DNA from: Desulfocarbo indianensis
GTDB taxonomy: Bacteria; Desulfobacterota; Desulfarculia; Desulfarculales; Desulfarculaceae
Reading direction: 5' to 3'
NCBI GenBank assembly: GCA_001184205.1
Contig: LBMP01000001.1
Span: forward strand, 477,365 to 541,364
DNA: 64,000 bases
The position numbers and the translations under genes were made by a program. Numbering within the stretch: the first letter of the stretch is position 1; each line of letters begins with the position of its first letter. Below the pieces are notes generated by a model that was given only the letters and a program-made list of their open reading frames with translations, was not told where the DNA came from and searched no databases. This document shows, piece after piece, positions 1 to 64,000 of this stretch.

Positions 1-1137
1 CAGGCCCTGCTTCTTGGCCGCGTTCTCGCCGGTTAGCGCCACCTGGCGGGCGAAACCGGCCACCTCCACCTCCTCGGAAAGCAGATCGCGGTCCTTGGCG
101 TAGTAGAGCACGTCCAGCACCGTGCGGCGGATGCGCCCCACCATGATCTGCACCACCTCCCAGCCCTTCATCACCCTTTCGTAATCTTTTTTCTCCAGGC
201 CCACCCGGATGCCGTACATGCCGCCGTCCAGCGCGGTTATCAGCCCCTTGACCCCGTGGCTGATGGAGCCGATGAGCATGCCCAGGGAGGAAAGGTGGTC
301 TTGCAGCTTGCGTATCTGGGTTATGTTGGTGGACATCTCCATGACCTGGCTGATCTCGCCGCCGCTGTCGCGGATGGGCGCGGTCCAAGTCAACACATTG
401 TATTGCTCGCCGCGCAAGGCGGTGACCACCTGCTCGTATTGGTGGCTCTGGCCGTCGCGGAAGGTGTCGGCCACCGGGCATTCGGGGCAGCCCTCGCAGA
501 GGCCCTTGTACACGTCGAAGCAGTAATGGCCCGCCAGGTTGCCGAAATCCTCCTTGAAGCGCCGGTTCAGGGCGGTGATGCGGAAATCCCGGTCCAGCAC
601 CGAGATGTAGCAGGGCACCTCGTCGAAAAGCTGCTGGTATTTCTGCTGGCTGTCGTAGAGCTGGGTCTGGCAGACGGTGCCGTGGGAAAGCTCCTCGGAG
701 AGAATATCCAATTCCGGGGCCGCGGGGTCGTCCAGGGGCTGGCCGGACAGGACCGCCAGCTTGCGTTTGGTGGAAAGCCTTTCCTGGGCCCTTTTCACGG
801 CGACGGCCAGGCGGGAGGGGCTCAGCGGCTTCACCAGGAAATCGCTGGCCCCCTGTTCCAGGGCCTTGGCCCCCCGCTCCAGCTTGTCGGGCCGCACCAG
901 GTAGATTATCTCGGTCCAGGGGCGGGCCGCCCGCAGCTGGGCCAAAAGGCCCAGGCCGTCGGCGGAAACCAGGGCGTTGTCCAAGATGGCCAGGGGCGGG
1001 CTCTCCCGCAGGAGCAGGCTCAGGGCCTCGCCGGGATCGGCGGCGCTCACGGGGGTGTGGGCCCAGCGGGAGACCATGGCGGCCAGGGCCCGCCTCAGCT
1101 CATCGTCTTCCACCACCAAGAGTATTTTATGGGCCAT
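1..1137 (-). CDS. Response regulator-PAS-histidine kinase (partial, C-terminus beyond window)
   Basis: Reading the minus strand from the ATG at 1137 gives an open frame that leaves the left edge of the window, so the kinase C-terminus is missing. The N-terminus (about residues 1-125) is a receiver domain: acidic pocket VVEDDE, phospho-acceptor Asp in AILDNALVS, and Lys in FLVKPLS. A PAS domain follows (YISVLDRDFRITALNRRF) with a Cys-rich CEGCPECPV stretch inside it, then a kinase-type dimerisation segment with a histidine in SISHGVKGLITAL. It is probably a cytoplasmic signalling kinase driven by another kinase. The next gene upstream is a lone receiver on the same strand, so the two may work together. 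The signal sensed is not visible; the Cys cluster in the PAS could hold a metal or respond to redox (inference). Confidence 0.8.
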   Translation of the reverse strand, partial: MAHKILLVVEDDELRRALAAMVSRWAHTPVSAADPGEALSLLLRESPPLAILDNALVSADGLGLLAQLRAARPWTEIIYLVRPDKLERGAKALEQGASDFLVKPLSPSRLAVAVKRAQERLSTKRKLAVLSGQPLDDPAAPELDILSEELSHGTVCQTQLYDSQQKYQQLFDEVPCYISVLDRDFRITALNRRFKEDFGNLAGHYCFDVYKGLCEGCPECPVADTFRDGQSHQYEQVVTALRGEQYNVLTWTAPIRDSGGEISQVMEMSTNITQIRKLQDHLSSLGMLIGSISHGVKGLITALDGGMYGIRVGLEKKDYERVMKGWEVVQIMVGRIRRTVLDVLYYAKDRDLLSEEVEVAGFARQVALTGENAAKKQGL

Positions 1138-1198
1138 GCCGTGGAGCCCCTGGTTTCGCGGGTCGCCCGGCCTTGCCGGGCCGGGAGGCTATGAATCA

Positions 1199-1564
1199 TC
1201 AGGCCGGTCCGATGACCTTTTGGATTATCTCCACCAGCTGCGCCGGCTCGAAAGGCTTTTGCACGATGGCCGCCGCCTTGTTGGGCTTGATGGCCCGGTG
1301 GGGCGCGGATTGTCCGGTGATCACCACGATGGGAATGTCCTTGTGTTTATCGTCCTTGCGTATGCTTTGATAAAAACGGGTGCCATGGCCCTGGGGCATC
1401 TGCAAATCCAGGGTGATGAGGTCCGGCTTTTCCCCGGCCAACAGCTCGAGGCCCTGTTCCACGCTGGGGGCGCAGACCGTGTCGTAGCCGTTGTCCCGGA
1501 AGATATCCTCGAGGTAATTGCTGACGTGAATCTCGTCCTCGATGATCATTATCTTTTTCGCCAT
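1199..1564 (-). CDS. Single-domain response regulator (CheY-like receiver)
   Basis: This 121-residue protein is a complete receiver domain with no output domain. The acidic pair is in MIIEDE, the phospho-acceptor Asp in LITLDLQMP, the conserved Thr in IVVITGQSA, and the Lys in VQKPFEP. It would act by protein contact or as a phosphotransfer intermediate. It sits 61 bp before the receiver-PAS-kinase on the same strand and about 220 bp after the hybrid kinase gene, so all three may form one phosphorelay. An A/G-rich stretch (gaaagaggt) lies upstream of the ATG at suitable spacing. About 220 bp between this gene and the hybrid kinase hold no gene. Confidence 0.88.
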   Translation of the reverse strand: MAKKIMIIEDEIHVSNYLEDIFRDNGYDTVCAPSVEQGLELLAGEKPDLITLDLQMPQGHGTRFYQSIRKDDKHKDIPIVVITGQSAPHRAIKPNKAAAIVQKPFEPAQLVEIIQKVIGPA

Positions 1565-1781
1565 GGCTCATAACCTCTTTCGCCAAAGACGCCGGCCGCA
1601 GCCGGCCGCTTATCCCCTGCGCTTGCCGCGCGCCCCAAGCCGGCCGAGCCGTCCCGCCATGATCAGCGCTTTTGCGGAACCCGCCCCCCGGAACGCGCCG
1701 CACCGGCCCCCAGGGACGGCGGCCCGTTAATAATTCCATAATAGAAGTTAATTTACAAGATTCCCCAGAGGTATACCAGGG

Positions 1782-4730
1782 TTATTGAAGGCCCTCTCCC
1801 GCGGGCGGATGGTCTCCGCCCGCCGGCTCCGCGGCGACCTGATCCAGCAACTGGCGCACCACCTGGGCCAGCTTGGTGACCGAAAGCGGTTTCAGCAAAA
1901 AGCGGCGGATGCCCACCCGGCGGGCGATTTCCTCGGAAACCTGTTCGCTGTGGCCGGTGCAAAGGATGATGGGCAAATGGGGATCGATGGCCAACATCTC
2001 CCGGGCCAACTGCAAGCCGGTGAGTCCGGGCATGGTCTGGTCGGTGACCACCAGGTCGAAAGCGCCGGGCTCCCGCTTGAAAAGCTCCAGCGCCTGGTGG
2101 CTGTCGCTCAGGGCGGTGACCGTGTAGCCCAGGCGTCCCAGGATGCGCCCCCCCAGCTCGGCCAGGGCCTTTTCGTCGTCCACGAACAACACCCGCTCCC
2201 GGCCCCTGGGCATCTGCTCCAGCCCCAGCCGCCCGGCTTCCTCGGCCCTGCATGCCGTCTCCGGCAGATACACCCAGAATTCGCTGCCCCGGCCCACCTC
2301 GCTTCTCACCAGGATGGCGCCCCGCATGCTTTTCACGATGCCGTGGGCCACGGCCAGACCCATGCCGGTGCCCTGGCCCGTCTCCTTGGTGGTGAAAAAG
2401 GGCTCGAAAATGCGGTCCAGGGTGGCCGCGTCCATGCCGTGGCCGGTGTCGGCCACCCTGATCACCTGATAGGCCCCCGGCTCCAGCTCGGCGAAATTGG
2501 CGGCGGCCTCCTCATCCAGCACCTCCCGTTCCAGCCGCACCTCCAGCAGACCCCCCAGGGCGTGCATGGCGTAGGCGGCGTTGGAGCAGAGGTTCATGAT
2601 GATCTGGTGGATCATGGTGGGGTCGGCCCGTACCATGCCGGCCAGCGGTTCCAGCTGGGCCCGGATGCTTATGGTGGCCGGCAGGGTGGCCCGCAGCAGT
2701 TCCAGGGACTCCCTTACCACGGGCTCCAATCTGAGCGGGCGCAGCTCCTGCTCGCCCTGGCGGCTGAAGCCCAGGATTTGGCGGACCAGGTTCTTGGCCC
2801 GCTGGCCGGCCTTGACCAGATTGGCCAGGTCGGCCTGGCAGGAATGGTCCTTGGGCAGGTCGTCGGCGATCAATTCGGCATAGCCCAGCACCGCGGCCAG
2901 GATATTGTTGAAGTCATGGGCGATGCCCCCGGCCAGGGTTCCCAGGGCCTCCATCTTGTGGGCCTGGCGCAGTTGGATTTCCAATTGCCCGCGGCGCTCC
3001 TCGCTGCGGATGCGGTGCAGGGCCAGGGCGTAGACCTCGGCCAGTTGCTCCACCGCCCGCACGTGGCGCTGGTTGTAGCCGTCCCGCGAATTGGCCAGGG
3101 AAATCTGCCCCACCAGTTCGCCGGCGAACAGAACCGGCACGCTGAGGAAATCGGCGATGGGGATATGCCCCTGGGGCAGGCCCTTGGCCGAGGGATGACC
3201 TGCGGGATCGCTTACGTAAAAGGATTCCCCGCTGTTCAGGGAGTGCCCCCAAAGTCCGGGATAGCGTCCCTCGGGGCCCAGTTTGAAGGCGGTCGCCTTC
3301 ATCTGATCCGGGAGCCCGCAATCCTCCTGGCTCATGTTGGCCAAGGTGTGGCTGAGCATCTCGCGGGACTGCGGGTCTATGTAGGAAACGTAGCCGTGCC
3401 GGCTCTGGGTCAGCTCCTTGGCGTATTCCAGCACCTGGCCCGCCAGGGACTTTATGTCGGGCTGGTGGGCGATGAGGGCGTGGGTGAGCCCGGCCAGGGC
3501 GGCGTTGACCTGGGACTCCCAGCGCAGGTCTTCCTCGTCCTGCCGCCGCTTGCTCATGTCCTCGAAAATGGCCACCACCTCGCCCGAGGGCAGTTTGTAG
3601 ACGTAATTTTCCACCCATTGGCCAATGAGGCCGTCTTTATAAAAGGTCGCCGGATGCTTTCGCGGCCGACCGTCCCGCCAAACCGCCTGAAAAACCTGGA
3701 ACAGGCCCAAATCCTCCACCCCGGGGAAGACCTCCCGCACCGGGCGTCCCAGGATCTGCTCCTTTTCAAGGCCGTACATGGCCAAAGCGGTGCGGTTCAT
3801 ATCCTTGAAGATGAATTCCTCGCCCTGATTCACCGCTTCGTAGACCGCCACCCCGCTGAACATGTTGTCGAAAAGCTCGCGGAAGCGGTGCTCGCTGGCC
3901 GTCAGCAAGTTTTCGGCGGCCTTGCGCTGGCTGATGTCGCGCATCACCGCCACGTAGATTTCGCCTTCCCGGCCCGAGCCGCTCAGCTCCGAGAGCACCG
4001 TCTCCATGGGGAAAAGCCGGCCGTCCGCGCCCTGATAAAGCCACTCCCCCCGCCAAAGGCCGCCGGCGATCATGTCCGGGTAGGCCGCCTGGCCGAATTC
4101 CTCATAGCTTTGCCGGCTGGGGTGCATGATCCGCGCCGAGGCGCCTATCACCTCCTCGCGCTTGTATCCGAACTGGGTCAGGAAGGCGGGATTGCAATCG
4201 GTGATGATTCTTTCGGAATTCAGGGTGATGATGGCGTCGCCCGTGCCTTGCACCAGGGCGCGCAGATGGGCCTCGCTTTTGCGCAGGGCCTTTTGGGCCT
4301 GGCTGAGCTGGGACACGTCGCGCATGATACCGCAGATGCCGGCCACTCGGCCGGATTCCTCGCGCCAGGGGAATTTTATCAAATGAAAGACGCGCTCCCG
4401 GCCCTGCCAGTTGGTTTTTCTTATGGTTTCCACCACTTCGCCGGAGAGCACCCGGCGGTCGTCGTCATCGGACTGGTCGCTCAGGCCCCGCTCGTCCAGC
4501 TCGTCCAGGCGCTTGCCCAGGATTTCCCCGGCCGGGCGGCCCAGGAAAAGCTCCATGGCGCGGTTGACTTGGATATAGGTCCGATCGAGGTCCTTGATGA
4601 AAACGCAGTCCTGGGCGTTGTTGAAAACCGCGCGCAGGCGGCCCGCCTCCACCTTCAGCAAGGCGTTCCGCCGCCGCAGCGTTTCCAACTCGTGCCGGAG
4701 ACGCTCCTCTTGCGACCAGGAGTCGATCAT
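1782..4730 (-). CDS. Hybrid sensor histidine kinase (PAS-PAS-PAS-GAF-HisKA-HATPase-REC)
   Basis: This is a 982-residue soluble hybrid kinase. Three PAS domains occupy roughly residues 30-400, each followed by a PAC-like end such as RDVSQLSQ or [13 protein letters not shown] domain spans about 415-580. The H-box is [17 protein letters not shown] near residue 605. The ATPase domain carries [12 protein letters not shown] (N box), DTGHGMD (G1) and GTGMGLAV (G2). The C-terminal receiver (about 850-970) has LFVDDEK, the acceptor Asp in VVTDQTMPG and Lys in FLLKPLS. No transmembrane segment is evident, so it should sense a cytoplasmic cue. The start follows AGTAGCAAATG, with a weak ribosome site. 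The long plus-strand frame opposite it is a GC-rich shadow. Confidence 0.93.
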
Positions 4731-4912
4731 TTGCTACTTACTGCTCTAGGCAAGAGCCCCCCTGCAGGGCAAGCAATTACTATCATAGCGCAATGCCAAG
4801 CCGCCGCAATAGTTAATAAATATCCTTGGCAAAAGACTGCCAGGCCGCGCGCGGCCTGGCCGGTCAGCTCATACGGAAGAAAAAAGAGATCGCCGCGCCG
4901 CCGGGGGGCCGG

Positions 4913-5542
4913 CTAGTGGGTGGTGGCGCTCAGCCCGTGCAGAAAAGAATTGGTTATCAGCTCTTCCACCTGGTCCAAGCCGTGGGTCTGGCGCTCGTCG
5001 AGCCAGCGCATGAGAAAACAGTTTATGGTGGCGCGCAGAAACAACAGCGCGCTGTCCAGGTCCATGGGGCGGAAGCGGCCCTGGGCCATGCCCGTTTCCA
5101 GGGCCCGGCGCACCAGGCGGGTGCAGGCCTGGAAACGGTCGCGCATGTCCTGCGGCAGGCCCACCTCAAAATCGAAGCCCTGGCCGGCCACTTCCCGAAG
5201 ATACATGATCATCTCCCGCGGATAATCGCCGTAGGCCCTCACGCTGGCGGCGATATACAGGCGCAGCTCCTGCAGGGGGTCTTTCATGGCCCAGTACCTG
5301 CTCAGCAGGTTGCGCTCGAAGGAGTCCAAGACCCGCCTTTTCAGCTCCTGGTAGATGTGGTCCTTGCCGCCGGGAAACAGCCGGTAGATGGTGCCCACGC
5401 CGAAACTGGCCAGTTCGGCTATTTCGGCCATGCCTGCGTCGTGAAAACCCTTGCGGGAGAAAACCTCCACCGCCGCTTCCATGATGTCTTCGCGTTGCCG
5501 CAGCGCCTGGCGTTCCCGCCGGCTCAAATCTACCTGGGGCAT
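4913..5542 (-). CDS. TetR/AcrR family transcriptional regulator
   Basis: This protein of about 209 residues has the TetR plan. The N-terminal helix-turn-helix is at residues 15-60 (IMEAAVEVFSRKGFHDAGM, then IAELASFGVGTIYRLF), and a divergent helical ligand-binding domain follows. I chose the ATG at 5542 (MPQVDLSRR) because a good Shine-Dalgarno, taggaga, sits 7 nt upstream; an upstream in-frame ATG lacks one. It lies upstream of the hybrid kinase and downstream of the Gld-type ABC operon on the same strand, without overlap with either. Its target and ligand are not evident. TetR proteins next to transporters often control them, so the ABC operon is a candidate target (inference). Confidence 0.9.
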   Translation of the reverse strand: MPQVDLSRRERQALRQREDIMEAAVEVFSRKGFHDAGMAEIAELASFGVGTIYRLFPGGKDHIYQELKRRVLDSFERNLLSRYWAMKDPLQELRLYIAASVRAYGDYPREMIMYLREVAGQGFDFEVGLPQDMRDRFQACTRLVRRALETGMAQGRFRPMDLDSALLFLRATINCFLMRWLDERQTHGLDQVEELITNSFLHGLSATTH

Positions 5543-5790
5543 GACATGTCTCCTAACTCGGGATCGGTCTTTATCCATTGGCCGGGCGTTCTCGGAAAAA
5601 CGCTCCTCGCGCCGCCGCCCCCTCAAGCCAAGGCCCGGACCCGTTCCGGCCAAAGCTCGCGGCGTCCGGCGCCGGCCGTTGCTTCCCGTTTCATGACCGC
5701 ATGTGATTATTCCGGCTTTATTGCAATCGGCGGGGACCGCCGCGCCGCTTGCAGCGGCGGCCGGGCAAAAGGACCAGGGGCTCGCCCGCT

Positions 5791-6342
5791 TCAGTCGGTC
5801 CCCGTCAGATAGTATTCAGCTCCCTTTTCCAATTCGCGCTTATACAAAACCCCCACCGTGAACACGCGGGGGTCGGGTTCCACCAGGCAATAGCACATGG
5901 CGCCGCTGGGGGTGTCCGCCCCCAAGGCGACCACGGTCTTGGCGGTCGCGCCCCCGGCCTGGCCGGTCAAGGTCACGGTCAGGGCCGGCTTGTCCAGGCC
6001 GTAGGGCTGGAGCCCTTGCCCGGCCCGGCCCACCACCTCCACGTAGCCGTATTGGAATACCTCGAGTATTTCCCGCACCCGCTGATTGTCGGCCCGCTGC
6101 CGGCGCGGCCGGGTCAGCCACCAGTCGCCGCCTTGTTTGGCGAAAACCAGGGCCGGCCGTTGGCCGCGGTATTGGATGCTTATGGCGTCGACGCCCTCGG
6201 TGACCACCGGCAGGCCGGTCTTGCCCGGTTCGCTTTCCATGGGCTTGCCTGCGCCCCAATAAAACGCGAAGAACGCGTAAAGCCCCAGCGCGCAAAAAAG
6301 CGCGAAGAGGACCGCGGTGCGCTTGGCTCCTATCCCCGCCAT
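5791..6342 (-). CDS. DUF4340 domain protein (last gene of the Gld-type ABC operon)
   Basis: This 183-residue protein starts with a short basic stretch and one transmembrane segment (about residues 9-27, VLFALFCALGLYAFFAFYW). A periplasmic domain follows that resembles DUF4340 (VDAISIQYRGQRPALVFAKQ, then GGDWWLTRP, and later YGLDKPALTVTLTG). The ATG at 6342 overlaps the end of the GldG-like gene by 13 bp, which indicates translational coupling. DUF4340 proteins regularly follow GldG-type proteins in such operons; the molecular role is unknown. Full DUF4340 proteins are often longer, so this is a short version. The family call is by pattern, not by a search. Confidence 0.72.
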   Translation of the reverse strand: MAGIGAKRTAVLFALFCALGLYAFFAFYWGAGKPMESEPGKTGLPVVTEGVDAISIQYRGQRPALVFAKQGGDWWLTRPRRQRADNQRVREILEVFQYGYVEVVGRAGQGLQPYGLDKPALTVTLTGQAGGATAKTVVALGADTPSGAMCYCLVEPDPRVFTVGVLYKRELEKGAEYYLTGTD

Positions 6343-7694
6343 TTGCGGTAACCCAACACCAGGCCGCCGGCCAGCATGGCGGCCAGGGGTACCAACACCA
6401 CGCAGATGACGAACACCCAGGTGACCTGCGTGTGGGTCATGTGCCGGCGGGGATTGCGGTACTGCGGCTTTCTCACCGAAATCAGTATCTGGTCTTTCAC
6501 CAGCCAATTGGCCGTGTTCAGGAACAGGTCCTTGTTGGCCATCACCTCCAAAAACGAATTGCTCAAAAAATCGGAATCCCCGAAGAGCGCCAGGCCGCCG
6601 CCGGGCTTTTCCGCGCCCTCGGGTTTTTTGAGGCTGGTCAGGCCCGCCACCGGCAGGGGGCCCTGGCGGTCCACCCCCTCCTGAAAGGCGATGCCGCCCT
6701 TCATGAGGTCGCTTTTGCGGCTGGTGGCCCAACTGGTCTTGGCGCTCATGGCCAGGTATTGGGCCGCATGGTTCAGTTCCGCGTCGGTCATGGTGATGGA
6801 GCACGCCGAGGGAAACACCGCCGGCGACCCCAGGGCCTCGGTGATGGGCCCCTTGGCGAACAGCGGTATCAGGGGGGCCAGGCCGTCGTCGCCCAGGATT
6901 TTGCTGGTCTGGTCCACGATGATGTCATGCCCCAGGGCCATGCCGCGGGCGGCCAGGAAAGCCTCCAGGCGGGGCGCCCGGCTGAAGGGCTCGAACAGGA
7001 AAACCAGGTTGCCGCCCTGCTGGAGGAACTCCTCCAGACGCTTGATCTCCAGCTCCAGGAAATCCCTCTGCGGCGCGGCCACCAGCAACACGGCCAGGGG
7101 ATCGGCCAAGGGCTCGCGCAGGGCCAGGTTGACCGTCTCCACCCGCCAGCCCTCGTTGCCCAGCGCCTTGGCCAGGGCGCTGTAGCCGCCCTTGGGGTCC
7201 TGCTCGCCGTGCCCCTGGCTGAAGAGCATGGTTTTCACCCGCCCGGAGGTGAGCCGCACCAGGGCGTTGAGCACCGTTTCCTCGCTGGGCTGGCTTATCA
7301 AAAGGCTCTGGCCGCCCAGCTTGACCAGGGTCTGGCCATAGGTGGTGACGCCGTGCATCTTGGCCTGGGCGGGGTTGCCGTCCAGGTGAACCAGGCGGTA
7401 TTTGACCAGCGGCGAGCTGATGCGCAACAGGCGGTAGAATTCCTCGTGGCGGGCGCGGTCGCCGCCCTTGTAAAAGGTGACGAACTCCACCTCCCGCTCG
7501 AGCCCCCGCAAAACCTTCCGGGTCTGCTCGGACAGGGTGTAATCCTCGGCCGGGGTCAAATCCAGCCTTTGGTTGCGCTCGTAGGCGATGATCTCCAATA
7601 GCGCGGCTATGCCCAGGCAAAGCAGCACGCTGGCCGCGAACCAGACCCAGGGAGTCAGGCGGCGGCGGGCGGAGCGGCGGGCGGCCGTATTCAT
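6330..7694 (-). CDS. GldG-like ABC transport auxiliary protein
   Basis: This 454-residue protein has an N-terminal membrane anchor (WVWFAASVLLCLGIAALLEI), a large extracytoplasmic region and a C-terminal transmembrane helix (VFVICVVLVPLAAMLAGG). The region after the anchor, LDLTPAEDYTLSEQTRKVLR, is the typical start of the GldG/ABC-type uncharacterised domain, and SQGHGEQDP matches the conserved glutamine-amidotransferase-like fold region. It ends within the DUF4340 gene and overlaps the permease gene by 4 bp. It most likely partners with the ABC-2 permease and ATPase in export or envelope remodelling. The Gld name comes from gliding Bacteroidetes; gliding itself is not implied here. Confidence 0.82.
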   Translation of the reverse strand: MNTAARRSARRRLTPWVWFAASVLLCLGIAALLEIIAYERNQRLDLTPAEDYTLSEQTRKVLRGLEREVEFVTFYKGGDRARHEEFYRLLRISSPLVKYRLVHLDGNPAQAKMHGVTTYGQTLVKLGGQSLLISQPSEETVLNALVRLTSGRVKTMLFSQGHGEQDPKGGYSALAKALGNEGWRVETVNLALREPLADPLAVLLVAAPQRDFLELEIKRLEEFLQQGGNLVFLFEPFSRAPRLEAFLAARGMALGHDIIVDQTSKILGDDGLAPLIPLFAKGPITEALGSPAVFPSACSITMTDAELNHAAQYLAMSAKTSWATSRKSDLMKGGIAFQEGVDRQGPLPVAGLTSLKKPEGAEKPGGGLALFGDSDFLSNSFLEVMANKDLFLNTANWLVKDQILISVRKPQYRNPRRHMTHTQVTWVFVICVVLVPLAAMLAGGLVLGYRKWRG

Positions 7695-8443
7695 TTCTGC
7701 CCCCGCCAGAAGCGGGTCTCCATCACCCGCAGGGTGAGGTACAGGAAAAGCCCGCAGAACAGAACGAAGAAGGCCACGTCCTTGGTATCGATCACTCCCT
7801 TGAAAAAGCCCTGCAAGCGGTCAAAGAGCGACAGCCGCACCAAGACCCGCACCACGCTCTCGCTGGCCATGAGCTCGTTCCAGGTGAGGAACCAGAAAAA
7901 AACGAAGACCCCCAGGGTGGCCAGGCCGGCGATGGCCTGGTTTTCGGTGAGGGAGGAGATGAATAGGCCGCAGGACAGCAGGGCGCAGCCCAGGAGCAGC
8001 AAGCCCAGGTATCCCGCCCACAGCGGTTGCAGCCCCTGGGTGCCCCAAAAGGCGGCCCACACCAGGAAATGCGCGAGGCTGCCGGCGAGCATGAGCAAAA
8101 GCGCCGCCAGGCCGGCCAGGAACTTGCCGGCCAGTATCTCGGAATCGCGCAGGGGATAGCTGGTGAGCAGCTCGAAGGTGCCCAGCTTTTTCTCCTCGGC
8201 CAAGAGCCGCATGGTGAGAAGCGGCAGGGTGAGCATCATCACGAAGCGCAGGTCGCTGAAGTAGCGCGACCAGAGGCCCTCCACCGGGCCGTAGTCCCCC
8301 TTGAAATTGATGGTGTTGTAAAAGCTGAGGTCCGTGAAAAAGAAATAGCCCGACAACAAAAGAAATATGGTGAGCACCCCGTAGAAGGCGGGGGAGGCCA
8401 GGTAGGAGCCCAGCTCGCGGCGGAACAGGCGGTAGACTTTCAT
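7691..8443 (-). CDS. ABC-2 type permease (GldF-like)
   Basis: This 250-residue membrane protein has about six hydrophobic segments, starting with YGVLTIFLLLSGYFFFTDLSF and ending with VAFFVLFCGLFLYLTLRVM. The segment LPLLTMRLLAEEKKLGTFELL is the hallmark of ABC-2/GldF permeases, where an amphipathic coupling helix precedes the next transmembrane pair. It overlaps both neighbours by 4 bp (ATGA), so ATPase, permease and GldG-like protein should be made together. It forms the membrane channel of the exporter; the substrate is unknown. Confidence 0.87.
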   Translation of the reverse strand: MKVYRLFRRELGSYLASPAFYGVLTIFLLLSGYFFFTDLSFYNTINFKGDYGPVEGLWSRYFSDLRFVMMLTLPLLTMRLLAEEKKLGTFELLTSYPLRDSEILAGKFLAGLAALLLMLAGSLAHFLVWAAFWGTQGLQPLWAGYLGLLLLGCALLSCGLFISSLTENQAIAGLATLGVFVFFWFLTWNELMASESVVRVLVRLSLFDRLQGFFKGVIDTKDVAFFVLFCGLFLYLTLRVMETRFWRGQK

Positions 8444-9399
8444 GAGGGCCGCTTCTCCCGCGCCAGCATTTTAAGAAAAGTGTCTTCCAGGCTGTGTTCC
8501 AGCGGCTCCAGACGCCGCAGCACCCATCCCCGCTCAAAGGCCAGGGCGCACAAGCTCCTGGCCAGGTCGGCCTCCCGCGCGGCCTGGATCAAAAAGGCCC
8601 GCCCGCCGGCCTCTTCGCCCTGGTCCTCCAGGCTCCTCACTCCCGGCATGGCCCCCAGCGGCCCGGCGAGATCCTGGCCGCCGGGCGCTTCCACCACCAC
8701 CCTGAAGCCCCGGCCGTCGGCCAGGGCCGCGCCCAGGGCCTGGGGGGTGTCCACCGCCAGGAGTTCGCCCCGGTTGATGATGATCACCCGGCGGCAAAGC
8801 TGGCTCACCTCGGAGAGGATGTGGCTGCTGAACACCACGGTAGAGCGTTGGGCCAGCTCCTTGATCAGGGCCCGTATCTCCACCACCTGCTCGGGGTCGA
8901 TGCCCGCGGTGGGCTCGTCCAGGAGCAGGATGTCGGGCTGGTTCACCAGGGCCTGGGCCAGGCCCACCCTTTGCTGATAGCCCTTGGAGAGATTGCCTAT
9001 GATGCGCTTGGCCATGTGGCCCAGGCCGCAAAGCTCCATCACCCTGGCCGCCTCTTTTTTGGGGCCGCCCGCGGGCGCGCCCTTGACGCCGGCCACGAAC
9101 TCCAAGAAAGAAGCCACCCGCATATCGGGGTAAATGGAGACGCGCTCCAGGAAATAGCCGGTGCGGGCCCGGATGGCCAGGGAATGGCGGGCGGCGTCCA
9201 AGCCGGCGATGCGCACCGAACCGGAGCTGGGCGGCATGAAGCAGGAGAGGATGCGCATCATGGTGGTCTTGCCGGCGCCGTTGGGCCCCAACAGGCCGAT
9301 CACCTCGCCCTGCTCCACGCTGAAGGAGACCCGGCGCAAGGCGTGCACCGAGCCGAAGCTTTTGCTCACGGAATCAACTTGGATCATGGATGCGTTCAA
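8440..9399 (-). CDS. ABC transporter ATP-binding protein (GldA-like)
   Basis: This 319-residue ATPase has a Walker A (GLLGPNGAGKTTMM), a signature motif (LSKGYQQRVGLAQAL), Walker B (ILLLDEPTAGID) and the switch histidine (VVFSSHILSE). A C-terminal domain of about 100 residues after the ATPase core is typical of DrrA/GldA-type exporters working with ABC-2 permeases. It is the first gene of a four-gene operon with overlaps throughout. The 240 bp upstream, toward the DUF1329 gene, hold the end-of-operon palindrome and a run of A/T that could contain the promoter. Confidence 0.92.
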   Translation of the reverse strand: MNASMIQVDSVSKSFGSVHALRRVSFSVEQGEVIGLLGPNGAGKTTMMRILSCFMPPSSGSVRIAGLDAARHSLAIRARTGYFLERVSIYPDMRVASFLEFVAGVKGAPAGGPKKEAARVMELCGLGHMAKRIIGNLSKGYQQRVGLAQALVNQPDILLLDEPTAGIDPEQVVEIRALIKELAQRSTVVFSSHILSEVSQLCRRVIIINRGELLAVDTPQALGAALADGRGFRVVVEAPGGQDLAGPLGAMPGVRSLEDQGEEAGGRAFLIQAAREADLARSLCALAFERGWVLRRLEPLEHSLEDTFLKMLAREKRPS

Positions 9400-9590
9400 A
9401 AAGAGTATCCGCTGTTAAAACAAGCTGGCGTTTCCCCCCAGCGGGCGCGGGACGATCTCTCGTGGTCTGCCGCGCCTCCCCCTGCCGGTTGGGAAAGATA
9501 TAAAACAAATAAGCCTAATTAATCCAGTTCCATTTCGGGAATCGCCTCGCCCCGGCCCTCCGGCGTTCGCTCCCCGCAGGCAGGGGGGCC

Positions 9591-9626
9591 GTCCCCGCCC
9601 TCCATATATATATGGAGGGCGGGGAC
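9591..9626. repeat. Perfect 36-bp palindrome, probable transcription terminator
   Basis: Bases 9591-9608 (GTCCCCGCCCTCCATATA) are exactly the reverse complement of 9609-9626. This makes an 18-bp perfect inverted repeat with no spacer and an ATATATAT centre. It starts 12 bp past the stop of the DUF1329 gene and lies between two minus-strand operons. The GC-rich arms would form a very stable RNA hairpin, so a terminator for the envelope cluster is the simplest reading. There is no clear U-run after it on either strand, so it could instead be a barrier to RNA decay or a protein-binding palindrome. Confidence 0.75.
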
Positions 9627-9638
9627 ATGGAACCAGGA

Positions 9639-10937
9639 TTAGCGCGACGGATATTCCTTCTTCAGGTTGTCGATGCGGAAATAGTCCGGGGTCAAGCCCA
9701 CGTTGTAGCGCGGGTTGGTCACGGCGTAACCGGTGCTGTGCACGGTCTGTATATCCATGTGGTTCATGACCACGGGGACCGGCACGCCGGTGCCCTTTTC
9801 CGGCACCCATTGGAACTGGGAGGCCAGATAGAGGCGGCCCTTCTTGTCATACCACTCGCCGTAGTAGGCGTTGAAGCTGTCCGGGTCCAGATAGTGCATG
9901 AACTTGGAGAAGGGGAAGTTGGGGTTCTTGGGGGTCAGCTCGTTCACGTAGACGTTGACCTTCTGGTAGTAGTCATTGGGTCCGGCCAGGTGAGTGTGCT
10001 CGATCCACTCGCTCTTGGGATAGCCGTTGTGCACCACCAGCATTTCCTTGCGGCCCAGCATCTTGGCGTTGTAGGCCACGGCGTTGCCGTTGAAAGTGTC
10101 AAAGTTCTCCCACATGAGGTCCTGGCCGCCGGGCAGGCGGTCGGTGCGCTGGGCCGCCGAAAGGTGGCGCACCCGGCGCATGGCGGGCAGGTAGAGCCAG
10201 AACTTGTCTTCCTTGGTGGGGTCATCGTATTGCATGATGACCGAGAGGGTGCCCTGCATCTCATAGGGGTGGGCGTTGGCGTAAACGTCGATGCGCGAGT
10301 AGTTGTTGGGGTTGGGGGTGTAGAGCGGCTTGGGGCTGACGGCCAGCCTGCCGTCGAAGAATATCAGGTTGCCGTCGGAGGTCTGGTAGCGGTCCTGGCC
10401 CCGGCGGTCGGTGATGATGGTGACGGTGCCCAGGATGCGGTCATCCTCCTTGAACTTCTTCTTGAAGTTCCAGAGCAGCTCGATGCCGTTCTTGGGATCG
10501 GGGAAGGGGCAGCCGGCCTGATAGCCCCGCAGCCAGCCGTCCTTGTCCAGCTTGGCGGTTCCCTTGTATTTCTCGGTGGCTTCCTGATAGGCCTTCCACA
10601 GGGTGCCGTCGTTGGGGATGAAGTCGGTCACGTTGACGCGGCGGGGACCCCACACGTCGGGTTTCTTGAGGATTTCGTACAGGAAGGGAGGCAGCAGGTC
10701 CTTGACCTCCTCCACGTCCTTGGCCTTGTAGCCGTAGGCGGCCTTCACGTCCTGGTTGTAGAATTTTTCATCGTATCCCTTGTCGCCGGCGCTCCAGGTG
10801 GCGTAGCTGTCCTTCCAGGGATAATGCCAGCCAGCGCCCTCGATGGGCTGACGCGGCTCGGCCGCGGCCGTGAGCGCCATGCCCATGACGATCAGGGGAA
10901 TGGCTAACAGGGCAATTCCTCTGCGCACTTTCTTCAT
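9639..10937 (-). CDS. DUF1329 family periplasmic protein (LolA/LolB-like fold)
   Basis: This 432-residue protein has a clear signal peptide (MKKVRRGIALLAIPLIV then ALTAAAEPR), so it is exported. The mature part matches DUF1329: an early aromatic segment, a central YANAHPYEMQGTLSVIMQYD strand region, and the conserved FWLYLPAMRRVRHLSA. The family belongs to the LolA/LolB-like superfold, which binds lipids. A strong ribosome site, aggaggtaa, precedes the ATG. It lies 56 bp after the DUF1302 gene on the same strand. That pairing recurs in proteobacteria beside an RND/MMPL exporter and a YCF48 protein, as here. The role is probably shuttling a hydrophobic compound across the periplasm (inference). 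Confidence 0.85.
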   Translation of the reverse strand: MKKVRRGIALLAIPLIVMGMALTAAAEPRQPIEGAGWHYPWKDSYATWSAGDKGYDEKFYNQDVKAAYGYKAKDVEEVKDLLPPFLYEILKKPDVWGPRRVNVTDFIPNDGTLWKAYQEATEKYKGTAKLDKDGWLRGYQAGCPFPDPKNGIELLWNFKKKFKEDDRILGTVTIITDRRGQDRYQTSDGNLIFFDGRLAVSPKPLYTPNPNNYSRIDVYANAHPYEMQGTLSVIMQYDDPTKEDKFWLYLPAMRRVRHLSAAQRTDRLPGGQDLMWENFDTFNGNAVAYNAKMLGRKEMLVVHNGYPKSEWIEHTHLAGPNDYYQKVNVYVNELTPKNPNFPFSKFMHYLDPDSFNAYYGEWYDKKGRLYLASQFQWVPEKGTGVPVPVVMNHMDIQTVHSTGYAVTNPRYNVGLTPDYFRIDNLKKEYPSR

Positions 10938-10993
10938 AAGCTGTTACCTCCTTAAAAATCGATAAATCCAAAAAGCCGAGGCATCGCCCGGTG

Positions 10994-12523
10994 CTAGAAG
11001 GTCCACTTCACCTTGAAGTAAACCTGGTCGTTCTGCTGCACGGGTCCGAAGTAGAGGCCCGCGTTGTAGTCATTGCCCCAAATGGCCAGATAGCCCACGG
11101 TGAAGGACAGGGTGAAGTTGGGCTTGTAGGTTATGTTGCCGTCGAAGAAGCCGCACTCGGAGTCGAAGAACTGGACGCCCAGCACCTGGGGCTGGATCTT
11201 GCCGTCGTAGTATTCGGTGTTGATGAGCAGGCTGCCCACGGTCCAGATGTCGCCCCAGTCCTGTTCGCCGAAGAAGGTGCGCAGCCTGACGTCCTCGTTG
11301 TAGTTGAGCACGTACTTCTGGAAGAACTGGCCGCTGATGAAGTAGCTCTTGGTGCGGTTCAGGGCGGGGATCATCACGTTGTAGTCAAAGCCCAGCATGT
11401 AGGCGAAGGTGTCCTTGGAATCGTATTCGCCCTGACCGATGCCGTAGTCGTACCAAGTGGGTCCGCCGGGAGCTATGGGGGAGAAGTTCAGCTTCTCAAA
11501 GGGCTGGCCAAAGGAATAGGCGAACTCGCCGCGGAACACCACTTCCAGGGGCGCGCAGTAGCCGGCGAAGGTGCCGCCCAGGTGGAACACCCCGGGATAG
11601 TGCCATTTGGCCGGATGCAGGTTGGAGTTGAGCGCCTCGCCGGACAAATCAAGCGTGTTCACGCCCAGATGATCCCGGCCGTAGTAGCCGAACATGGTGA
11701 AGTCCCAGTCCCACAGGGTGGCCTTGACCCGCAGGCCGCCCTGCAGGTTGTTCAAGCCCCGGTCGGGCAGGTCGGCGCTCTGCTGCTCCCGGATGGGGTC
11801 CGAGAATTCCGGCCCCACGCCGATCAGGCCCAGGAAATCCCAGTTGGCGCCCGGCGCCGCGTATTGGTGGGACATGTAGTCCGGCACCCAGACCATCTCG
11901 AAGCGCAGGTTGTGGGCCGAGTTGGGCACCGCGTAGGAGGCGTTGACCATGTAGAGAGGAACGCGGATGTCTTCCCACTTGGGGAAGCTCCAGTACCAGC
12001 TCAGGTCCAGGGGGTTGATTACGTCGGCGATGCGGATGGCGTCGGCCTCGCCCCAGGCCACCTGCATCTTGCCGGCCTTGATGGTCCAGTTGCCCGGCAT
12101 GTAGGTGGCGTAAAACTCCCTGAACTCAAAATCGGATTCCATCTTGTGGTTGTCGCGGTTGGGCCTGGTGTGGTCCTCCTTGGGCGGCTGATACACGCTG
12201 CTGTCCAGGTCCCACAAGGCCTCGTAGTAGCCGCGGCCGATGAATTTGAACTGCAGATCGTCTTTCAACTTGGCATTGAAATCCAAGAAGAGGACGTTGC
12301 GCATCATGGCCAGGTCGCCTTTTTTCTGGTAGTACTCGCCCGGCCGGTTGGGGTCCTTGATGCCGTCTTCCAGGCGCATGGCCGTCATGTTTTCCAGATA
12401 GCCGCCCAGTTCATAGCGGCCTTCGGAATCCAGCGTGATGGCCTCGGCGGTTCCGCTCAAAGCCAACCCGTACACGATCAAACATGTCAATGCTAAAAAG
12501 AGGTAGCGAAATCCCTTCCTCAT
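10994..12523 (-). CDS. DUF1302 family outer-membrane beta-barrel protein
   Basis: This protein of about 509 residues has a signal peptide (FRYLFLALTCLIVYGLALSG then TAEA). Alternating beta-strand patterns rich in Tyr and Trp end in an aromatic C-terminal strand, VYFKVKWTF, with terminal Phe as expected for an outer-membrane barrel. The motif AGKMQVAWGEADAIRIADVI is the signature of DUF1302. The start at 12523 (MRKGFRY) follows a good GGAGGAAAAC ribosome site; the longer upstream frame is not coding. Its neighbours are the RND exporter upstream (190 bp gap) and DUF1329 downstream. It is probably the outer-membrane partner of that system. Confidence 0.85.
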   Translation of the reverse strand: MRKGFRYLFLALTCLIVYGLALSGTAEAITLDSEGRYELGGYLENMTAMRLEDGIKDPNRPGEYYQKKGDLAMMRNVLFLDFNAKLKDDLQFKFIGRGYYEALWDLDSSVYQPPKEDHTRPNRDNHKMESDFEFREFYATYMPGNWTIKAGKMQVAWGEADAIRIADVINPLDLSWYWSFPKWEDIRVPLYMVNASYAVPNSAHNLRFEMVWVPDYMSHQYAAPGANWDFLGLIGVGPEFSDPIREQQSADLPDRGLNNLQGGLRVKATLWDWDFTMFGYYGRDHLGVNTLDLSGEALNSNLHPAKWHYPGVFHLGGTFAGYCAPLEVVFRGEFAYSFGQPFEKLNFSPIAPGGPTWYDYGIGQGEYDSKDTFAYMLGFDYNVMIPALNRTKSYFISGQFFQKYVLNYNEDVRLRTFFGEQDWGDIWTVGSLLINTEYYDGKIQPQVLGVQFFDSECGFFDGNITYKPNFTLSFTVGYLAIWGNDYNAGLYFGPVQQNDQVYFKVKWTF

Positions 12524-12714
12524 GTTTTCCTCCCATCTGTAGATACATTGCTGGATCCATGGGAAAACGCCGCGGTTCCCCTCCGCTTGGCGTCTCCCCC
12601 TCCCCAAAAACCAGCTTCGGCACCTCCTTTCAGTCATGAACCAGCGTTGCTATATCGAATTTGGAATCCTTCTCCCAAAGGGCCAAATCCTTTTGCCCGG
12701 CGCCGGCCGGACGC

Positions 12715-15039
12715 TTACCGGAACAAGAAACGCGGCCTGAGTATCTGGATCATGGCCGGCAGCAGCACCAGGGCCCCCAACACGTGGAACAGGGTCACGA
12801 TGGAAAACAGGATTCCCATCTCCGCCTGGAACATGATGTCGGAGAACACCCAGAAGACCACGCCGGCGATAACGATGATGCCGGTGAGTATGATGGCGTT
12901 GCCGGCGGTGTTGATGGATTCGCGCACCGCGTGGCTGAGATCGCCCAGGTTTCTATGCTCCTCGCGCATGCGGCTCAGGAGATAGACGCCGTAGTCCACC
13001 CCGATGCCGATGGCGATGATGGATACCGGCAGGGATTGCAGGTTGATGGCGATGCCGGCGATGGCCATGTAGCCGAAGGTGAACCAGGAGGCCAGGGACA
13101 GGGGCACCACCAGGATCAGGCCGGCCATGAAGGAGCGGAACACGATCATGACGAACAGGCCGGTCAAGACCAGGGCGGCGGTGAGGGTGGTGGCCAGTTC
13201 CACCACGATGGATTCGTTGTTGGCCGCGATGACGCCGATGCGACCGCCGGCCAGCTTGATCTCGGCGATCTTGAGCTTGTTTTTAACGATGAACTCGTTG
13301 GCGTGGTTCAACAGCTTGGCGATGGTGGAAGGCAGATGGTTCACGCAGTAGATGGTTATGCTCAAGTTGTTGAAGTCGTGGCTGTAATAAGTGTCATAGT
13401 CGCCGGGCTCCGCCCCGCCGCTGGTCAGGAGGTGCAGGTTGGAATAGATGGCCTTGCGGTTGTCGGGCAATAGGAAGTAGTTGGGGTTGTTTTCGTAGAA
13501 GGCCATGTTGATGCCCTTGACCAGGTTCACGATGGAAAGCGTCATGGTGACTTCGGGCAGCTTGGCCATGTGGGCCTGGAAACGGTCCACCGCCTCCAAC
13601 AGCTCCGGCTCCTTGACCGCGTCGTCCTCGCCTTCCACGATCACCAGCATGGGGTTCATGCTCCCCGGCAGGCGCTGGGCCATAAACTCCACGTCCTGGT
13701 TGTAAACCGAGTCGGGCTTGAGGATGGGGCTGCCCTCCTCGATGTCGCCGATGATCAGGTTGGAGTTGAGATGGAAGGTGATAAGGGCCAGCGCCAGGAA
13801 ACAGGCCACGATGGTCCAGGAGCGCTTGCGGCTGGAACAGAGGGTGAAGACCGAAGGCAAGAGCTTCTTTTCCATGAAGCCCTGCCGCCGGGCCTCGCGC
13901 CAGCGGCCCGCCTTTTTCATGGGCGGCAGGTAGAGGTTGATCACCGGGTTGAAGATCAGGATGCCGAACACCATGCTGAGACACCATACGAAGATGGAGA
14001 TGCCCAGCTTTTCCATGAGCGGTATGGGTATGAGCGCGATGAGCAGGATGCCGGTGGCGTCGGTGATCACGCCGGCCAGGCCCGGATAGAACAGGGCCCG
14101 CACGGTCTGGTAACAGCTCTCCTTAAGATCCTTGGTCTGGGCGTAGGCCTCGCTGATGCGCCAGTTGAACTGGATGGAATGGCTGAGGGCGGTGGCGCTG
14201 ATCAGAAGCGGCACCACCAGGACCAGCGGGTCCAGGGTATAGCCCATGAGCTGCATGAACCCCAGGCCCCAAACCGCGCAGATGGCCGCGGAAAACAAGG
14301 GGACCAGGGTGAGCCGCAGGCTGCGCGTATAAAGGAAGGCGATGGTCAGCATGGCCACCACGGTTATCAGGAACAGGAGCAGGGTCTGCGGCAGATAGGA
14401 AAAGATGACGCCGTACAGATAGGGCTCGCCCACGATGTGGAAGCGGATGTTGTCGCTCTCGTATTTCGCCTTGAGGTTTTGCAGCGCCGAATAAACCAGG
14501 CGCGGTTGCAGTTTATCCTCGAAGAATCCCAAGGTTATCAAGGCCACCTTGGCGTCCAGGGAAACCAGGTTGCCGTAGTAGGCCGGGTTGCTGTATACGT
14601 CGGCCTTGAGCTGATCCATTTCGGCGTCGGTGGCCGGGGCGTTTGGATACAAGATGGACGGGCTGGATATGCCGGCCGAGGTTATTTTGGCGTTGCGTAT
14701 CTTGTTGACGCCCAAAGAAACCACCTTGGTCCTGTCCACGCTGGGCAGAAAATAAAGCTCGTTGCTGAAATCGATAAGCGTCTGCAAGATTTTTTCGTCG
14801 AAGATGTCCCCCTTCAACACCTCCATGCCGATGATCACCGTGTTGGTGCCGCCGAATTTGGGATGTCCTTTTATCAGCTTGATGAAAGGATGGTTCTGCG
14901 GAAGAAGATCGGGGAAATATGTTTTAACCGGTATCTTTAAGGCATTGAACAGAAAAAATCCAGTCACGGCCAGCATGAATAGTGCCACCCAGACTTTTCT
15001 GGTGACGATGAATAGTGCGATTCTGTCTATTAATATCAT
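12715..15039 (-). CDS. RND superfamily exporter (MMPL/HpnN-like)
   Basis: This 774-residue inner-membrane protein begins with one transmembrane helix, has a periplasmic loop of roughly 190 residues, a block of about five helices, then a second loop and second block. This is the duplicated MMPL/RND layout. Typical membrane motifs are AIGIGVDYGVYLLSRMREEH in the second half and the matching TALSHSIQFNWRISEAYAQT in the first. MMPL proteins export lipids or hydrophobic compounds using the proton gradient. A GGGGAGGG ribosome site precedes the ATG. The YCF48 gene ends 40 bp upstream. With DUF1302 and DUF1329 it would form an envelope-spanning transfer system; the substrate is not evident. Confidence 0.9.
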   Translation of the reverse strand: MILIDRIALFIVTRKVWVALFMLAVTGFFLFNALKIPVKTYFPDLLPQNHPFIKLIKGHPKFGGTNTVIIGMEVLKGDIFDEKILQTLIDFSNELYFLPSVDRTKVVSLGVNKIRNAKITSAGISSPSILYPNAPATDAEMDQLKADVYSNPAYYGNLVSLDAKVALITLGFFEDKLQPRLVYSALQNLKAKYESDNIRFHIVGEPYLYGVIFSYLPQTLLLFLITVVAMLTIAFLYTRSLRLTLVPLFSAAICAVWGLGFMQLMGYTLDPLVLVVPLLISATALSHSIQFNWRISEAYAQTKDLKESCYQTVRALFYPGLAGVITDATGILLIALIPIPLMEKLGISIFVWCLSMVFGILIFNPVINLYLPPMKKAGRWREARRQGFMEKKLLPSVFTLCSSRKRSWTIVACFLALALITFHLNSNLIIGDIEEGSPILKPDSVYNQDVEFMAQRLPGSMNPMLVIVEGEDDAVKEPELLEAVDRFQAHMAKLPEVTMTLSIVNLVKGINMAFYENNPNYFLLPDNRKAIYSNLHLLTSGGAEPGDYDTYYSHDFNNLSITIYCVNHLPSTIAKLLNHANEFIVKNKLKIAEIKLAGGRIGVIAANNESIVVELATTLTAALVLTGLFVMIVFRSFMAGLILVVPLSLASWFTFGYMAIAGIAINLQSLPVSIIAIGIGVDYGVYLLSRMREEHRNLGDLSHAVRESINTAGNAIILTGIIVIAGVVFWVFSDIMFQAEMGILFSIVTLFHVLGALVLLPAMIQILRPRFLFR

Positions 15040-15079
15040 GGAGCGCTACCCTCCCCAGGAAGCAGATAAACTTAGGTTG

Positions 15080-16081
15080 TTATTCATTGGCGAACAAACA
15101 GGGGATGTTGGTATTCCAGCCGGATTGCCAGGTTTGGCCTCCGTCGCAGGTGACCAGTAAGGTGCCCACGCTCCCCACCACCCAGGCCACTTTCGGATTC
15201 ACGAAAGCCACCTCTTTCAGCCAGGCCCTGGTCGGTATCTTGTCGGTGGCGCGAACAAGGTCCTTGCTGTTGGACATGGCGCACTCGCCCTTCAGGCCCA
15301 CCGCGCAAAGCTTGTCATCAACCACTTGGATTCCAAACAAATGTTCCTTTACGGGCGTGGTCATCTGTTGCCAGTTGGCGCCGCCGTCCACGGTATGGAG
15401 GATGGTTCCGTCCATGCCCGTTATCCAGCCCTGCTTCTCGTCCTTGAAGAAAACCCTGAACAGCGTGCTTTCGCCCAGGGGATTGGTCTGCGGCAGCCAG
15501 GTTTTGCCGCCGTCGGTGGTATGCAAAATGGTGCCGAATTCGCCCACGATCCAGCCGTGGCTGGCGTTCACGAAATAAATCGAGTTATAAATCTTGTCTA
15601 CCTTCTCACCTTGCATCACCCAATTTTTACCGCCGTCCGCAGTATATAAAATGGTGCCATAGGCTCCCACCAACCAGCCGTTTTCGGCATCCTTGAAACA
15701 GACGCTGAAGAGATGCTGTTTGGTATGGCTGTATTGTTTTTTCCAGGTCTTTCCACTGTCGCTGGTGCGCAGGACCAAGCCGGATTGTCCCACTATCCAG
15801 CCATTTTGCTCATCCACAAAAGAAACGCCGTATAAATTGGAGTCGGTGCCACTTTCCTGCACAATCCATTTTTTATATTTGATATCCAACTTGCATATCA
15901 TGCCGTGGCTGCCCACGGCCCAAACTTCACCGGTGGGCAAGGGGGAAACGCCGTAAAAATTATAAAAATATGCCTTGGACGTATTGAAAAAATCCGGTTC
16001 GTCCACCTTGGCCATTAAGGATGGCGAATAGCCGATCACCAGAGAAAATGCCACGATGAGCAGTAACAATCGTCTTTTCAT
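15080..16081 (-). CDS. YCF48/Hcf136-like beta-propeller protein, exported
   Basis: This 333-residue protein starts with a signal peptide (KRRLLLLIVAFSLVIGYSPS). Propeller blades then repeat the pattern GWxVGxxGxxLxTxDxGKxW; I count at least five copies, for example GWLVGAYGTILYTADGGKNW and GWIVGEFGTILHTTDGGKTW. In plants and cyanobacteria this fold helps assemble photosystem II. In non-photosynthetic bacteria such proteins are generic extracytoplasmic scaffolds, often encoded with RND exporters, DUF1302 and DUF1329, as here. It is the first gene of the cluster, so the promoter should lie in the long gene-less stretch upstream. Its codon use is slightly more AT-rich than that of its neighbours. 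Confidence 0.85.
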   Translation of the reverse strand: MKRRLLLLIVAFSLVIGYSPSLMAKVDEPDFFNTSKAYFYNFYGVSPLPTGEVWAVGSHGMICKLDIKYKKWIVQESGTDSNLYGVSFVDEQNGWIVGQSGLVLRTSDSGKTWKKQYSHTKQHLFSVCFKDAENGWLVGAYGTILYTADGGKNWVMQGEKVDKIYNSIYFVNASHGWIVGEFGTILHTTDGGKTWLPQTNPLGESTLFRVFFKDEKQGWITGMDGTILHTVDGGANWQQMTTPVKEHLFGIQVVDDKLCAVGLKGECAMSNSKDLVRATDKIPTRAWLKEVAFVNPKVAWVVGSVGTLLVTCDGGQTWQSGWNTNIPCLFANE

Positions 16082-17160
16082 TTTACGGCTCCCAATAAGT
16101 TTGAATCATGGTTGCAGCCATAGGAAGAGTAAAAAGCGCTTGCCAGCTTTCCGCCGGAGCTCCCGGCCGAATAAAGCAGCGCCTTTTTATCTCGGGAATG
16201 CGCAACAGCGGCCCGCAGGCCCAAGGCCCGCACGCAAAAGAGACCGGAAAACGAACCCGCGGCGGCGGCACGGGGCGGGGGGGTTTTCGCAGCGGCGGCC
16301 GGCGTTTCGCCGCACCGCGGAACCCGGCCGGCGGGTCCGGCTTTTGGCAAAGGCGCGGCAGGGAACCGCGAAGCGAGGGTTGGCCGGCTCGGCCTGGGAC
16401 AGACTCCGCGCGGGCGCGGGAAACGGGAAGCCCGCTTCGCTCCCGGCGCCAAGGCCGCTTCCTTGCGGCAAGCGGGGCGGCGGCGAGAAAAGCCAGCGCA
16501 GTCAAAGCAGTCGGTAGCGTGATGCAAACCTAAAGTCCCCTTGGCCATGAGGCAACCGAGTCCGCAATTCATGCGGCGGGAAAGCAGGCTCCCGGCCGGG
16601 GCCGAGGGCCGCCTGCTCCCAACACGGTTCCGCGCTCTGCTCGTTCTTGGCGGGAAACGTTCCGGCCGGGTTGAGCAGTTTCTCAAAAATCACCTGGCCG
16701 CTTGCCAATCAACCTCGCCAAGCAGCCAAGCTTTTGTTGCGCATATCCCGAACGCGGCGCCCCCCCGGCCGCGGAGTTAAACCTCAGATGCCACCAATCG
16801 GCTTTTTTGTTTCATCACGATGCGATATATGATCAACGCGACGCTGGGCAGCGGCCGCGTATTGTGCGTTCAGCTCCTTTATCCATTCCTCCGCGCACGG
16901 GACACCACCGGAAGGTTGCTTGTCGCGTCCACGCCCCCCATGAATTGAGGCGGGTGCCCTAATCTGCGTAATAAAGAATGATTGCTAAATTTAAAAGCCA
17001 ACAAAATAATTAGTTCCGATTATTTTCAAGGCGCCCTATTAACGGCGCTAATCCAAACGTAAAACCACCTCACTTCCACCATGAAGACCCAGGCTGATTT
17101 CGCTCTCCCCGCAGTAGGGGCAATGCCAATTTACCTACTTAGAGGAGGTGATTATTCTCT

Positions 17161-17244
17161 ATGTTTTGTATACATTCAATCCGGCGTACTCTGGATTCGC
17201 CCACCTTGGATTCAGCCCAAAAAGCGGGGACGCACACGGGTTGA
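17161..17244 (+). CDS. Possible 27-residue small protein with a consensus ribosome site
   Basis: The ATG at 17161 is preceded at 8 nt by AGGAGGTGAT, a full match to the anti-Shine-Dalgarno of 16S rRNA, which is rare in this window. The frame encodes 27 residues (MFCIHSIRRTLDSPTLD and so on) and ends at a TGA. The peptide has no recognisable domain. It lies in the AT-rich gene-less stretch, where a chance open frame is expected, so only the ribosome site supports it. It could be a leader peptide, a toxin-type small protein, or nothing. Confidence 0.2.
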   Translation: MFCIHSIRRTLDSPTLDSAQKAGTHTG

Positions 17245-17786
17245 AGATATGTACTGAAATGCACAAACCGTAAAACCTTGACAACCTTGTTTGTAAATGC
17301 TTGGCAAAGATAAATGCGTTTTGCGAAATTTTGATGTGTCACTATGCGCAATGAACAAAAACGTTAAAAGCCGTGCAAATAATTGTAAAGTCGGTGACGT
17401 CTTTCCAAAGCAAATTGAATGCCATGTCAGGGTCGTTCTTAATAACCAGTTGATTATCGTGTGGTTATTGTAAACAGTTCGCGGGATTGCCCTGCGGTAA
17501 TAGCTATATTGCAGCGGTAATGAACCTGGATTTAGACCCTTGACTTTACATATATGGACAAAGCGCTTTACGCTTATTTACACAAATTGGCTTGGCTTGC
17601 CGCGCGAAAGCTATTTACTCCCCGATTGCAAATCGAGTGAGAATCGTAAGGTTTTTTCGCTGAATACCGTGCTGTAAGATTTTGCGTTACTAATGTGACC
17701 ATTTGGTTTGTTTTTGAATTTTTGTCTTGCTTTTCAAGCTTTTCCGTTATGTTTAAGCGGGAGTTATTGTTAAAGCTCGAGCAGCA

Positions 17787-17996
17787 ATGTTTGAGGGATG
17801 GATGCAAAAAATAAGCCGTAATCCCGCACTGCGCGAAACCACAAAAGTTATTTCCTGCCTGTCTTCAGCCGACAAAGAAAAGCTTTTGAAAATTAGTGGA
17901 TTACGGAATAGGTTTTCAAGGGCGTCGCGGAAGGCGGTTCTTGGCCAATTTAAGAATCGTTTCGAATCGCAACAGGCTCATGCCAATAATTGTTGA
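17787..17996 (+). CDS. Possible small protein, unknown
   Basis: This 69-residue frame is the longest plausible one in the AT-rich stretch. It encodes a basic, helix-prone peptide (ETTKVISCLSSADKEKLLKI, then GLRNRFSRASRKAVL) without a known motif. A second in-frame ATG at 17802 has gagggatgg just upstream and may be the better start. No neighbour gives it a context. It may be a remnant of a larger gene or non-coding. Confidence 0.22.
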   Translation: MFEGWMQKISRNPALRETTKVISCLSSADKEKLLKISGLRNRFSRASRKAVLGQFKNRFESQQAHANNC

Positions 17997-18209
17997 TCTC
18001 CCGCGCCAGGCGGACGTTTCTGTGTGACAAAATGGCTTGGTGTCACGGTGCCGCAAACAGCCGCCGCGCGGGCCGCCCTCCTGCCACCCCATACTACCGG
18101 GTCGGACTGACCGCGCGGCGTTCAAGCCGGGCTCACGATTTTACAAACGCCCTTGACAAAACGGGGCGGCGTCAACTCCCCCGCTTGCCGCCGCCGTTGT
18201 ATCCAGTGT

Positions 18210-20201
18210 TCAGCAGACCGCTTTCACCGGGGCTTCCAGCTTGCCCTCCTGGGAGAGCCGGTGAATGGCCGCCGCCGTGCGGGCCCCCTCCGAGGTGGCG
18301 TCTCCCATGCGGGCCGGGCTCAAGGCGTCGCCTATTATGAATATGGCGTTCACCTTGGGTTCCAAGGCCAGGAACAGGGACTCCCGCGGCCGGCTGCCCA
18401 GGGCGGCCACGAAGGTGTCGAAGGGCCCCAGCTCGGTGGGCTGCCGGGTGCCGTCGGGCATGATGTGCAGGAAGGAAACCCGGTCCGGGAACAGGCGGCG
18501 CACCTGGGAGCGCATGTGCCGCCGTATCTTGCGCTCGCCCAATTCGCGGCGCAGCAGATAGCGGCGGGCCGGCCCCAGGTCGCTGGCGATGCCCAGCCCC
18601 AGCTCGATGATGCACACGTCGTGACCCTTGGTGGCCAAATAGTGGGCCACCTCGGAGCCCAGGTTGCCGCCGCCCAAAACCGCCACCCGCCGGCCCACCT
18701 GGGCGTTGCCGGCCAGCACGTTGCGGGCCGAGACGATGGGCGCCTGGTCGGCGCCCGGTATGCGGGGCAGCACCGGCTCGGAGCCGGTGGCCACCACCAC
18801 AGCCTCCGGTTTCAGCACGCAGATCTCGGCCACCGAGGCCTTGGTTTCCAGGCGGATATCCACGTTGGGCAGGGCGGCCAAGGAGTTCTCGTAATAGGCC
18901 AAAAGCTCCAGGAACTCTTCCTTGCCCGGCGGCACCGCCGAAAGCAGCAACTGGCCGCCCAGACGCGGCCCCGCTTCGAAAAGCAACACCCGGTGGCCCA
19001 GCGCCCCCAGGGAGCGGGCCGCCTCCATGCCGGCCAAGCCGCCGCCGATCACCACCACCTCGGCCGGGTGGCGGGCCGGGCTCAGGGCGGCGCGCTCGGC
19101 CTCACGGCCCAGCCAGGGATTGGACACGCAGGTTATGGCCAGGCCTTCCAGCACCCGATCGATGCAGCCTTGATTGCAGCCGATGCAGGTCCGGATGGAT
19201 TCCTCCCGGCCTTGGGCTGATTTTTTCAGCCAGAGGGGATCGGCCAGAAACGCCCTGCCGCAGGCGATCAAATCCACCTTCTCCAGGGCCTCCTCGGCCT
19301 GAGCCGCCTTGCGCACCCTGCCCGCCGCGGCCACCGGCACGCCCACCGCCCGCTTGACCACCTCGGCGGCCGGCAGATGGGTTCCCATGGGCATGGGCAG
19401 GGGCGGCACCACCAGATGCGGCGTCTCGTACACCCCGCCGGTCACCGAGATGAGATCCGCGCCGGCCTTTTCCAATAGTTTGGCGATTTCCGCGGCCTGG
19501 TCGGGATGAATGCCGTTGCGCACGTGGTCGTCGCCGGAAACCCGGTAGATAAGCATCTTGTCGGGCCCGATCTCCGCGCGCACCGCCTCGGCCACCTGCA
19601 AGGCCAGGCGGGCCCGCCCGGCCAGATCGCCGCCGTAGTCGTCCTGCCGCAGGTTGCAATAGGGCGTCAGGAACTGGTGCAGCAGATATTCATGGGCCGC
19701 GTGGATTTCCACCCCGTCGAAACCGGCCTCGACCACCCGCTCCGCCGCCCTGGCGAAGCATTCCACCATGGCCTCTATCTCCAGGCGGGTCATGGCCCGG
19801 GGAGCCACCTTGGCGGTGGGGCCGCGCAGGGCGCTGGGGGCCAGAAGCTCGCCCACCAGGCGGGGATGCGCGTTGCGCCCGCCGTGGATGATCTGCACCA
19901 CCGCGATCACGCCGTGGGCCTTGACCGCGTCCGCCAGGCGGCGCATGCCGTCCAGGGTGCCGGCGTCGTGGCACATGAAATGGTGTTCGATGACCCTGCC
20001 CGAAGGATGGACGCAGGCGGCCTCCACCACCATCAGGCCGGGACCGCCCTCGGCGCGGGCGGCGTAGTAATCAAGCATGGCCGGCGTCACCATACCCTTG
20101 GCGTCGGCCAGATTGGAGCCCATGGAGGGCATCATCACCCGGTTGGGCAGTTGGAAGCCGCCAACCATGAGGGGAGAAAACAAGCGCCTGTAGGCAGGCA
20201 T
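18210..20201 (-). CDS. NADH:flavin oxidoreductase, OYE/2,4-dienoyl-CoA reductase type
   Basis: This protein of about 663 residues combines an N-terminal TIM-barrel old-yellow-enzyme domain (FSPLMVGGFQLPNRVMMPSM; HAAHEYLLHQFLTPYCNLRQ) with a 4Fe-4S motif (CIGCNQGCIDR, then C). A C-terminal FAD/NAD-binding half follows (VVIGGGLAGMEAARSLGALG; VAVLGGGNLGSEVAHYLATK). This is the FadH/BaiCD/trimethylamine-dehydrogenase architecture: electrons pass from NAD(P)H through FAD and the cluster to FMN, reducing an enoate or dienoyl-CoA. The start at 20201 (MPAYRRLF) follows AAGGAGACGCC, a good ribosome site, so an upstream in-frame ATG is not used. It is monocistronic and divergent from the aminotransferase gene. 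The exact substrate cannot be told. Confidence 0.92.
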   Translation of the reverse strand: MPAYRRLFSPLMVGGFQLPNRVMMPSMGSNLADAKGMVTPAMLDYYAARAEGGPGLMVVEAACVHPSGRVIEHHFMCHDAGTLDGMRRLADAVKAHGVIAVVQIIHGGRNAHPRLVGELLAPSALRGPTAKVAPRAMTRLEIEAMVECFARAAERVVEAGFDGVEIHAAHEYLLHQFLTPYCNLRQDDYGGDLAGRARLALQVAEAVRAEIGPDKMLIYRVSGDDHVRNGIHPDQAAEIAKLLEKAGADLISVTGGVYETPHLVVPPLPMPMGTHLPAAEVVKRAVGVPVAAAGRVRKAAQAEEALEKVDLIACGRAFLADPLWLKKSAQGREESIRTCIGCNQGCIDRVLEGLAITCVSNPWLGREAERAALSPARHPAEVVVIGGGLAGMEAARSLGALGHRVLLFEAGPRLGGQLLLSAVPPGKEEFLELLAYYENSLAALPNVDIRLETKASVAEICVLKPEAVVVATGSEPVLPRIPGADQAPIVSARNVLAGNAQVGRRVAVLGGGNLGSEVAHYLATKGHDVCIIELGLGIASDLGPARRYLLRRELGERKIRRHMRSQVRRLFPDRVSFLHIMPDGTRQPTELGPFDTFVAALGSRPRESLFLALEPKVNAIFIIGDALSPARMGDATSEGARTAAAIHRLSQEGKLEAPVKAVC

Positions 20202-20663
20202 GGCGTCTCCTTTCCCTGGGGGGCCCGCAGCAAAGTCATGGTCCATGATAGGATGCCCGGCCGCCGCGCCGCAAGGAAAAGGCCGGCCGCGCTACTGAAA
20301 TGTAAGCCGGCGTTCACTTTTGCAACGGCGTTTCCTCGGCGGATTCATGGTGTTATTCGTCTTATTCGCCTTGCCAGCCGGTCAACTCGCCGCTCAAACG
20401 GCGCTTTTCCCGACTGGCGGGCGCGATTTCATGAACCGGACCAGCGCCGCCCATGACAGGCCCCGGCCAGGCGCGGGGCCGCCGGCGCGCTGTTACGCCC
20501 GTGAAACCCTTCATCCTTATAAGCTCCGCGGGGAGGAGGCGGCTTCGGCCGCGCGCTCCCTCCCCGGTTTAAACCCTTGCGCCGCCGCCGGCGGCGTCAT
20601 GCAAAAGATATGGCGGTGAAAGGCCTTGCCGGCCTCAAGGGGCAAGGTGTAAATTCCAGAACC

Positions 20664-21671
20664 ATGGACCCAAACACCACCCCACCCATCCTAAGCGGCG
20701 ACCAGGCAGTGCAAAGGCTCAAGGAGCGCCCCCGGCCCTGGGCCAAGGAATACCTGGCCATGTACTCCTCCCAGCTCGGCGGCATCGTAGCCGAGCCCTG
20801 GCTCATGAGCGTGCCCATCGACGACCACGTGGTGCACCGGGGCGACGGGGTGTTCGAGGCCAGCAAGTGCGTGGCGGGCCGCATCTACCAGTTCCGGGAG
20901 CACGTGGAGCGGCTCTTCCGTTCGGCGGCCTCCATCATGCTGGAGCCGCCCTTTACCCGCAACGAGCTGGAGGCCCTGGGCGTGGCCGTGGTGCGCGCCG
21001 GCGGCGAGCCGGACTGCATGGTGCGCATCTATCTGAGCCGCGGCCCCGGCGGGTTCACCACCAATCCCTTCGAGTGCCCCGAACCCGGCCTCTACATCGT
21101 GGTGAGCAAGCTGCACTCCCTGCCCGCCAAGGCCTATGAGCTGGGCGTGCAGATCGGCATCAGCCACGTGCCTTCCAAGAGCGGGTTTTACGCCTCGGTG
21201 AAATCCTGCAACTACCTGCCCAACGTGCTCTTGAAGCGCGAGGCAATGGCCAAGGGCTGGGATTTCGCCGTCGGCCTGGACGAGCGCGGCGAAATCGCCG
21301 AGGGCTCCACGGAAAACATCGGCCTGGTGGATAAAAACGGCGTCCTGCGCGTGCCGCCGCCGGTGAACATCCTGGAGGGCATCACCGCCCGCCGCGCCCT
21401 GCAATTGGCCGGGGATATGACGCGGGAGGGCCTGCTCAAGGGCGTCGAGCACGGGCCCGTCTCCCTGGAGGATCTCCAGGCCGCCGCCGAGGTCATGCTT
21501 TTCGGCACCACCCTGGACGTGCTGCCGGTCACCCGCCTGGAGGGCGATCCCCTGGCCGGCGGCAAGCCCGGCCCCGTGGCCAAGGAGCTGTTGGCCCGCA
21601 TGCGGCGGGATGTCCTGGAAAACCCCGCCCAGAGCACCCCGGCCCTGGTCCAGGGGGCGGGCAAGCCATAG
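20664..21671 (+). CDS. Class IV PLP aminotransferase (BCAT/D-amino-acid transaminase-like)
   Basis: This protein of about 335 residues shows the fold-type IV pattern. An N-terminal VPIDDHVVHRGDGVFEASK matches the conserved DxxxxxGDGVFE start, the PLP lysine is probably the one in SVKSCNYLPNVL, and EIAEGSTENIGLVDKNG is the cofactor-binding segment. It transfers amino groups between branched-chain or D-amino acids and 2-oxoglutarate, or acts as aminodeoxychorismate lyase; the sequence alone does not decide. The start at 20664 (MDPNTT) has no strong ribosome site and an ATG at 20610 is also possible. About 460 bp before it, up to the OYE gene, hold no convincing gene. The pgeF gene follows 127 bp later. 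Confidence 0.85.
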   Translation: MDPNTTPPILSGDQAVQRLKERPRPWAKEYLAMYSSQLGGIVAEPWLMSVPIDDHVVHRGDGVFEASKCVAGRIYQFREHVERLFRSAASIMLEPPFTRNELEALGVAVVRAGGEPDCMVRIYLSRGPGGFTTNPFECPEPGLYIVVSKLHSLPAKAYELGVQIGISHVPSKSGFYASVKSCNYLPNVLLKREAMAKGWDFAVGLDERGEIAEGSTENIGLVDKNGVLRVPPPVNILEGITARRALQLAGDMTREGLLKGVEHGPVSLEDLQAAAEVMLFGTTLDVLPVTRLEGDPLAGGKPGPVAKELLARMRRDVLENPAQSTPALVQGAGKP

Positions 21672-21773
21672 CGGAGCGGGCCGTCCCAGCCCCAGTGGGC
21701 GGAATCAACGAATCTGGGGCGCGGCGTCGGAAAGCGGAAGCGAAGCGGGCCCCCTGGGCGCTGGGCAAGCGCT

Positions 21774-21803
21774 TTGACAGGGGGGCCGTCTCCGGGCTAT
21801 GTT
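21774..21803 (+). promoter_or_regulatory. Possible sigma-70 promoter before pgeF
   Basis: A perfect TTGACA at 21774-21779 is followed after 18 bp by TATGTT at 21798-21803. It overlaps the first ATG of the pgeF frame (21799). If it is used, the start would be the second ATG at 21811, close to the expected transcription start. It would drive the pgeF-pyrK-EamA-transglutaminase-pyrD run. Confidence 0.35.
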
Positions 21804-22566
21804 TAGCGCCATGCGCAAGCTCACCCTGCATAATCTCCCCGTGTTGGAGTTCCCCAGCCTGGCTTTGCCCGGCCTGATCCATTGCGTGACCACCAAGGCC
21901 GGCGGGGTGAGCCTGGGCGTCTGCCAGGGCTTGAACCTGGGCCACGGCCATGACCGGCCGGAGGCGGTCAGCCAAAACCTGGAGCTGCTGCGCCGGGCCC
22001 TGGGGCTAGAGCGCCTGGTGTGGGCCAGGCAGGTGCACGGCGTGCAAATTATGGCGGTGAACGGCCGGGAGACCGCGCCGGTGGCCGAGGCCGACGGACT
22101 GGCCACCGACCGGCCCGGCGTGGGGCTCCTGATCAAGCAGGCCGATTGCCAGGCCGTGGTTCTGGCCGCGCCGGAGCGGGGGGTGATCGCCAACCTGCAC
22201 GTGGGCTGGCGGGGCAACGTGGCCAATATGCCGGCCGTGGGGGTGCGTTTCCTGAAAGAACGCTACGGCGTGGAGCCGGGCGAGCTTTGGGCCGCCGTCA
22301 GCCCCAGCCTGGGGCCCTGCTGCGCCGAGTTCGTGAACCACGCCAGCGAACTGCCGCCGGAATGGGGCGTCTATGCGGTGCGGCCCGATCATTTCGATCT
22401 GTGGCAGGTGACCTGGGATCAGCTCACCGCCGCCGGGGTGCCCCCCCAGCGCATCGAGACCAGCGGCATCTGCACCAAGTGCAACCCCAATTTTTATTCC
22501 TACCGCCGCGAGGGAGCCACCGGCCGCTTCGGCACGGTGGTGGCGCTGACCGGGGAGGCCGCGTGA
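21799..22566 (+). CDS. pgeF: PgeF/YfiH family protein (peptidoglycan editing factor, laccase-domain)
   Basis: This protein of about 255 residues matches the YfiH/PgeF family (DUF152). Conserved parts are HCVTTKAGGVS near the start, WARQVHG, ADGLATDRPGVGLLIKQADC, the metal-binding histidine in NLHVGWRGNV, and SPSLGPCCAEF with its cysteine. Family members remove mis-incorporated L-Ser from the peptide stem of peptidoglycan precursors, or act as purine nucleosidase-type enzymes. The protein is cytoplasmic. The stop overlaps the GTG of pyrK by 3 bp. The start could be the ATG at 21811, because a promoter-like element overlaps the first ATG. Confidence 0.9.
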   Translation: MFSAMRKLTLHNLPVLEFPSLALPGLIHCVTTKAGGVSLGVCQGLNLGHGHDRPEAVSQNLELLRRALGLERLVWARQVHGVQIMAVNGRETAPVAEADGLATDRPGVGLLIKQADCQAVVLAAPERGVIANLHVGWRGNVANMPAVGVRFLKERYGVEPGELWAAVSPSLGPCCAEFVNHASELPPEWGVYAVRPDHFDLWQVTWDQLTAAGVPPQRIETSGICTKCNPNFYSYRREGATGRFGTVVALTGEAA

Positions 22567-23342
22567 CCGCCTGGGCCCGCATAGCCGAAAACCTGCGCCT
22601 GGGCCAGGACGTGTTCCGCCTGCGCCTGGAGGCCCCGGAGATCGCGGCCCAGGCCCGGCCCGGCCAGTTCGTCATGCTAAAGGTGCGCCACGGCGGCGAT
22701 CCGCTCCTGGCCAGGCCCTTTTCCATCCACGGCGCCGAAAACGGCGAGCTGTTCATCCTCTACCGGGTGGTGGGCCGGGGCACCAAGATACTTTCCATGG
22801 CCCGGCCCGGCAAGAACCTGGCCCTGTGGGGCCCCCTGGGCAGGGGCTTTGATCTCGGCGTGGCAAATCCCGTCCTGGTGGCGGGCGGCATGGGCATGGC
22901 TCCCCTGCCGTTTACGGCCGAGGAATTGGTCAGAGAGGGCAAGCGGCCCGCTTTTTTATTAGGCATGCTCACCACCGGCGGCTATGTGGCCCTGGTGGAC
23001 GCCCTGGATAAAAGGCTGAAAAACGTGGGCGTGGCCATTTCCTGGGCCAGCGAGGACGGCGGCCTGGGCCGCAAGGGCCTGGTCACGGCCTTGCTGGCCG
23101 AGGCCCTGCAAAACGGCGCGGCGCATATCCTGGCCTGCGGGCCATTGCCCATGCTCAAGGCGGTGGCCGCCCTGGCCGCCGAGCACGGCGCGCCCTGCCA
23201 GGTCTCCCTGGAAGCGCCCATGGCCTGCGGCATCGGCGTGTGCCTGGGCTGCGCCCTGCCGGCGGCGGGGGAGGGCTATCTGCGGGCCTGCCAGGAAGGC
23301 CCGGTTTTGGACTCGGCCCGCTTGGACTGGGCCAGGCTGTGA
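22563..23342 (+). CDS. pyrK: Dihydroorotate dehydrogenase electron-transfer subunit PyrK
   Basis: This protein of about 259 residues begins with GTG overlapping the pgeF stop. The FAD-binding half has RPFSIHGAENGELFILYRVV and GRGT, the NAD-binding half has GGMGMAPL and ACGPLPMLKAVAALA, and the C-terminal loop MACGIGVCLGCALP plus a later Cys in LRACQEG binds a [2Fe-2S] cluster. It carries electrons from the FMN of class 1B PyrD to NAD+. PyrD is encoded three genes downstream in the same run, which supports the call over a generic ferredoxin-NADP reductase subunit. Confidence 0.93.
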   Translation: MTAWARIAENLRLGQDVFRLRLEAPEIAAQARPGQFVMLKVRHGGDPLLARPFSIHGAENGELFILYRVVGRGTKILSMARPGKNLALWGPLGRGFDLGVANPVLVAGGMGMAPLPFTAEELVREGKRPAFLLGMLTTGGYVALVDALDKRLKNVGVAISWASEDGGLGRKGLVTALLAEALQNGAAHILACGPLPMLKAVAALAAEHGAPCQVSLEAPMACGIGVCLGCALPAAGEGYLRACQEGPVLDSARLDWARL

Positions 23343-23352
23343 GGTGGCGGCC

Positions 23353-23781
23353 ATGAACGCGCTTTGGCAGGACTGGCGTTTCTCGGTGCTGCTCTGTTGC
23401 ATTTTCTGGGGCTTTTGGGGGGTGTTCGGCCGGGTGGCCGCCCTGCGCCTGGGCTGGCCCACGGCGGCCCTCATCGGCTGGGCCGTGGGCGTGCTGGCGG
23501 TGGGGCCGCTCCTCTTGCCCCATCTGCGCTGGCCCGGCCTGGCCGGGGCGGGCTGGGCCGCCGCCTACGGCGCTTGCGGGGCCCTGGGTTCGGTGTTTTT
23601 CGTGCGCGCCCTGCAATCCGGCCCGGCCAGCCTGGTGGCCCCCATGGCCGAGGGCTACCTCATCATCACCGTATTGGCGGCCGTATTCTTTCTGGGCGAG
23701 GAGTTCACCCTCAGAAGGGCGCTGGGTCTCCTGCTCATGCTGGGCGGGGCGGCGCTTTTGGCCAGCGAGGGCAAGGCATGA
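23353..23781 (+). CDS. Half-size EamA/DMT family transporter
   Basis: This protein of about 142 residues has four to five hydrophobic helices (LLCCIFWGFWGVFGRVAAL; LIGWAVGVLAVGPLLL; LIITVLAAVFFLGEEF; LGLLLMLGGAALLAS). This is one EamA repeat, half the usual ten-helix transporter, so it should work as a dimer like small multidrug resistance proteins. The ATG at 23353 follows gaggtggcgg; a GTG at 23344 is also in frame. The stop overlaps the next ATG (ATGA). It lies between pyrK and pyrD, but no pyrimidine link is visible in the protein itself. Confidence 0.83.
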   Translation: MNALWQDWRFSVLLCCIFWGFWGVFGRVAALRLGWPTAALIGWAVGVLAVGPLLLPHLRWPGLAGAGWAAAYGACGALGSVFFVRALQSGPASLVAPMAEGYLIITVLAAVFFLGEEFTLRRALGLLLMLGGAALLASEGKA

Positions 23782-24461
23782 GCCAGGACCTGGAGCTTTT
23801 CCTGGAGCCCGCGCCGGGCATCCAATGCGATCATCCCCAGGTGCGGGACCTGGCCCGGCGCATCGTAAACGGCGCGGCCAGCCACCGGGAGGCGGCGGCC
23901 AGGCTTTTCCCCTGGGCGCGCGAGGCGGTGCGCTACCATCCCTACGTGCCCTTCGACAGCATCGAGGACTACCTGGCCCTTAACACCCTGGAGCGGGGCC
24001 GGGGCTACTGCGTGCAGAAATCGGCCCTGCTTTGCGCCCTGGCCAGGGCGGCGGGCATCCCGGCGCGCCTGAGTTTTGCGGACATCGAAAACCACCAGCT
24101 CCCCGCCGGCATGGCCGAGGTGCTGGGCAGCCCGGTCATGGCCCATCATTGCTTCGTGGAGTGGTTCCTGGGCGGCCGCTGGCTCAAGGCCACGCCTTCC
24201 TTCGAGGCCCCCCTTTGCGCCCGGCGCTCCTGGCGCCTGGTGGAGTTTGATCCGGAGCGCGATTCCCTGCTGCCCGCCCGCGATCTGGCGGGCAGGCCGC
24301 ACATAACCTATCTGCGCCGCCTGGGCTGGCGACGGGGCGTGCCCCTGGAGGAAATCCTGGAGGCCTGGCGCGCGGAATACGGAGCGGCGCGGGTGGCATC
24401 CTGGGCAAAGGCCGTGCGCCAGGGAACTCCCTGGCGGCGGGCCGGAGAGGACGCGGCATGA
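23778..24461 (+). CDS. Transglutaminase-like domain protein
   Basis: This 227-residue protein has a transglutaminase core. The nucleophile Cys is in GRGYCVQKSALLCALARAAG, followed by IPARLSFADI, and the catalytic His is in AHHCFVEWFLGGRWLKA. Such proteins act as cysteine proteases or amidases, or sometimes as structural domains. There is no signal peptide, so it should be cytoplasmic. Start and stop overlap both neighbours by 4 bp, so it is translationally coupled with the EamA protein and PyrD. No known function links it to pyrimidine synthesis. Confidence 0.85.
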   Translation: MSQDLELFLEPAPGIQCDHPQVRDLARRIVNGAASHREAAARLFPWAREAVRYHPYVPFDSIEDYLALNTLERGRGYCVQKSALLCALARAAGIPARLSFADIENHQLPAGMAEVLGSPVMAHHCFVEWFLGGRWLKATPSFEAPLCARRSWRLVEFDPERDSLLPARDLAGRPHITYLRRLGWRRGVPLEEILEAWRAEYGAARVASWAKAVRQGTPWRRAGEDAA

Positions 24462-25384
24462 GCGCTCCCTCCCTGGAAACCAAAGTTGGCGGGCTCACCC
24501 TCCAGAACCCGGTGATCGCGGCCAGCGGCACCTTCGGCTACGGCCTGGAATACCGGCCCTACCTGGACCTGAACCGCCTGGGCGGCCTGGTGACCAAGGG
24601 CATAAGCCTGGAGCCCCGCCAGGGCAACCCGCCGCCCCGCATCTGGGAGACCGCCTCGGGCATGCTGAACGCCATCGGCCTGGCCAACGTGGGCCTGGAG
24701 CGCTTCATCGCGGAAAAGCTGCCCGCCCTGGCCGAGCTGGACTGCGCGGTGATCGTGAACCTCTACGGCGAGGCGGTGGACGAGTTCGCCGCCCTGGCCA
24801 GGGCCCTGGACGGCCGCCGGGGCGTGGCCGCCCTGGAGCTGAACGTATCCTGCCCCAACGTGAAAAGCGGCGGCATGGCCTTCGGGGTGGACCCCCAGGC
24901 GGTGGCCGCGGTGACCAGGGCGGTGAAGGCCGAGACCGGCCTGCCGGTGTGGGTGAAGCTCACCCCCAACGTGACCAGCCCGGTGGCCGTGGCCCAGGCC
25001 GCGGTGCAGGCCGGGGCCGACGCCATAAGCCTCATCAACACCCTCTTGGGCATGGCCATCGACGCCCGCGGACGCCGGCCCCGCCTGGCCAATGTGGTGG
25101 GCGGGCTTTCCGGCCCGGCCATCAAGCCGGTGGGCCTGCGCATGGTGTGGCAGGTGGCCCAGGCGCTCCCCGGGGTGCCGGTGGTGGGCATGGGCGGCAT
25201 CGCCAGCGGCGAGGACGCGGCCGAATACCTCATAGCCGGGGCCAGCGCGGTGCAGGTGGGCACCGGCAACTTCCAGGACCCCGCCTCCTGCCGGCGCATC
25301 GCCGAGGAGCTGGCCCAATTCTGCGTGGAAAACCAGGTGGCGCGGGTAAGCGATCTCATCGGCTCCCTGCGCCCTCCGGCCTGA
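24458..25384 (+). CDS. pyrD: Dihydroorotate dehydrogenase, class 1B catalytic subunit
   Basis: This 308-residue TIM-barrel FMN enzyme oxidises dihydroorotate to orotate in pyrimidine synthesis. Class 1 features are visible: TLQNPVIAASGTFGYGLEY at the start, the FMN/substrate segment MLNAIGLANVG, the catalytic Cys in ELNVSCPNVKSGGMAFG, and the phosphate-binding GMGGIASGEDA and GASAVQVGTGNF near the end. Together with PyrK it forms the NAD-linked 1B heterotetramer. Its ATG overlaps the stop of the transglutaminase-like gene. Confidence 0.96.
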   Translation: MSAPSLETKVGGLTLQNPVIAASGTFGYGLEYRPYLDLNRLGGLVTKGISLEPRQGNPPPRIWETASGMLNAIGLANVGLERFIAEKLPALAELDCAVIVNLYGEAVDEFAALARALDGRRGVAALELNVSCPNVKSGGMAFGVDPQAVAAVTRAVKAETGLPVWVKLTPNVTSPVAVAQAAVQAGADAISLINTLLGMAIDARGRRPRLANVVGGLSGPAIKPVGLRMVWQVAQALPGVPVVGMGGIASGEDAAEYLIAGASAVQVGTGNFQDPASCRRIAEELAQFCVENQVARVSDLIGSLRPPA

Positions 25385-25435
25385 ACCGGGCCACGCCGCC
25401 GTCCTCCCCGCTTTTATTCTTTTGTCGCGGGTCTA

Positions 25436-25501
25436 ACACCTCACAGCTTGCTTCGGTATGATCTGGTTCCCGCCGATGCCCCGCAGCTTGCTGCGGGGAG
25501 G
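25436..25501 (-). repeat. REP-like palindromic intergenic repeat
   Basis: Bases 25479-25498 form a perfect hairpin, CCCCGCAGC-TT-GCTGCGGGG. Read on the minus strand in one frame the unit gives PPRSKLRGIGGNQIIPKQ, a pattern well known from mis-translated palindromic repeats scattered through bacterial genomes. It lies between the converging pyrD and LysM-lipoprotein genes. Its presence at this gene junction fits a dispersed non-coding element that may also act as a terminator. I found no second full copy in this window. Confidence 0.6.
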
Positions 25502-25524
25502 TTCGTCACGCCGTCCGCCGGGGT

Positions 25525-26382
25525 CTATTTGGGGCCGGCGGGCAACAGCTCCAGCACCGGAGCCTGGCCATGGGGGGATTCCTCCTTGGGCTCCTCGGCC
25601 TGGGGGGCCTGGGCCTGGCGCACCACCCACACGGGCAGGGGGTCCCAGCGCCAGACCAGGTTGGCGGGCACCAGGATATCCTGGCCCAACCGCAGCCGGG
25701 GATCCGGCAGGCCGTTGTATTCCTGCAGCAAGGGCCAGTTGCGCACCGTGCCGGTATACCACATGGCCACCACCGAAAGGGTTTCCGAGGGATGCCGCAC
25801 CGTGTGCAGCACGTCGCCCGGCGGCAGCAGGCGCAGGCCCTCGATCATGGCGGCCAGCTCGGGCCCCCTGGCGTCGGCCTCCCCCTGGGGAGCCAGGGCG
25901 GCGACGACGAAGATGGCCCGGGGCGCTTGCATGAGGCGCAGACGGCCGCCGAGCACCGGCCCGCTCAGCTTGGCGTCCCAGGCGGGCCGGCCCTGCCAGG
26001 AAATGGCCATCTCCTGGGCCAGCTCCCAACCCTGGCGCTTGGCCAGCTTGCGGGCGGTGGCCTGCAAGCCTCCGGCGTCCGCGGGCGTCCAAAGCCTGGC
26101 CCCCAGGCCGTTCTTCTGCCAGCCGAAGAGAAAGGTCTGCTCGGCCAGGGGCCGCTCCGGCTCGTAGCCGCCGGGATTGAGCCAATAAACCCCCAGCTCC
26201 ACATTGAGCCAGCGGTCCTCCTCCACCAGGCCCAGAGGCGGGGGCGGCGGTTCCGGCGGGGGCGGGGGCTCTGGACTGAGGATGGCGCAGCCGGCCCCGG
26301 CCATGAGGCCCGCCAGGAGCAGCCAGGTCAACAGGGCGCGCAACGGGCCATGAGGCATTGCTTGATCCTTGGCGGTCATCAC
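25525..26382 (-). CDS. LysM-domain lipoprotein
   Basis: This 285-residue protein has a lipoprotein signal peptide ending in the lipobox LMAGAGC, then a proline-rich linker of EPPPPP type, a domain of unknown type of about 150 residues, and a C-terminal LysM (HTVRHPSETLSVVAMWYTG to LGQDILVP). LysM binds peptidoglycan sugar chains, so the protein probably sits at the cell wall, anchored by lipid. Its first codons overlap the pseudokinase-TPR gene by 4 bp, so the two are made together. A second ATG (MPHGPL) 8 codons in is an alternative start. Confidence 0.82.
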   Translation of the reverse strand: MMTAKDQAMPHGPLRALLTWLLLAGLMAGAGCAILSPEPPPPPEPPPPPLGLVEEDRWLNVELGVYWLNPGGYEPERPLAEQTFLFGWQKNGLGARLWTPADAGGLQATARKLAKRQGWELAQEMAISWQGRPAWDAKLSGPVLGGRLRLMQAPRAIFVVAALAPQGEADARGPELAAMIEGLRLLPPGDVLHTVRHPSETLSVVAMWYTGTVRNWPLLQEYNGLPDPRLRLGQDILVPANLVWRWDPLPVWVVRQAQAPQAEEPKEESPHGQAPVLELLPAGPK

Positions 26383-28061
26383 TCCTGGTCCCTTGGGCGC
26401 AGCTTGGCCAGATAATCCTGGGCCAGCTGGTGATTGGGGTTTTTCAAGAGAGCCAGTTTGAGTTCCTCCACGGCCTGGTCTTTTTGGCCCAGCTTATTCC
26501 AGCACACCGCCAGGTTCACATGGGCGTCGGCCGCGTGCGGCGAATCCAGTTCCACCACTTTTTTAAAGTCGGCCATGGCGGCCCGGCATTGGTTCTCGCG
26601 CAAAAGGATGTAGCCGGCGTTGAACCAGGCCCCGTCCAGGCGGGGGTCCAGGTTCAGGGCCCGCCGGTAGGCCTCCAGGGCCTCATCCCATCGCTCCAGC
26701 TTGGTGAGCAGCCGCCCGGCCTGGAAATGGGCCTGGGCCCAATCCGGGGCCAGGGCGATGGCCGCCTTCAGGTCCTCCAGGGCCGCTCCGGGATCGTCTT
26801 CCACCTTTGCGGCGGCCCGGCTCATGAGGGCCTCGGCCCGCAAGCGGGCCAAACGGGGGGCCGGTTGGGGGTCCTGGGCCTGGGCCTCATCCAAAAGGCT
26901 CAGCGCCCGCTCATAACCGCCGGACTTGAGGGCCTCCTGGGCCTTGGCCGCCAAAGGCGGCAGCGGCGGGGGAGGCGGCGGCTCGGCGGTCCAATACCAG
27001 TAGACCGCAAAAACCAGCGCCGCCACGGCCGCCGCGCCCAGGGGCCGGAGCACACGCCGCCAGAGCGGCTCGGGCGGCGTGGGCCCCACCAGCATGGCCA
27101 GCTCGTCCCCGCTCAAGATGCCGGCGCAGGCGCGGGTCTTGCCGTTGCCGTTGGCCAGGGCGGCCAGGGCTTGCAGGTCCCGGCTTGCCTCCTCCGCCTC
27201 CCGCGCCAGGTCCTCGGCGAACAATTCGGCCATGAAGCCGGCCAGCTCCCCGGCCCGCTCCCGGCCGTCCAGCGCCGAGAGGTCTTTCAGCAAGCGGCCG
27301 GCCTGGCCGTAAGCGCCCCCGGACCCGCCCTCGCCGGCCAGGGCCCGGCGGCAGATTTCTTCCAGCGCCGGGTCGGCCTCCGGATTCAGGTCGGAAAGCT
27401 GCGGCGCCTGGTCCCCCTCGGGCGGCCGGCCTCCGCTCAGCGCCTGCCAGAGCATGCCGCCCAAGGCCCGCGTGTCATCCCCGGCCAGGGGCCGGCGGCC
27501 TTCCAGGCTGGCGGCGATGGCCAGATCAGAGACCTTGACCCGGCCGTCGTAGGATATGAGCAGGTTTTCCAGGCAGAGGTGGCCGTGGGCCAGGCCCAGG
27601 GGTTCGCCCTCGGGTCCCTTTTCCCGGAGCGCCCCGTCCAGGGCGGCGGCCGCCGACAGGAAAATATAAATCACCAGCGCCACGGGCGGGCGGCGGCCCT
27701 GGCTGGCGGCCCGCTCCAGGAACTGGGCCAGGTTCTTGCCCGGCACCCACTCCCGGGTGAGGAACAGGCTGGGCTGGGGCGGCGCTTGGCTTTCGCCGGC
27801 CGAATCCGCCGGCGCGGCCAGGCCCTGGTCCAACGGGCGGGTAAGGTTGGCGTGGGTGACCAGCCCGGCCCGGCGGGCGGCGGCCAGAAAGGCTTCGCGT
27901 CTTTGGGCATCGGCCGCGAACCGGGGCGGCAGCCGCTTCAAGGCCAAGGGCTGGGAGGGATTATCCGACAGGCGCGCCAGAAACAGCTCCACCTCGCCCT
28001 GGCGGGGGATTTGGCGGCTGAGCGCGTAGCAGCCGTAAACGCTGGGTAAGGGGGCTGACAT
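26379..28061 (-). CDS. Membrane pseudokinase with C-terminal TPR repeats
   Basis: This 560-residue protein has an N-terminal serine/threonine-kinase-like domain (about 1-330), one transmembrane helix (AAAVAALVFAVYWYW near 345) and an extracytoplasmic TPR region (about 365-555; for example AYRRALNLDPRLDGAWFNAG). The kinase fold keeps the ATP lysine (LALKRL, Lys42), but the catalytic HRDxKxxN is HGHLCLEN (159-166), lacking the catalytic Asp, the DFG is SDL (178-180), and no clear Gly-rich loop is seen. It is therefore probably inactive and acts as a scaffold. It is coupled with the LysM lipoprotein gene, suggesting a cell-envelope complex. Confidence 0.82.
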   Translation of the reverse strand: MSAPLPSVYGCYALSRQIPRQGEVELFLARLSDNPSQPLALKRLPPRFAADAQRREAFLAAARRAGLVTHANLTRPLDQGLAAPADSAGESQAPPQPSLFLTREWVPGKNLAQFLERAASQGRRPPVALVIYIFLSAAAALDGALREKGPEGEPLGLAHGHLCLENLLISYDGRVKVSDLAIAASLEGRRPLAGDDTRALGGMLWQALSGGRPPEGDQAPQLSDLNPEADPALEEICRRALAGEGGSGGAYGQAGRLLKDLSALDGRERAGELAGFMAELFAEDLAREAEEASRDLQALAALANGNGKTRACAGILSGDELAMLVGPTPPEPLWRRVLRPLGAAAVAALVFAVYWYWTAEPPPPPPLPPLAAKAQEALKSGGYERALSLLDEAQAQDPQPAPRLARLRAEALMSRAAAKVEDDPGAALEDLKAAIALAPDWAQAHFQAGRLLTKLERWDEALEAYRRALNLDPRLDGAWFNAGYILLRENQCRAAMADFKKVVELDSPHAADAHVNLAVCWNKLGQKDQAVEELKLALLKNPNHQLAQDYLAKLRPRDQE

Positions 28062-28247
28062 GGCGTCCTGTCCAGGTTCGCTGGCAACGGGTTTCCGACC
28101 GGCCTTGTTTTATGCTAGCGCTTGAAATTATAGGTAGCAACCGGGGTTAAGTCAATTTAGCCTTTAATGCTATATTGGCTAGTACTTCGGATTGAGGACC
28201 CGGAGCGCGCTTTCATAGGCGCTCGCTTGGTAAAAAGGGGGATGCGG

Positions 28248-28580
28248 ATGGATAAGCCGATCGCCTGCTGCGGCATTGATTGCCGAACCTGCCCGGCCCC
28301 GCAGGCCACCATCAATGACGACGACCAATTGCGCCGCGACACCGCCGGCCAATGGTCCGCGCTGTTCAAGGCGGAAATCAAGCCGGAGGACATCAACTGC
28401 CTCGGCTGCCGGGGGGATGGCCCCTACTTTTTTCATTGCCGGGTCTGCGGGATAAGGGCCTGCTGCGCCGCAAAAGGCTGGGAAACCTGCGCGCCCTGTC
28501 CTGATTTGCCCTGCGACCAGTTGCAAGAGGTGTTCGCCTACACGTCCAGCGCCAGGGACAATTTGAAGGCTTTGGCCTAG
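28248..28580 (+). CDS. DUF3795 small cysteine-rich protein
   Basis: This protein of about 110 residues has a dense set of cysteines typical of DUF3795: ACCGIDCRTCPAPQA at the N-terminus, INCLGCRGDGPYFFHCRVC and IRACCAAKGWETCAPCPDLPC. These probably bind zinc or an iron-sulfur cluster; the function is unknown. I prefer the start at 28248 because the gggggatgcgg purine run then sits at normal spacing; the ATG at 28242 directly abuts it. The gene stands alone. The frame upstream of it is not coding. Confidence 0.83.
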   Translation: MDKPIACCGIDCRTCPAPQATINDDDQLRRDTAGQWSALFKAEIKPEDINCLGCRGDGPYFFHCRVCGIRACCAAKGWETCAPCPDLPCDQLQEVFAYTSSARDNLKALA

Positions 28581-28723
28581 ACCCGGCGATCCTCGTCACC
28601 GGCATGCAAACCTGGCCGGCCGTGGCCATGAAAAGCGCTCGCGTACTCGCCAGGGGCCTTTTGCAAGGGGCTGTGGGCCGCCGGCTCTGTGGAGGCCGGC
28701 TGCCTGGGCGCTCGCCCGGCCGC

Positions 28724-30628
28724 CTAATTCTTGCGCAGCACCCTTTCGTCGCCCAGGCGCATGGTGAGCCCCTTGGTATCGAAATGCTCCAGGAGCGGGA
28801 TGACGTATTTGCGGGAAAGCCCTATCATTTCCTTGAATTGCGGCGTGCCGACGCGCTCATGGGCCTTTAGATGTTCCACCAGACGCCCCTGGATTTCCGC
28901 CAGGGCCGGGGTGTGGTAATAGAGGTCTTCCTTGATGCGGGTGAGCACCCCCTCGTTGACCAACACGCCCACTATCTGCTTGGCCTGCTTGGGGTCCTCC
29001 CCCTGGATCACGTCCTTGAGATTGGGCGGCGAGGCGCCCGCCTGCACGTAGGCCTTTTCTATGCGCTCGCGCAGCTTGGCGTCGTCGGCCGCCAGGCGCA
29101 CCTGGTGGGTGGGCAGGCGCAGCAGGTCCTTTTCCGCCACCAGCTCGCCGCCGGTGGCGAGCCTGTTCAGCAGGTGGGCGAAGAGCTTGGCCTCGAAGCC
29201 CCGGCCCAGGCGCTGCTTCAGCTCCTCGCGGGGCATGCCGGGCTTCAGCGGCTGCTGCTGGTGGAACTGGGCCACCAGCTCCAGGGCCCTTTGCATGAGC
29301 TCGTCCTGCACCTGGCCCGCGATGAGGCGGCCGCCTTCCTTGTCGAAGCGCACCAGCTCCTGCTTGGATAGCATCTGGTTGATGAGGGCGTCCAGATCCT
29401 TGGGGGACAGGGCCACCAGGCGCACCAGTTCGCCGGCGGTCACCCCCCGTTCGCCGGCCAGGCGGGCCATCACCGCCACCTTGTCCACGGCCTGTCCCTG
29501 GCGCAGGGTGGCCAGATCGGCCATTATCTCGGGCCGTCCCCGCTTGTGGCGGCCGGGGTGGGGATGCAGGATCACCCCGCCGGCGATGGTGTGCACCGGC
29601 GAATAGGAGCGCAGCACGTAGCGGTCGCCCGCCATCACCGCCACCGGCTGCTCCAGGCGCACCTGGCAGAACACGGTCTCGCCCGGCTTCAGCTCCTCCC
29701 GGTCCAGGGTGTGCACCCGGCCCATGATCTCCACGCTGCCGGAATGAAAACGTATGGGCGCGCGGTGCTTGATGGGCCGCGCGATGGTCTCCAAAACCTT
29801 GACCTCCACGTCCACCCACAGGCTGGGCACCAGGGAGCCCGGCGTGGCCAGCACGTTGCCCCGCTCGATGTTCTCCTTGTCCAGGCCTTGCAGGTTCACC
29901 GCCGTGCGCTGGCCCCGGCGGGCGCTCTGCACCTCCAGGTTGTGCACCTGCAGGCCGCGCACCTTGCTGGTGAGCCCCTGGGGATAGATGGTCACCTCCT
30001 GGCCCACCTCCACCCGGCCGCCGATGGCGGTGCCGGTGATCACGGTGCCGAAGCCCTTCATGGTGAATACCCGGTCCACGGGCAAACGGAAGGGGCCGCT
30101 GGCCGGCTGCTCCTCCAAATCCTGGGCCAGCTTGTCCAGGGCCTGGACAAGCTCGGGCACGCCGTTCCCCTTGACGCTGGAAACCGGCATGATGGGCGCG
30201 CCTTCCAGGAAGCTGCCCTCCAGGTATTCGGCCACGTCCTCGCTGACCAGCTCCAGCCATTCCTCGTCCACCATGTCGGCCTTGGTCAGGGCCACCAGGC
30301 CGCGCTTCACGCCCAAGAGGCGGCAGATGTCCAGATGCTCCCGGGTCTGGGGCATGACGCCCTCGTCGGCGGCGATGACCAGCATCACCAGATCGATGCC
30401 CGCCGCGCCGGCCACCATGTTCTTCACGAATTTCTCGTGGCCGGGCACGTCCACGATGCCCAGGCGCAGGCCGGAGGGCAGGTCGAGATGGGCGAAGCCC
30501 AGCTCGATGGTGATGCCGCGGGCCTTTTCCTCTTTCAGGCGGTCGGTCTCGATGCCGGTGAGCGCCTTCACCAGGGTGGTCTTGCCGTGGTCTATGTGGC
30601 CGGCGGTGCCGAGGACGAGCTGTTTCAT
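28724..30628 (-). CDS. selB: Selenocysteine-specific elongation factor SelB
   Basis: This 634-residue GTPase carries Sec-tRNA to the ribosome at UGA codons that have a SECIS hairpin. The G domain has [19 protein letters not shown] (G1), [11 protein letters not shown] (switch I, SelB-type), [13 protein letters not shown] (G3) and [11 protein letters not shown] (G4). EF-Tu-like domains 2 and 3 follow ([18 protein letters not shown]), then a C-terminal part with winged-helix repeats that bind SECIS RNA ([20 protein letters not shown]). The ATG at 30628 has GGAAAGG at good spacing. Its presence shows that this genome inserts Sec and supports the three UGA-containing genes at 52.8-60.2 kb. selA, selD and the Sec tRNA are not in the window. 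Confidence 0.97.
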
Positions 30629-30884
30629 CGTTACCTTTCCGTGGCTTTTCGCCGTTAAGGTCCGGGCGCGGGCGGCTGGGGCGGGCCGGCGATCCTTGCC
30701 GGCCGCCAGATCATAATTATAATGGCCGAGCGCCGTGCGCACCCGCCGTCGCCGGGATAAAAGGGGCTCATTCAAGATATAACACAATCAGCCGCCCCCC
30801 GCGGCCGGGGAGCCTTTGGCGCCACCCAATAGGGCCGGACCGGCGGCCTTGCCCCGGAGCGCGCCTTTCATCATAATACCCCCT

Positions 30885-31322
30885 ATGTCTCTTTGCGAAC
30901 CCCATCGCATCCTGGCCCTGGACCTGGGCTCCAAACGCATCGGCGTGGCCTTGAGCGACGCCGAGGCCCGCCTGGCCTCCCCGCTCACCGTGCTGCCCCA
31001 GCGCGGCCGCGACGCCAATTTGCAGGCCATCGCCGGCCTGGTCAAGGAGCACCGGGTGGGGCTCATCGTGGTGGGCCTGCCCCGCAAGAGCGAAAGCGAG
31101 CTGGGCCCCGGCGGCGAAAAGGCCCTGCGCTTCGGCCAGCGCCTGGAAAAGGCCCTTAAAATCCCGGTGGCCTTTGTGGATGAATTCGAAACCACGGTGC
31201 GCGCCCAGGAAGCGCTGCTGGAGGCCGATCTTTCCCGGGCCAAACGGCGCGCAAAGGTGGACAAGGTGGCCGCGGCCCTCATCCTGGAAGCCTATCTGGA
31301 AAGGCGCGGGGAGGGGGCATGA
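30885..31322 (+). CDS. ruvX: RuvX/YqgF family Holliday junction resolvase
   Basis: This 145-residue protein has the RNase H-like YqgF fold. Visible motifs are LALDLGSKRIGVALSD (first acidic residue), LIVVGLPRKSESELG, and the C-terminal VDEFETTVRAQEAL and AKVDKVAAALILEAYL with further acidic residues. Family members process pre-16S rRNA 5' ends or resolve recombination junctions. It overlaps mltG by 4 bp, a pair common in bacteria. The gene is divergent from selB; the 256 bp between them should hold both promoters. Confidence 0.93.
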   Translation: MSLCEPHRILALDLGSKRIGVALSDAEARLASPLTVLPQRGRDANLQAIAGLVKEHRVGLIVVGLPRKSESELGPGGEKALRFGQRLEKALKIPVAFVDEFETTVRAQEALLEADLSRAKRRAKVDKVAAALILEAYLERRGEGA

Positions 31323-32323
31323 AAGCGGGACGCTGGCTGTTGTTGGCGGTAATGGCCCTGGCCCTGGCCATGCCCGGCTGGCTGGCCGCCAAGCAGGCGC
31401 TTTTACACCACCGCGCCCGGCACGACGCGGAGCCGGTCATGGTGGAGATACCCCAGGGCCTGGGCCTGGCCGGGGTGGCCCAGACGCTGCACCAGGCCGG
31501 CCTGGTGGATCATCCCCGGCTCTTCATGCTGGCCGCCCGTCTGAGCGGCCGCGATCACAGCCTGAAGGCGGGCGAATACCGCCTGAGCGCGGCCCACAGC
31601 TATGACGCCATCCTGGAGGCCCTGCACCGGGGCCGGGTCTTTCTGCATGAGGTCACCCTGCCGGAGGGCTTCACCCTGGAACAAATGGTGGAGCGCCTGG
31701 CCCAGGCCGGCCTGCTGAACCGTAGCGAGGCCCTGGAACTGGCCAGCGACCGGCAATACCTGGCCAGCCTGGGCATCAAGGCGGCCAGCCTGGAAGGCTA
31801 TCTTTTTCCGGATACCTACCGCTTCGCCAAGGGCCTGGGGGCCCGGGCGGTGCTGGGCCGCCTGCACCGCCGCTTTTTAAGGGCCTGGGAGCCCCTGGCG
31901 CCGGAGGCGGAAAAGCTGGGGATGAACCGTTTGCAGGCCGTGACCCTGGCCAGCATCATCGAGCGGGAGAGCTCCCTGGACGCCGAGCGCCCCCTGGTGA
32001 GCGCGGTCTACCACAACCGCCTGAAGAAAAACATGCCCCTGCAGGCCGACCCCACCGTGATCTACGGCGTGGAGGATTTCGACGGCAACCTGACCCGCGG
32101 CCATCTGCGCCAGGACACGCCCTACAACACCTACACCCGGCCCGGCCTGCCGCCGGGGCCCATCTGCTCGCCGGGGCTGGCCAGCCTGCGCGCGGCGGTG
32201 CGGCCCGCCCAGGCGGATTACCTATATTTCGTGGCCAAGGGCGACGGCAGCCACCAGTTCAGCAAGGCCTACCGCTCCCACGTCAACGCGGTGAACCGCT
32301 TCCAGAAAAACCACCGCAAGTAG
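31319..32323 (+). CDS. mltG: Endolytic murein transglycosylase MltG
   Basis: This 334-residue inner-membrane protein has an N-terminal anchor (WLLLAVMALALAMPGWLAA), a LysM-like subdomain (VMVEIPQGLGLAGVAQTLHQ) and the YceG catalytic domain. The catalytic Glu lies in TLASIIERESSLDAERPLVS. Family motifs YGVEDFDGNLTRGHL and TYTRPGLPPGPICSPG follow, with the end YFVAKGDGSHQFSKAYRSH. It cuts nascent glycan strands and so sets their length. It is coupled to ruvX. Confidence 0.95.
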   Translation: MKAGRWLLLAVMALALAMPGWLAAKQALLHHRARHDAEPVMVEIPQGLGLAGVAQTLHQAGLVDHPRLFMLAARLSGRDHSLKAGEYRLSAAHSYDAILEALHRGRVFLHEVTLPEGFTLEQMVERLAQAGLLNRSEALELASDRQYLASLGIKAASLEGYLFPDTYRFAKGLGARAVLGRLHRRFLRAWEPLAPEAEKLGMNRLQAVTLASIIERESSLDAERPLVSAVYHNRLKKNMPLQADPTVIYGVEDFDGNLTRGHLRQDTPYNTYTRPGLPPGPICSPGLASLRAAVRPAQADYLYFVAKGDGSHQFSKAYRSHVNAVNRFQKNHRK

Positions 32324-32359
32324 CTTTTCCGGCCGCGCTCCGAATTATTGAAATCAGGC

Positions 32360-33265
32360 TTACCCGCGGGGAGTCACCAGGTATTTGTCCACCAGGTGAT
32401 GCGGATTGTAGGATTCCTTGGCCTTGCGCAGGCCGGCCAGGCCCAGGTCCTGCTCCCGGTTGATGTAGGTCATCCCCGACCAGGCGTTGGCCGCGAACAT
32501 CTGGTTGATGGCCGCGTACAGGCCCGGTATCTCCGGGTTGGCCTTTTCTATGTGGATCACCGCCGTGTCCGGATTCAGGGCCTCGCCCAGGGAAAAGGCC
32601 TCCACCACCTCGTTGATCACGATGGCCCCGCCCAGGTAATGCAGGCGGTCGAAATGGGTGAGCGCCTCGAAAATGGCCTGGTCCTCGTTCTGCAAGCCGG
32701 GGTCTTTTTGGCAATCGCGCAATTGGCACCAGCTGGCCTGCATCTCCAGCACGCACTCCACGGTTTCCTGGTCCAAGGGCTTGTATCTGAATTGCCTGGT
32801 TTTGAGGAAACGGTTCAGATGGTTCTTTTTCTTGTGGAAGCGGTTGCCGGCCAGGTTGATGAGGTCCTGGGCCGCGTAAACGTAATCGCTCTGGTCGCGG
32901 TCCAGGGCGGCCTGGAAGCGCTGCCGGTCCAGGTGGCGCTCCACGAAATCAGCCCCCACCCGGCAGGCTCTGGGCCGCGCGCCCATGGCCGCCAGATCGG
33001 CCAGCAGAGCCTCCAGGGCGGCCATGCGGTCGCCCTCCGGCCCGGCCGCCGGCGGCAGGGCGAAAGGCTCCTGGCCCTCGGGCCGCAGGATGACGGCCAG
33101 GCAGCCGGCCGCCCGCCGCCAGAGGGGCCGGTACAAGCGCCGCCACATGAACAGATTGGTGAAGGTAAGCTCGCTGGTCCGGGGCGGGTCGTGACGGAGG
33201 AATTCCCGGATCTCATCCTGGTGGTCTAGCTGCAATTCCTGATAATCCTGGAGTTCCTGACTCAT
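32360..33265 (-). CDS. DUF2156 (phosphatidylglycerol lysyltransferase C-terminal-like) protein
   Basis: This 301-residue soluble protein matches the DUF2156 GNAT-like fold: an early TSELTFTNLFMWRRLYRPLW, a central YAAQDLINLAGNRFHKKKNH motif very typical of the family, and IHIEKANPEIPGLYAAINQM near the end. Family members resemble the catalytic domain of MprF, which moves amino acids from tRNA to lipids, but this stand-alone form lacks the membrane part, so the substrate is uncertain. The ATG at 33265 is divergent from glyA. Confidence 0.83.
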   Translation of the reverse strand: MSQELQDYQELQLDHQDEIREFLRHDPPRTSELTFTNLFMWRRLYRPLWRRAAGCLAVILRPEGQEPFALPPAAGPEGDRMAALEALLADLAAMGARPRACRVGADFVERHLDRQRFQAALDRDQSDYVYAAQDLINLAGNRFHKKKNHLNRFLKTRQFRYKPLDQETVECVLEMQASWCQLRDCQKDPGLQNEDQAIFEALTHFDRLHYLGGAIVINEVVEAFSLGEALNPDTAVIHIEKANPEIPGLYAAINQMFAANAWSGMTYINREQDLGLAGLRKAKESYNPHHLVDKYLVTPRG

Positions 33266-33372
33266 GGGGATTTTCTCCGCGGTTGGCTGTTTACGCGCTC
33301 AAGGGCTTAATTAAGAGATACCGCATGAAACGCCAAACGCCAAATCTTGTGCCCCCGGCGGCGGCCGGCTCG

Positions 33373-33401
33373 TTGACAGGTTCCCGCCCCTATGCCATAT
33401 T
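33373..33401 (+). promoter_or_regulatory. Probable sigma-70 promoter of glyA
   Basis: TTGACA at 33373-33378 and CATATT at 33396-33401 are separated by exactly 17 bp. The element lies 40 bp before the glyA ATG, leaving a short leader with an AAGGAA ribosome site. Confidence 0.55.
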
Positions 33402-33440
33402 AAAAAGCCTTTGATTATCCCCCTGTAAGGAATCGCAATC

Positions 33441-34685
33441 ATGGAAGAGTTACAGAAAACCGATCCGCAGATAGCGGACCTGATCCAAAAGGAGGCCCAG
33501 CGCCAGGCCTCCTGCCTGCGCATGATACCCTCGGAAAACTACGCCTCCAAGGCGGTCATGACCGCCACCGGCTCGGTGCTGACCAATAAATACTCCGAGG
33601 GCTACCCCCACCAGCGGTATTACCAGGGCCAGGAGTTCATCGACCAGATTGAAGACCTGGCCTTAAAGCGCGCCAAGGAGCTTTTCCAGGCGGAGCACGC
33701 CAACGTGCAGCCCTATTCGGGCAGCCCGGCCAACATGGCGGTCTATTTGGCCTCCCTGAAACCCGGCGGCCGGGTGATGGGCATGGACCTGGCCGCGGGC
33801 GGCCACCTGACCCACGGCGCGAAAGTCAGTTTTTCCGGCAAGTTCTACGAGGTGCGCCAGTACGGGCTCAGCCGCGAGACCGGCCTCATCGATTACGACC
33901 TGGCCAGGAACCTGGCCAAGGAATTTAAGCCCGGCCTCATCTTCGCCGGCTGCTCCTCCTATCCGCGCACCGTGGATTTCGCCGCCTTTGGCGAGATCGC
34001 CCGCGAGGCGGGCGCGGTGCTCTGCGCCGACATCAGCCACATTTCCGGGCTTTGCCTCACCGGCTGCCACCCCCACCCCTTCCCCCACGCCGACGTGGTG
34101 ACCTCCACCACCCACAAGCTTTTGCGCGGCCCCAGGGGAGGCATGGTGCTCTGCCGCCAGGAACTGGCCGCCAAGATAGACAAGGCGGTGTTCCCCGGCC
34201 TGCAGGGCGGCCCCCACAACCACGTCACCGCCGCCATCGCCGTGGCGCTTAAGGAGGCCTCCCTGCCCGCCTATGCCGAATACTGCCGCCAGGTGGTGAA
34301 AAACGCGGCGGCCCTGGCCCGGGAGCTGATGGCCCGCGGCTTCAGCCTGGTCACCGGCGGCACGGACAATCACCTGGCGCTGATCGACGCCTCCACCATG
34401 AAGCTCACCGGCAAGGTATTGGCCCAGGCCATGGACCAGGCCGGCATCGTGGCCAACGCCAACAAGGTGCCTTTCGATCCCCGCCCGGCCGACGACCCCA
34501 GCGGCGTGCGCCTGGGCACCCCGGCCCTGACCAGCCGCGGCATGCAAGAGCCCGAAATGGTTAAGATAGCCGAGTTCATCCACCAGGTGGCCCAGGCCCC
34601 CCAAGACCAGGCCAACCTGCGCAAGGTGCGGGACCGGGTGGCGGAGCTGTGCGCGGCCTTCCCGGCCCCCGGAATCGAAATATAA
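33441..34685 (+). CDS. glyA: Serine hydroxymethyltransferase
   Basis: This 414-residue PLP enzyme interconverts serine and glycine with tetrahydrofolate and feeds the one-carbon pool. Typical motifs are CLRMIPSENYASKAVMTATG, TNKYSEGYPHQRYYQGQEFI, VQPYSGSPANMAVYLASLKP, the PLP lysine in VVTSTTHKLLRGPRGG, and the C-terminal GVRLGTPALTSRGM. The length is normal. It has its own promoter and probably ends at the hairpin near 34.95 kb. Confidence 0.98.
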   Translation: MEELQKTDPQIADLIQKEAQRQASCLRMIPSENYASKAVMTATGSVLTNKYSEGYPHQRYYQGQEFIDQIEDLALKRAKELFQAEHANVQPYSGSPANMAVYLASLKPGGRVMGMDLAAGGHLTHGAKVSFSGKFYEVRQYGLSRETGLIDYDLARNLAKEFKPGLIFAGCSSYPRTVDFAAFGEIAREAGAVLCADISHISGLCLTGCHPHPFPHADVVTSTTHKLLRGPRGGMVLCRQELAAKIDKAVFPGLQGGPHNHVTAAIAVALKEASLPAYAEYCRQVVKNAAALARELMARGFSLVTGGTDNHLALIDASTMKLTGKVLAQAMDQAGIVANANKVPFDPRPADDPSGVRLGTPALTSRGMQEPEMVKIAEFIHQVAQAPQDQANLRKVRDRVAELCAAFPAPGIEI

Positions 34686-34945
34686 CGGTATAAGATTTTG
34701 AACCCCAAAAGAACTTTAAATACAGACCCTTACCCAAACGGCCCTTTTAGGGCCCTTGCCGCGGTTCAAATTTTTGTACCGAGGGAACTGGCCAGGCTTC
34801 TGCCTCTAACCGGGGGCCTGCCGCATAACCTGCTTATACAAAAGGGTTTTTTAGAATAAACCGGCCTGTGGGCCAAACTGGCACCCAACTTGCTACTTCC
34901 TACGAGCGACCAGCTTCTCAAAAAACCCTTTTCTCCTTTCCTTGG

Positions 34946-34980
34946 GAACACCGGGCCGACCCAGCCCGGTGTTCTTTTTT
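34946..34980 (+). terminator. Rho-independent terminator, probably of glyA
   Basis: GAACACCGGGC (34946-34956) pairs perfectly with GCCCGGTGTTC (34964-34974) across a 7-nt loop, followed by six T residues. It lies 260 bp past the glyA stop, with no gene between. Confidence 0.75.
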
Positions 34981-35058
34981 GTGAAAGCATTTCACCGCTG
35001 CCAATGCCACCAATGCCCGGCAGCCCGCAAGACCCAGCCCGGCGTTCTTTTTTGTGAA
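34958..35058 (+). repeat. Two near-identical 28-bp direct repeats (terminator 3' half duplicated)
   Basis: Bases 34958-34985 and 35031-35058 agree at 27 of 28 positions (gacccagcccggtgttcttt and onward, with one T/C change). The unit covers the loop, right arm and T-run of the glyA terminator; the second copy has lost the matching left arm. It looks like a local duplication of a terminator. The 34686-35207 spacer holds no gene. Confidence 0.65.
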
Positions 35059-35114
35059 TACACTTCCGCCCCTGCTGAAAACTTGCATAGCGTGTTGGCC
35101 GGCGCGCCGGGCCC

Positions 35115-35145
35115 AATAAAAATGGCGGGAGATTACTCCCGCCAT
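35115..35145 (-). terminator. Rho-independent terminator of the chemoreceptor gene
   Basis: A perfect 10-bp stem, ATGGCGGGAG/CTCCCGCCAT with a 4-nt loop (35122-35145), is followed on the minus strand by TTTTTATT (35122-35115). It lies 63 bp past the chemoreceptor stop at 35208. Confidence 0.8.
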
Positions 35146-35207
35146 GTCAGGTAAGTATGCAAGGCCGCTGAATTATCCCCCCTAAGCCAAGGGACGGCCT
35201 CTGTGGG

Positions 35208-37460
35208 CTAAGGCTCGGGCAGCAAAGGGGGCTTCTCTTTTTCGGCCAGGCGGCGGCGCTTGCCGCCGCCTTTGGAGCCTTGCACCATGGCGTTGAGTTC
35301 ATGCACCATCTCTTGCAAGGCATGGGCCTGACCGGCCATTTCCTCGCTGGACGCCGCGGATTCCTCGGCGTTGGCCGCCACCTGCTGGGTCACCTGATCC
35401 ATGGTGGTGGTGTTTTGATTAATCTGATCGATGCCTTGCGATTGCTGGCCCGAGGCGGCGGCGATTTCGCCCACCAGCTTGCCCACCTTTTCGGTGCTGT
35501 TGAGCACCTGGCCAAAGGCGTCGTCGGTGGTCTGCACCAAGCCAGACCCCTGCTTGATGTTGGTCATATTGTCCTGAATCAGCTGGGTGGTGTTCTTGGC
35601 CGCCTCGGCCGCCCGCATGGCCAGGCTTCTCACCTCGTCGGCCACCACCGCGAACCCCGCCCCGGCCTCGCCGGCCCGGGCCGCCTCCACGGCGGCGTTT
35701 AAGGCCAACAGGTTGGTCTGGAAGGCTATCTCATCGATAGTCTTGATAATCTTGGCCATTTCGTCCGAGGCCGCCGTTATTTTGCCCATGGCCTCCCTGA
35801 GCTGTTTCATGGAGTTGTTGGCCTCTTGCACCACCTGGCTGGCCTCTTTCATGAGGTCGTCGGCCTGGCGGGCGTTATCCGCGTTCTGCCGCGTCATGGA
35901 AGCCATCTCCTCCATGGAGGACGAGGTCTCCTCCAGGCTGGCCGCCTGCTCGCTGGCGCCTTGGGCCAGGGATTGGCTGGCGCCGGCCACCTGGCCGGAG
36001 GCGGCGGCCACCTGCTCGGCGCCCTCGCCCATGCGCTGGGAGATGCTCCGGAGAACCGCGCTGATGCCGCGCACCAGGAAAAAGGCCACCACCAGACCCA
36101 CCGCCATGGCCACCGCGCTGATCAGCGAGACCAAAAGCTTGGTGTTCTGGGCGGCGTCCAGCATGGCCTGGTCGGTCATGATGTTGCGCCGGGATTCGGC
36201 GCGCAGCTCATGCAGGAGGTCTTGCACCTTGTGCAGGGACGGCATGGTTTCGTTGGCGTAGACCTGGCGCGCCTTGCTTTGGCCCTCCAGGGCTTTTTCG
36301 GCGCCGGCCCGCATTTGGGCCAAGAGGCCGCGGGTGGCCTCCAGGTGCTCCTGGGTGGTGGTGGTGTAAATGCGCTTGGCCTTGTCCTGGGCCTCCACCA
36401 GGGCCCTTTCCTCGGCGATGGCCTGGTTCAGGCCCTTGGCCACCAGGGACAAGGCGGGCAGGGTGACGGACTTGAATATCGCCTGGGCCTTTTCGGGCTG
36501 GCCCGCCCGCAGGGCCGCCTGGATGCCGATGGCCGATTCGTGCAGCTTGTCGTGGGGCTCCTTGATGTCGTTGAAGATGGCGGCCAGGGCCGGCGCTCCC
36601 TGGGCGTAATCGCTGGCTTCCTGGCTGTTAAGCCATTGGCCGAAGGCGCATTTCTGGGGATCGGTCTCCACCCCCAAATCGCTGCGGCCGGTGATGATGG
36701 CCTCGGAGACTTTCTGCGCCCAGCAACGGTGGTCGTCCAGGCGGGCCATGAGGGTGGTTATCAAGCCGGGGTGAACCTGTTTGTAGATTTGGCCGATGGC
36801 CGCCGCGCTTTCATGCAGTTTGGCGTGGGGCTCCTTGATGGCTTCCAAAAGCCGCTCCAGCTCCGGGTTGCCGGCCACGGCGGCCTTGGCGTCTTCGCTG
36901 TAGAGCCATTTGCCAAAGGCGCATTGGCGGGGGTCGCTCTCCACCGTGAGCTTGGCGCCATTGGTTATGAAAAGCATGCAGATCTGCGCGGACCACTTGA
37001 GGTGATCCGATTCCTTTTCCGCCAGAAAGCCGGGCAGGCTGGCGTTGGCCGGCTTGAATTCCTCCCCTATGGCCACCGCCGAGGTGTGCAGATGGTTATG
37101 CGGCTCTTCTATTTCCTTGAACAGGGGCGCCAGGCTGGGCACCAGCTTTTCGGCCTCGCGGCGTCCCTCGCCGTGCAGCCACTTGCCAAAGGCGCATTTC
37201 CGGGGATCGGTCTCCACGTGCAGCTGGTTCACCTTGTCGTCGGTGAGCAGCGCGTTCACCTTGTTGGCCCAATTCAAGTGATCCAGCTCGCGCTGGGCCA
37301 GAACGCCGTCCAGGCGGTTGCCCTGGATTACCTCGCCCGCGTTATGCACTATGCCGCCCACCCCCGTGTAGCTGAGCACTCCGGCGGCGCACAGCAAAAC
37401 CAGCACCGCGCCGAACCCCAAGGCGATTTTTCTCCCGATCGTCATATCGCGCCAAGCCAT
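35208..37460 (-). CDS. Methyl-accepting chemotaxis protein with three tandem CZB-like sensor repeats
   Basis: This chemoreceptor of about 750 residues has an N-terminal transmembrane helix (KIALGFGAVLVLLCAAGVLS), a large periplasmic region, a second helix (LVSLISAVAMAVGLVVAFFLV), a HAMP-like stretch and a signalling domain with the hairpin tip EIAFQTNLLALNAAVEAARA. The periplasmic part holds three copies of a CZB-like unit: a DHLxW-type His, then ETDPRKCAFGKWL, ESDPRQCAFGKWL and ETDPQKCAFGQWL, each followed by an EPHxxLH/EPHxKLH segment. CZB domains bind zinc through His3Cys, so zinc or oxidant sensing is likely. The start at 37460 has a gggaggg ribosome site. The protein ends in a basic tail without the pentapeptide CheR tether. 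Confidence 0.92.
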   Translation of the reverse strand: MAWRDMTIGRKIALGFGAVLVLLCAAGVLSYTGVGGIVHNAGEVIQGNRLDGVLAQRELDHLNWANKVNALLTDDKVNQLHVETDPRKCAFGKWLHGEGRREAEKLVPSLAPLFKEIEEPHNHLHTSAVAIGEEFKPANASLPGFLAEKESDHLKWSAQICMLFITNGAKLTVESDPRQCAFGKWLYSEDAKAAVAGNPELERLLEAIKEPHAKLHESAAAIGQIYKQVHPGLITTLMARLDDHRCWAQKVSEAIITGRSDLGVETDPQKCAFGQWLNSQEASDYAQGAPALAAIFNDIKEPHDKLHESAIGIQAALRAGQPEKAQAIFKSVTLPALSLVAKGLNQAIAEERALVEAQDKAKRIYTTTTQEHLEATRGLLAQMRAGAEKALEGQSKARQVYANETMPSLHKVQDLLHELRAESRRNIMTDQAMLDAAQNTKLLVSLISAVAMAVGLVVAFFLVRGISAVLRSISQRMGEGAEQVAAASGQVAGASQSLAQGASEQAASLEETSSSMEEMASMTRQNADNARQADDLMKEASQVVQEANNSMKQLREAMGKITAASDEMAKIIKTIDEIAFQTNLLALNAAVEAARAGEAGAGFAVVADEVRSLAMRAAEAAKNTTQLIQDNMTNIKQGSGLVQTTDDAFGQVLNSTEKVGKLVGEIAAASGQQSQGIDQINQNTTTMDQVTQQVAANAEESAASSEEMAGQAHALQEMVHELNAMVQGSKGGGKRRRLAEKEKPPLLPEP

Positions 37461-38126
37461 GATCGCATCCCTCCCTATGCTGACTTGTTTTGAATGCACG
37501 GCGTTCGCTTGCCTGGGCTTTCACCGCGCCGGGGCAGCGCTTTGACCACGGTTCCCCACTTTCATCTAGCCACGGAAAGTATAATTAAAAATGGGAAACC
37601 CACAGAAAATACAGGACCAAGTAGTTTGTTCTCGATAAAAGCAATTAATGTACCAAACATAATGGTACCCGTAGGTTTTTTTACTATTTAATTAATTATA
37701 TATATTACTTATCTGTTTTGCTTCGCCGTGGGGCCGTTCCGGCGGCGGGGATTTTTTTCCGGCTTTTGTCCTTTCGCGCAGGACAATTATGAAAAAACAT
37801 AATCACAACATGGCTTGTTTCCCCATCGCGCCGAGCCGCCTGGCTGCCAAGTTTTCCGCCATGACCACACGAATGTGATTGCCGTTTTAATCTTGCCCTT
37901 GAAGATAGCTAACGGCTGATTTGTCTCCTTGACACCTGAGAGCCAAGAGCGTTTTAATTAAATAACTTGCCCCGGATATTCCCAAACCCGCAATTCTGGA
38001 CCGTTCAACCAAGCCCCGAGGTTCGCCTTGTCTTTCGCCGGGGGCGAAAGCAAGGCCGGGCGTCCGGCCTGTCTCGGCAGAGGGCGCCGGCGGGTCCGCT
38101 TGGCGGCTCCATGGGGAGGAGAAGGT
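37461..38126. other. AT-rich intergenic stretch between divergent sensory genes
   Basis: About 670 bp separate the chemoreceptor and the plus-strand kinase. The part from 37.57 to 37.94 kb is AT-rich (for example atttaattaattatatata near 37.69 kb) and has no open frame of note, so it probably contains the promoters for both genes. From 37.97 kb it becomes GC-rich leader to the kinase. No known riboswitch or RNA motif was recognised. Confidence 0.5.
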
Positions 38127-40721
38127 TTGGCCTGGCTGAACAGCGCCCTGCTTGCGATCTCGGCCGCCGCCGGTCTGGCCGCGGTTTTTTTCCTGGCGGC
38201 CTACTGGCGGCACCGCCATGCCTATCTGGGCCTGTGGAGCGCCTGTTGGGGCGCGCAGGCCGTCCTGGCCGCCCTGCTGCTTCTGCAAAGTCTGGCCGGG
38301 CCGGAGGCGGTGAGGCGCCTGGCCCTGTACGCCTTGGCGCTGGCCGGCGCCTGGCTGCTGGCGCGGGGAGCTTATGAATACGCGGGCCGCAAGCTGCCGG
38401 CTTTTTGGGCCTTGGGCTGCGCGGGAGCCTGGCTTCTGGAGGCGGCGGGCCTGGTTGCGGGCTGGGCGGCGTTTGCCGCGGTTGTCATCCTGCACGGGGC
38501 CGCGGGCTGGGCGCTGTGGCGCCACTCGTCGATTGCGGGCGGCCCCTCCCGCTGGGCGGCCTGCTGCCTGGTCCTCTGGGCCCTGTTCAGGGTGGAAGAG
38601 CCCGTGTTTTTATATCCGGCCTGGCTGGCCCCCTGGGGCTATCTGCTGGCCGGGGTTCTCTCCCTGGGCTCGGCGCTCAGCCTGCTCACCCTTTTTTTCG
38701 AGGGCCTGAGCACGGAACTCAAGGATATGCAGACCGAACTGCAAAAATCCAGCGACACCCTGACCGCCATCCTCAACACCACGCCGGTGTGCATAGCCTT
38801 GCTCAAGGACCGGAGAATCAAATGGGTCAACCCGGCGGCGGTGGATATTCTGGGCTTCAGCCTGGAGGAGCTGCATGACCTGCCCAGCGAAAAGATCTAC
38901 GCCGGCAAGGGAGAATGGCGGCGGTCCGGCGACGAGCTTTACGGACAGATAGCCCGCCAGGGCCGGGGGGCCATCGAGGCCCGATACCGGCACAAGGACG
39001 GCCACGAGCTGATATGCCACGCGCAAGGCGGGCCCTTGAATCCCCAAGACCTCTCCCAAGGCTTTATTTTCACCATGGTGGACATCAGCGACCGCAAGCG
39101 GGTCGAGCGGCAATTGGCCCGCCACCAGGACAATCTGGAAAAAACCATCGCCCAGCGCACCTCGCAACTGGAAAGGGTCAACCAGGAGCTGCGGCGGGAG
39201 ATGGCCGAAAGGGAGCGGGTCAGCGAGCGGCTGCTGCAAAGCGAAAACCTGTTCCGCGCCGTGGCGGAAACCGCGGCCTCGGCCATCTTCATCGTGCAGG
39301 GGGAGCATCTGCGCTACCTGAATCCCGCGGGAGAGCGCGTGCTGGGACGCACCCTGGAGGAACTGCCGCGAACGCCTTTCAAGGAAATAATACACCCCGA
39401 TCACCGGGACATGGTCCTGGCCCGCAGCCTGGCCCGCCAAAAAGGCCTGGAGGCTCCCCGGCGCTATGAGTTCAAGATCATCACCACGGACGGAGCCGTC
39501 CGCTGGCTGGACACGGCCGCCTCCTACATGGAATACCAGGGCCGCCCGGCGGCGCTGGGCGTGGCCTTCGACGTCACCCAGCGCAAGCAGGCCGAGGCGG
39601 AACTGATCCGGGAGAAGGAGCGCTTCCAAATCCTGGCGGAGCAGGCCCCCCTGGGAATCAGCCTCCTGGGAGCGGATGGAAACTACAAATACCTGAACAG
39701 GAAATTCCGGGAAACCTTCGGCTACGACATAAACGACATCCCCACCGGCCGCGACTGGTTCGACCTGGCCTTCGCCACCCCGCAGGCCCGGCGCGAGGCC
39801 ATGAACGCCTGGCTCAACGATCTCAAGGTCTATGAGGTGGGCGAATCCCGCCCCCGCGTTTATGAGGTGCGGTGCAAGGACGGAACCAAGAAGGTGGTTA
39901 ATTTCAGGCCGGTGTCCATGGCCAACGGCGATCACCTGATCTTTTACGAAGACATGACCGAGCAGAAAAAGCTGGAGGCCCAGCTTTCCCACGCCCAGAA
40001 AATGGAGGCGGTGGGAACCTTGAGCGGAGGGGTCGCCCACGAATTCAACAACATCCTCATGGCCATGCGCGGTTATCTGCAATTGCTGGCCCTGGAAGAC
40101 GGGCTCACGGCCAAGAGCCGGGAGCGCCTGGCCAAGGTGGAGGCGGGGACCCAGCGGGCGGCGGAACTCACCCAAAAGATGCTAACCTTCTCCCGCCTGG
40201 ACTCGGGAGAGCGCTCGCCGGTGGACGTGAACGTGGCCGTGCAGACCGTCTACGGTTTTCTCAAGCAAACCCTGAATCGCAAAATCGAGCTGAGCCTGGA
40301 TTTGCTGCCCGATCCCCCGCCCATCATGGCCAACTATTCGCAACTGGAACAGGTCATCCTCAATCTCGTGATGAACGCCCGCGACGCCATCGGCGAAAAG
40401 GGCCTCATCTCCATTAAGACCAGGCTGGAGCTGGAAAACCGGGAGATGGCGAGCCGCCAGCCCTGGGCCCAGGGCTGCCCCTATCTGGTGGTGGAGGTGC
40501 GGGACAGCGGCCAGGGCATGACCCCGGAGGTGGCCCAGCGGGCCTTCGACCCCTTCTTCACCACCAAGGAGCCGGGCAAGGGCACCGGCCTGGGCCTTTC
40601 CGTGGCCTATTCCCTGGCGCATAATCTGGGCGGCGAGATACTGGTGGAAAGCTCTCCCCAAAAGGGAAGCGCCTTCACGGTCTATCTTCCCATAACGCCG
40701 CCGGAGACGGCGGTCGGCTAG
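38127..40721 (+). CDS. Membrane-bound PAS sensor histidine kinase
   Basis: This kinase of about 864 residues probably starts with TTG at 38127, because GGAGGAG sits 4 nt upstream and the first residues then form a transmembrane helix ([20 protein letters not shown]). About six helices fill the first 200 residues. Three PAS domains follow ([60 protein letters not shown]), then the H-box [20 protein letters not shown] and an ATPase domain with [17 protein letters not shown] and GTGLGLSV. There is no receiver domain, so a separate response regulator must exist; none is adjacent. Confidence 0.9.
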
Positions 40722-40732
40722 GCAGCGCCGCC

Positions 40733-41800
40733 TTAAACCAGACGCCGGCCCTGTTGGTCGAAGAACAGGAAGCTCTCCGGCTCGGCCCGCAGAGAGACGC
40801 TCTGGCCGGCCGGGGCCGCGAAATCGGCCGGGGCCTTGGCCCGCAGATCCAGGGCCCCGCGGCTGAGATGCAGCACGCTTTCCGGCCCCACCCGCTCGAT
40901 CAATTCCAGCCGGCCGGCCAAGGGCCCCGCGCCCGGCGAGAGGCGCTCCGGCCGGATGCCCAGGGTGATGGAGCGGCCCCCCCAGGAAGCCGCCGCGGCG
41001 GGCAGGGGCAGCTTCAGCTCGGCCGAGGGGCAGCTCAAGACGGGGCCCCCTCCCTCCAGCTCCACCCGGCCGGGCAGCAGGTTGATGGCCGGGCTCCCCA
41101 TGAAGCCGGCCACGAAGAGATTGGCCGGCCGGGAGTATATCTCCCCGGGCGGGCCGGCCTGCTGCACCCGGCCCTGGGCCAGCACCGCGATGTCGCTGCC
41201 CAGGGTCATGGCCTCCACCTGGTCGTGGGTCACGTAGACCATGGTGGCGGCCAGGCGCTTATGCAGGCGCAGCATCTCCACCCGCATGTTCTGGCGGAGC
41301 TGGGCGTCCAGGTTGCTGAGCGGCTCGTCGAAGAGGAACAGGGCCGGCTCGCGCACCAGGGCCCGGCCGATGGCCACCCGCTGGCGCTGGCCGCCGGAAA
41401 GCTCCCGGGGCTTGCGCGCCAGAAGCCCCTCCAGGCCCAAAAGGCCGGCCGCCCGCTCCACCTGGGAGGCGATTTGGGTCTTGGAGGCCCCCCGCATTTT
41501 CAGGGGGAAGGCCAGGTTCTGGGCCACGCTCATGTGGGGGTAGAGCGCGTAGCTCTGAAACACCATGGCCACGTCCCGGTCCTTGGGGGCCAGGCCCGTG
41601 ACCTCGGCCCCGCCGATGAAAACCCGGCCCCGGTCCTGCCGGTCCAGCCCGGCCACCAGGCGCAGCAGGGTGGATTTGCCGCAGCCGGAAGGCCCCAGGA
41701 TGATGGTGAAGCCGCCGTCGGGCACGGTGAGGCTTAAGCTCTCCAGCACCTTTTCCCGGCCGTGGGATTTGCTGATGTTCTCCAGCCGCAGTTCCGCCAT
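40733..41800 (-). CDS. Carbohydrate ABC importer ATP-binding protein (UgpC/MsmX/MalK type)
   Basis: This 355-residue ATPase has Walker A (ILGPSGCGKSTLLRLVAG), Q-loop (MVFQSYALYPHMSV), signature (ELSGGQRQRVAIGRAL), Walker B (LFLFDEPLSNLDAQLR) and switch His (VYVTHDQVEAMTL). The C-terminal OB-type TOBE region (LGIRPERLSPG) is as in MalK/UgpC. It powers uptake through the two permeases encoded just upstream. It lies last in the operon, 8 bp after the second permease gene. Confidence 0.93.
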   Translation of the reverse strand: MAELRLENISKSHGREKVLESLSLTVPDGGFTIILGPSGCGKSTLLRLVAGLDRQDRGRVFIGGAEVTGLAPKDRDVAMVFQSYALYPHMSVAQNLAFPLKMRGASKTQIASQVERAAGLLGLEGLLARKPRELSGGQRQRVAIGRALVREPALFLFDEPLSNLDAQLRQNMRVEMLRLHKRLAATMVYVTHDQVEAMTLGSDIAVLAQGRVQQAGPPGEIYSRPANLFVAGFMGSPAINLLPGRVELEGGGPVLSCPSAELKLPLPAAAASWGGRSITLGIRPERLSPGAGPLAGRLELIERVGPESVLHLSRGALDLRAKAPADFAAPAGQSVSLRAEPESFLFFDQQGRRLV

Positions 41801-41808
41801 GGCGAGCC

Positions 41809-42633
41809 CTAACCTTTTATCGCGCCGGCCGAGAGACCGGACACGATGCGTTTCTGGAACAACAGCACCATCGCCACCAGGGGCAGGGTGGCCACGGTGG
41901 AGGCGGCGGCGATCTCGCCCCAGGGCATGGTGTATTGCCCCTGGAACAGGGCGATGCCCACCGGCAGGGTTTGCCGCGCCCGGTCGCTCATGATGAGCAG
42001 GGCGAAGAAAAACTCGTTCCAGGCGTAGATGAAAACCAAAATGGCCGCCGTGAAGACCCCCGGCGCGGACAAGGGCAGAATCACCCGCCACAGGGCCTGC
42101 CAGCGGTTGCAGCCGTCGATGAGCGCCGCGCCTTCCAGCTCGCGGGGCAGCTCCTTGAAAAAGGTGGTGAGAATCCAGACCCCCAGGGGCAGGGTGAGGG
42201 TCACGTAGGGCAGCACCAGGCCCTGATAGGTGTTGAGCCAGCCCAGGGCTTGCAGGATGCGCCACACCGGGCCGGCCAGGGAGGTTTGGGGGAACATGCC
42301 CACCGCCAGGAGCAGGCCCAGCACCAGGCCGGTTCCCCTCAGGCGCAGGCGGGCCAGGGCGTAGGCGGCCAGGGTGGCGATGGAGATGGTGAGCGCCGTG
42401 GTGAGCCCCGCCACCAGAAGGCTGTTCAACACGAAGCCCAAGAGGCCGTAGCCGGCAAAGGCGGACCAATAGAAATGCAGGCTGCCCTCGGGCAGCAGGG
42501 TGGGCGGGATGGCGGTCACCGAGCCCTGGGATTTTAACGAGGTGATCACGAACCACAGAAAAGGCGCCAGGCTGAAAAATCCGGCCAGGCCGGCCGCCAG
42601 CCAAAAGGCCGCCTTTTGCCCCCGGCTTCTCAT
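41809..42633 (-). CDS. Carbohydrate ABC importer permease (MalG type)
   Basis: This 274-residue protein has six transmembrane helices (the first being WLAAGLAGFFSLAPFLWFVI) and the EAA coupling motif in ELEGAALIDGCNRWQALWRV, where ATPase contact occurs. The ending QKRIVSGLSAGAIKG is the classical MalG-family C-terminus. It starts with ATG at 42633, overlapping the stop of the partner permease by 4 bp. Confidence 0.93.
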   Translation of the reverse strand: MRSRGQKAAFWLAAGLAGFFSLAPFLWFVITSLKSQGSVTAIPPTLLPEGSLHFYWSAFAGYGLLGFVLNSLLVAGLTTALTISIATLAAYALARLRLRGTGLVLGLLLAVGMFPQTSLAGPVWRILQALGWLNTYQGLVLPYVTLTLPLGVWILTTFFKELPRELEGAALIDGCNRWQALWRVILPLSAPGVFTAAILVFIYAWNEFFFALLIMSDRARQTLPVGIALFQGQYTMPWGEIAAASTVATLPLVAMVLLFQKRIVSGLSAGAIKG

Positions 42634-43544
42634 GCCGCCTCCCTGAAAAGCGCGCGGCGGAAGAAAACCAGATAGACCAGGGAAACCGCCATGACCAGGG
42701 CGAAGACCAAGACCGCCACCGCCGCGCCATAGCCCAGGAAGCCTTCGGCGAACATCTTCTGGTAGCCGTAGAACTGGAGCACGTTGGTGGCGTTGCCCGG
42801 CCCGCCCTGGGTCATCACGAACACCAGGTCGAACACCCGGAAGGCGTCCATGGTGCGGAAAAGCAGGGCCAGGGCCAGGGCGGGGCGCAAGGCCGGCAAC
42901 GTGACGTGGATGAAGCGCCGCAGGGCGCCGGCCCCGTCGATGCGCGCGGCCTCGTGCAGTTCGGCGGGAATGGTCTGCAAGCCGGCCAGGATGATGAGCC
43001 CGGCGAACGAGCTGGTCTTCCACACGTCGGCCAGGATCACCGCGGCCAGCGCCCAAAAGGGATCGGCCAGCCAGGCGCGGTAGGCCGCCACATCGCCGCC
43101 GAACAGGGCCAGGTTCAACAGCCCGTAGTTGTCGCTCATGATGAAGCGCCACATCTGGCTGGTGACCACCGTGGGTATGGCCCAGGGGATCAAGAGCGCC
43201 GCCCGCAGGAGAGAGCGCCCCCTCACGGCCTGGTCCATGAGCAGGGCGATTATAAGCCCCAGGCCCAGCTCCAAAAGGGTGCTCGCCGCCACGAACAGGC
43301 AGGTGTTGGCCAGGGCCAGCATGGCCTCCGGGTCCTGGGCCAGGCGCAGGTAGTTGGCCAGGCCCACAAAAGGATCGCCCAGGCGGGGCAGGCCCAGGAT
43401 TATGCGGTAGAGGCTGAGGAACATGGACCGGGCGATGGGATAGAAGGCGAAAAGCGCCACGAAGAACAGGCAGGGCGCCAAGAGGCCCCAGGCGAAAACG
43501 CGTTCGCCGCCCAATGACGCGGCTTTGCGCGCCGCCGGTCTCAC
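42630..43544 (-). CDS. Carbohydrate ABC importer permease (MalF/UgpA type)
   Basis: This 304-residue permease begins with a basic tail and then a hydrophobic helix (LAPCLFFVALFAFYPIARSM) as in MalF-type subunits. The EAA loop is ELHEAARIDGAGALRRFIHV. It pairs with the MalG-type subunit to form the channel. It overlaps both the solute-binding gene and the second permease gene by 4 bp. Confidence 0.93.
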   Translation of the reverse strand: MRPAARKAASLGGERVFAWGLLAPCLFFVALFAFYPIARSMFLSLYRIILGLPRLGDPFVGLANYLRLAQDPEAMLALANTCLFVAASTLLELGLGLIIALLMDQAVRGRSLLRAALLIPWAIPTVVTSQMWRFIMSDNYGLLNLALFGGDVAAYRAWLADPFWALAAVILADVWKTSSFAGLIILAGLQTIPAELHEAARIDGAGALRRFIHVTLPALRPALALALLFRTMDAFRVFDLVFVMTQGGPGNATNVLQFYGYQKMFAEGFLGYGAAVAVLVFALVMAVSLVYLVFFRRALFREAA

Positions 43545-44869
43545 GGCCGGGCCTCCCGGCTCAGGGCCGTCAGTTCATCGATCTGGCGGCAGGCGCTTTG
43601 GGCCAGGCTGGGCAGATCGGCCTGGGGATCGCAAAGGGCGCGGGAAAAATACACCTGCAAAAGGCGGCTGAGCGCCGGATACAGCGGCGTGCGCGGCCGG
43701 GCCGCGGCCTGGGCAAAGGAGCGGCCCATCTCCGCCAAGTGGGGCTGGGCGGCCAGCACCTCCGGGTCCTCATACAGATCCCGCCGGGTGGGGGCGCGGC
43801 CGCCCTTTATGGCGAAGAGCTTTTGCACCGGCCGCGAGGTGACGTACTTGATAAAGGCCCAGGCCGCCTCGGGATGCCGTGAATAGGCGCTTATGCCCAT
43901 CTGCCAGCCGCCCAGGGCCGCCCGGCCCTGCCCGCCGGGGAAATGGGGCAGGGGCGCCATGCCCACCTTGCCCGCCACCTTGGATTTTTGGGGATCGTTG
44001 CTCACCTGCCAGGCATAGGGCCAGCTGCGCAGGAATAGCGCCCTCCCTTGCACGAACAGGGCCAGGGATTCGGGCTCCTGATATATGAGCGAACCCCTGG
44101 GCGCCACCCGGCCCATGAGCTGCTCGCGCACAAAGGCCACCGCCTTGAGCGCCCGGGGCTCGGCCAAGAGGCAGCGGCCGGTTTCGGGGTCCATTATGCG
44201 GCCGCCGGCGGAGAGGATGAATTCCAGCATGTCGCAGACCAGGCCCTCGTATTGCTTGAACTGCCCGGCGTAGCCCTGGAAATAGCGGCCCGCCCCGGCT
44301 TCATCGGCCATCACCGCCCTGGCCTGCTCCACCAGTTGGGGCCAGGTCTCCGGCGGACGCCACTTTCGCGCCGCCAGCAGATCGCGGCGGTAGAAGAGCA
44401 TGCCGGTGTCGATGTTGAAGGGCGCCCCGTAGACCTTGCCCGCAAAGGTGTTGGCCTCCATGGCCGCCGGAAAGAACGCGGCCCGCTCCCGGGGCGGGAA
44501 ATAGGCGTCCAGGGGCAGGGCCCAGCCGGCCGAGGCGAACTCGGGCGGCCAGACCACGTCCATGAGGAACACGTCCACCTCCCGCGAGCGGTTCTTCAGC
44601 TTCTGGGTGAGCAGATCGTGAAAGGCGGTGGAGGAATGGGGGCCTATCTGACGCCTCACCGCCAGGCCGGGGTGGCTGGCGTGGAAGCCGGCCAGGGCCT
44701 CTTGCCAGACCTCGGGCAGGTTGGGCTTCCAGGTGACGAAGTTGATCACGATGCGGCCGCCGGCCCGCTCCGCGCCGCCGGCCGGGGGCGAGGAATCCCC
44801 GCAGGCCAGGCACAGGGCCAGAGCCAGGAGCGCGGCGATCCAGGGCAGGCCGGCGCGAAACGGATTCAT
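43541..44869 (-). CDS. Extracellular solute-binding lipoprotein of the carbohydrate ABC importer (family 1)
   Basis: This protein of about 442 residues has a lipoprotein signal (LPWIAALLALALCLACGDSS, lipobox ending at Cys) and the family-1 substrate-binding fold: INFVTWKPNLPEVWQEALAG at the start, a VDVFLMDVVWPPEFASAGWA hinge, and APFNIDTGMLFYRRDLL. It captures a sugar outside the membrane and delivers it to the permeases. The resemblance is to ThuE/MalE-like trehalose- or maltose-type binders, but the ligand is unknown. The ATG at 44869 gives a normal signal peptide; an in-frame ATG at 44908 directly follows a TATAAT and would add 13 residues. Confidence 0.9.
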   Translation of the reverse strand: MNPFRAGLPWIAALLALALCLACGDSSPPAGGAERAGGRIVINFVTWKPNLPEVWQEALAGFHASHPGLAVRRQIGPHSSTAFHDLLTQKLKNRSREVDVFLMDVVWPPEFASAGWALPLDAYFPPRERAAFFPAAMEANTFAGKVYGAPFNIDTGMLFYRRDLLAARKWRPPETWPQLVEQARAVMADEAGAGRYFQGYAGQFKQYEGLVCDMLEFILSAGGRIMDPETGRCLLAEPRALKAVAFVREQLMGRVAPRGSLIYQEPESLALFVQGRALFLRSWPYAWQVSNDPQKSKVAGKVGMAPLPHFPGGQGRAALGGWQMGISAYSRHPEAAWAFIKYVTSRPVQKLFAIKGGRAPTRRDLYEDPEVLAAQPHLAEMGRSFAQAAARPRTPLYPALSRLLQVYFSRALCDPQADLPSLAQSACRQIDELTALSREARP

Positions 44870-44914
44870 GCTTGCCGGGCGGCTAAAGGCCGCTTTACGG
44901 GTCAACATGGCACT

Positions 44915-44920
44915 ATTATA
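44915..44920 (-). promoter_or_regulatory. Consensus -10 element before the sugar ABC operon
   Basis: TATAAT on the minus strand lies about 46 bp before the preferred ATG of the solute-binding gene. No good -35 hexamer is found 16-18 bp upstream, so activation by a regulator is possible. Confidence 0.35.
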
Positions 44921-45016
44921 CACAGCGAGGGCCGCACTTGTTTCCCACGGGCCGAACTTGCTATGATCATGCCACCTCTTTTCTTGCCCATTCCGCCCAA
45001 AAAAGGCAGGTGTGCT

Positions 45017-46321
45017 ATGGCGCAGCAAAGGGATCGGTCCCGGCAGTCGGGTTATCGCTGGGTGGTTTTCGTCTTGCTGGCCACGGGCTACTTCCTGGTT
45101 TACTTTCATCGTCTGTGCCCGTCGGTGGTGGCTTTGGACCTCATGCGCGACCTCAGCGCCGGGGCGGCCCTTTTGGGCTGGCTGGGCTCGGCCTATTTCT
45201 ATCCCTATGCCCTGATGCAGCTGCCGGCCGGCCTGCTTTCCGATTCCTGGGGCCCCCGGCGCACCATCACGGTGTTCTTCCTCCTGGCGGGGGCGGCCTC
45301 CATCTTCTTCGGCCTGGCCCTGGGCGTGGGCTGGGCCATCCTGGCCCGGGTGCTGGTGGGGCTGGGCATCTCCATGCTTTTCGTGCCCACCATGAAGGTT
45401 CTGACCAAATGGTTCCGCACCGACGAGTTCTCCCGCATGACCGGCATCCTCATGGCCGTGGGCGGGGCGGGCGCGCTTTTCGCCACCACGCCCCTGGCCC
45501 TGCTTTCGGCCGCCCTGGGCTGGCGGGGAAGTTTCGTGGCCATCGGCGTCGCCACCCTGGCCCTGGCCGTGGCCATCTGGTTTCTGGTGCGCAACACCCC
45601 CCAGGAGATGGGCCTGCCGCCGGCCGAGGAGCCCGATCCCACGGCCGCGGCCAACGCCCAAAAAACTCCGGCCATCGGCCTCTGGCAGGGGGTCGGCATG
45701 GTCCTGGGCGCGGCCCGCTTCTGGCCGCTGGCGGTGTGGTTCTTCTTCAGCTGCGGCATCTTCTTCAGCTTCGGCGGACTGTGGGGCGGCCCCTATCTCA
45801 TGCACGTCTACGGCCTGAGCAAGCCCCAGGCGGGCAACGTGCTCTCCATGCTGGCCTGGGCCATGATCATCGGCAGCCCCATCCTGAGCTGGCTTTCCGA
45901 CAAGGTGCTGCGCTCCCGCAAGAAGCTGCTGGTGAGCGCTTCCCTGCTGCTCACCGCGCTCTGCGCGCTGCTGGCCTTCTGGCCCCGGGCGCTCGGCGTG
46001 CCGGCCATGTACGTCTGGTGTTTTTTCATGTCGCTGGCGGCCAGCGCCATGGTGGTCATCGCCTTCACCAGCGGCAAGGAGCTTTTCCCGGTGGAGATCG
46101 CCGGCACCTCGGTGGGCCTGGTCAATCTCTTTCCCTTCCTGGGCGGGGCGGTGATGCAGCCGGTCTTGGGCATGGTGCTGGAGGCCCAGGGGCGCACCCC
46201 GGCGGGAACCTTCGCGCCGGAGGCCTACGGCAAGGCCTTTCTGATATACTTCTTCGCATCCCTGGCGGCGCTGGCGGCGTCGCTCATGTGCAAGGAGACT
46301 TTCGGCCGGCGTCTCCATTGA
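45017..46321 (+). CDS. Major facilitator superfamily transporter
   Basis: This 434-residue protein has about twelve transmembrane helices. MFS signatures include the loop 2-3 motif LLSDSWGPRRTITVFF (GxLxDxxGRR-like) and a loop 8-9 counterpart, LSWLSDKVLRSRKKLL. The N-terminal part (YFLVYFHRLCPSVVALDLMR) resembles the anion/sugar-phosphate and sialate-type group. The substrate is unknown. The gene is divergent from the sugar ABC operon and followed closely by the thioesterase gene. The ATG at 45017 follows ggcaggtg. Confidence 0.9.
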   Translation: MAQQRDRSRQSGYRWVVFVLLATGYFLVYFHRLCPSVVALDLMRDLSAGAALLGWLGSAYFYPYALMQLPAGLLSDSWGPRRTITVFFLLAGAASIFFGLALGVGWAILARVLVGLGISMLFVPTMKVLTKWFRTDEFSRMTGILMAVGGAGALFATTPLALLSAALGWRGSFVAIGVATLALAVAIWFLVRNTPQEMGLPPAEEPDPTAAANAQKTPAIGLWQGVGMVLGAARFWPLAVWFFFSCGIFFSFGGLWGGPYLMHVYGLSKPQAGNVLSMLAWAMIIGSPILSWLSDKVLRSRKKLLVSASLLLTALCALLAFWPRALGVPAMYVWCFFMSLAASAMVVIAFTSGKELFPVEIAGTSVGLVNLFPFLGGAVMQPVLGMVLEAQGRTPAGTFAPEAYGKAFLIYFFASLAALAASLMCKETFGRRLH

Positions 46322-46358
46322 AACCGGGAGCCGGACCCTGGCCGAGCGGAAAGGCGTC

Positions 46359-46769
46359 ATGAGCAAAGAGCATAATCTGCGCTACGCGCGGGAGGTGGTG
46401 GGCCGCGACCCCTGGGCCGCCTTCCTGGGCATTCAAGTGGAGGAGGTGGAGGAATTCCGGGCCGTGGTGAGCCTCATGCCCCAGGAGCACCACCTCAACG
46501 CCGGCCAGCGGGTGCACGGCGGAACCATCTACGCCCTGGTGGACCAGGCCGCGGCGGTGGCCGCCAACAGCGGCGCCAACCGGGCGTGGACCATCGAGGG
46601 CAAGGTAAATTTCCTGGCCGGGGCCCAGCCGGGCGTCAAGCTGGTGGCCGAGGCCCGCACCCTTGACCAAAAGCGGCGCTTGAGTTTGTGGGAAGTGCGG
46701 GTGACTTCCGGCGGCGAGACCGTGGCCGTGGCCCAGGTGATGTCCTATAACAAGCCGCGCGGGGAATAG
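46359..46769 (+). CDS. PaaI-type hotdog-fold thioesterase
   Basis: This 136-residue protein has the hotdog fold of PaaI/YbgC thioesterases: FLGIQVEEVEEFRAVVSLMP, HLNAGQRVHGGTIYALVDQA (the conserved N..HGG motif and catalytic Asp region) and INFLAGAQPG-like KVNFLAGAQPG. It hydrolyses an acyl- or aryl-CoA. It is in the cytoplasm and in a plus-strand run with the MFS and BASS transporter genes, with gaps of 37 and 9 bp. Confidence 0.93.
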   Translation: MSKEHNLRYAREVVGRDPWAAFLGIQVEEVEEFRAVVSLMPQEHHLNAGQRVHGGTIYALVDQAAAVAANSGANRAWTIEGKVNFLAGAQPGVKLVAEARTLDQKRRLSLWEVRVTSGGETVAVAQVMSYNKPRGE

Positions 46770-46778
46770 ACGCCCGCC

Positions 46779-47687
46779 ATGCGTTTGAACGACCTGATCC
46801 TCATCGTGCTGGCCATGGCGGGCATCGCCGGCGGCGTGGCCTTTCCCGGCCCATCCTCCGTGTTCGCGCCCTTTGTCATCTATTTCATGATGACCATCAT
46901 TTTTCTGTCTTTTCTCACCATAGACTTCGCCGCCCTGGTGAACCTGCGGGGCTCCCTGTTGGGCCGCACCGCGGTGTGGGTGGTCATGAAGCTGGTCTTG
47001 CTGCCGCTGGCCGCCTGGCTGCTCTGCCGCTGGCTGGCGCCCTCCTTCGCCCTGCCGGCTCTCCTGCTGAGCGGGGTCTCCACCGGGGTGACCGCGCCTT
47101 TTTTCTCCATGCTCCTGGGCGCGGACACCAACCGGGTCCTGCAGCTCACGGTCATAACCTCTCTCCTGGTGCCCTTGAGCCTGCCGGCCCTGGTCAAGCT
47201 CCTGGCCGGGGCGGAGATGGACATCCCCTATTGGCACATGGCGCGCATGCTGTTGCAGGTGATCCTGGTGCCGCTCATCATCGCCTATCTGGTGAAGCGC
47301 CATGTGCCCGGCCTGCTGGGCCTGTTGAACCGTTTGCGCTATCCTTTAAGCGTGACCTTGTTTTTCGTCATCAACCTGGGCGTGTTTTCCACCCATGCCC
47401 AATTCATCCTGGCCCACCAGGCCCAGGTGGCCATGACCGTGCTCATGGCTTTCCTCCTGGCCGGCTTTTACAGCGCCTGGGGCCTGGCCGTGGGCTCGCT
47501 TTCCGGCCGCCGCCTCAACGGGCTCACCGGCGCGGTGGGGCTCACCTATATCAACAATGTGCTCATCGTGGTGTTCGCGGCCCGCTTTTTCGGGCCGGAC
47601 GCGCCCCTCTTGGCCGCCGCCTATTTGCTGCCATATTTTCTGATAATAATCCCCCTGCGCTGGGCCAAGGCCCGCCTGGAATGGTGA
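46779..47687 (+). CDS. Bile acid:sodium symporter (BASS/SBF) family transporter
   Basis: This 302-residue protein has about nine to ten transmembrane segments (LILIVLAMAGIAGGVAFPG at the start). The SBF pattern is seen in PALLLSGVSTGVTAPFFSML and, in the second half, NGLTGAVGLTYINNVLIVVF, where the two cross-over helices would bind sodium and substrate. Non-bile-acid members carry organic anions such as pyruvate or pantoate. No clue fixes the substrate. Confidence 0.85.
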   Translation: MRLNDLILIVLAMAGIAGGVAFPGPSSVFAPFVIYFMMTIIFLSFLTIDFAALVNLRGSLLGRTAVWVVMKLVLLPLAAWLLCRWLAPSFALPALLLSGVSTGVTAPFFSMLLGADTNRVLQLTVITSLLVPLSLPALVKLLAGAEMDIPYWHMARMLLQVILVPLIIAYLVKRHVPGLLGLLNRLRYPLSVTLFFVINLGVFSTHAQFILAHQAQVAMTVLMAFLLAGFYSAWGLAVGSLSGRRLNGLTGAVGLTYINNVLIVVFAARFFGPDAPLLAAAYLLPYFLIIIPLRWAKARLEW

Positions 47688-47700
47688 AAAGGCCCTGACC

Positions 47701-48885
47701 ATGTTTTGGCTGCTCTTCTTTTATCTGCTCATCTACGGCGCGGTGCACACGATCCTGTATCTGCGCCTGCGCCCTCTCTTGCCCAAGGGCCGTTCCTGGC
47801 GCCTTAGCCTGCTCGCCTTTTTCCTGCTCATGGTGCTCATGCCCATCCTGGCCAGGGTGTTGGAAGGGTTCGGTTGGATATCCCTGGCCTGCGCCGCCGC
47901 CTGGGCGGCCTATCTGTGGATGGCCTACGCGCTCCTGGCCTGGGCCTTCACCCTGATCCTGTGGGCCCTGGAGTGGGTCAGCCGGGGGATCATGCGCCTG
48001 GCGGGCCTCCGCTTCAGTCCGGGCGCCCAGGCGCTCCTGATCGTGGCCGCCTTCCCCCTGGCCCTGGCCGTGGAGGGCCTGGGCATCCTGGAAGCCAGGC
48101 AGCCGGTGGTGGAGCAGGTCATCATCGCCACCCCCAAGCTGCCGCCGGGCCGCGACCGGCTGCGCCTGGTCCTGATCGCGGACCTGCACCTGGGCTGCAT
48201 GATGGACCGGCGGCGGGTGGACAATATCATCGGGCTGGTGCGGGCCCAGCGCCCGGACCTGCTCCTGGCCGCGGGCGACCTGGTGGACGGCTATATCCCC
48301 CACCGCGACCACACCGCCCAGCGCCTGGCCTTAATCGAGGCGCCCCTGGGCAAGTTCGCGGTCATCGGCAACCATGAACACTACGTCGGCCTGGAGGAGT
48401 CCTTGCGCTTCCTAAAGGAGGCCGGCTTCACGGTGCTGCGCCAGGAAGCGGCCGCGCCGGCCGGCCTGGTGAACCTGGTGGGGGTGGACGATCCGGGCCG
48501 GGTGGGGCACGGCGGCGAGGTCCCCGATGAAAAGCCGGTGCTCAAGCTGGCCCTGCCCAAGCTCTACACCATTCTCATGAAGCACCGCCCCTGGGTGGAC
48601 CCCGAGGCGGCCAAGCTTTTCGACTTGCAGGTATCCGGCCACACCCACGGCGGGCAGGTGTTTCCCTTCCATTTCTTGACCGCCATGGCCTATCCCCACC
48701 TGGCCGGGCTCTACCCCCTGCCCCAGGGAAGCTGGCTTTACGTGACCAGGGGAGCGGGAACCTGGGGCCCGCCCATCCGCCTCCTGGCCCCGCCCGAGAT
48801 AACCGTGCTGGACTTGGTGCGCGACGGCGGCGCCCCGCCGGCAGCCGGCCGGCTGCGGCCGGACGATGAGAAAAAGGAGAAGTAA
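47701..48885 (+). CDS. Membrane-anchored metallophosphoesterase (YkuE/YaeI-like)
   Basis: This 394-residue protein starts with about four hydrophobic segments (MFWLLFFYLLIYGAVHTILY; LLAFFLLMVLMPILARVL; and others), then a calcineurin-like domain with all metal ligands: LIADLHLG, LLLAAGDLVDG, VIGNHEHYVG and QVSGHTHGGQVF. It hydrolyses phosphoesters such as lipid A-type or nucleotide-linked substrates at the membrane. The ATG of the PPC gene overlaps its TAA by one base. Confidence 0.92.
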   Translation: MFWLLFFYLLIYGAVHTILYLRLRPLLPKGRSWRLSLLAFFLLMVLMPILARVLEGFGWISLACAAAWAAYLWMAYALLAWAFTLILWALEWVSRGIMRLAGLRFSPGAQALLIVAAFPLALAVEGLGILEARQPVVEQVIIATPKLPPGRDRLRLVLIADLHLGCMMDRRRVDNIIGLVRAQRPDLLLAAGDLVDGYIPHRDHTAQRLALIEAPLGKFAVIGNHEHYVGLEESLRFLKEAGFTVLRQEAAAPAGLVNLVGVDDPGRVGHGGEVPDEKPVLKLALPKLYTILMKHRPWVDPEAAKLFDLQVSGHTHGGQVFPFHFLTAMAYPHLAGLYPLPQGSWLYVTRGAGTWGPPIRLLAPPEITVLDLVRDGGAPPAAGRLRPDDEKKEK

Positions 48886-49319
48886 TGAAGGCCGAAGTGA
48901 GGACCATCAGGCGTTTCATGGGGCGGGTTCCCCAAGGCCAGGATTTGTTGGCCTATCTGAACCGCGTCTGCCAGGAGGAAAAGATCGAGGCCGGCCAGGT
49001 GAGCGCCATCGGCGCGGTGAGCCGCGCCCGCATCGGCTTTTACGACCAGGACCGCCGGGAATACGGCTTCATCGACCTGGCCGAGCCCCTGGAGATCGTG
49101 GCGCTGCAGGGCAACGTATCGCTGAAGGAGGGCCGGCCCTTTGTGCACGCCCACGTGGTGCTGGGCGATCACGCCGGGCATCTGCGCGGCGGCCACCTGG
49201 CCGAGGGCGCGCCGGTGTTCGCCTGCGAGTACGTCATCACCCAGTTCGCTTCGGAGACGGCCTTCAGCCGCGGCCCGGATCAAGGCACCGGCCTGCCCCT
49301 GTGGCAGGGCCTGCCCTGA
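48885..49319 (+). CDS. PPC/DUF296 domain protein
   Basis: This 144-residue protein is one PPC (plants and prokaryotes conserved) domain. Conserved parts are IRRFMGRVPQGQDLLAYLNR, IEAGQVSAIGAVSRARIGFY, and the metal-type motif VHAHVVLGDHAGHLRGGHL with several histidines. In plants the domain is found in AT-hook regulators; bacterial single-domain forms have unknown function and probably form trimers with bound metal. It is translationally linked to the phosphoesterase gene. Confidence 0.9.
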   Translation: MKAEVRTIRRFMGRVPQGQDLLAYLNRVCQEEKIEAGQVSAIGAVSRARIGFYDQDRREYGFIDLAEPLEIVALQGNVSLKEGRPFVHAHVVLGDHAGHLRGGHLAEGAPVFACEYVITQFASETAFSRGPDQGTGLPLWQGLP

Positions 49320-49388
49320 TTTGCCGCGGGGGGCTGGAAAGGCCATCGGCAGCCGCGATCGGCCCAGACGCAAGTCGGGCCTGGCGGC

Positions 49389-51029
49389 TCAGCCCCGGCG
49401 GCGCAGGCGGCTGGGCGGCGGGGATCGCTTCTCGGGCTCCCGCCTGCCGCGCTTGAATTCATACATGCTTTGATCGGCCTGGGCCATGAGGTCCTCCAAG
49501 GTGGAGGGCCGCTCGGGCTCGTATTTCGCCGCGCCGGTGCTTAAGGAAAGCTGATAGGGCCGCTCGGCGTCGGTGTTCCAATCGCCCAGATTAAGCTCCA
49601 GGCGCCGCATGACCGCCTGGGAGCCCTCCTCGTCGGATTCCATGGCCAGCACGCAAAACTCGTCCCCGCCCCAGCGGCCCAGGATGTCCGACTCCCGGAA
49701 GGTGGCCTTCAAGACCATGGCCGCCTCGCGGATGGCCCGGTCTCCCTGGCCGTGCCCCAGGCTGTCGTTGATGGCTTTCAGGCCGTCCAGATCCATGAAG
49801 AACAAAAGCATGCGCCGGCCCATGCGCTGGGCAGTCTTCAATTGCTGCCGGGCCAGGGTGGTGAAGCCGCGCCGGTTGTAAAGCCCGGTGAGGGGGTCCA
49901 CCAGGCTCATCTCGCGCAGCTCCTCCTGCAGCTTTTTCAGCTCGGAGATGTCGCGCAGGGTGGCCAGATAGGCCTTGGCCCGCCGCCATTTGGTTTCCAC
50001 CACCCGCATCTCCGCCACCACCTGGCTTTCCCCGCCGGAGCCCAGGCGCAGTTCCTGGCGCTGGCCGGGGATCAGGGGAAAGTCAAAGGGACGGCCGAGC
50101 AGGGCGTAGCTGCCGCAATCCAAAAGGCGCTCGGCCGCCGGGTTGACGAAGAGCACCGTGCCGTCCTGGTCGGTGACCACCATGCCGTCGGCGTTGGAGA
50201 TTATGAGCTGCCGGAGGTTGGCCTCGGCCACCTGCAGGGCCTCCTCCAGATATCTGCCCTGGGTCACGTCCTGGCCCACGGCCTGATATTCACGCACCGC
50301 GCCGGCTTTATCGTATATGGCGCTCACCGACCAGCGCAGCCAGCGCACATCATTGTCCGGCGCCAGCTTGACCCGGACTTCCAGGCGGGTCATGGGATTC
50401 TGCGGCTCCAGGGAGGCCAGTTGTTCCGTGAACTCCCGGCGGTCGCCTTCCACCACGTGCTGGAAAAAACTGCCGCTGGGCGGCTCTTCGGAGGGCAGGC
50501 TGAAATAGCGGCGAAAGGCCGGGTTCATGAAGGTGAGCTGCCCGGCCCCGGTGAAGCGGCAGATCAGTTCGTGCTGGCGGAAGACTATGGAGCGGTACAA
50601 GCGCCCCTCCGCCCAGTGATGGGTCACGGCCTGGGAGCGGGCGGCGGCCCAGCGCAAGACTTTGGCCAGCTCTTCCGCCGGGGGGTCGTAATCCAGACAG
50701 AACTGAGCCCCGGCCAACATGAACTTTTCCGCCGCCGTGTCCCCCGGTCGCGCCGCCGCCACCACCAGGGCCGCCCAGGGACACTGGGCCGCCCAGGCTT
50801 CCGTCTGGTAGAGCGAGGAAGCGTCAAGCTCGTCGGTCCACCACAGGGTGGCCCAATGGGGCTCGCGGCCCAGATGGTTGACGGACTCGGCCAGGTTTTC
50901 CAGGGGGATGGTCCGGATGCCGGACATTTCCTCGGCTAGCTCCCGGCACAGCGCCTGGGTTCGCTCCCGGCTGGGAGCGGCCACCAGGACTCCAAGGCGG
51001 TCCAACGATTCGGGGCTAGGCGAAGACAT
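49389..51029 (-). CDS. PAS-PAS diguanylate cyclase
   Basis: This protein of about 546 residues makes the second messenger c-di-GMP. The N-terminal 150 residues resemble a degenerate receiver (RLGVLVAAPSRERTQALCRE) without clear acceptor. Two PAS domains follow (ELICRFTGAGQLTFMNPAFR; IISNADGMVVTDQDGTVLFV), then GGDEF with DPLTGLYNRRGF and the active site RWGGDEFCVL. The RxxD inhibitory site five residues before GGDEF reads RESD, so product inhibition is likely. The start at 51029 (MSSPSPES) is a choice; the frame extends to 51092. Confidence 0.9.
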   Translation of the reverse strand: MSSPSPESLDRLGVLVAAPSRERTQALCRELAEEMSGIRTIPLENLAESVNHLGREPHWATLWWTDELDASSLYQTEAWAAQCPWAALVVAAARPGDTAAEKFMLAGAQFCLDYDPPAEELAKVLRWAAARSQAVTHHWAEGRLYRSIVFRQHELICRFTGAGQLTFMNPAFRRYFSLPSEEPPSGSFFQHVVEGDRREFTEQLASLEPQNPMTRLEVRVKLAPDNDVRWLRWSVSAIYDKAGAVREYQAVGQDVTQGRYLEEALQVAEANLRQLIISNADGMVVTDQDGTVLFVNPAAERLLDCGSYALLGRPFDFPLIPGQRQELRLGSGGESQVVAEMRVVETKWRRAKAYLATLRDISELKKLQEELREMSLVDPLTGLYNRRGFTTLARQQLKTAQRMGRRMLLFFMDLDGLKAINDSLGHGQGDRAIREAAMVLKATFRESDILGRWGGDEFCVLAMESDEEGSQAVMRRLELNLGDWNTDAERPYQLSLSTGAAKYEPERPSTLEDLMAQADQSMYEFKRGRREPEKRSPPPSRLRRRG

Positions 51030-51214
51030 CACGATCAAATCCCGGCTGCAGCCCCTTCCGCTCCCCGGCCCCAAGAGAGGGGCGGCGGGCAAGGGCCTTT
51101 ACCGCCTCTAGTATACGCGTATTAGTGGGCATTATAGTCCATATTGAACTTCTTGGCGATATAGCTTGCCTTGCGGGCCACTCGTGTCATTATTTGAGTC
51201 CGGGACGAAACCGC

Positions 51215-51766
51215 ATGGGCATGCACGAACTGGAAATACTGGGCCTGGCCGTGGCCCTGGGCTGCGACGCCTTCGCCGTGGGCCTGGGGGTGGGGTCCGC
51301 CTGCCACCAGCCGCGCCAGGTTTTCCGCCTGTCTTTTCATTTCGGGTTTTTCCAGTTCGCCATGCCGCTTTTGGGCTGGCTCCTGGGTTGGGCGGTGGTG
51401 GAGTTCACCCGCCAATGGGCTCCCTGGCTGGCCTTTCTGGTCCTGGCCTTTCTGGGCGTCAAGATGATCCGGGAGAGCCTCTCGCAGGAGGAAGAGGGCG
51501 CGTCCTGCGCCGACCCCACCAGGGGCATGAGCCTGGTGGCGCTTTCGGTGGCCACCAGCATCGACGCCCTGGGGGTGGGCTTCAGCCTGGGCGTGCTGGA
51601 CGGCGACATCCTGTGGGCGGCGGTGGTCATCGGCCTGGTGGCGGGAGTCATGACCATGACCGCCATGAAGCTGGGCCGGCGGCTCTCGGATCGCTTCGGC
51701 CGGCGCATCGGCATCCTGGGCGGGGTCATCCTGATAATAATCGGCATCAAACTGCTGCTCGGCTAG
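51215..51766 (+). CDS. mntP: Manganese efflux pump MntP
   Basis: This protein of about 183 residues has six helices. Each half carries a conserved Asp motif, LGCDAFAVGLGVG and VATSIDALGVGFSLG, as in MntP. It exports Mn2+ and protects from manganese excess. The start could be the ATG at 51215 or 51221. I looked for an upstream yybP-ykoY manganese riboswitch and did not recognise one in the 100 bp before it. The stop overlaps the end of the convergent HAD gene by 4 bp. Confidence 0.92.
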   Translation: MGMHELEILGLAVALGCDAFAVGLGVGSACHQPRQVFRLSFHFGFFQFAMPLLGWLLGWAVVEFTRQWAPWLAFLVLAFLGVKMIRESLSQEEEGASCADPTRGMSLVALSVATSIDALGVGFSLGVLDGDILWAAVVIGLVAGVMTMTAMKLGRRLSDRFGRRIGILGGVILIIIGIKLLLG

Positions 51767-52398
51767 GCCAGCGCCTTTAAAGCCGCCAAAAGGCCCGAGG
51801 CGTCGGGCAAGACCAGGGCGGCTCCGGCCCGCCGCAAATCCCCGGCGCTCATGCGGCCGGAGGCCACGCCCACCGCCAGGCAGCCGGCGGCCAGGGCGCC
51901 GGCCACGTCCACGGGATGATCGCCCACCACGGCGCTGGCCGCCGGGCTCACCCGCAGGGCCAGGCAGGCGGCCAGGATATGATCCGGGTGGGGCTTGGGC
52001 CGGGCCACCGCCTCGCGGGGCAGAAACACCAGGCCGGCGCGATCCACCTCGGGAAACACGGTGCGGATGGCCGCGCCGCAGTTGCGGCTGATCACGGCCA
52101 GGCCGTAGCCCAGGGCCTTGGCGCCGGCCAGCATCTGGCGGGTGTAGGGAAAGAGCCGGCCGGCGCGGGCGGCTTCCACCTCGGCCTCCTGGATCACGCC
52201 GTGGGCCTCCTGGGCGAAGTCGCCGCCCAGCTCTCCGGCCAGCGCCTCCACCTCCTCCAGCAGATAGCCGGCCGGCCACTGGCCGGCGTAGCCCCGCCGG
52301 CGGGCCAGAAGGTGCACCCTCCGGCGCAGCTCGTCGAAATCGATGTTGAGCTCGGCCAAGGTCCCGTCGAAGTCGAAAATGATGGCGTCCAGATTCAT
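51763..52398 (-). CDS. HAD family hydrolase (phosphoglycolate phosphatase-like)
   Basis: This protein of about 211 residues has the HAD motifs: I, AIIFDFDGTLAELN; II, LAVISRN; III, Lys in AVARPKPHPDHIL; and IV, VVGDHPVDVAGALAAG. A helical cap lies after motif I (about residues 20-85), as in Gph/PGP enzymes. It removes phosphate from a small molecule; phosphoglycolate is the usual guess but is unproven. The ATG at 52398 fits the conserved start. Confidence 0.9.
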   Translation of the reverse strand: MNLDAIIFDFDGTLAELNIDFDELRRRVHLLARRRGYAGQWPAGYLLEEVEALAGELGGDFAQEAHGVIQEAEVEAARAGRLFPYTRQMLAGAKALGYGLAVISRNCGAAIRTVFPEVDRAGLVFLPREAVARPKPHPDHILAACLALRVSPAASAVVGDHPVDVAGALAAGCLAVGVASGRMSAGDLRRAGAALVLPDASGLLAALKALA

Positions 52399-52514
52399 GA
52401 GCCGGGGCTTTCCATTCCATTCAAGGTCGGCTGGGGGCCGGCCGCGCTCGACCATCGAGGCCGAGACGGCGGCCGGACCCCCTGCCTGTGGGGCTGGTTA
52501 AACGGCCGGCGGGG

Positions 52515-52769
52515 CTAATCGCCCTCCTCCACGGCCTCTTTTTTTATGGCCCGGTATTTATCCCGGTCGCTGATTTTGCGGGCGGCCGCCTCGCGGGCGT
52601 CCTCCTCGGTCAGGTGTATCTCGCCGCATTGGGGGCAAGCCAACTCCACGTCGGGACCCATGGCCCGGGCGCGTATCTCGTCCACGGTCATATGCTCCAC
52701 CGCGCCGCACTTGGTGTCCACTCTTTCCACGCGCACCTTGGTGCGCTCCTTTTTCTTTTTTTCAGCCAT
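52515..52769 (-). CDS. Small CxxC protein downstream of mvhA
   Basis: This 84-residue, highly charged protein (MAEKKKKERTKVRVERVDTK at the start, then KCGAVEHMT and ELACPQCGEIHLTEEDAREA) has a CPQC motif plus a single cysteine. The set resembles half a zinc ribbon and could bind metal as a dimer. A good GGAGAG ribosome site lies before the ATG. It starts 50 bp after the mvhA stop on the same strand, so it may be the last gene of the hydrogenase operon. I do not recognise a family. Confidence 0.7.
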   Translation of the reverse strand: MAEKKKKERTKVRVERVDTKCGAVEHMTVDEIRARAMGPDVELACPQCGEIHLTEEDAREAAARKISDRDKYRAIKKEAVEEGD

Positions 52770-52819
52770 CTCGCACTCTCCCGAGGCGGCCCGGCCGGCT
52801 AAGGATTCCGCCGGCGTCC

Positions 52820-54274
52820 TCAAGCGCCGGCCGCAGAACCGCCCAGCAAACGTCCCTTGCCGTCGTATACCTCGATGTCCACCACGCGGCCGCCGTCCAG
52901 GCGGTGAGTCGCGCAGCTCAGTCAGGGGTCGTAACAGCGGACGGCCATCTCCACTTGGTTGAGGGCCTCCTCGCTCACCTGGCCGCCCTTGATCGCGTCC
53001 AGGGCGGCGCGTCGCACGCTCATGTTCATGGGGGCGAGGTTGTGGGTGGTGCCCACGATCATGTTGGCCGAGGCGATGCAGCCGTCGTCGCCGGTGACGT
53101 AGTCGTGGATCAGGCTGCCCCGGGGCGCTTCCACGCAACCCACTCCGCGCCCCGCCCTGGGCTCCACCGGGTTTCGCACCAGGGGGTCGGTGATGGTTTC
53201 ATCCTCCAGTATCTCCAACACCCTCTCACAAGCGTACACCAGCTCGATGAGCCTGGCCCAATGATACAGGGTGGTGCTCTGGGCCGGCCGGCCGAAACGC
53301 CGGCGGAATTCCTCCAGCTCGGCCTGGGCCAGGGGGGTGTTGATGCGGTCGCACACGTTCAGGCGGGCCAGGGTGTTGCTCCGGTAGATGCCCTTGGGCG
53401 CTTCCAGGTCCATGGAAAAGCCCTCGCCCCAAACCCTGGCGTAGGGGAACTTGCCGTAGGACCAAGTCTCCACGCGCTCCCCCAGGAAATCGGCGTATTG
53501 CCGGCAATTGAAATCCAGGTAGGAGCCGTCGGGCTTCATGAGCCGCAGCGCGCCGTCGAACAAATTGAGCGAGCCGTCGGCCGGGTCCACCAGGCCCAGG
53601 AAGCCGGTGGTGATCCGGCCCAGGCTCAAAGCGTCCTGGTCCAGCTTGGCGAAGACGTTTTCCTTGGCGTACTTCATGCAAAACTTGGCGAACTCCAGTT
53701 GCTCCCCGGCCCCGGCCAAGAGTTCGTCGCGCTCCTTTTGGCTCATGGGCTTGGCGAAGCCGCCGGGCACCATGGCCACGGGATGAATCACCTTGCCCGC
53801 GAAGCGCTCCAGCATCATCTGGCCGGCCTGGCGCATCTTGACCACCTGGGCGGCCAGCTCGGGCGCGGCCTGGGCTAGGCCCAGGACGTTCCTTATCTTG
53901 TAATCCGCGCCGGCCCCCATGACGAAATCCGGCGCGGCCAGAAAGAAGAAATGCAGAATCTTGTCGCTGATGTGGGCCATGACCTGCATCAGCTCGCGCA
54001 GCTTGCGGCCCGCCGGGGGAACCTGGGCCCCGAAGCACTGGTCCACCGCCTTGTTGGCGGCGGTGTGGTGCATCCAGGGGCAGATGCCGCAGATGCGGCT
54101 AACGATGCGGGGCACTTCCTCGGCGGGGCGGCCCTCGATGAATTTCTCGAACCCGCGCATGGCCATTATGTGCAGCTTGCTGTCGGCCACCCGGCCCTGG
54201 TCGTCCAGCTGTATGGAAATGCGCGCGTGCCCCTCGATGCGGGTCACCGGCTGGATGTTGATGGTTTTCGCCAT
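52820..54274 (-). CDS. mvhA: F420-non-reducing (Mvh/Vhu-type) NiFeSe hydrogenase large subunit, selenoprotein
   Basis: This is the nickel-bearing subunit that splits H2. The N-terminal L1 motif RICGICPWMHH supplies Cys62 and Cys65. The C-terminal L2 motif should read DPCxxCxxH, but the frame has DP-UGA-LSCATH, so residue 451 is selenocysteine and Cys454/His457 follow. After UGA (52924-52922) the frame stays open for 33 codons to a TGA at 52820. The segment RLDGGRVVDIEV after the His is the expected C-terminal peptide removed by the maturation protease. Full length is 484 residues. A conventional call stops at the UGA and loses the active-site motif. Neighbours are MvhG, MvhD, HdrA and a protease. 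Confidence 0.95.
52890..52904 (-). promoter_or_regulatory. SECIS-like hairpin of mvhA
   Basis: Starting 18 nt after the UGA, CCGCC pairs with GGCGG around the loop UGGAC. The place and size fit bacterial SECIS elements, which lie in the coding sequence just after the UGA and bind SelB. The fit is by eye only. Confidence 0.5.
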
Positions 54275-54286
54275 GAGCGCCTTCCC

Positions 54287-55228
54287 TCACTTGGCCGCCG
54301 GCCGGGGGCGCAGCCGGCCGTGCGCTCCGGAAAAGCGCAACAGGCCGCCGGCGCGGTCGGGCAGGGTCTTGATGTCGATGCCGTTGGAGGCCAGGGCGTT
54401 CAGCATGTCCAGCATCTGGTTGCCGTTTTGCCGCACCGGGCCGTAACAGCCCCGGCAGGGCACCCTGGCCTTAAGGCAGCGGGGGGCCTCGCCATCGGCC
54501 CCGGAGCAGCCGGCCCGGGTCACCGGCCCCATGCACAAGAGGCCCTGCTCCAAGAGGCAGCGCATGTCGGCGATGGGCTTGGCCGGATCGTACTGGGCGT
54601 TCTGCAGGAAACGGCGCACGCTTTTCAATTGGCCCTTGCCCTGCCGCACGGTGGGGCAGGCGTCGCACACGCTCTTGTGGGGCAGCGCCGGCTCACGGCC
54701 TTCCAGAAAAGCCAGGACGGCCTCGGCGATGTGGTCCGGGTGGGGCGGGCAGCCCGGCAGATAGATATCCACCTTCACCTTCTCGTCCAGGGCGTAGACC
54801 CGCTCCAGAAAGGGCGGCACGGTTTCCGTGGGGTCGGGGGCGGGGTCGTTGGTCTCGCATCCCCGGTAATAGCGCTCCATGAGCTCGGCGTTGGCAAGGC
54901 CGTTGATGAGGGCCGGGATGCCGCCGTGGGTGGCGCAAGTGCCCAGGGCCACCAGCGTGCCGCAATTGGCGCGCATGGCCTGCAGCACCTCCAGGTGCTC
55001 CTGGTTGCGCACCCCGCCGGAGACGAGGCCCAGCTCGGCTTGGGGAATCTCCAGGCGTTTCAAGTCGCCGTCGCCCAGTTGGCCAAAGTATTTATGATCC
55101 ATGAGCAGCGGCATGTGCACGAAATCCAGTTGGGGCGCCAGGGCCAAAAGCCGCTCCCCCAGATTCAGGATGGCCACCTCGCAGCCCGAGCAGGAACTCA
55201 GCCCTTCTTCCGCCACCCGCAGCGCCAT
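54287..55228 (-). CDS. mvhG: Mvh-type hydrogenase small subunit
   Basis: This 313-residue subunit carries iron-sulfur clusters from the NiFe site. The proximal cluster uses Cys13 and Cys16 in LSSCSGCEVAIL and later Cys in ALGTCATHGGIPALI and LPGCPPHPDHIAEAV. Further cysteines in MRCLLEQGLLCMGPVTRAGC, KARVPCRGCYGPV and CDACPTVRQ fit the medial and distal clusters. The ATG at 55228 overlaps the mvhD stop by one base (TGATG); the longer upstream frame is the mvhD shadow. Confidence 0.94.
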   Translation of the reverse strand: MALRVAEEGLSSCSGCEVAILNLGERLLALAPQLDFVHMPLLMDHKYFGQLGDGDLKRLEIPQAELGLVSGGVRNQEHLEVLQAMRANCGTLVALGTCATHGGIPALINGLANAELMERYYRGCETNDPAPDPTETVPPFLERVYALDEKVKVDIYLPGCPPHPDHIAEAVLAFLEGREPALPHKSVCDACPTVRQGKGQLKSVRRFLQNAQYDPAKPIADMRCLLEQGLLCMGPVTRAGCSGADGEAPRCLKARVPCRGCYGPVRQNGNQMLDMLNALASNGIDIKTLPDRAGGLLRFSGAHGRLRPRPAAK

Positions 55229-55665
55229 CAGGCCACCTCCTGGGCGTCTTCCGGCCGGGTCGGCCGGAAGGGATTGGGCCCCAGGCCGCGCACCGCCTCG
55301 GTCATCTCGGTCACCACCTCCACGAAGCGCTCCGCCTCCGCCGAGGAACACCAGGCCAGGCGGAAACGCTCCGGCTCCAGGCCGTAGGCGTCCAGCATTT
55401 CCTCCACCACGGCCAGCCTGGCCTGGGCCTTGATGTTGCCGTCCAGGTAATGGCACTCGCCGGGGTGGCACCCCAGCACCATCACGCCGTCGGCGCCCTT
55501 GCTGAAGGCCTCCATCACCAGGTTGGGGTGCACCATGCCGGAACACATCACCCGCACGATGCGCAGGTTGGCCGGATACTGCATGCGCGAGGCGCCGGCC
55601 AGATCCGCGGCCGCGTACGAGCACCAGTTGCAGCTGAAGGCCAGTATCTTGGGTTCGAAAGCCAT
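55228..55665 (-). CDS. mvhD: MvhD/HdrA-linking [2Fe-2S] subunit
   Basis: This 145-residue protein passes electrons between the hydrogenase and HdrA. The FrhD/MvhD pattern is clear: FSCNWCSYAAADLAG (Cys12, Cys15), RVMCSGMVHPN (Cys41), MVLGCHPGECHYLDGN, and WCSSAEAERFVEVV near the end. In some selenoprotein operons this subunit also has Sec; here all cysteines are standard codons. It starts 12 bp after hdrA and overlaps mvhG. Confidence 0.95.
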   Translation of the reverse strand: MAFEPKILAFSCNWCSYAAADLAGASRMQYPANLRIVRVMCSGMVHPNLVMEAFSKGADGVMVLGCHPGECHYLDGNIKAQARLAVVEEMLDAYGLEPERFRLAWCSSAEAERFVEVVTEMTEAVRGLGPNPFRPTRPEDAQEVA

Positions 55666-55677
55666 GGTTAAAATCTC

Positions 55678-58600
55678 CTAGGCCAGGGCCGCCGCCACCT
55701 GGGAAGCCAGTTGCTCATAGGTGAAGCCCGCCACCTCCACCCCCAGCTTGGGGCAGGTGGCCTGGCAGCAGCCGCAGCCCTTGCACTTGGCGGCCTCTAT
55801 CCGCACCAGCTTCCTGCCGGGCTCTCCTTGCACTTCCTCCAAGGTGATGGCGTGGTAGGGACACACGTCCACGCAAAGGGCGCAGCCGTCGCAGCGCTCC
55901 TCTATCACCCGCGCCTTGATGGAATCCAGGTCTATGCGGGTCTTGGCCAGCACGGTGGCGGCCCGGGCCATGGCCGCCTGGGCCTGGGTCACGGTCTCCT
56001 CCACCGGCTTGGGATAGTGGGCCAGGCCGGCCAGGAAAAGGCCGTCGGTGGCGAAATCCACCGGCCTCAGCTTGGCGTGGGCTTCCTGCAGGAAGCCGTC
56101 GGCGTCCACCGGCAGCTTGTAGATCCGGGCCAGCTCCTTGTTCAGGTCGTTGGGCACGATGGCGGTGGCCAGGATGAGCACGTCGGTGGGAATGCGGAAG
56201 GGCTCGTGCAGCACGTGATCCCAGACCAGGACCTCCACCATGTCCGGGTTGTCCAGGCGCAGGCGGGGCTTTTCGTGCATGTCGTAATTGATGAAGACCA
56301 CCCCGGCCTCGCGGGCCCGGCGGTAGACCTCCTCGCGCTGGCCGTAGGTGCGGATATCGCGGTAGAGGATGAACACCTTGCGGGTGGGGTCCTGCTCCTT
56401 GAGCTCTATGGCCGCCTGCACCGAGTGGGTGCAGCACACCCTGGAGCAGTAGGGCCGCTCCGGCTCGCGGGAGCCCACGCACTGGATGAACACGAAGGTC
56501 TTGCCGCCCCGCACCCGGCTGTCGCCCAGGGTGTGCAGCTTGTCGAACTCCAGGGCGGTGAACACCCGCCGGTGCTCGCCGTAGCCGTATTCGCCGGGCT
56601 TGTGGGCCCGGCCGCCCACCGCCATGATGCCCACCCCGTGCTCCACCTGGGTTTCGCCCTGGGGGCCCTGGATGGTGGAAAGGAAATTGCCCACGAAGCC
56701 CTCGGCCCCGCTCACCTTGGAGTTGAGATGCACGGTGATGAGCGGATGGCTGGTCACCTTGCGGATGATGGAATCCAGCTTGCCCTCCACCGGCTCGCCC
56801 CGCCAGGTCTGGTAGAGGTGCAGGGCCGAGCCGCCCAGGCGGCTGGTCAGCTCCACCAGATGCACCGGATAGCCCATCTCGGCCAGGCCGTGGGCGCTGA
56901 CCAGGCCGGCCAGGCCGCCGCCCACCACCAGGGCGCTCTGCTTCACCTCCACGGTTAGCGGCGGCGCCGGGGTTAAAAGCGCCACCTTGGCCACGCTCAT
57001 GCGCACCAGGTCCTTGGCCTTTTCCGTGGCCTTTTCCGGCTCGGCCTGGTGCACCCAGGAGCCCTGGTTGCGGATGTTGGCCATGTCCAGCAGGTTTTCG
57101 TTGAGGCCCGAGGCCTTGAGGGTCTCCTTGAACAGGGGCTCGTGGGTGCGGGGGGTGCAGGCCGCCACCACGATGCGGTTCAGGCTTTGCTCCTGGATGG
57201 TCTTCTTGAGGAGCTCCTGGGTGTCCTGGGAGCAGGTGAAAAGATTGCGCTCCACGTGGGCCACCTTGGGCAGCTTGGCCGCGTAGGCGGCCAGCTCCTC
57301 CACGTCGATGACGCCGGCGATGTTGTTGCCGCAGTGACAGACGAACACCCCCACCCTAGGCTCCTCGCCGCGCACGTCGCGCTCGGGCGGGAAGCGCTTT
57401 TCCCTGGTGAGGCTGTGGCGCACCCGGGCCAGGGGCAGGGACGCCGCGGCGGCGGCGGCCGAGGCCTCGGTCACCGATTGGGGGATGTCGTGGGGGCCGG
57501 CGAAGGCGCCCGAGACGAACATGCCGGGCCGCCCCTTGGCCTGCACCGGCTGGAAGCCGCCGCGTTCGGCGAAAAGGTTTTGATTGAGCCCCACCTTGCA
57601 GCGCCCGGCCAGCTCCGCCGCCGAAGGCGGCGTCTCCAACCCCACCGAAAGCACCACCAGGTCGTACTCCGCGCCCACCTGCTTGCCCCGGTCGGTGATG
57701 TAGCGCAGGTACACGCCGCCGTTCTGCTCGGCCGGCTCCAGGGAATGGACCCGGCAGCGGCGGAACTTGACGCCCGCCTCCTTGGCGCGGTTGTAATAGC
57801 GCTCGAAATCCTTGCCGTGGGTCCGCATGTCCACGAAAAATATGGACACGTCCAGGTCGGGCTCATGATCCTTGGCGATCATGGCCTCCTTGAGGGCGTA
57901 CATGCAGCACACCCCGGAGCAATAGCCGTGGCCGGCCTTGTTGAGGTCGCGGGAGCCCACGCACTGCAGAAAGGCCATGCGCTTCACCGGCCTGCCGTCG
58001 CTGGGCCGCGCCAAACGGCCCTCGGTGGGTCCCGAGACCGAAAGATAGCGCTCCAGCTCCAGGGAGGTGATGACGTTGGGGAACACGTCATAGCCCCAGG
58101 TGCGGATGCCCGCGGGGTCGAAGGGCTTGAGGCCGGGGGTGAGGATCATGGAGCCCACCCGCACGGTCTTTTCCCTGGGCTTCTGGTTGAAATCAATGGC
58201 CCCGGCCGGACAGGCCTGAACGCAGGCCCCGCACTTCCTGTTTTTCAGATAGATGCAGTTTTCCGGGTCTATCTGGTATTTCAGGGGCACCGCCTGGGGA
58301 TACTTCACGTAGATGGCCTTGCGCTTGCCCAGGCCCTGGTTGTATTCGTCGTCAACCTTCTTGGGACACTTGCGGGCGCATTCGCCGCAAGCGATGCATT
58401 TGTCCATGTCCACGTAACGGGGGTGCTCCAGGAGCCTCACCGTGAAGTCGCCGGCCTGGCCGGACACTTCCCGCACCTCCGTCAGGGTCATCAATTCTAT
58501 GTTCAAGTGCCGACCGCACTCCACCAGCTTGGGCGAAATAATTCACATCGAGCAGTCGTTGGTGGGGAAGGTCTTGTCCAACTGGGCCATGGCCCCGCCG

Positions 58601-58722
58601 ATGGCCCCGGAGCGCTCCACCAGGTAGACGTAGTAGCCGCCGTCGGCCAAGTCCAAGGCGGCCTGCATGCCGGCGATGCCGCCGCCCACCACCATCACCG
58701 CTCCGATCATTTCCTGGCTCAT
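55678..58722 (-). CDS. hdrA: HdrA, double-length flavoprotein, selenoprotein
   Basis: This 1014-residue protein is the likely FAD electron-bifurcating subunit. It starts at ATG 58722 ([10 protein letters not shown]) with AAGGAGC upstream. The first FAD fold has [20 protein letters not shown]. An in-frame UGA (58545-58543) is residue 60, in [19 protein letters not shown], where HdrA has Cys. Ferredoxin motifs follow (Cys109, 112, 115, 119; Cys156, 164, 167, 171). A second HdrA-like unit has [20 protein letters not shown] near residue 593 and ends with two 4Fe-4S sites ([11 protein letters not shown] and [11 protein letters not shown]). This is a tandem HdrA. Standard calling begins at 58524 and drops the FAD N-terminus. 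Confidence 0.94.
58506..58520 (-). promoter_or_regulatory. SECIS-like hairpin of hdrA
   Basis: Starting 22 nt after the UGA, AGUGC pairs with GCACU around the loop GGUCG. The loop resembles the GGUC loop of the Escherichia coli fdhF SECIS, and the distance fits. This is the best SECIS candidate of the three. Confidence 0.6.
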
Positions 58723-60206
58723 AACGCCTGCTCCTTGTCTGGGCGCGGATTGGCCGCGCCGCCGGGCAGAATCAGGGATTCGGCCACCAGCTCCCACAGA
58801 TACTTGACTTCGATATCCAGGTTGTATTCATGGCGAAGGCTCTTCTTGATCTGGTCACGGCAGTTGTGGCAGGCCGTCACCACCAGGCGGGCGCCGGTGC
58901 GCCTTATCTGCCGGGCCTTGAAGCGCCCGTAGAACACCCGTTCCTCGTGGAAGCTCATGGCCCAGGCCCCGCCGCCGGCCCCGCAGCAATAATTGCCCTC
59001 GTGGCTGGGATACATCTCCCGCAAGTCCGGCGCGCACTGCCTGGTCACCCAGCGGCCCTCCTCGGCGTAGCTTTTGCCGAAGGCCTTGAGCGATTTGCGG
59101 GTGTAGTTGCAGGGGTCGTGATAGGTGACCGCCATCTGGTGAATCGCCGGGTCCACCTGGATGCGGCCTTCCCGCAAATAGCGCTGCAACAGCTCCATCA
59201 CGTTGATCACTTCGAAATTCTTCAGGTCCTCGGCGAACCATTTTTGCAGACCAAGCCTGGTCGCGTAATAGGCGTGGCCTCACTCCGGCAGGAGCAGGGT
59301 CTTGCACTCCAGGCGGTGCATGTTCTCCACCACGCGGCCCACCAGGGTTTTCATGGCCTGGTCGTCGCCGGTGAACAGGGCCCAGTTGACCCCCTCCCAG
59401 TTGACCGAGGGGATGGTCCAGTCCTCGCCGGCCGCGTGGAATATCTTCCACCAGTGCTTCATGTCCTCGGGCTCGGCAAAGGGCTCCTTGGAGTTGACCG
59501 AGACCAGGAGATTGGCCCCCATCTTGTCCACCGGCGCCTCGAAGCCGGGACAGCACTCCTCGGCCATCTCCTCGCCCAGGTCCTCCAGCAGAAGGAGAAA
59601 ATCCTCCTGGGGAATGCCCAGGTTGTTGCCCCGCTCCAGGTCCATCATCACGCCCTTGTGCATGGGGTGGGGCACCTTTTCGCGCTCGCGCAGGCCCCGC
59701 ACCCGGCGCAGCAGGGAAACCAGCTCCACGTTCATGGGGCAGGTCTCCTCGCATTTGCCGCAAAGGGTGCATTTCCAGGGCCACTGGGATTCGATGAGCT
59801 GCTCCTCCAGGCCCAGCACCACCAGGCGCACCGCCTTGCGGGGGTCCAGGCCGTCCACCCCGCTTATGGGGCAGGCGCTGGCGCAGGAGCCGCAGGTCAT
59901 GCACACGTCGGCCCACTGGGGGGAGGGGCGCAGCCGGTTGGTGCGCTCGCCCAGCTCGCGCAGGGGAACGTTGAGGCCGTTGGCCTTGCCGGCCAGGGCC
60001 TCGGGGCTCATGCGGCGGAATTTGACCATGCCGGGGTCCAGGCCGAATTCATCGCACAGGCGGGTGAACTCGTCCTCGCTGAGCAGGATGCCCTTGCCCG
60101 GCGCGGGCGCGGCGTCCAGCTTGTTGGAATTGATCCAGTTGCGGATGGTGTTCCGGTGCACGCCCAGCTTGCGGGCCAGTTCGGACACTTTCACCTGATA
60201 CTTCAT
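58719..60206 (-). CDS. HdrD-like Fe-S/CCG oxidoreductase with N-terminal helix-turn-helix, selenoprotein
   Basis: This 495-residue protein joins three parts. Residues 1-57 form a MerR/excisionase-like helix-turn-helix ([20 protein letters not shown]). Residues 100-160 hold two 4Fe-4S sites (Cys102/105/108/112 and Cys146/149/152/156), as in HdrC. Residues 215-450 are HdrB-like: a first CCG-type site with Cys218, Cys219, Cys301 and position 309, and a second with HDPC (366), CCG (407-408) and CHNC (446, 449). Position 309 is UGA (59282-59280), read [16 protein letters not shown], where relatives have Cys. The frame continues open to 58719. It overlaps the protease gene and hdrA (ATGA). It probably reduces a disulfide-like acceptor for HdrA. 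Confidence 0.92.
59249..59262 (-). promoter_or_regulatory. SECIS-like hairpin of the HdrD-like gene
   Basis: Starting 17 nt after the UGA, GACCA pairs with UGGUC around a GGCU loop. Stem, loop size and distance fit a bacterial SECIS. Assigned by eye. Confidence 0.5.
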
Positions 60207-60688
60207 GCTCCACCAACTTGCTCCATGATCCAGGCGCAGGCCCGAGGCACCGCGGCGGCCACCGCCGGCGACAGGCCGGGGCTCACCTGGCAAGGTAGAT
60301 TGCCCACCCGCACCACCAGGAGGCTCACCTCCAAAACCGTGCCCAGCTCGGCCAGGAGGTTGAGGGAGGGGAATTGATGCACCGAGAAATCATTGGTCTT
60401 GTTGCGGCCAATGTTTTCCACGGGCAATTCGGCCAACTCCCCCGGCTCCAGTTCCGGGCGGTCGGTGGCGTCCACGATAATCAGACGCTTGGGCTTTTTG
60501 GGCGAGAGAAGGAGATCGAACAAGAGATCGCGCGCGCCGGTGCCCACATCCTCGGCCAGTACGGTCTCGGGCAGGGCGTGCTCCGCCTGCAAGCGAGCGA
60601 TGACTTCCGGCCCGAAGCCGTCGTCGCCGAACAGGGTGTTGCCGCAACCCAGGACCACTACCGGTTTACTGAACAGCTCTTCTATCAT
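60203..60688 (-). CDS. Hydrogenase maturation protease (HycI/FrcD family)
   Basis: This 161-residue protease cuts the C-terminal peptide from the hydrogenase large subunit after nickel insertion. The family motifs are VVLGCGNTLFGDDGFGPEV with the first metal ligand, LIIVDATDRP with the second, and a His in FSVHQFPSLNLL. It is the first gene of the hdr/mvh operon and overlaps the HdrD-like gene by 4 bp. Its most likely substrate is the MvhA encoded at the other end of the operon, whose tail after CATH is 27 residues. Confidence 0.93.
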   Translation of the reverse strand: MIEELFSKPVVVLGCGNTLFGDDGFGPEVIARLQAEHALPETVLAEDVGTGARDLLFDLLLSPKKPKRLIIVDATDRPELEPGELAELPVENIGRNKTNDFSVHQFPSLNLLAELGTVLEVSLLVVRVGNLPCQVSPGLSPAVAAAVPRACAWIMEQVGGA

Positions 60689-60777
60689 AGCCCGCCACCA
60701 GCCTATGACCGCGCCGAGTGTCGTGTCCTCAGGTGTGCGTATTGTGCGGTTTGGGCATATGATGCTTATAAGGCCTA

Positions 60778-60806
60778 TTGATAAAACCTTTGCCCCATCC
60801 CGTCAA
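60778..60806 (-). promoter_or_regulatory. Possible promoter of the hdr/mvh operon
   Basis: On the minus strand TTGACG (60806-60801) and TATCAA (60783-60778) are separated by 17 bp and lie about 90 bp before the protease ATG. Just upstream, TTGTGAAAATT (around 60813-60824) resembles half a Rex redox operator, but no second half is present. The 60689-61085 spacer holds no gene otherwise. Confidence 0.4.
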
Positions 60807-61085
60807 GGCCAATTTTCACAAATGATAATTTTCCTTGCAACCGCTTGCAGGCGGGAAATCTTAAGCGCCACGGCCGACCGGCCCACCCTTCCGGACCGTT
60901 GAGTTAACTATTCAATATTGTTTACGCTAATGCGCCTTGCCCGCCGGAAGGCAAGTCAGGCAAGGTAAATGGCTGGCGCGGGCCGGGCGGCCGGGAGAAG
61001 CCATGCCCGCCAGCGGCGCGGGCGCGAAAAGCAGGGCCCAATCCGTCAGAAAAGCTCGGTTTGTGCGTGAAGACCTGGTGCGGGG

Positions 61086-62492
<1,407 letters not shown>

Positions 62493-62792
62493 GGCTTGGA
62501 ACCCTACCCCAATCCTAAAAAAACAGGGGCCCCGGCGGGAAATCCCGCCGCCCGGACCAAGGCTGCGAACGCCGGCGCCCGGACCGGACCGGACCAATAA
62601 TAGCGAGCCCCTATGGTACCCCTCCCCGGCCCGGGAGGCAAACCTTGGTTTAGGCCGCGTAGTTCGCGCGTGTACGCCCGCGCCGGACCCGGGCGCGAAG
62701 CGCCCCTCGATCATGCCTCGGCATTTTTCATATGGGGCCCATGAACGCCAACCCGCTGTTCAATGCCGCCCGGTTATCATGAACTCCGCAGG

Positions 62793-64000
<1,208 letters not shown>

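Follow-up and report, generated by a model that had tools for sequence, protein, structure and literature searches.

A predicted selenocysteine form of the Mvh-type hydrogenase large subunit in an Hdr-linked operon of Desulfocarbo indianensis

The mvhA gene found in a 64,000-nucleotide stretch of Desulfocarbo indianensis DNA (the whole of this stretch is referred to below as the window) is predicted, with a probability of roughly 96 per cent, to encode the large subunit, in its selenocysteine (Sec) form, of a group 3c-like cytoplasmic [NiFe] hydrogenase of the Mvh type, belonging to the glpC-hdrA-mvhD-mvhG-mvhA operon of Desulfobacterota. Judged from sequence comparisons, the UGA at codon 451 almost certainly stands for Sec. 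The Sec reading of mvhA is secure and its novelty is low: this gene and its operon were already recognised in related sulfate reducers in 2006. The finding leaves the understanding of the enzyme as it was, and confirms the wide distribution of Sec-containing Hdr-linked NiFe hydrogenase operons among Desulfobacterota, many dozens of loci having a UGA in MvhA. Ordinary gene callers would end MvhA at 450 residues, and the nickel site would be lost. The features described in this work are listed in Table 1.

Table 1. Positions in the window of mvhA, its sequence elements, selB and the neighbouring genes
Feature	Position	Strand	Basis
mvhA, hydrogenase large subunit, 484 aa with predicted Sec451	52820..54274	minus	translation with TGA as Sec; VhuA/VhuU and PDB matches
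In-frame UGA, predicted Sec451, first position of L2 nickel motif	52922..52924	minus	TGA in 87/87 loci of first set; 127 TGA (window included) vs 24 TGC/TGT in wider set
C-terminal extension past His457, 27 residues and stop	52820..52903	minus	translation; chains 5xf9_D and 6qgt_A stop at homologous His
Predicted SECIS apical hairpin, CCGCC-UGGAC-GGCGG	52890..52904	minus	17 nt past UGA, loop begins 22 nt past UGA; comparative tests
selB, Sec-specific elongation factor	28733..30616	minus	TIGR00475, 392.9 bits, over cut-off; G000:C1:506097-507980
Hydrogenase maturation protease (HyaD/FrhD type), 161 aa	60203..60688	minus	TIGR00072 3.5e-33, over cut-off; frhD 1.8e-28
GlpC/HdrD-like Fe-S oxidoreductase, 495 aa, in-frame UGA at codon 309 (59282)	58719..60206	minus	CCG-domain matches HmcF 3.2e-62, TmcB 3.7e-49
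hdrA, 1014 aa, in-frame UGA at codon 60 (58545)	55678..58722	minus	NCBIfam HdrA2 1.1e-289
mvhD, 2Fe-2S subunit, Cys66	55228..55665	minus	NCBIfam VhuD 1.5e-44
mvhG, small subunit, 313 aa	54287..55228	minus	NCBIfam VhuG 5.4e-60
84-aa protein, lysine-rich, CPQCGE motif, directly downstream of mvhA	52515..52769	minus	sequence

In-frame UGA at the nickel-ligand position of MvhA

The mvhA gene is read on the minus strand from 54274 to 52820; the earlier note on this DNA had given no strand. Under the standard code (table 11) the frame closes after 450 amino acids. Translated with TGA as Sec, it runs on to the terminating TGA at 52822-52820, and the C-terminus reads ...VRCYDP-U-LSCATHRLDGGRVVDIEVYDGKGRLLGGSAAGA-stop. 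The L1 motif is RICGICPWMH (Cys62 and Cys65), and the sequence DP-U451-LSC454-ATH457 stands where the L2 motif DPCxxCxxH belongs. As far as sequence can show, the earlier note described the gene correctly throughout. Its claim that, in a large subunit of MvhA type, the UGA takes the place of an L2 nickel ligand was borne out by the translation and by the L2 alignment that had been proposed as a check, in which U451 falls on the first Cys of DPCLSCATH in the solved MvhA chains 5odc_F and 9sw2_F. The tail beyond His457 is exactly 27 residues long, as had been counted, and the resemblance to a protease-processed precursor agrees with the FrhD-like protease gene that heads the operon.

In comparisons with NCBIfam, MvhA matched VhuA (1.2e-135, residues 4-426) and VhuU (2e-9, residues 433-460), the VhuA score of 452 bits lying under the methanogen equivalog cut-off of 800. 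In the PDB it matched 9sfi_g (1.2e-118) and 5odc_F (2.4e-114 over 5-471). Homology over the whole chain and the encoding together with MvhG, MvhD and HdrA place the protein with the group 3c Mvh/Vhu hydrogenases, and the UGA at the first L2 Cys, with Cys62, Cys65 and Cys454 retained, is what is expected of a [NiFeSe] enzyme at the level of sequence. Identity with the periplasmic group 1 enzyme HysA was rejected (NCBIfam HysA, 163.8 bits against a cut-off of 780). No Cys paralogue of MvhA was found in the genome, the remaining matches being distant.

The hairpin following the UGA and the selenocysteine machinery

In the bacterial SECIS model a hairpin lies just past the UGA, with a G in the apical loop and a spacing of 16-37 nt. 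The loop UGGAC of the hairpin that follows codon 451 begins 22 nt past the UGA. When the region of the window was folded as a single sequence the hairpin formed, with a stability that is not unusual (z -0.73), and an Rfam scan of the window gave no match at the gathering score. Because the window hairpin is by itself not exceptionally stable, the evidence for the SECIS element is comparative. Of 102 distinct Sec sequences, 100 contain the five-pair stem (CCGCC-UGGAY-GGCGG), and none of 20 Cys relatives does; 28 of the 102 would be expected to form it when the same peptides are recoded synonymously using each gene's own codon usage; L152, a sequence with a long branch and a short tail, was excluded from these counts. 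The stem pairs covary, the outer pair changing from C-G to U-A and the third from G-C to A-U, in places together with amino-acid changes (CACCACC..GGTGGT, CATCGCC..GGCGAT and CACTGCC..GGCAGA). RNAalifold, applied to 25 diverse sequences, recovered the same stem, with changes on both sides at three of the five pairs. By these comparisons, the hairpin directly after the UGA is a predicted bacterial SECIS element.

The complete gene set that marks a bacterial selenoprotein producer (selA, selB, selC and selD) is present in the genome, and the tRNA-Sec encoded by selC has the anticodon UCA. The selB gene is also in the window, at a distance of about 22 kb from mvhA, and selA, selC and selD are elsewhere in the genome. 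The selD gene itself contains one in-frame TGA.

Codon 451 in related loci

The sample in which codon 451 was read consisted of 80 loci from public genomes, to which loci found among 395 genomes of the phylum were added; the combined set of 127 TGA loci includes the window, and some of its loci represent one genome seen via two collections. The 126 further loci with UGA at this codon are spread across Desulfobacterota, and in them L2 and the tail follow in frame, the tails being about 28-37 residues long except at contig ends. Two cultivable relatives, Desulfoprunum benzoelyticum DSM 28570 and Desulfogranum japonicum DSM 18378, are among the carriers of UGA at this position. Since a conserved L2 motif and tail are encoded past the UGA in the Sec relatives, the UGA is not there by chance. 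With three sequences truncated before L2 and the divergent outlier L152 set aside, all relatives above about 59% identity have TGA, those between 56 and 59% are mixed, and those below 54% have Cys. In a tree built by a quick method, the deep branches of which are weak, the Sec and Cys sequences were split nearly cleanly (2 changes versus a shuffled mean of 16.6). In every Sec relative examined in Desulfobacterota the Sec lies within the same polypeptide. FruA and HysA are also single chains that include L2, as MvhA is here, and single-polypeptide Sec is the bacterial norm.

Three Cys-type relatives (L140, L154 and L155) stop exactly at the L2 His and have no C-terminal extension, so that proteolytic maturation would be unneeded. 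A fourth sequence, L136, ends in much the same way, but with Met replacing the His.

Other explanations of the UGA

If the UGA were a true stop, the product would be a large subunit of 450 residues that lacks L2 and with it the nickel site, acting as a scaffold or coming from a decaying gene. The table 11 reading frame does close at the UGA, and there is one distant family (f40) in which MvhA ends here despite a full-length SelB: at the Sec/L2 position L178 (genome G202) has TAG and L177 (G152) has TAA, and L176 (G057) ends four codons later. These frames stay open for about 448 residues and adjoin mvhG; the L1 motif of the G057 protein has also lost one Cys (RICGIS), and a fourth genus of the family (G092) retains the Sec form. 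It is possible that the truncated proteins are nickel-less MvhA subunits or come from decaying genes, and their sequences suggest that a shorter MvhA can be retained in some lineages. These cases display loss of the Sec site; by contrast, mvhA of the window is intact, and so is its tail, which has decayed in the truncated relatives. The in-frame L2, His and tail conserved in the 126 further loci, the SECIS hairpin conserved with compensatory changes and the complete Sec machinery of the genome all argue against termination, which we consider extremely improbable. It was also considered that the UGA might be a selenium-dependent switch between the complete NiFeSe enzyme and a subunit of 450 residues that has no nickel but still serves the Hdr complex, the latter form having become fixed in the relatives with TAA or TAG; this appears very unlikely.

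A sequencing error or a recent nonsense mutation converting TGC or TGT to TGA would take just one base change. This explanation, the probability of which is negligible, is refuted by the recurrence of TGA at the same codon in independent isolates and MAGs of many families (Desulfoprunum, Desulfofustis, Desulfacinum, Desulfogranum, Desulfamplus and others). Just as little weight can be given to decoding of the UGA as another amino acid, whether by general recoding or by a suppressor: no supporting evidence was found for it, UGA also terminates mvhA (52822-52820), the UCA-anticodon tRNA that was found is tRNA-Sec, and the UGA falls exactly on the Ni-ligand Cys, beside the SECIS hairpin.

Proposed function and related enzymes

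In the preferred reading, that of Sec at codon 451, SelB carrying Sec-tRNA would bind the hairpin past the UGA and Sec451 would be inserted, as judged from the UGA, the hairpin and the machinery. Alignment to the solved enzymes suggests that the Ni-Fe centre is ligated by Sec451, Cys62, Cys65 and Cys454. Once nickel is in place, the residues beyond His457 would be cut off by the operon's FrhD-like protease. Electrons from H2 would travel along the path MvhA-MvhG-MvhD-HdrA, with flavin-based bifurcation likely at HdrA, and the GlpC/HdrD-like protein probably stands in for HdrBC.

Oxygen tolerance and a bias towards H2 production are properties of the periplasmic group 1 NiFeSe enzymes. The earlier note had named these traits for the class; their transfer to a predicted Hdr-linked, cytoplasmic enzyme is not supported by the present findings, and the methanogen counterpart of such an enzyme oxidises H2. 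HysA, of group 1, resembles MvhA in having Sec at the same L2 position, but the relation is distant (187 bits or less), and HysA is periplasmic and has other partners.

Methanothermococcus Mvh (PDB 5odc) shares homology over approximately the full length and the MvhA-MvhG-MvhD-HdrA partners, but has Cys in L2, where Sec is predicted here. The methanogen VhuA/VhuU [NiFeSe] hydrogenase (PDB 9sfi) belongs to the same family and has Sec replacing the L2 ligand; in that enzyme L2 is on a separate peptide, VhuU (a 27-residue chain in 9sfi), whereas here there is one chain. This contrast, to which attention had been drawn before, is thus real, but the special status attached to it is not, a Sec in the same polypeptide being the rule in Desulfobacterota and published in 2006 and 2009. 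In a 2026 review, Sec-containing MvhA/VhuA/VhuU (UxxC) is an established family (PMC13188914).

Operon and neighbouring genes

The genes on the minus strand follow in the order maturation protease, GlpC/HdrD-like protein, HdrA, MvhD, MvhG and MvhA, and then the 84-residue protein, for which NCBIfam gave no match. Overlaps of one or four bases occur between several of the genes, as would be expected within an operon, of which mvhA is the last gene.

A five-gene selenoprotein operon, glpC-hdrA-frhD-frhG-frhA, has been described in Syntrophobacter fumaroxidans and Desulfotalea psychrophila (Zhang and Gladyshev 2006, PMC1794560); in the subunit names used by these authors, Sec is present in GlpC, HdrA, FrhD and FrhA of the deltaproteobacterial operon. 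The operon of the window has the same genes, with predicted Sec in GlpC, HdrA and the large subunit and with single-polypeptide Sec, and differs in having Cys, not Sec, in MvhD and a maturation protease gene preceding the operon. In the Desulfobacterium autotrophicum genome paper of 2009, MvhA2DG is presented as a cytoplasmic hydrogenase that contains selenocysteine and clusters with the Sec-containing HdrA1 (PMC2702500). A Sec hydrogenase beside a Sec-HdrA is likewise predicted here; MvhA2DG, however, also clusters with the periplasmic HysAB, and no HysAB was seen beside the operon here.

The in-frame UGA codons of HdrA and GlpC were compared across 58 relatives for which 9 kb or more of sequence was available. 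At the HdrA site TGA was found in 47, TGC in 2, and 9 were uncovered (TGA in 47/49 where covered); at the GlpC site there were 39 with TGA, 3 with another codon and 16 uncovered (39/42 where covered). In the window, codon 66 of MvhD is TGC (55470-55468, minus strand), i.e. Cys, while MvhA, HdrA and GlpC keep UGA. Across 83 loci with Sec-MvhA this codon is TGA in 74 and TGC or TGT in 9, the window being among the latter. At the N-terminus of the GlpC/HdrD-like selenoprotein, ahead of the Fe-S domains, there is a weak match to an excisionase/MerR-like helix-turn-helix (TIGR01764, 7e-6, below the cut-off).
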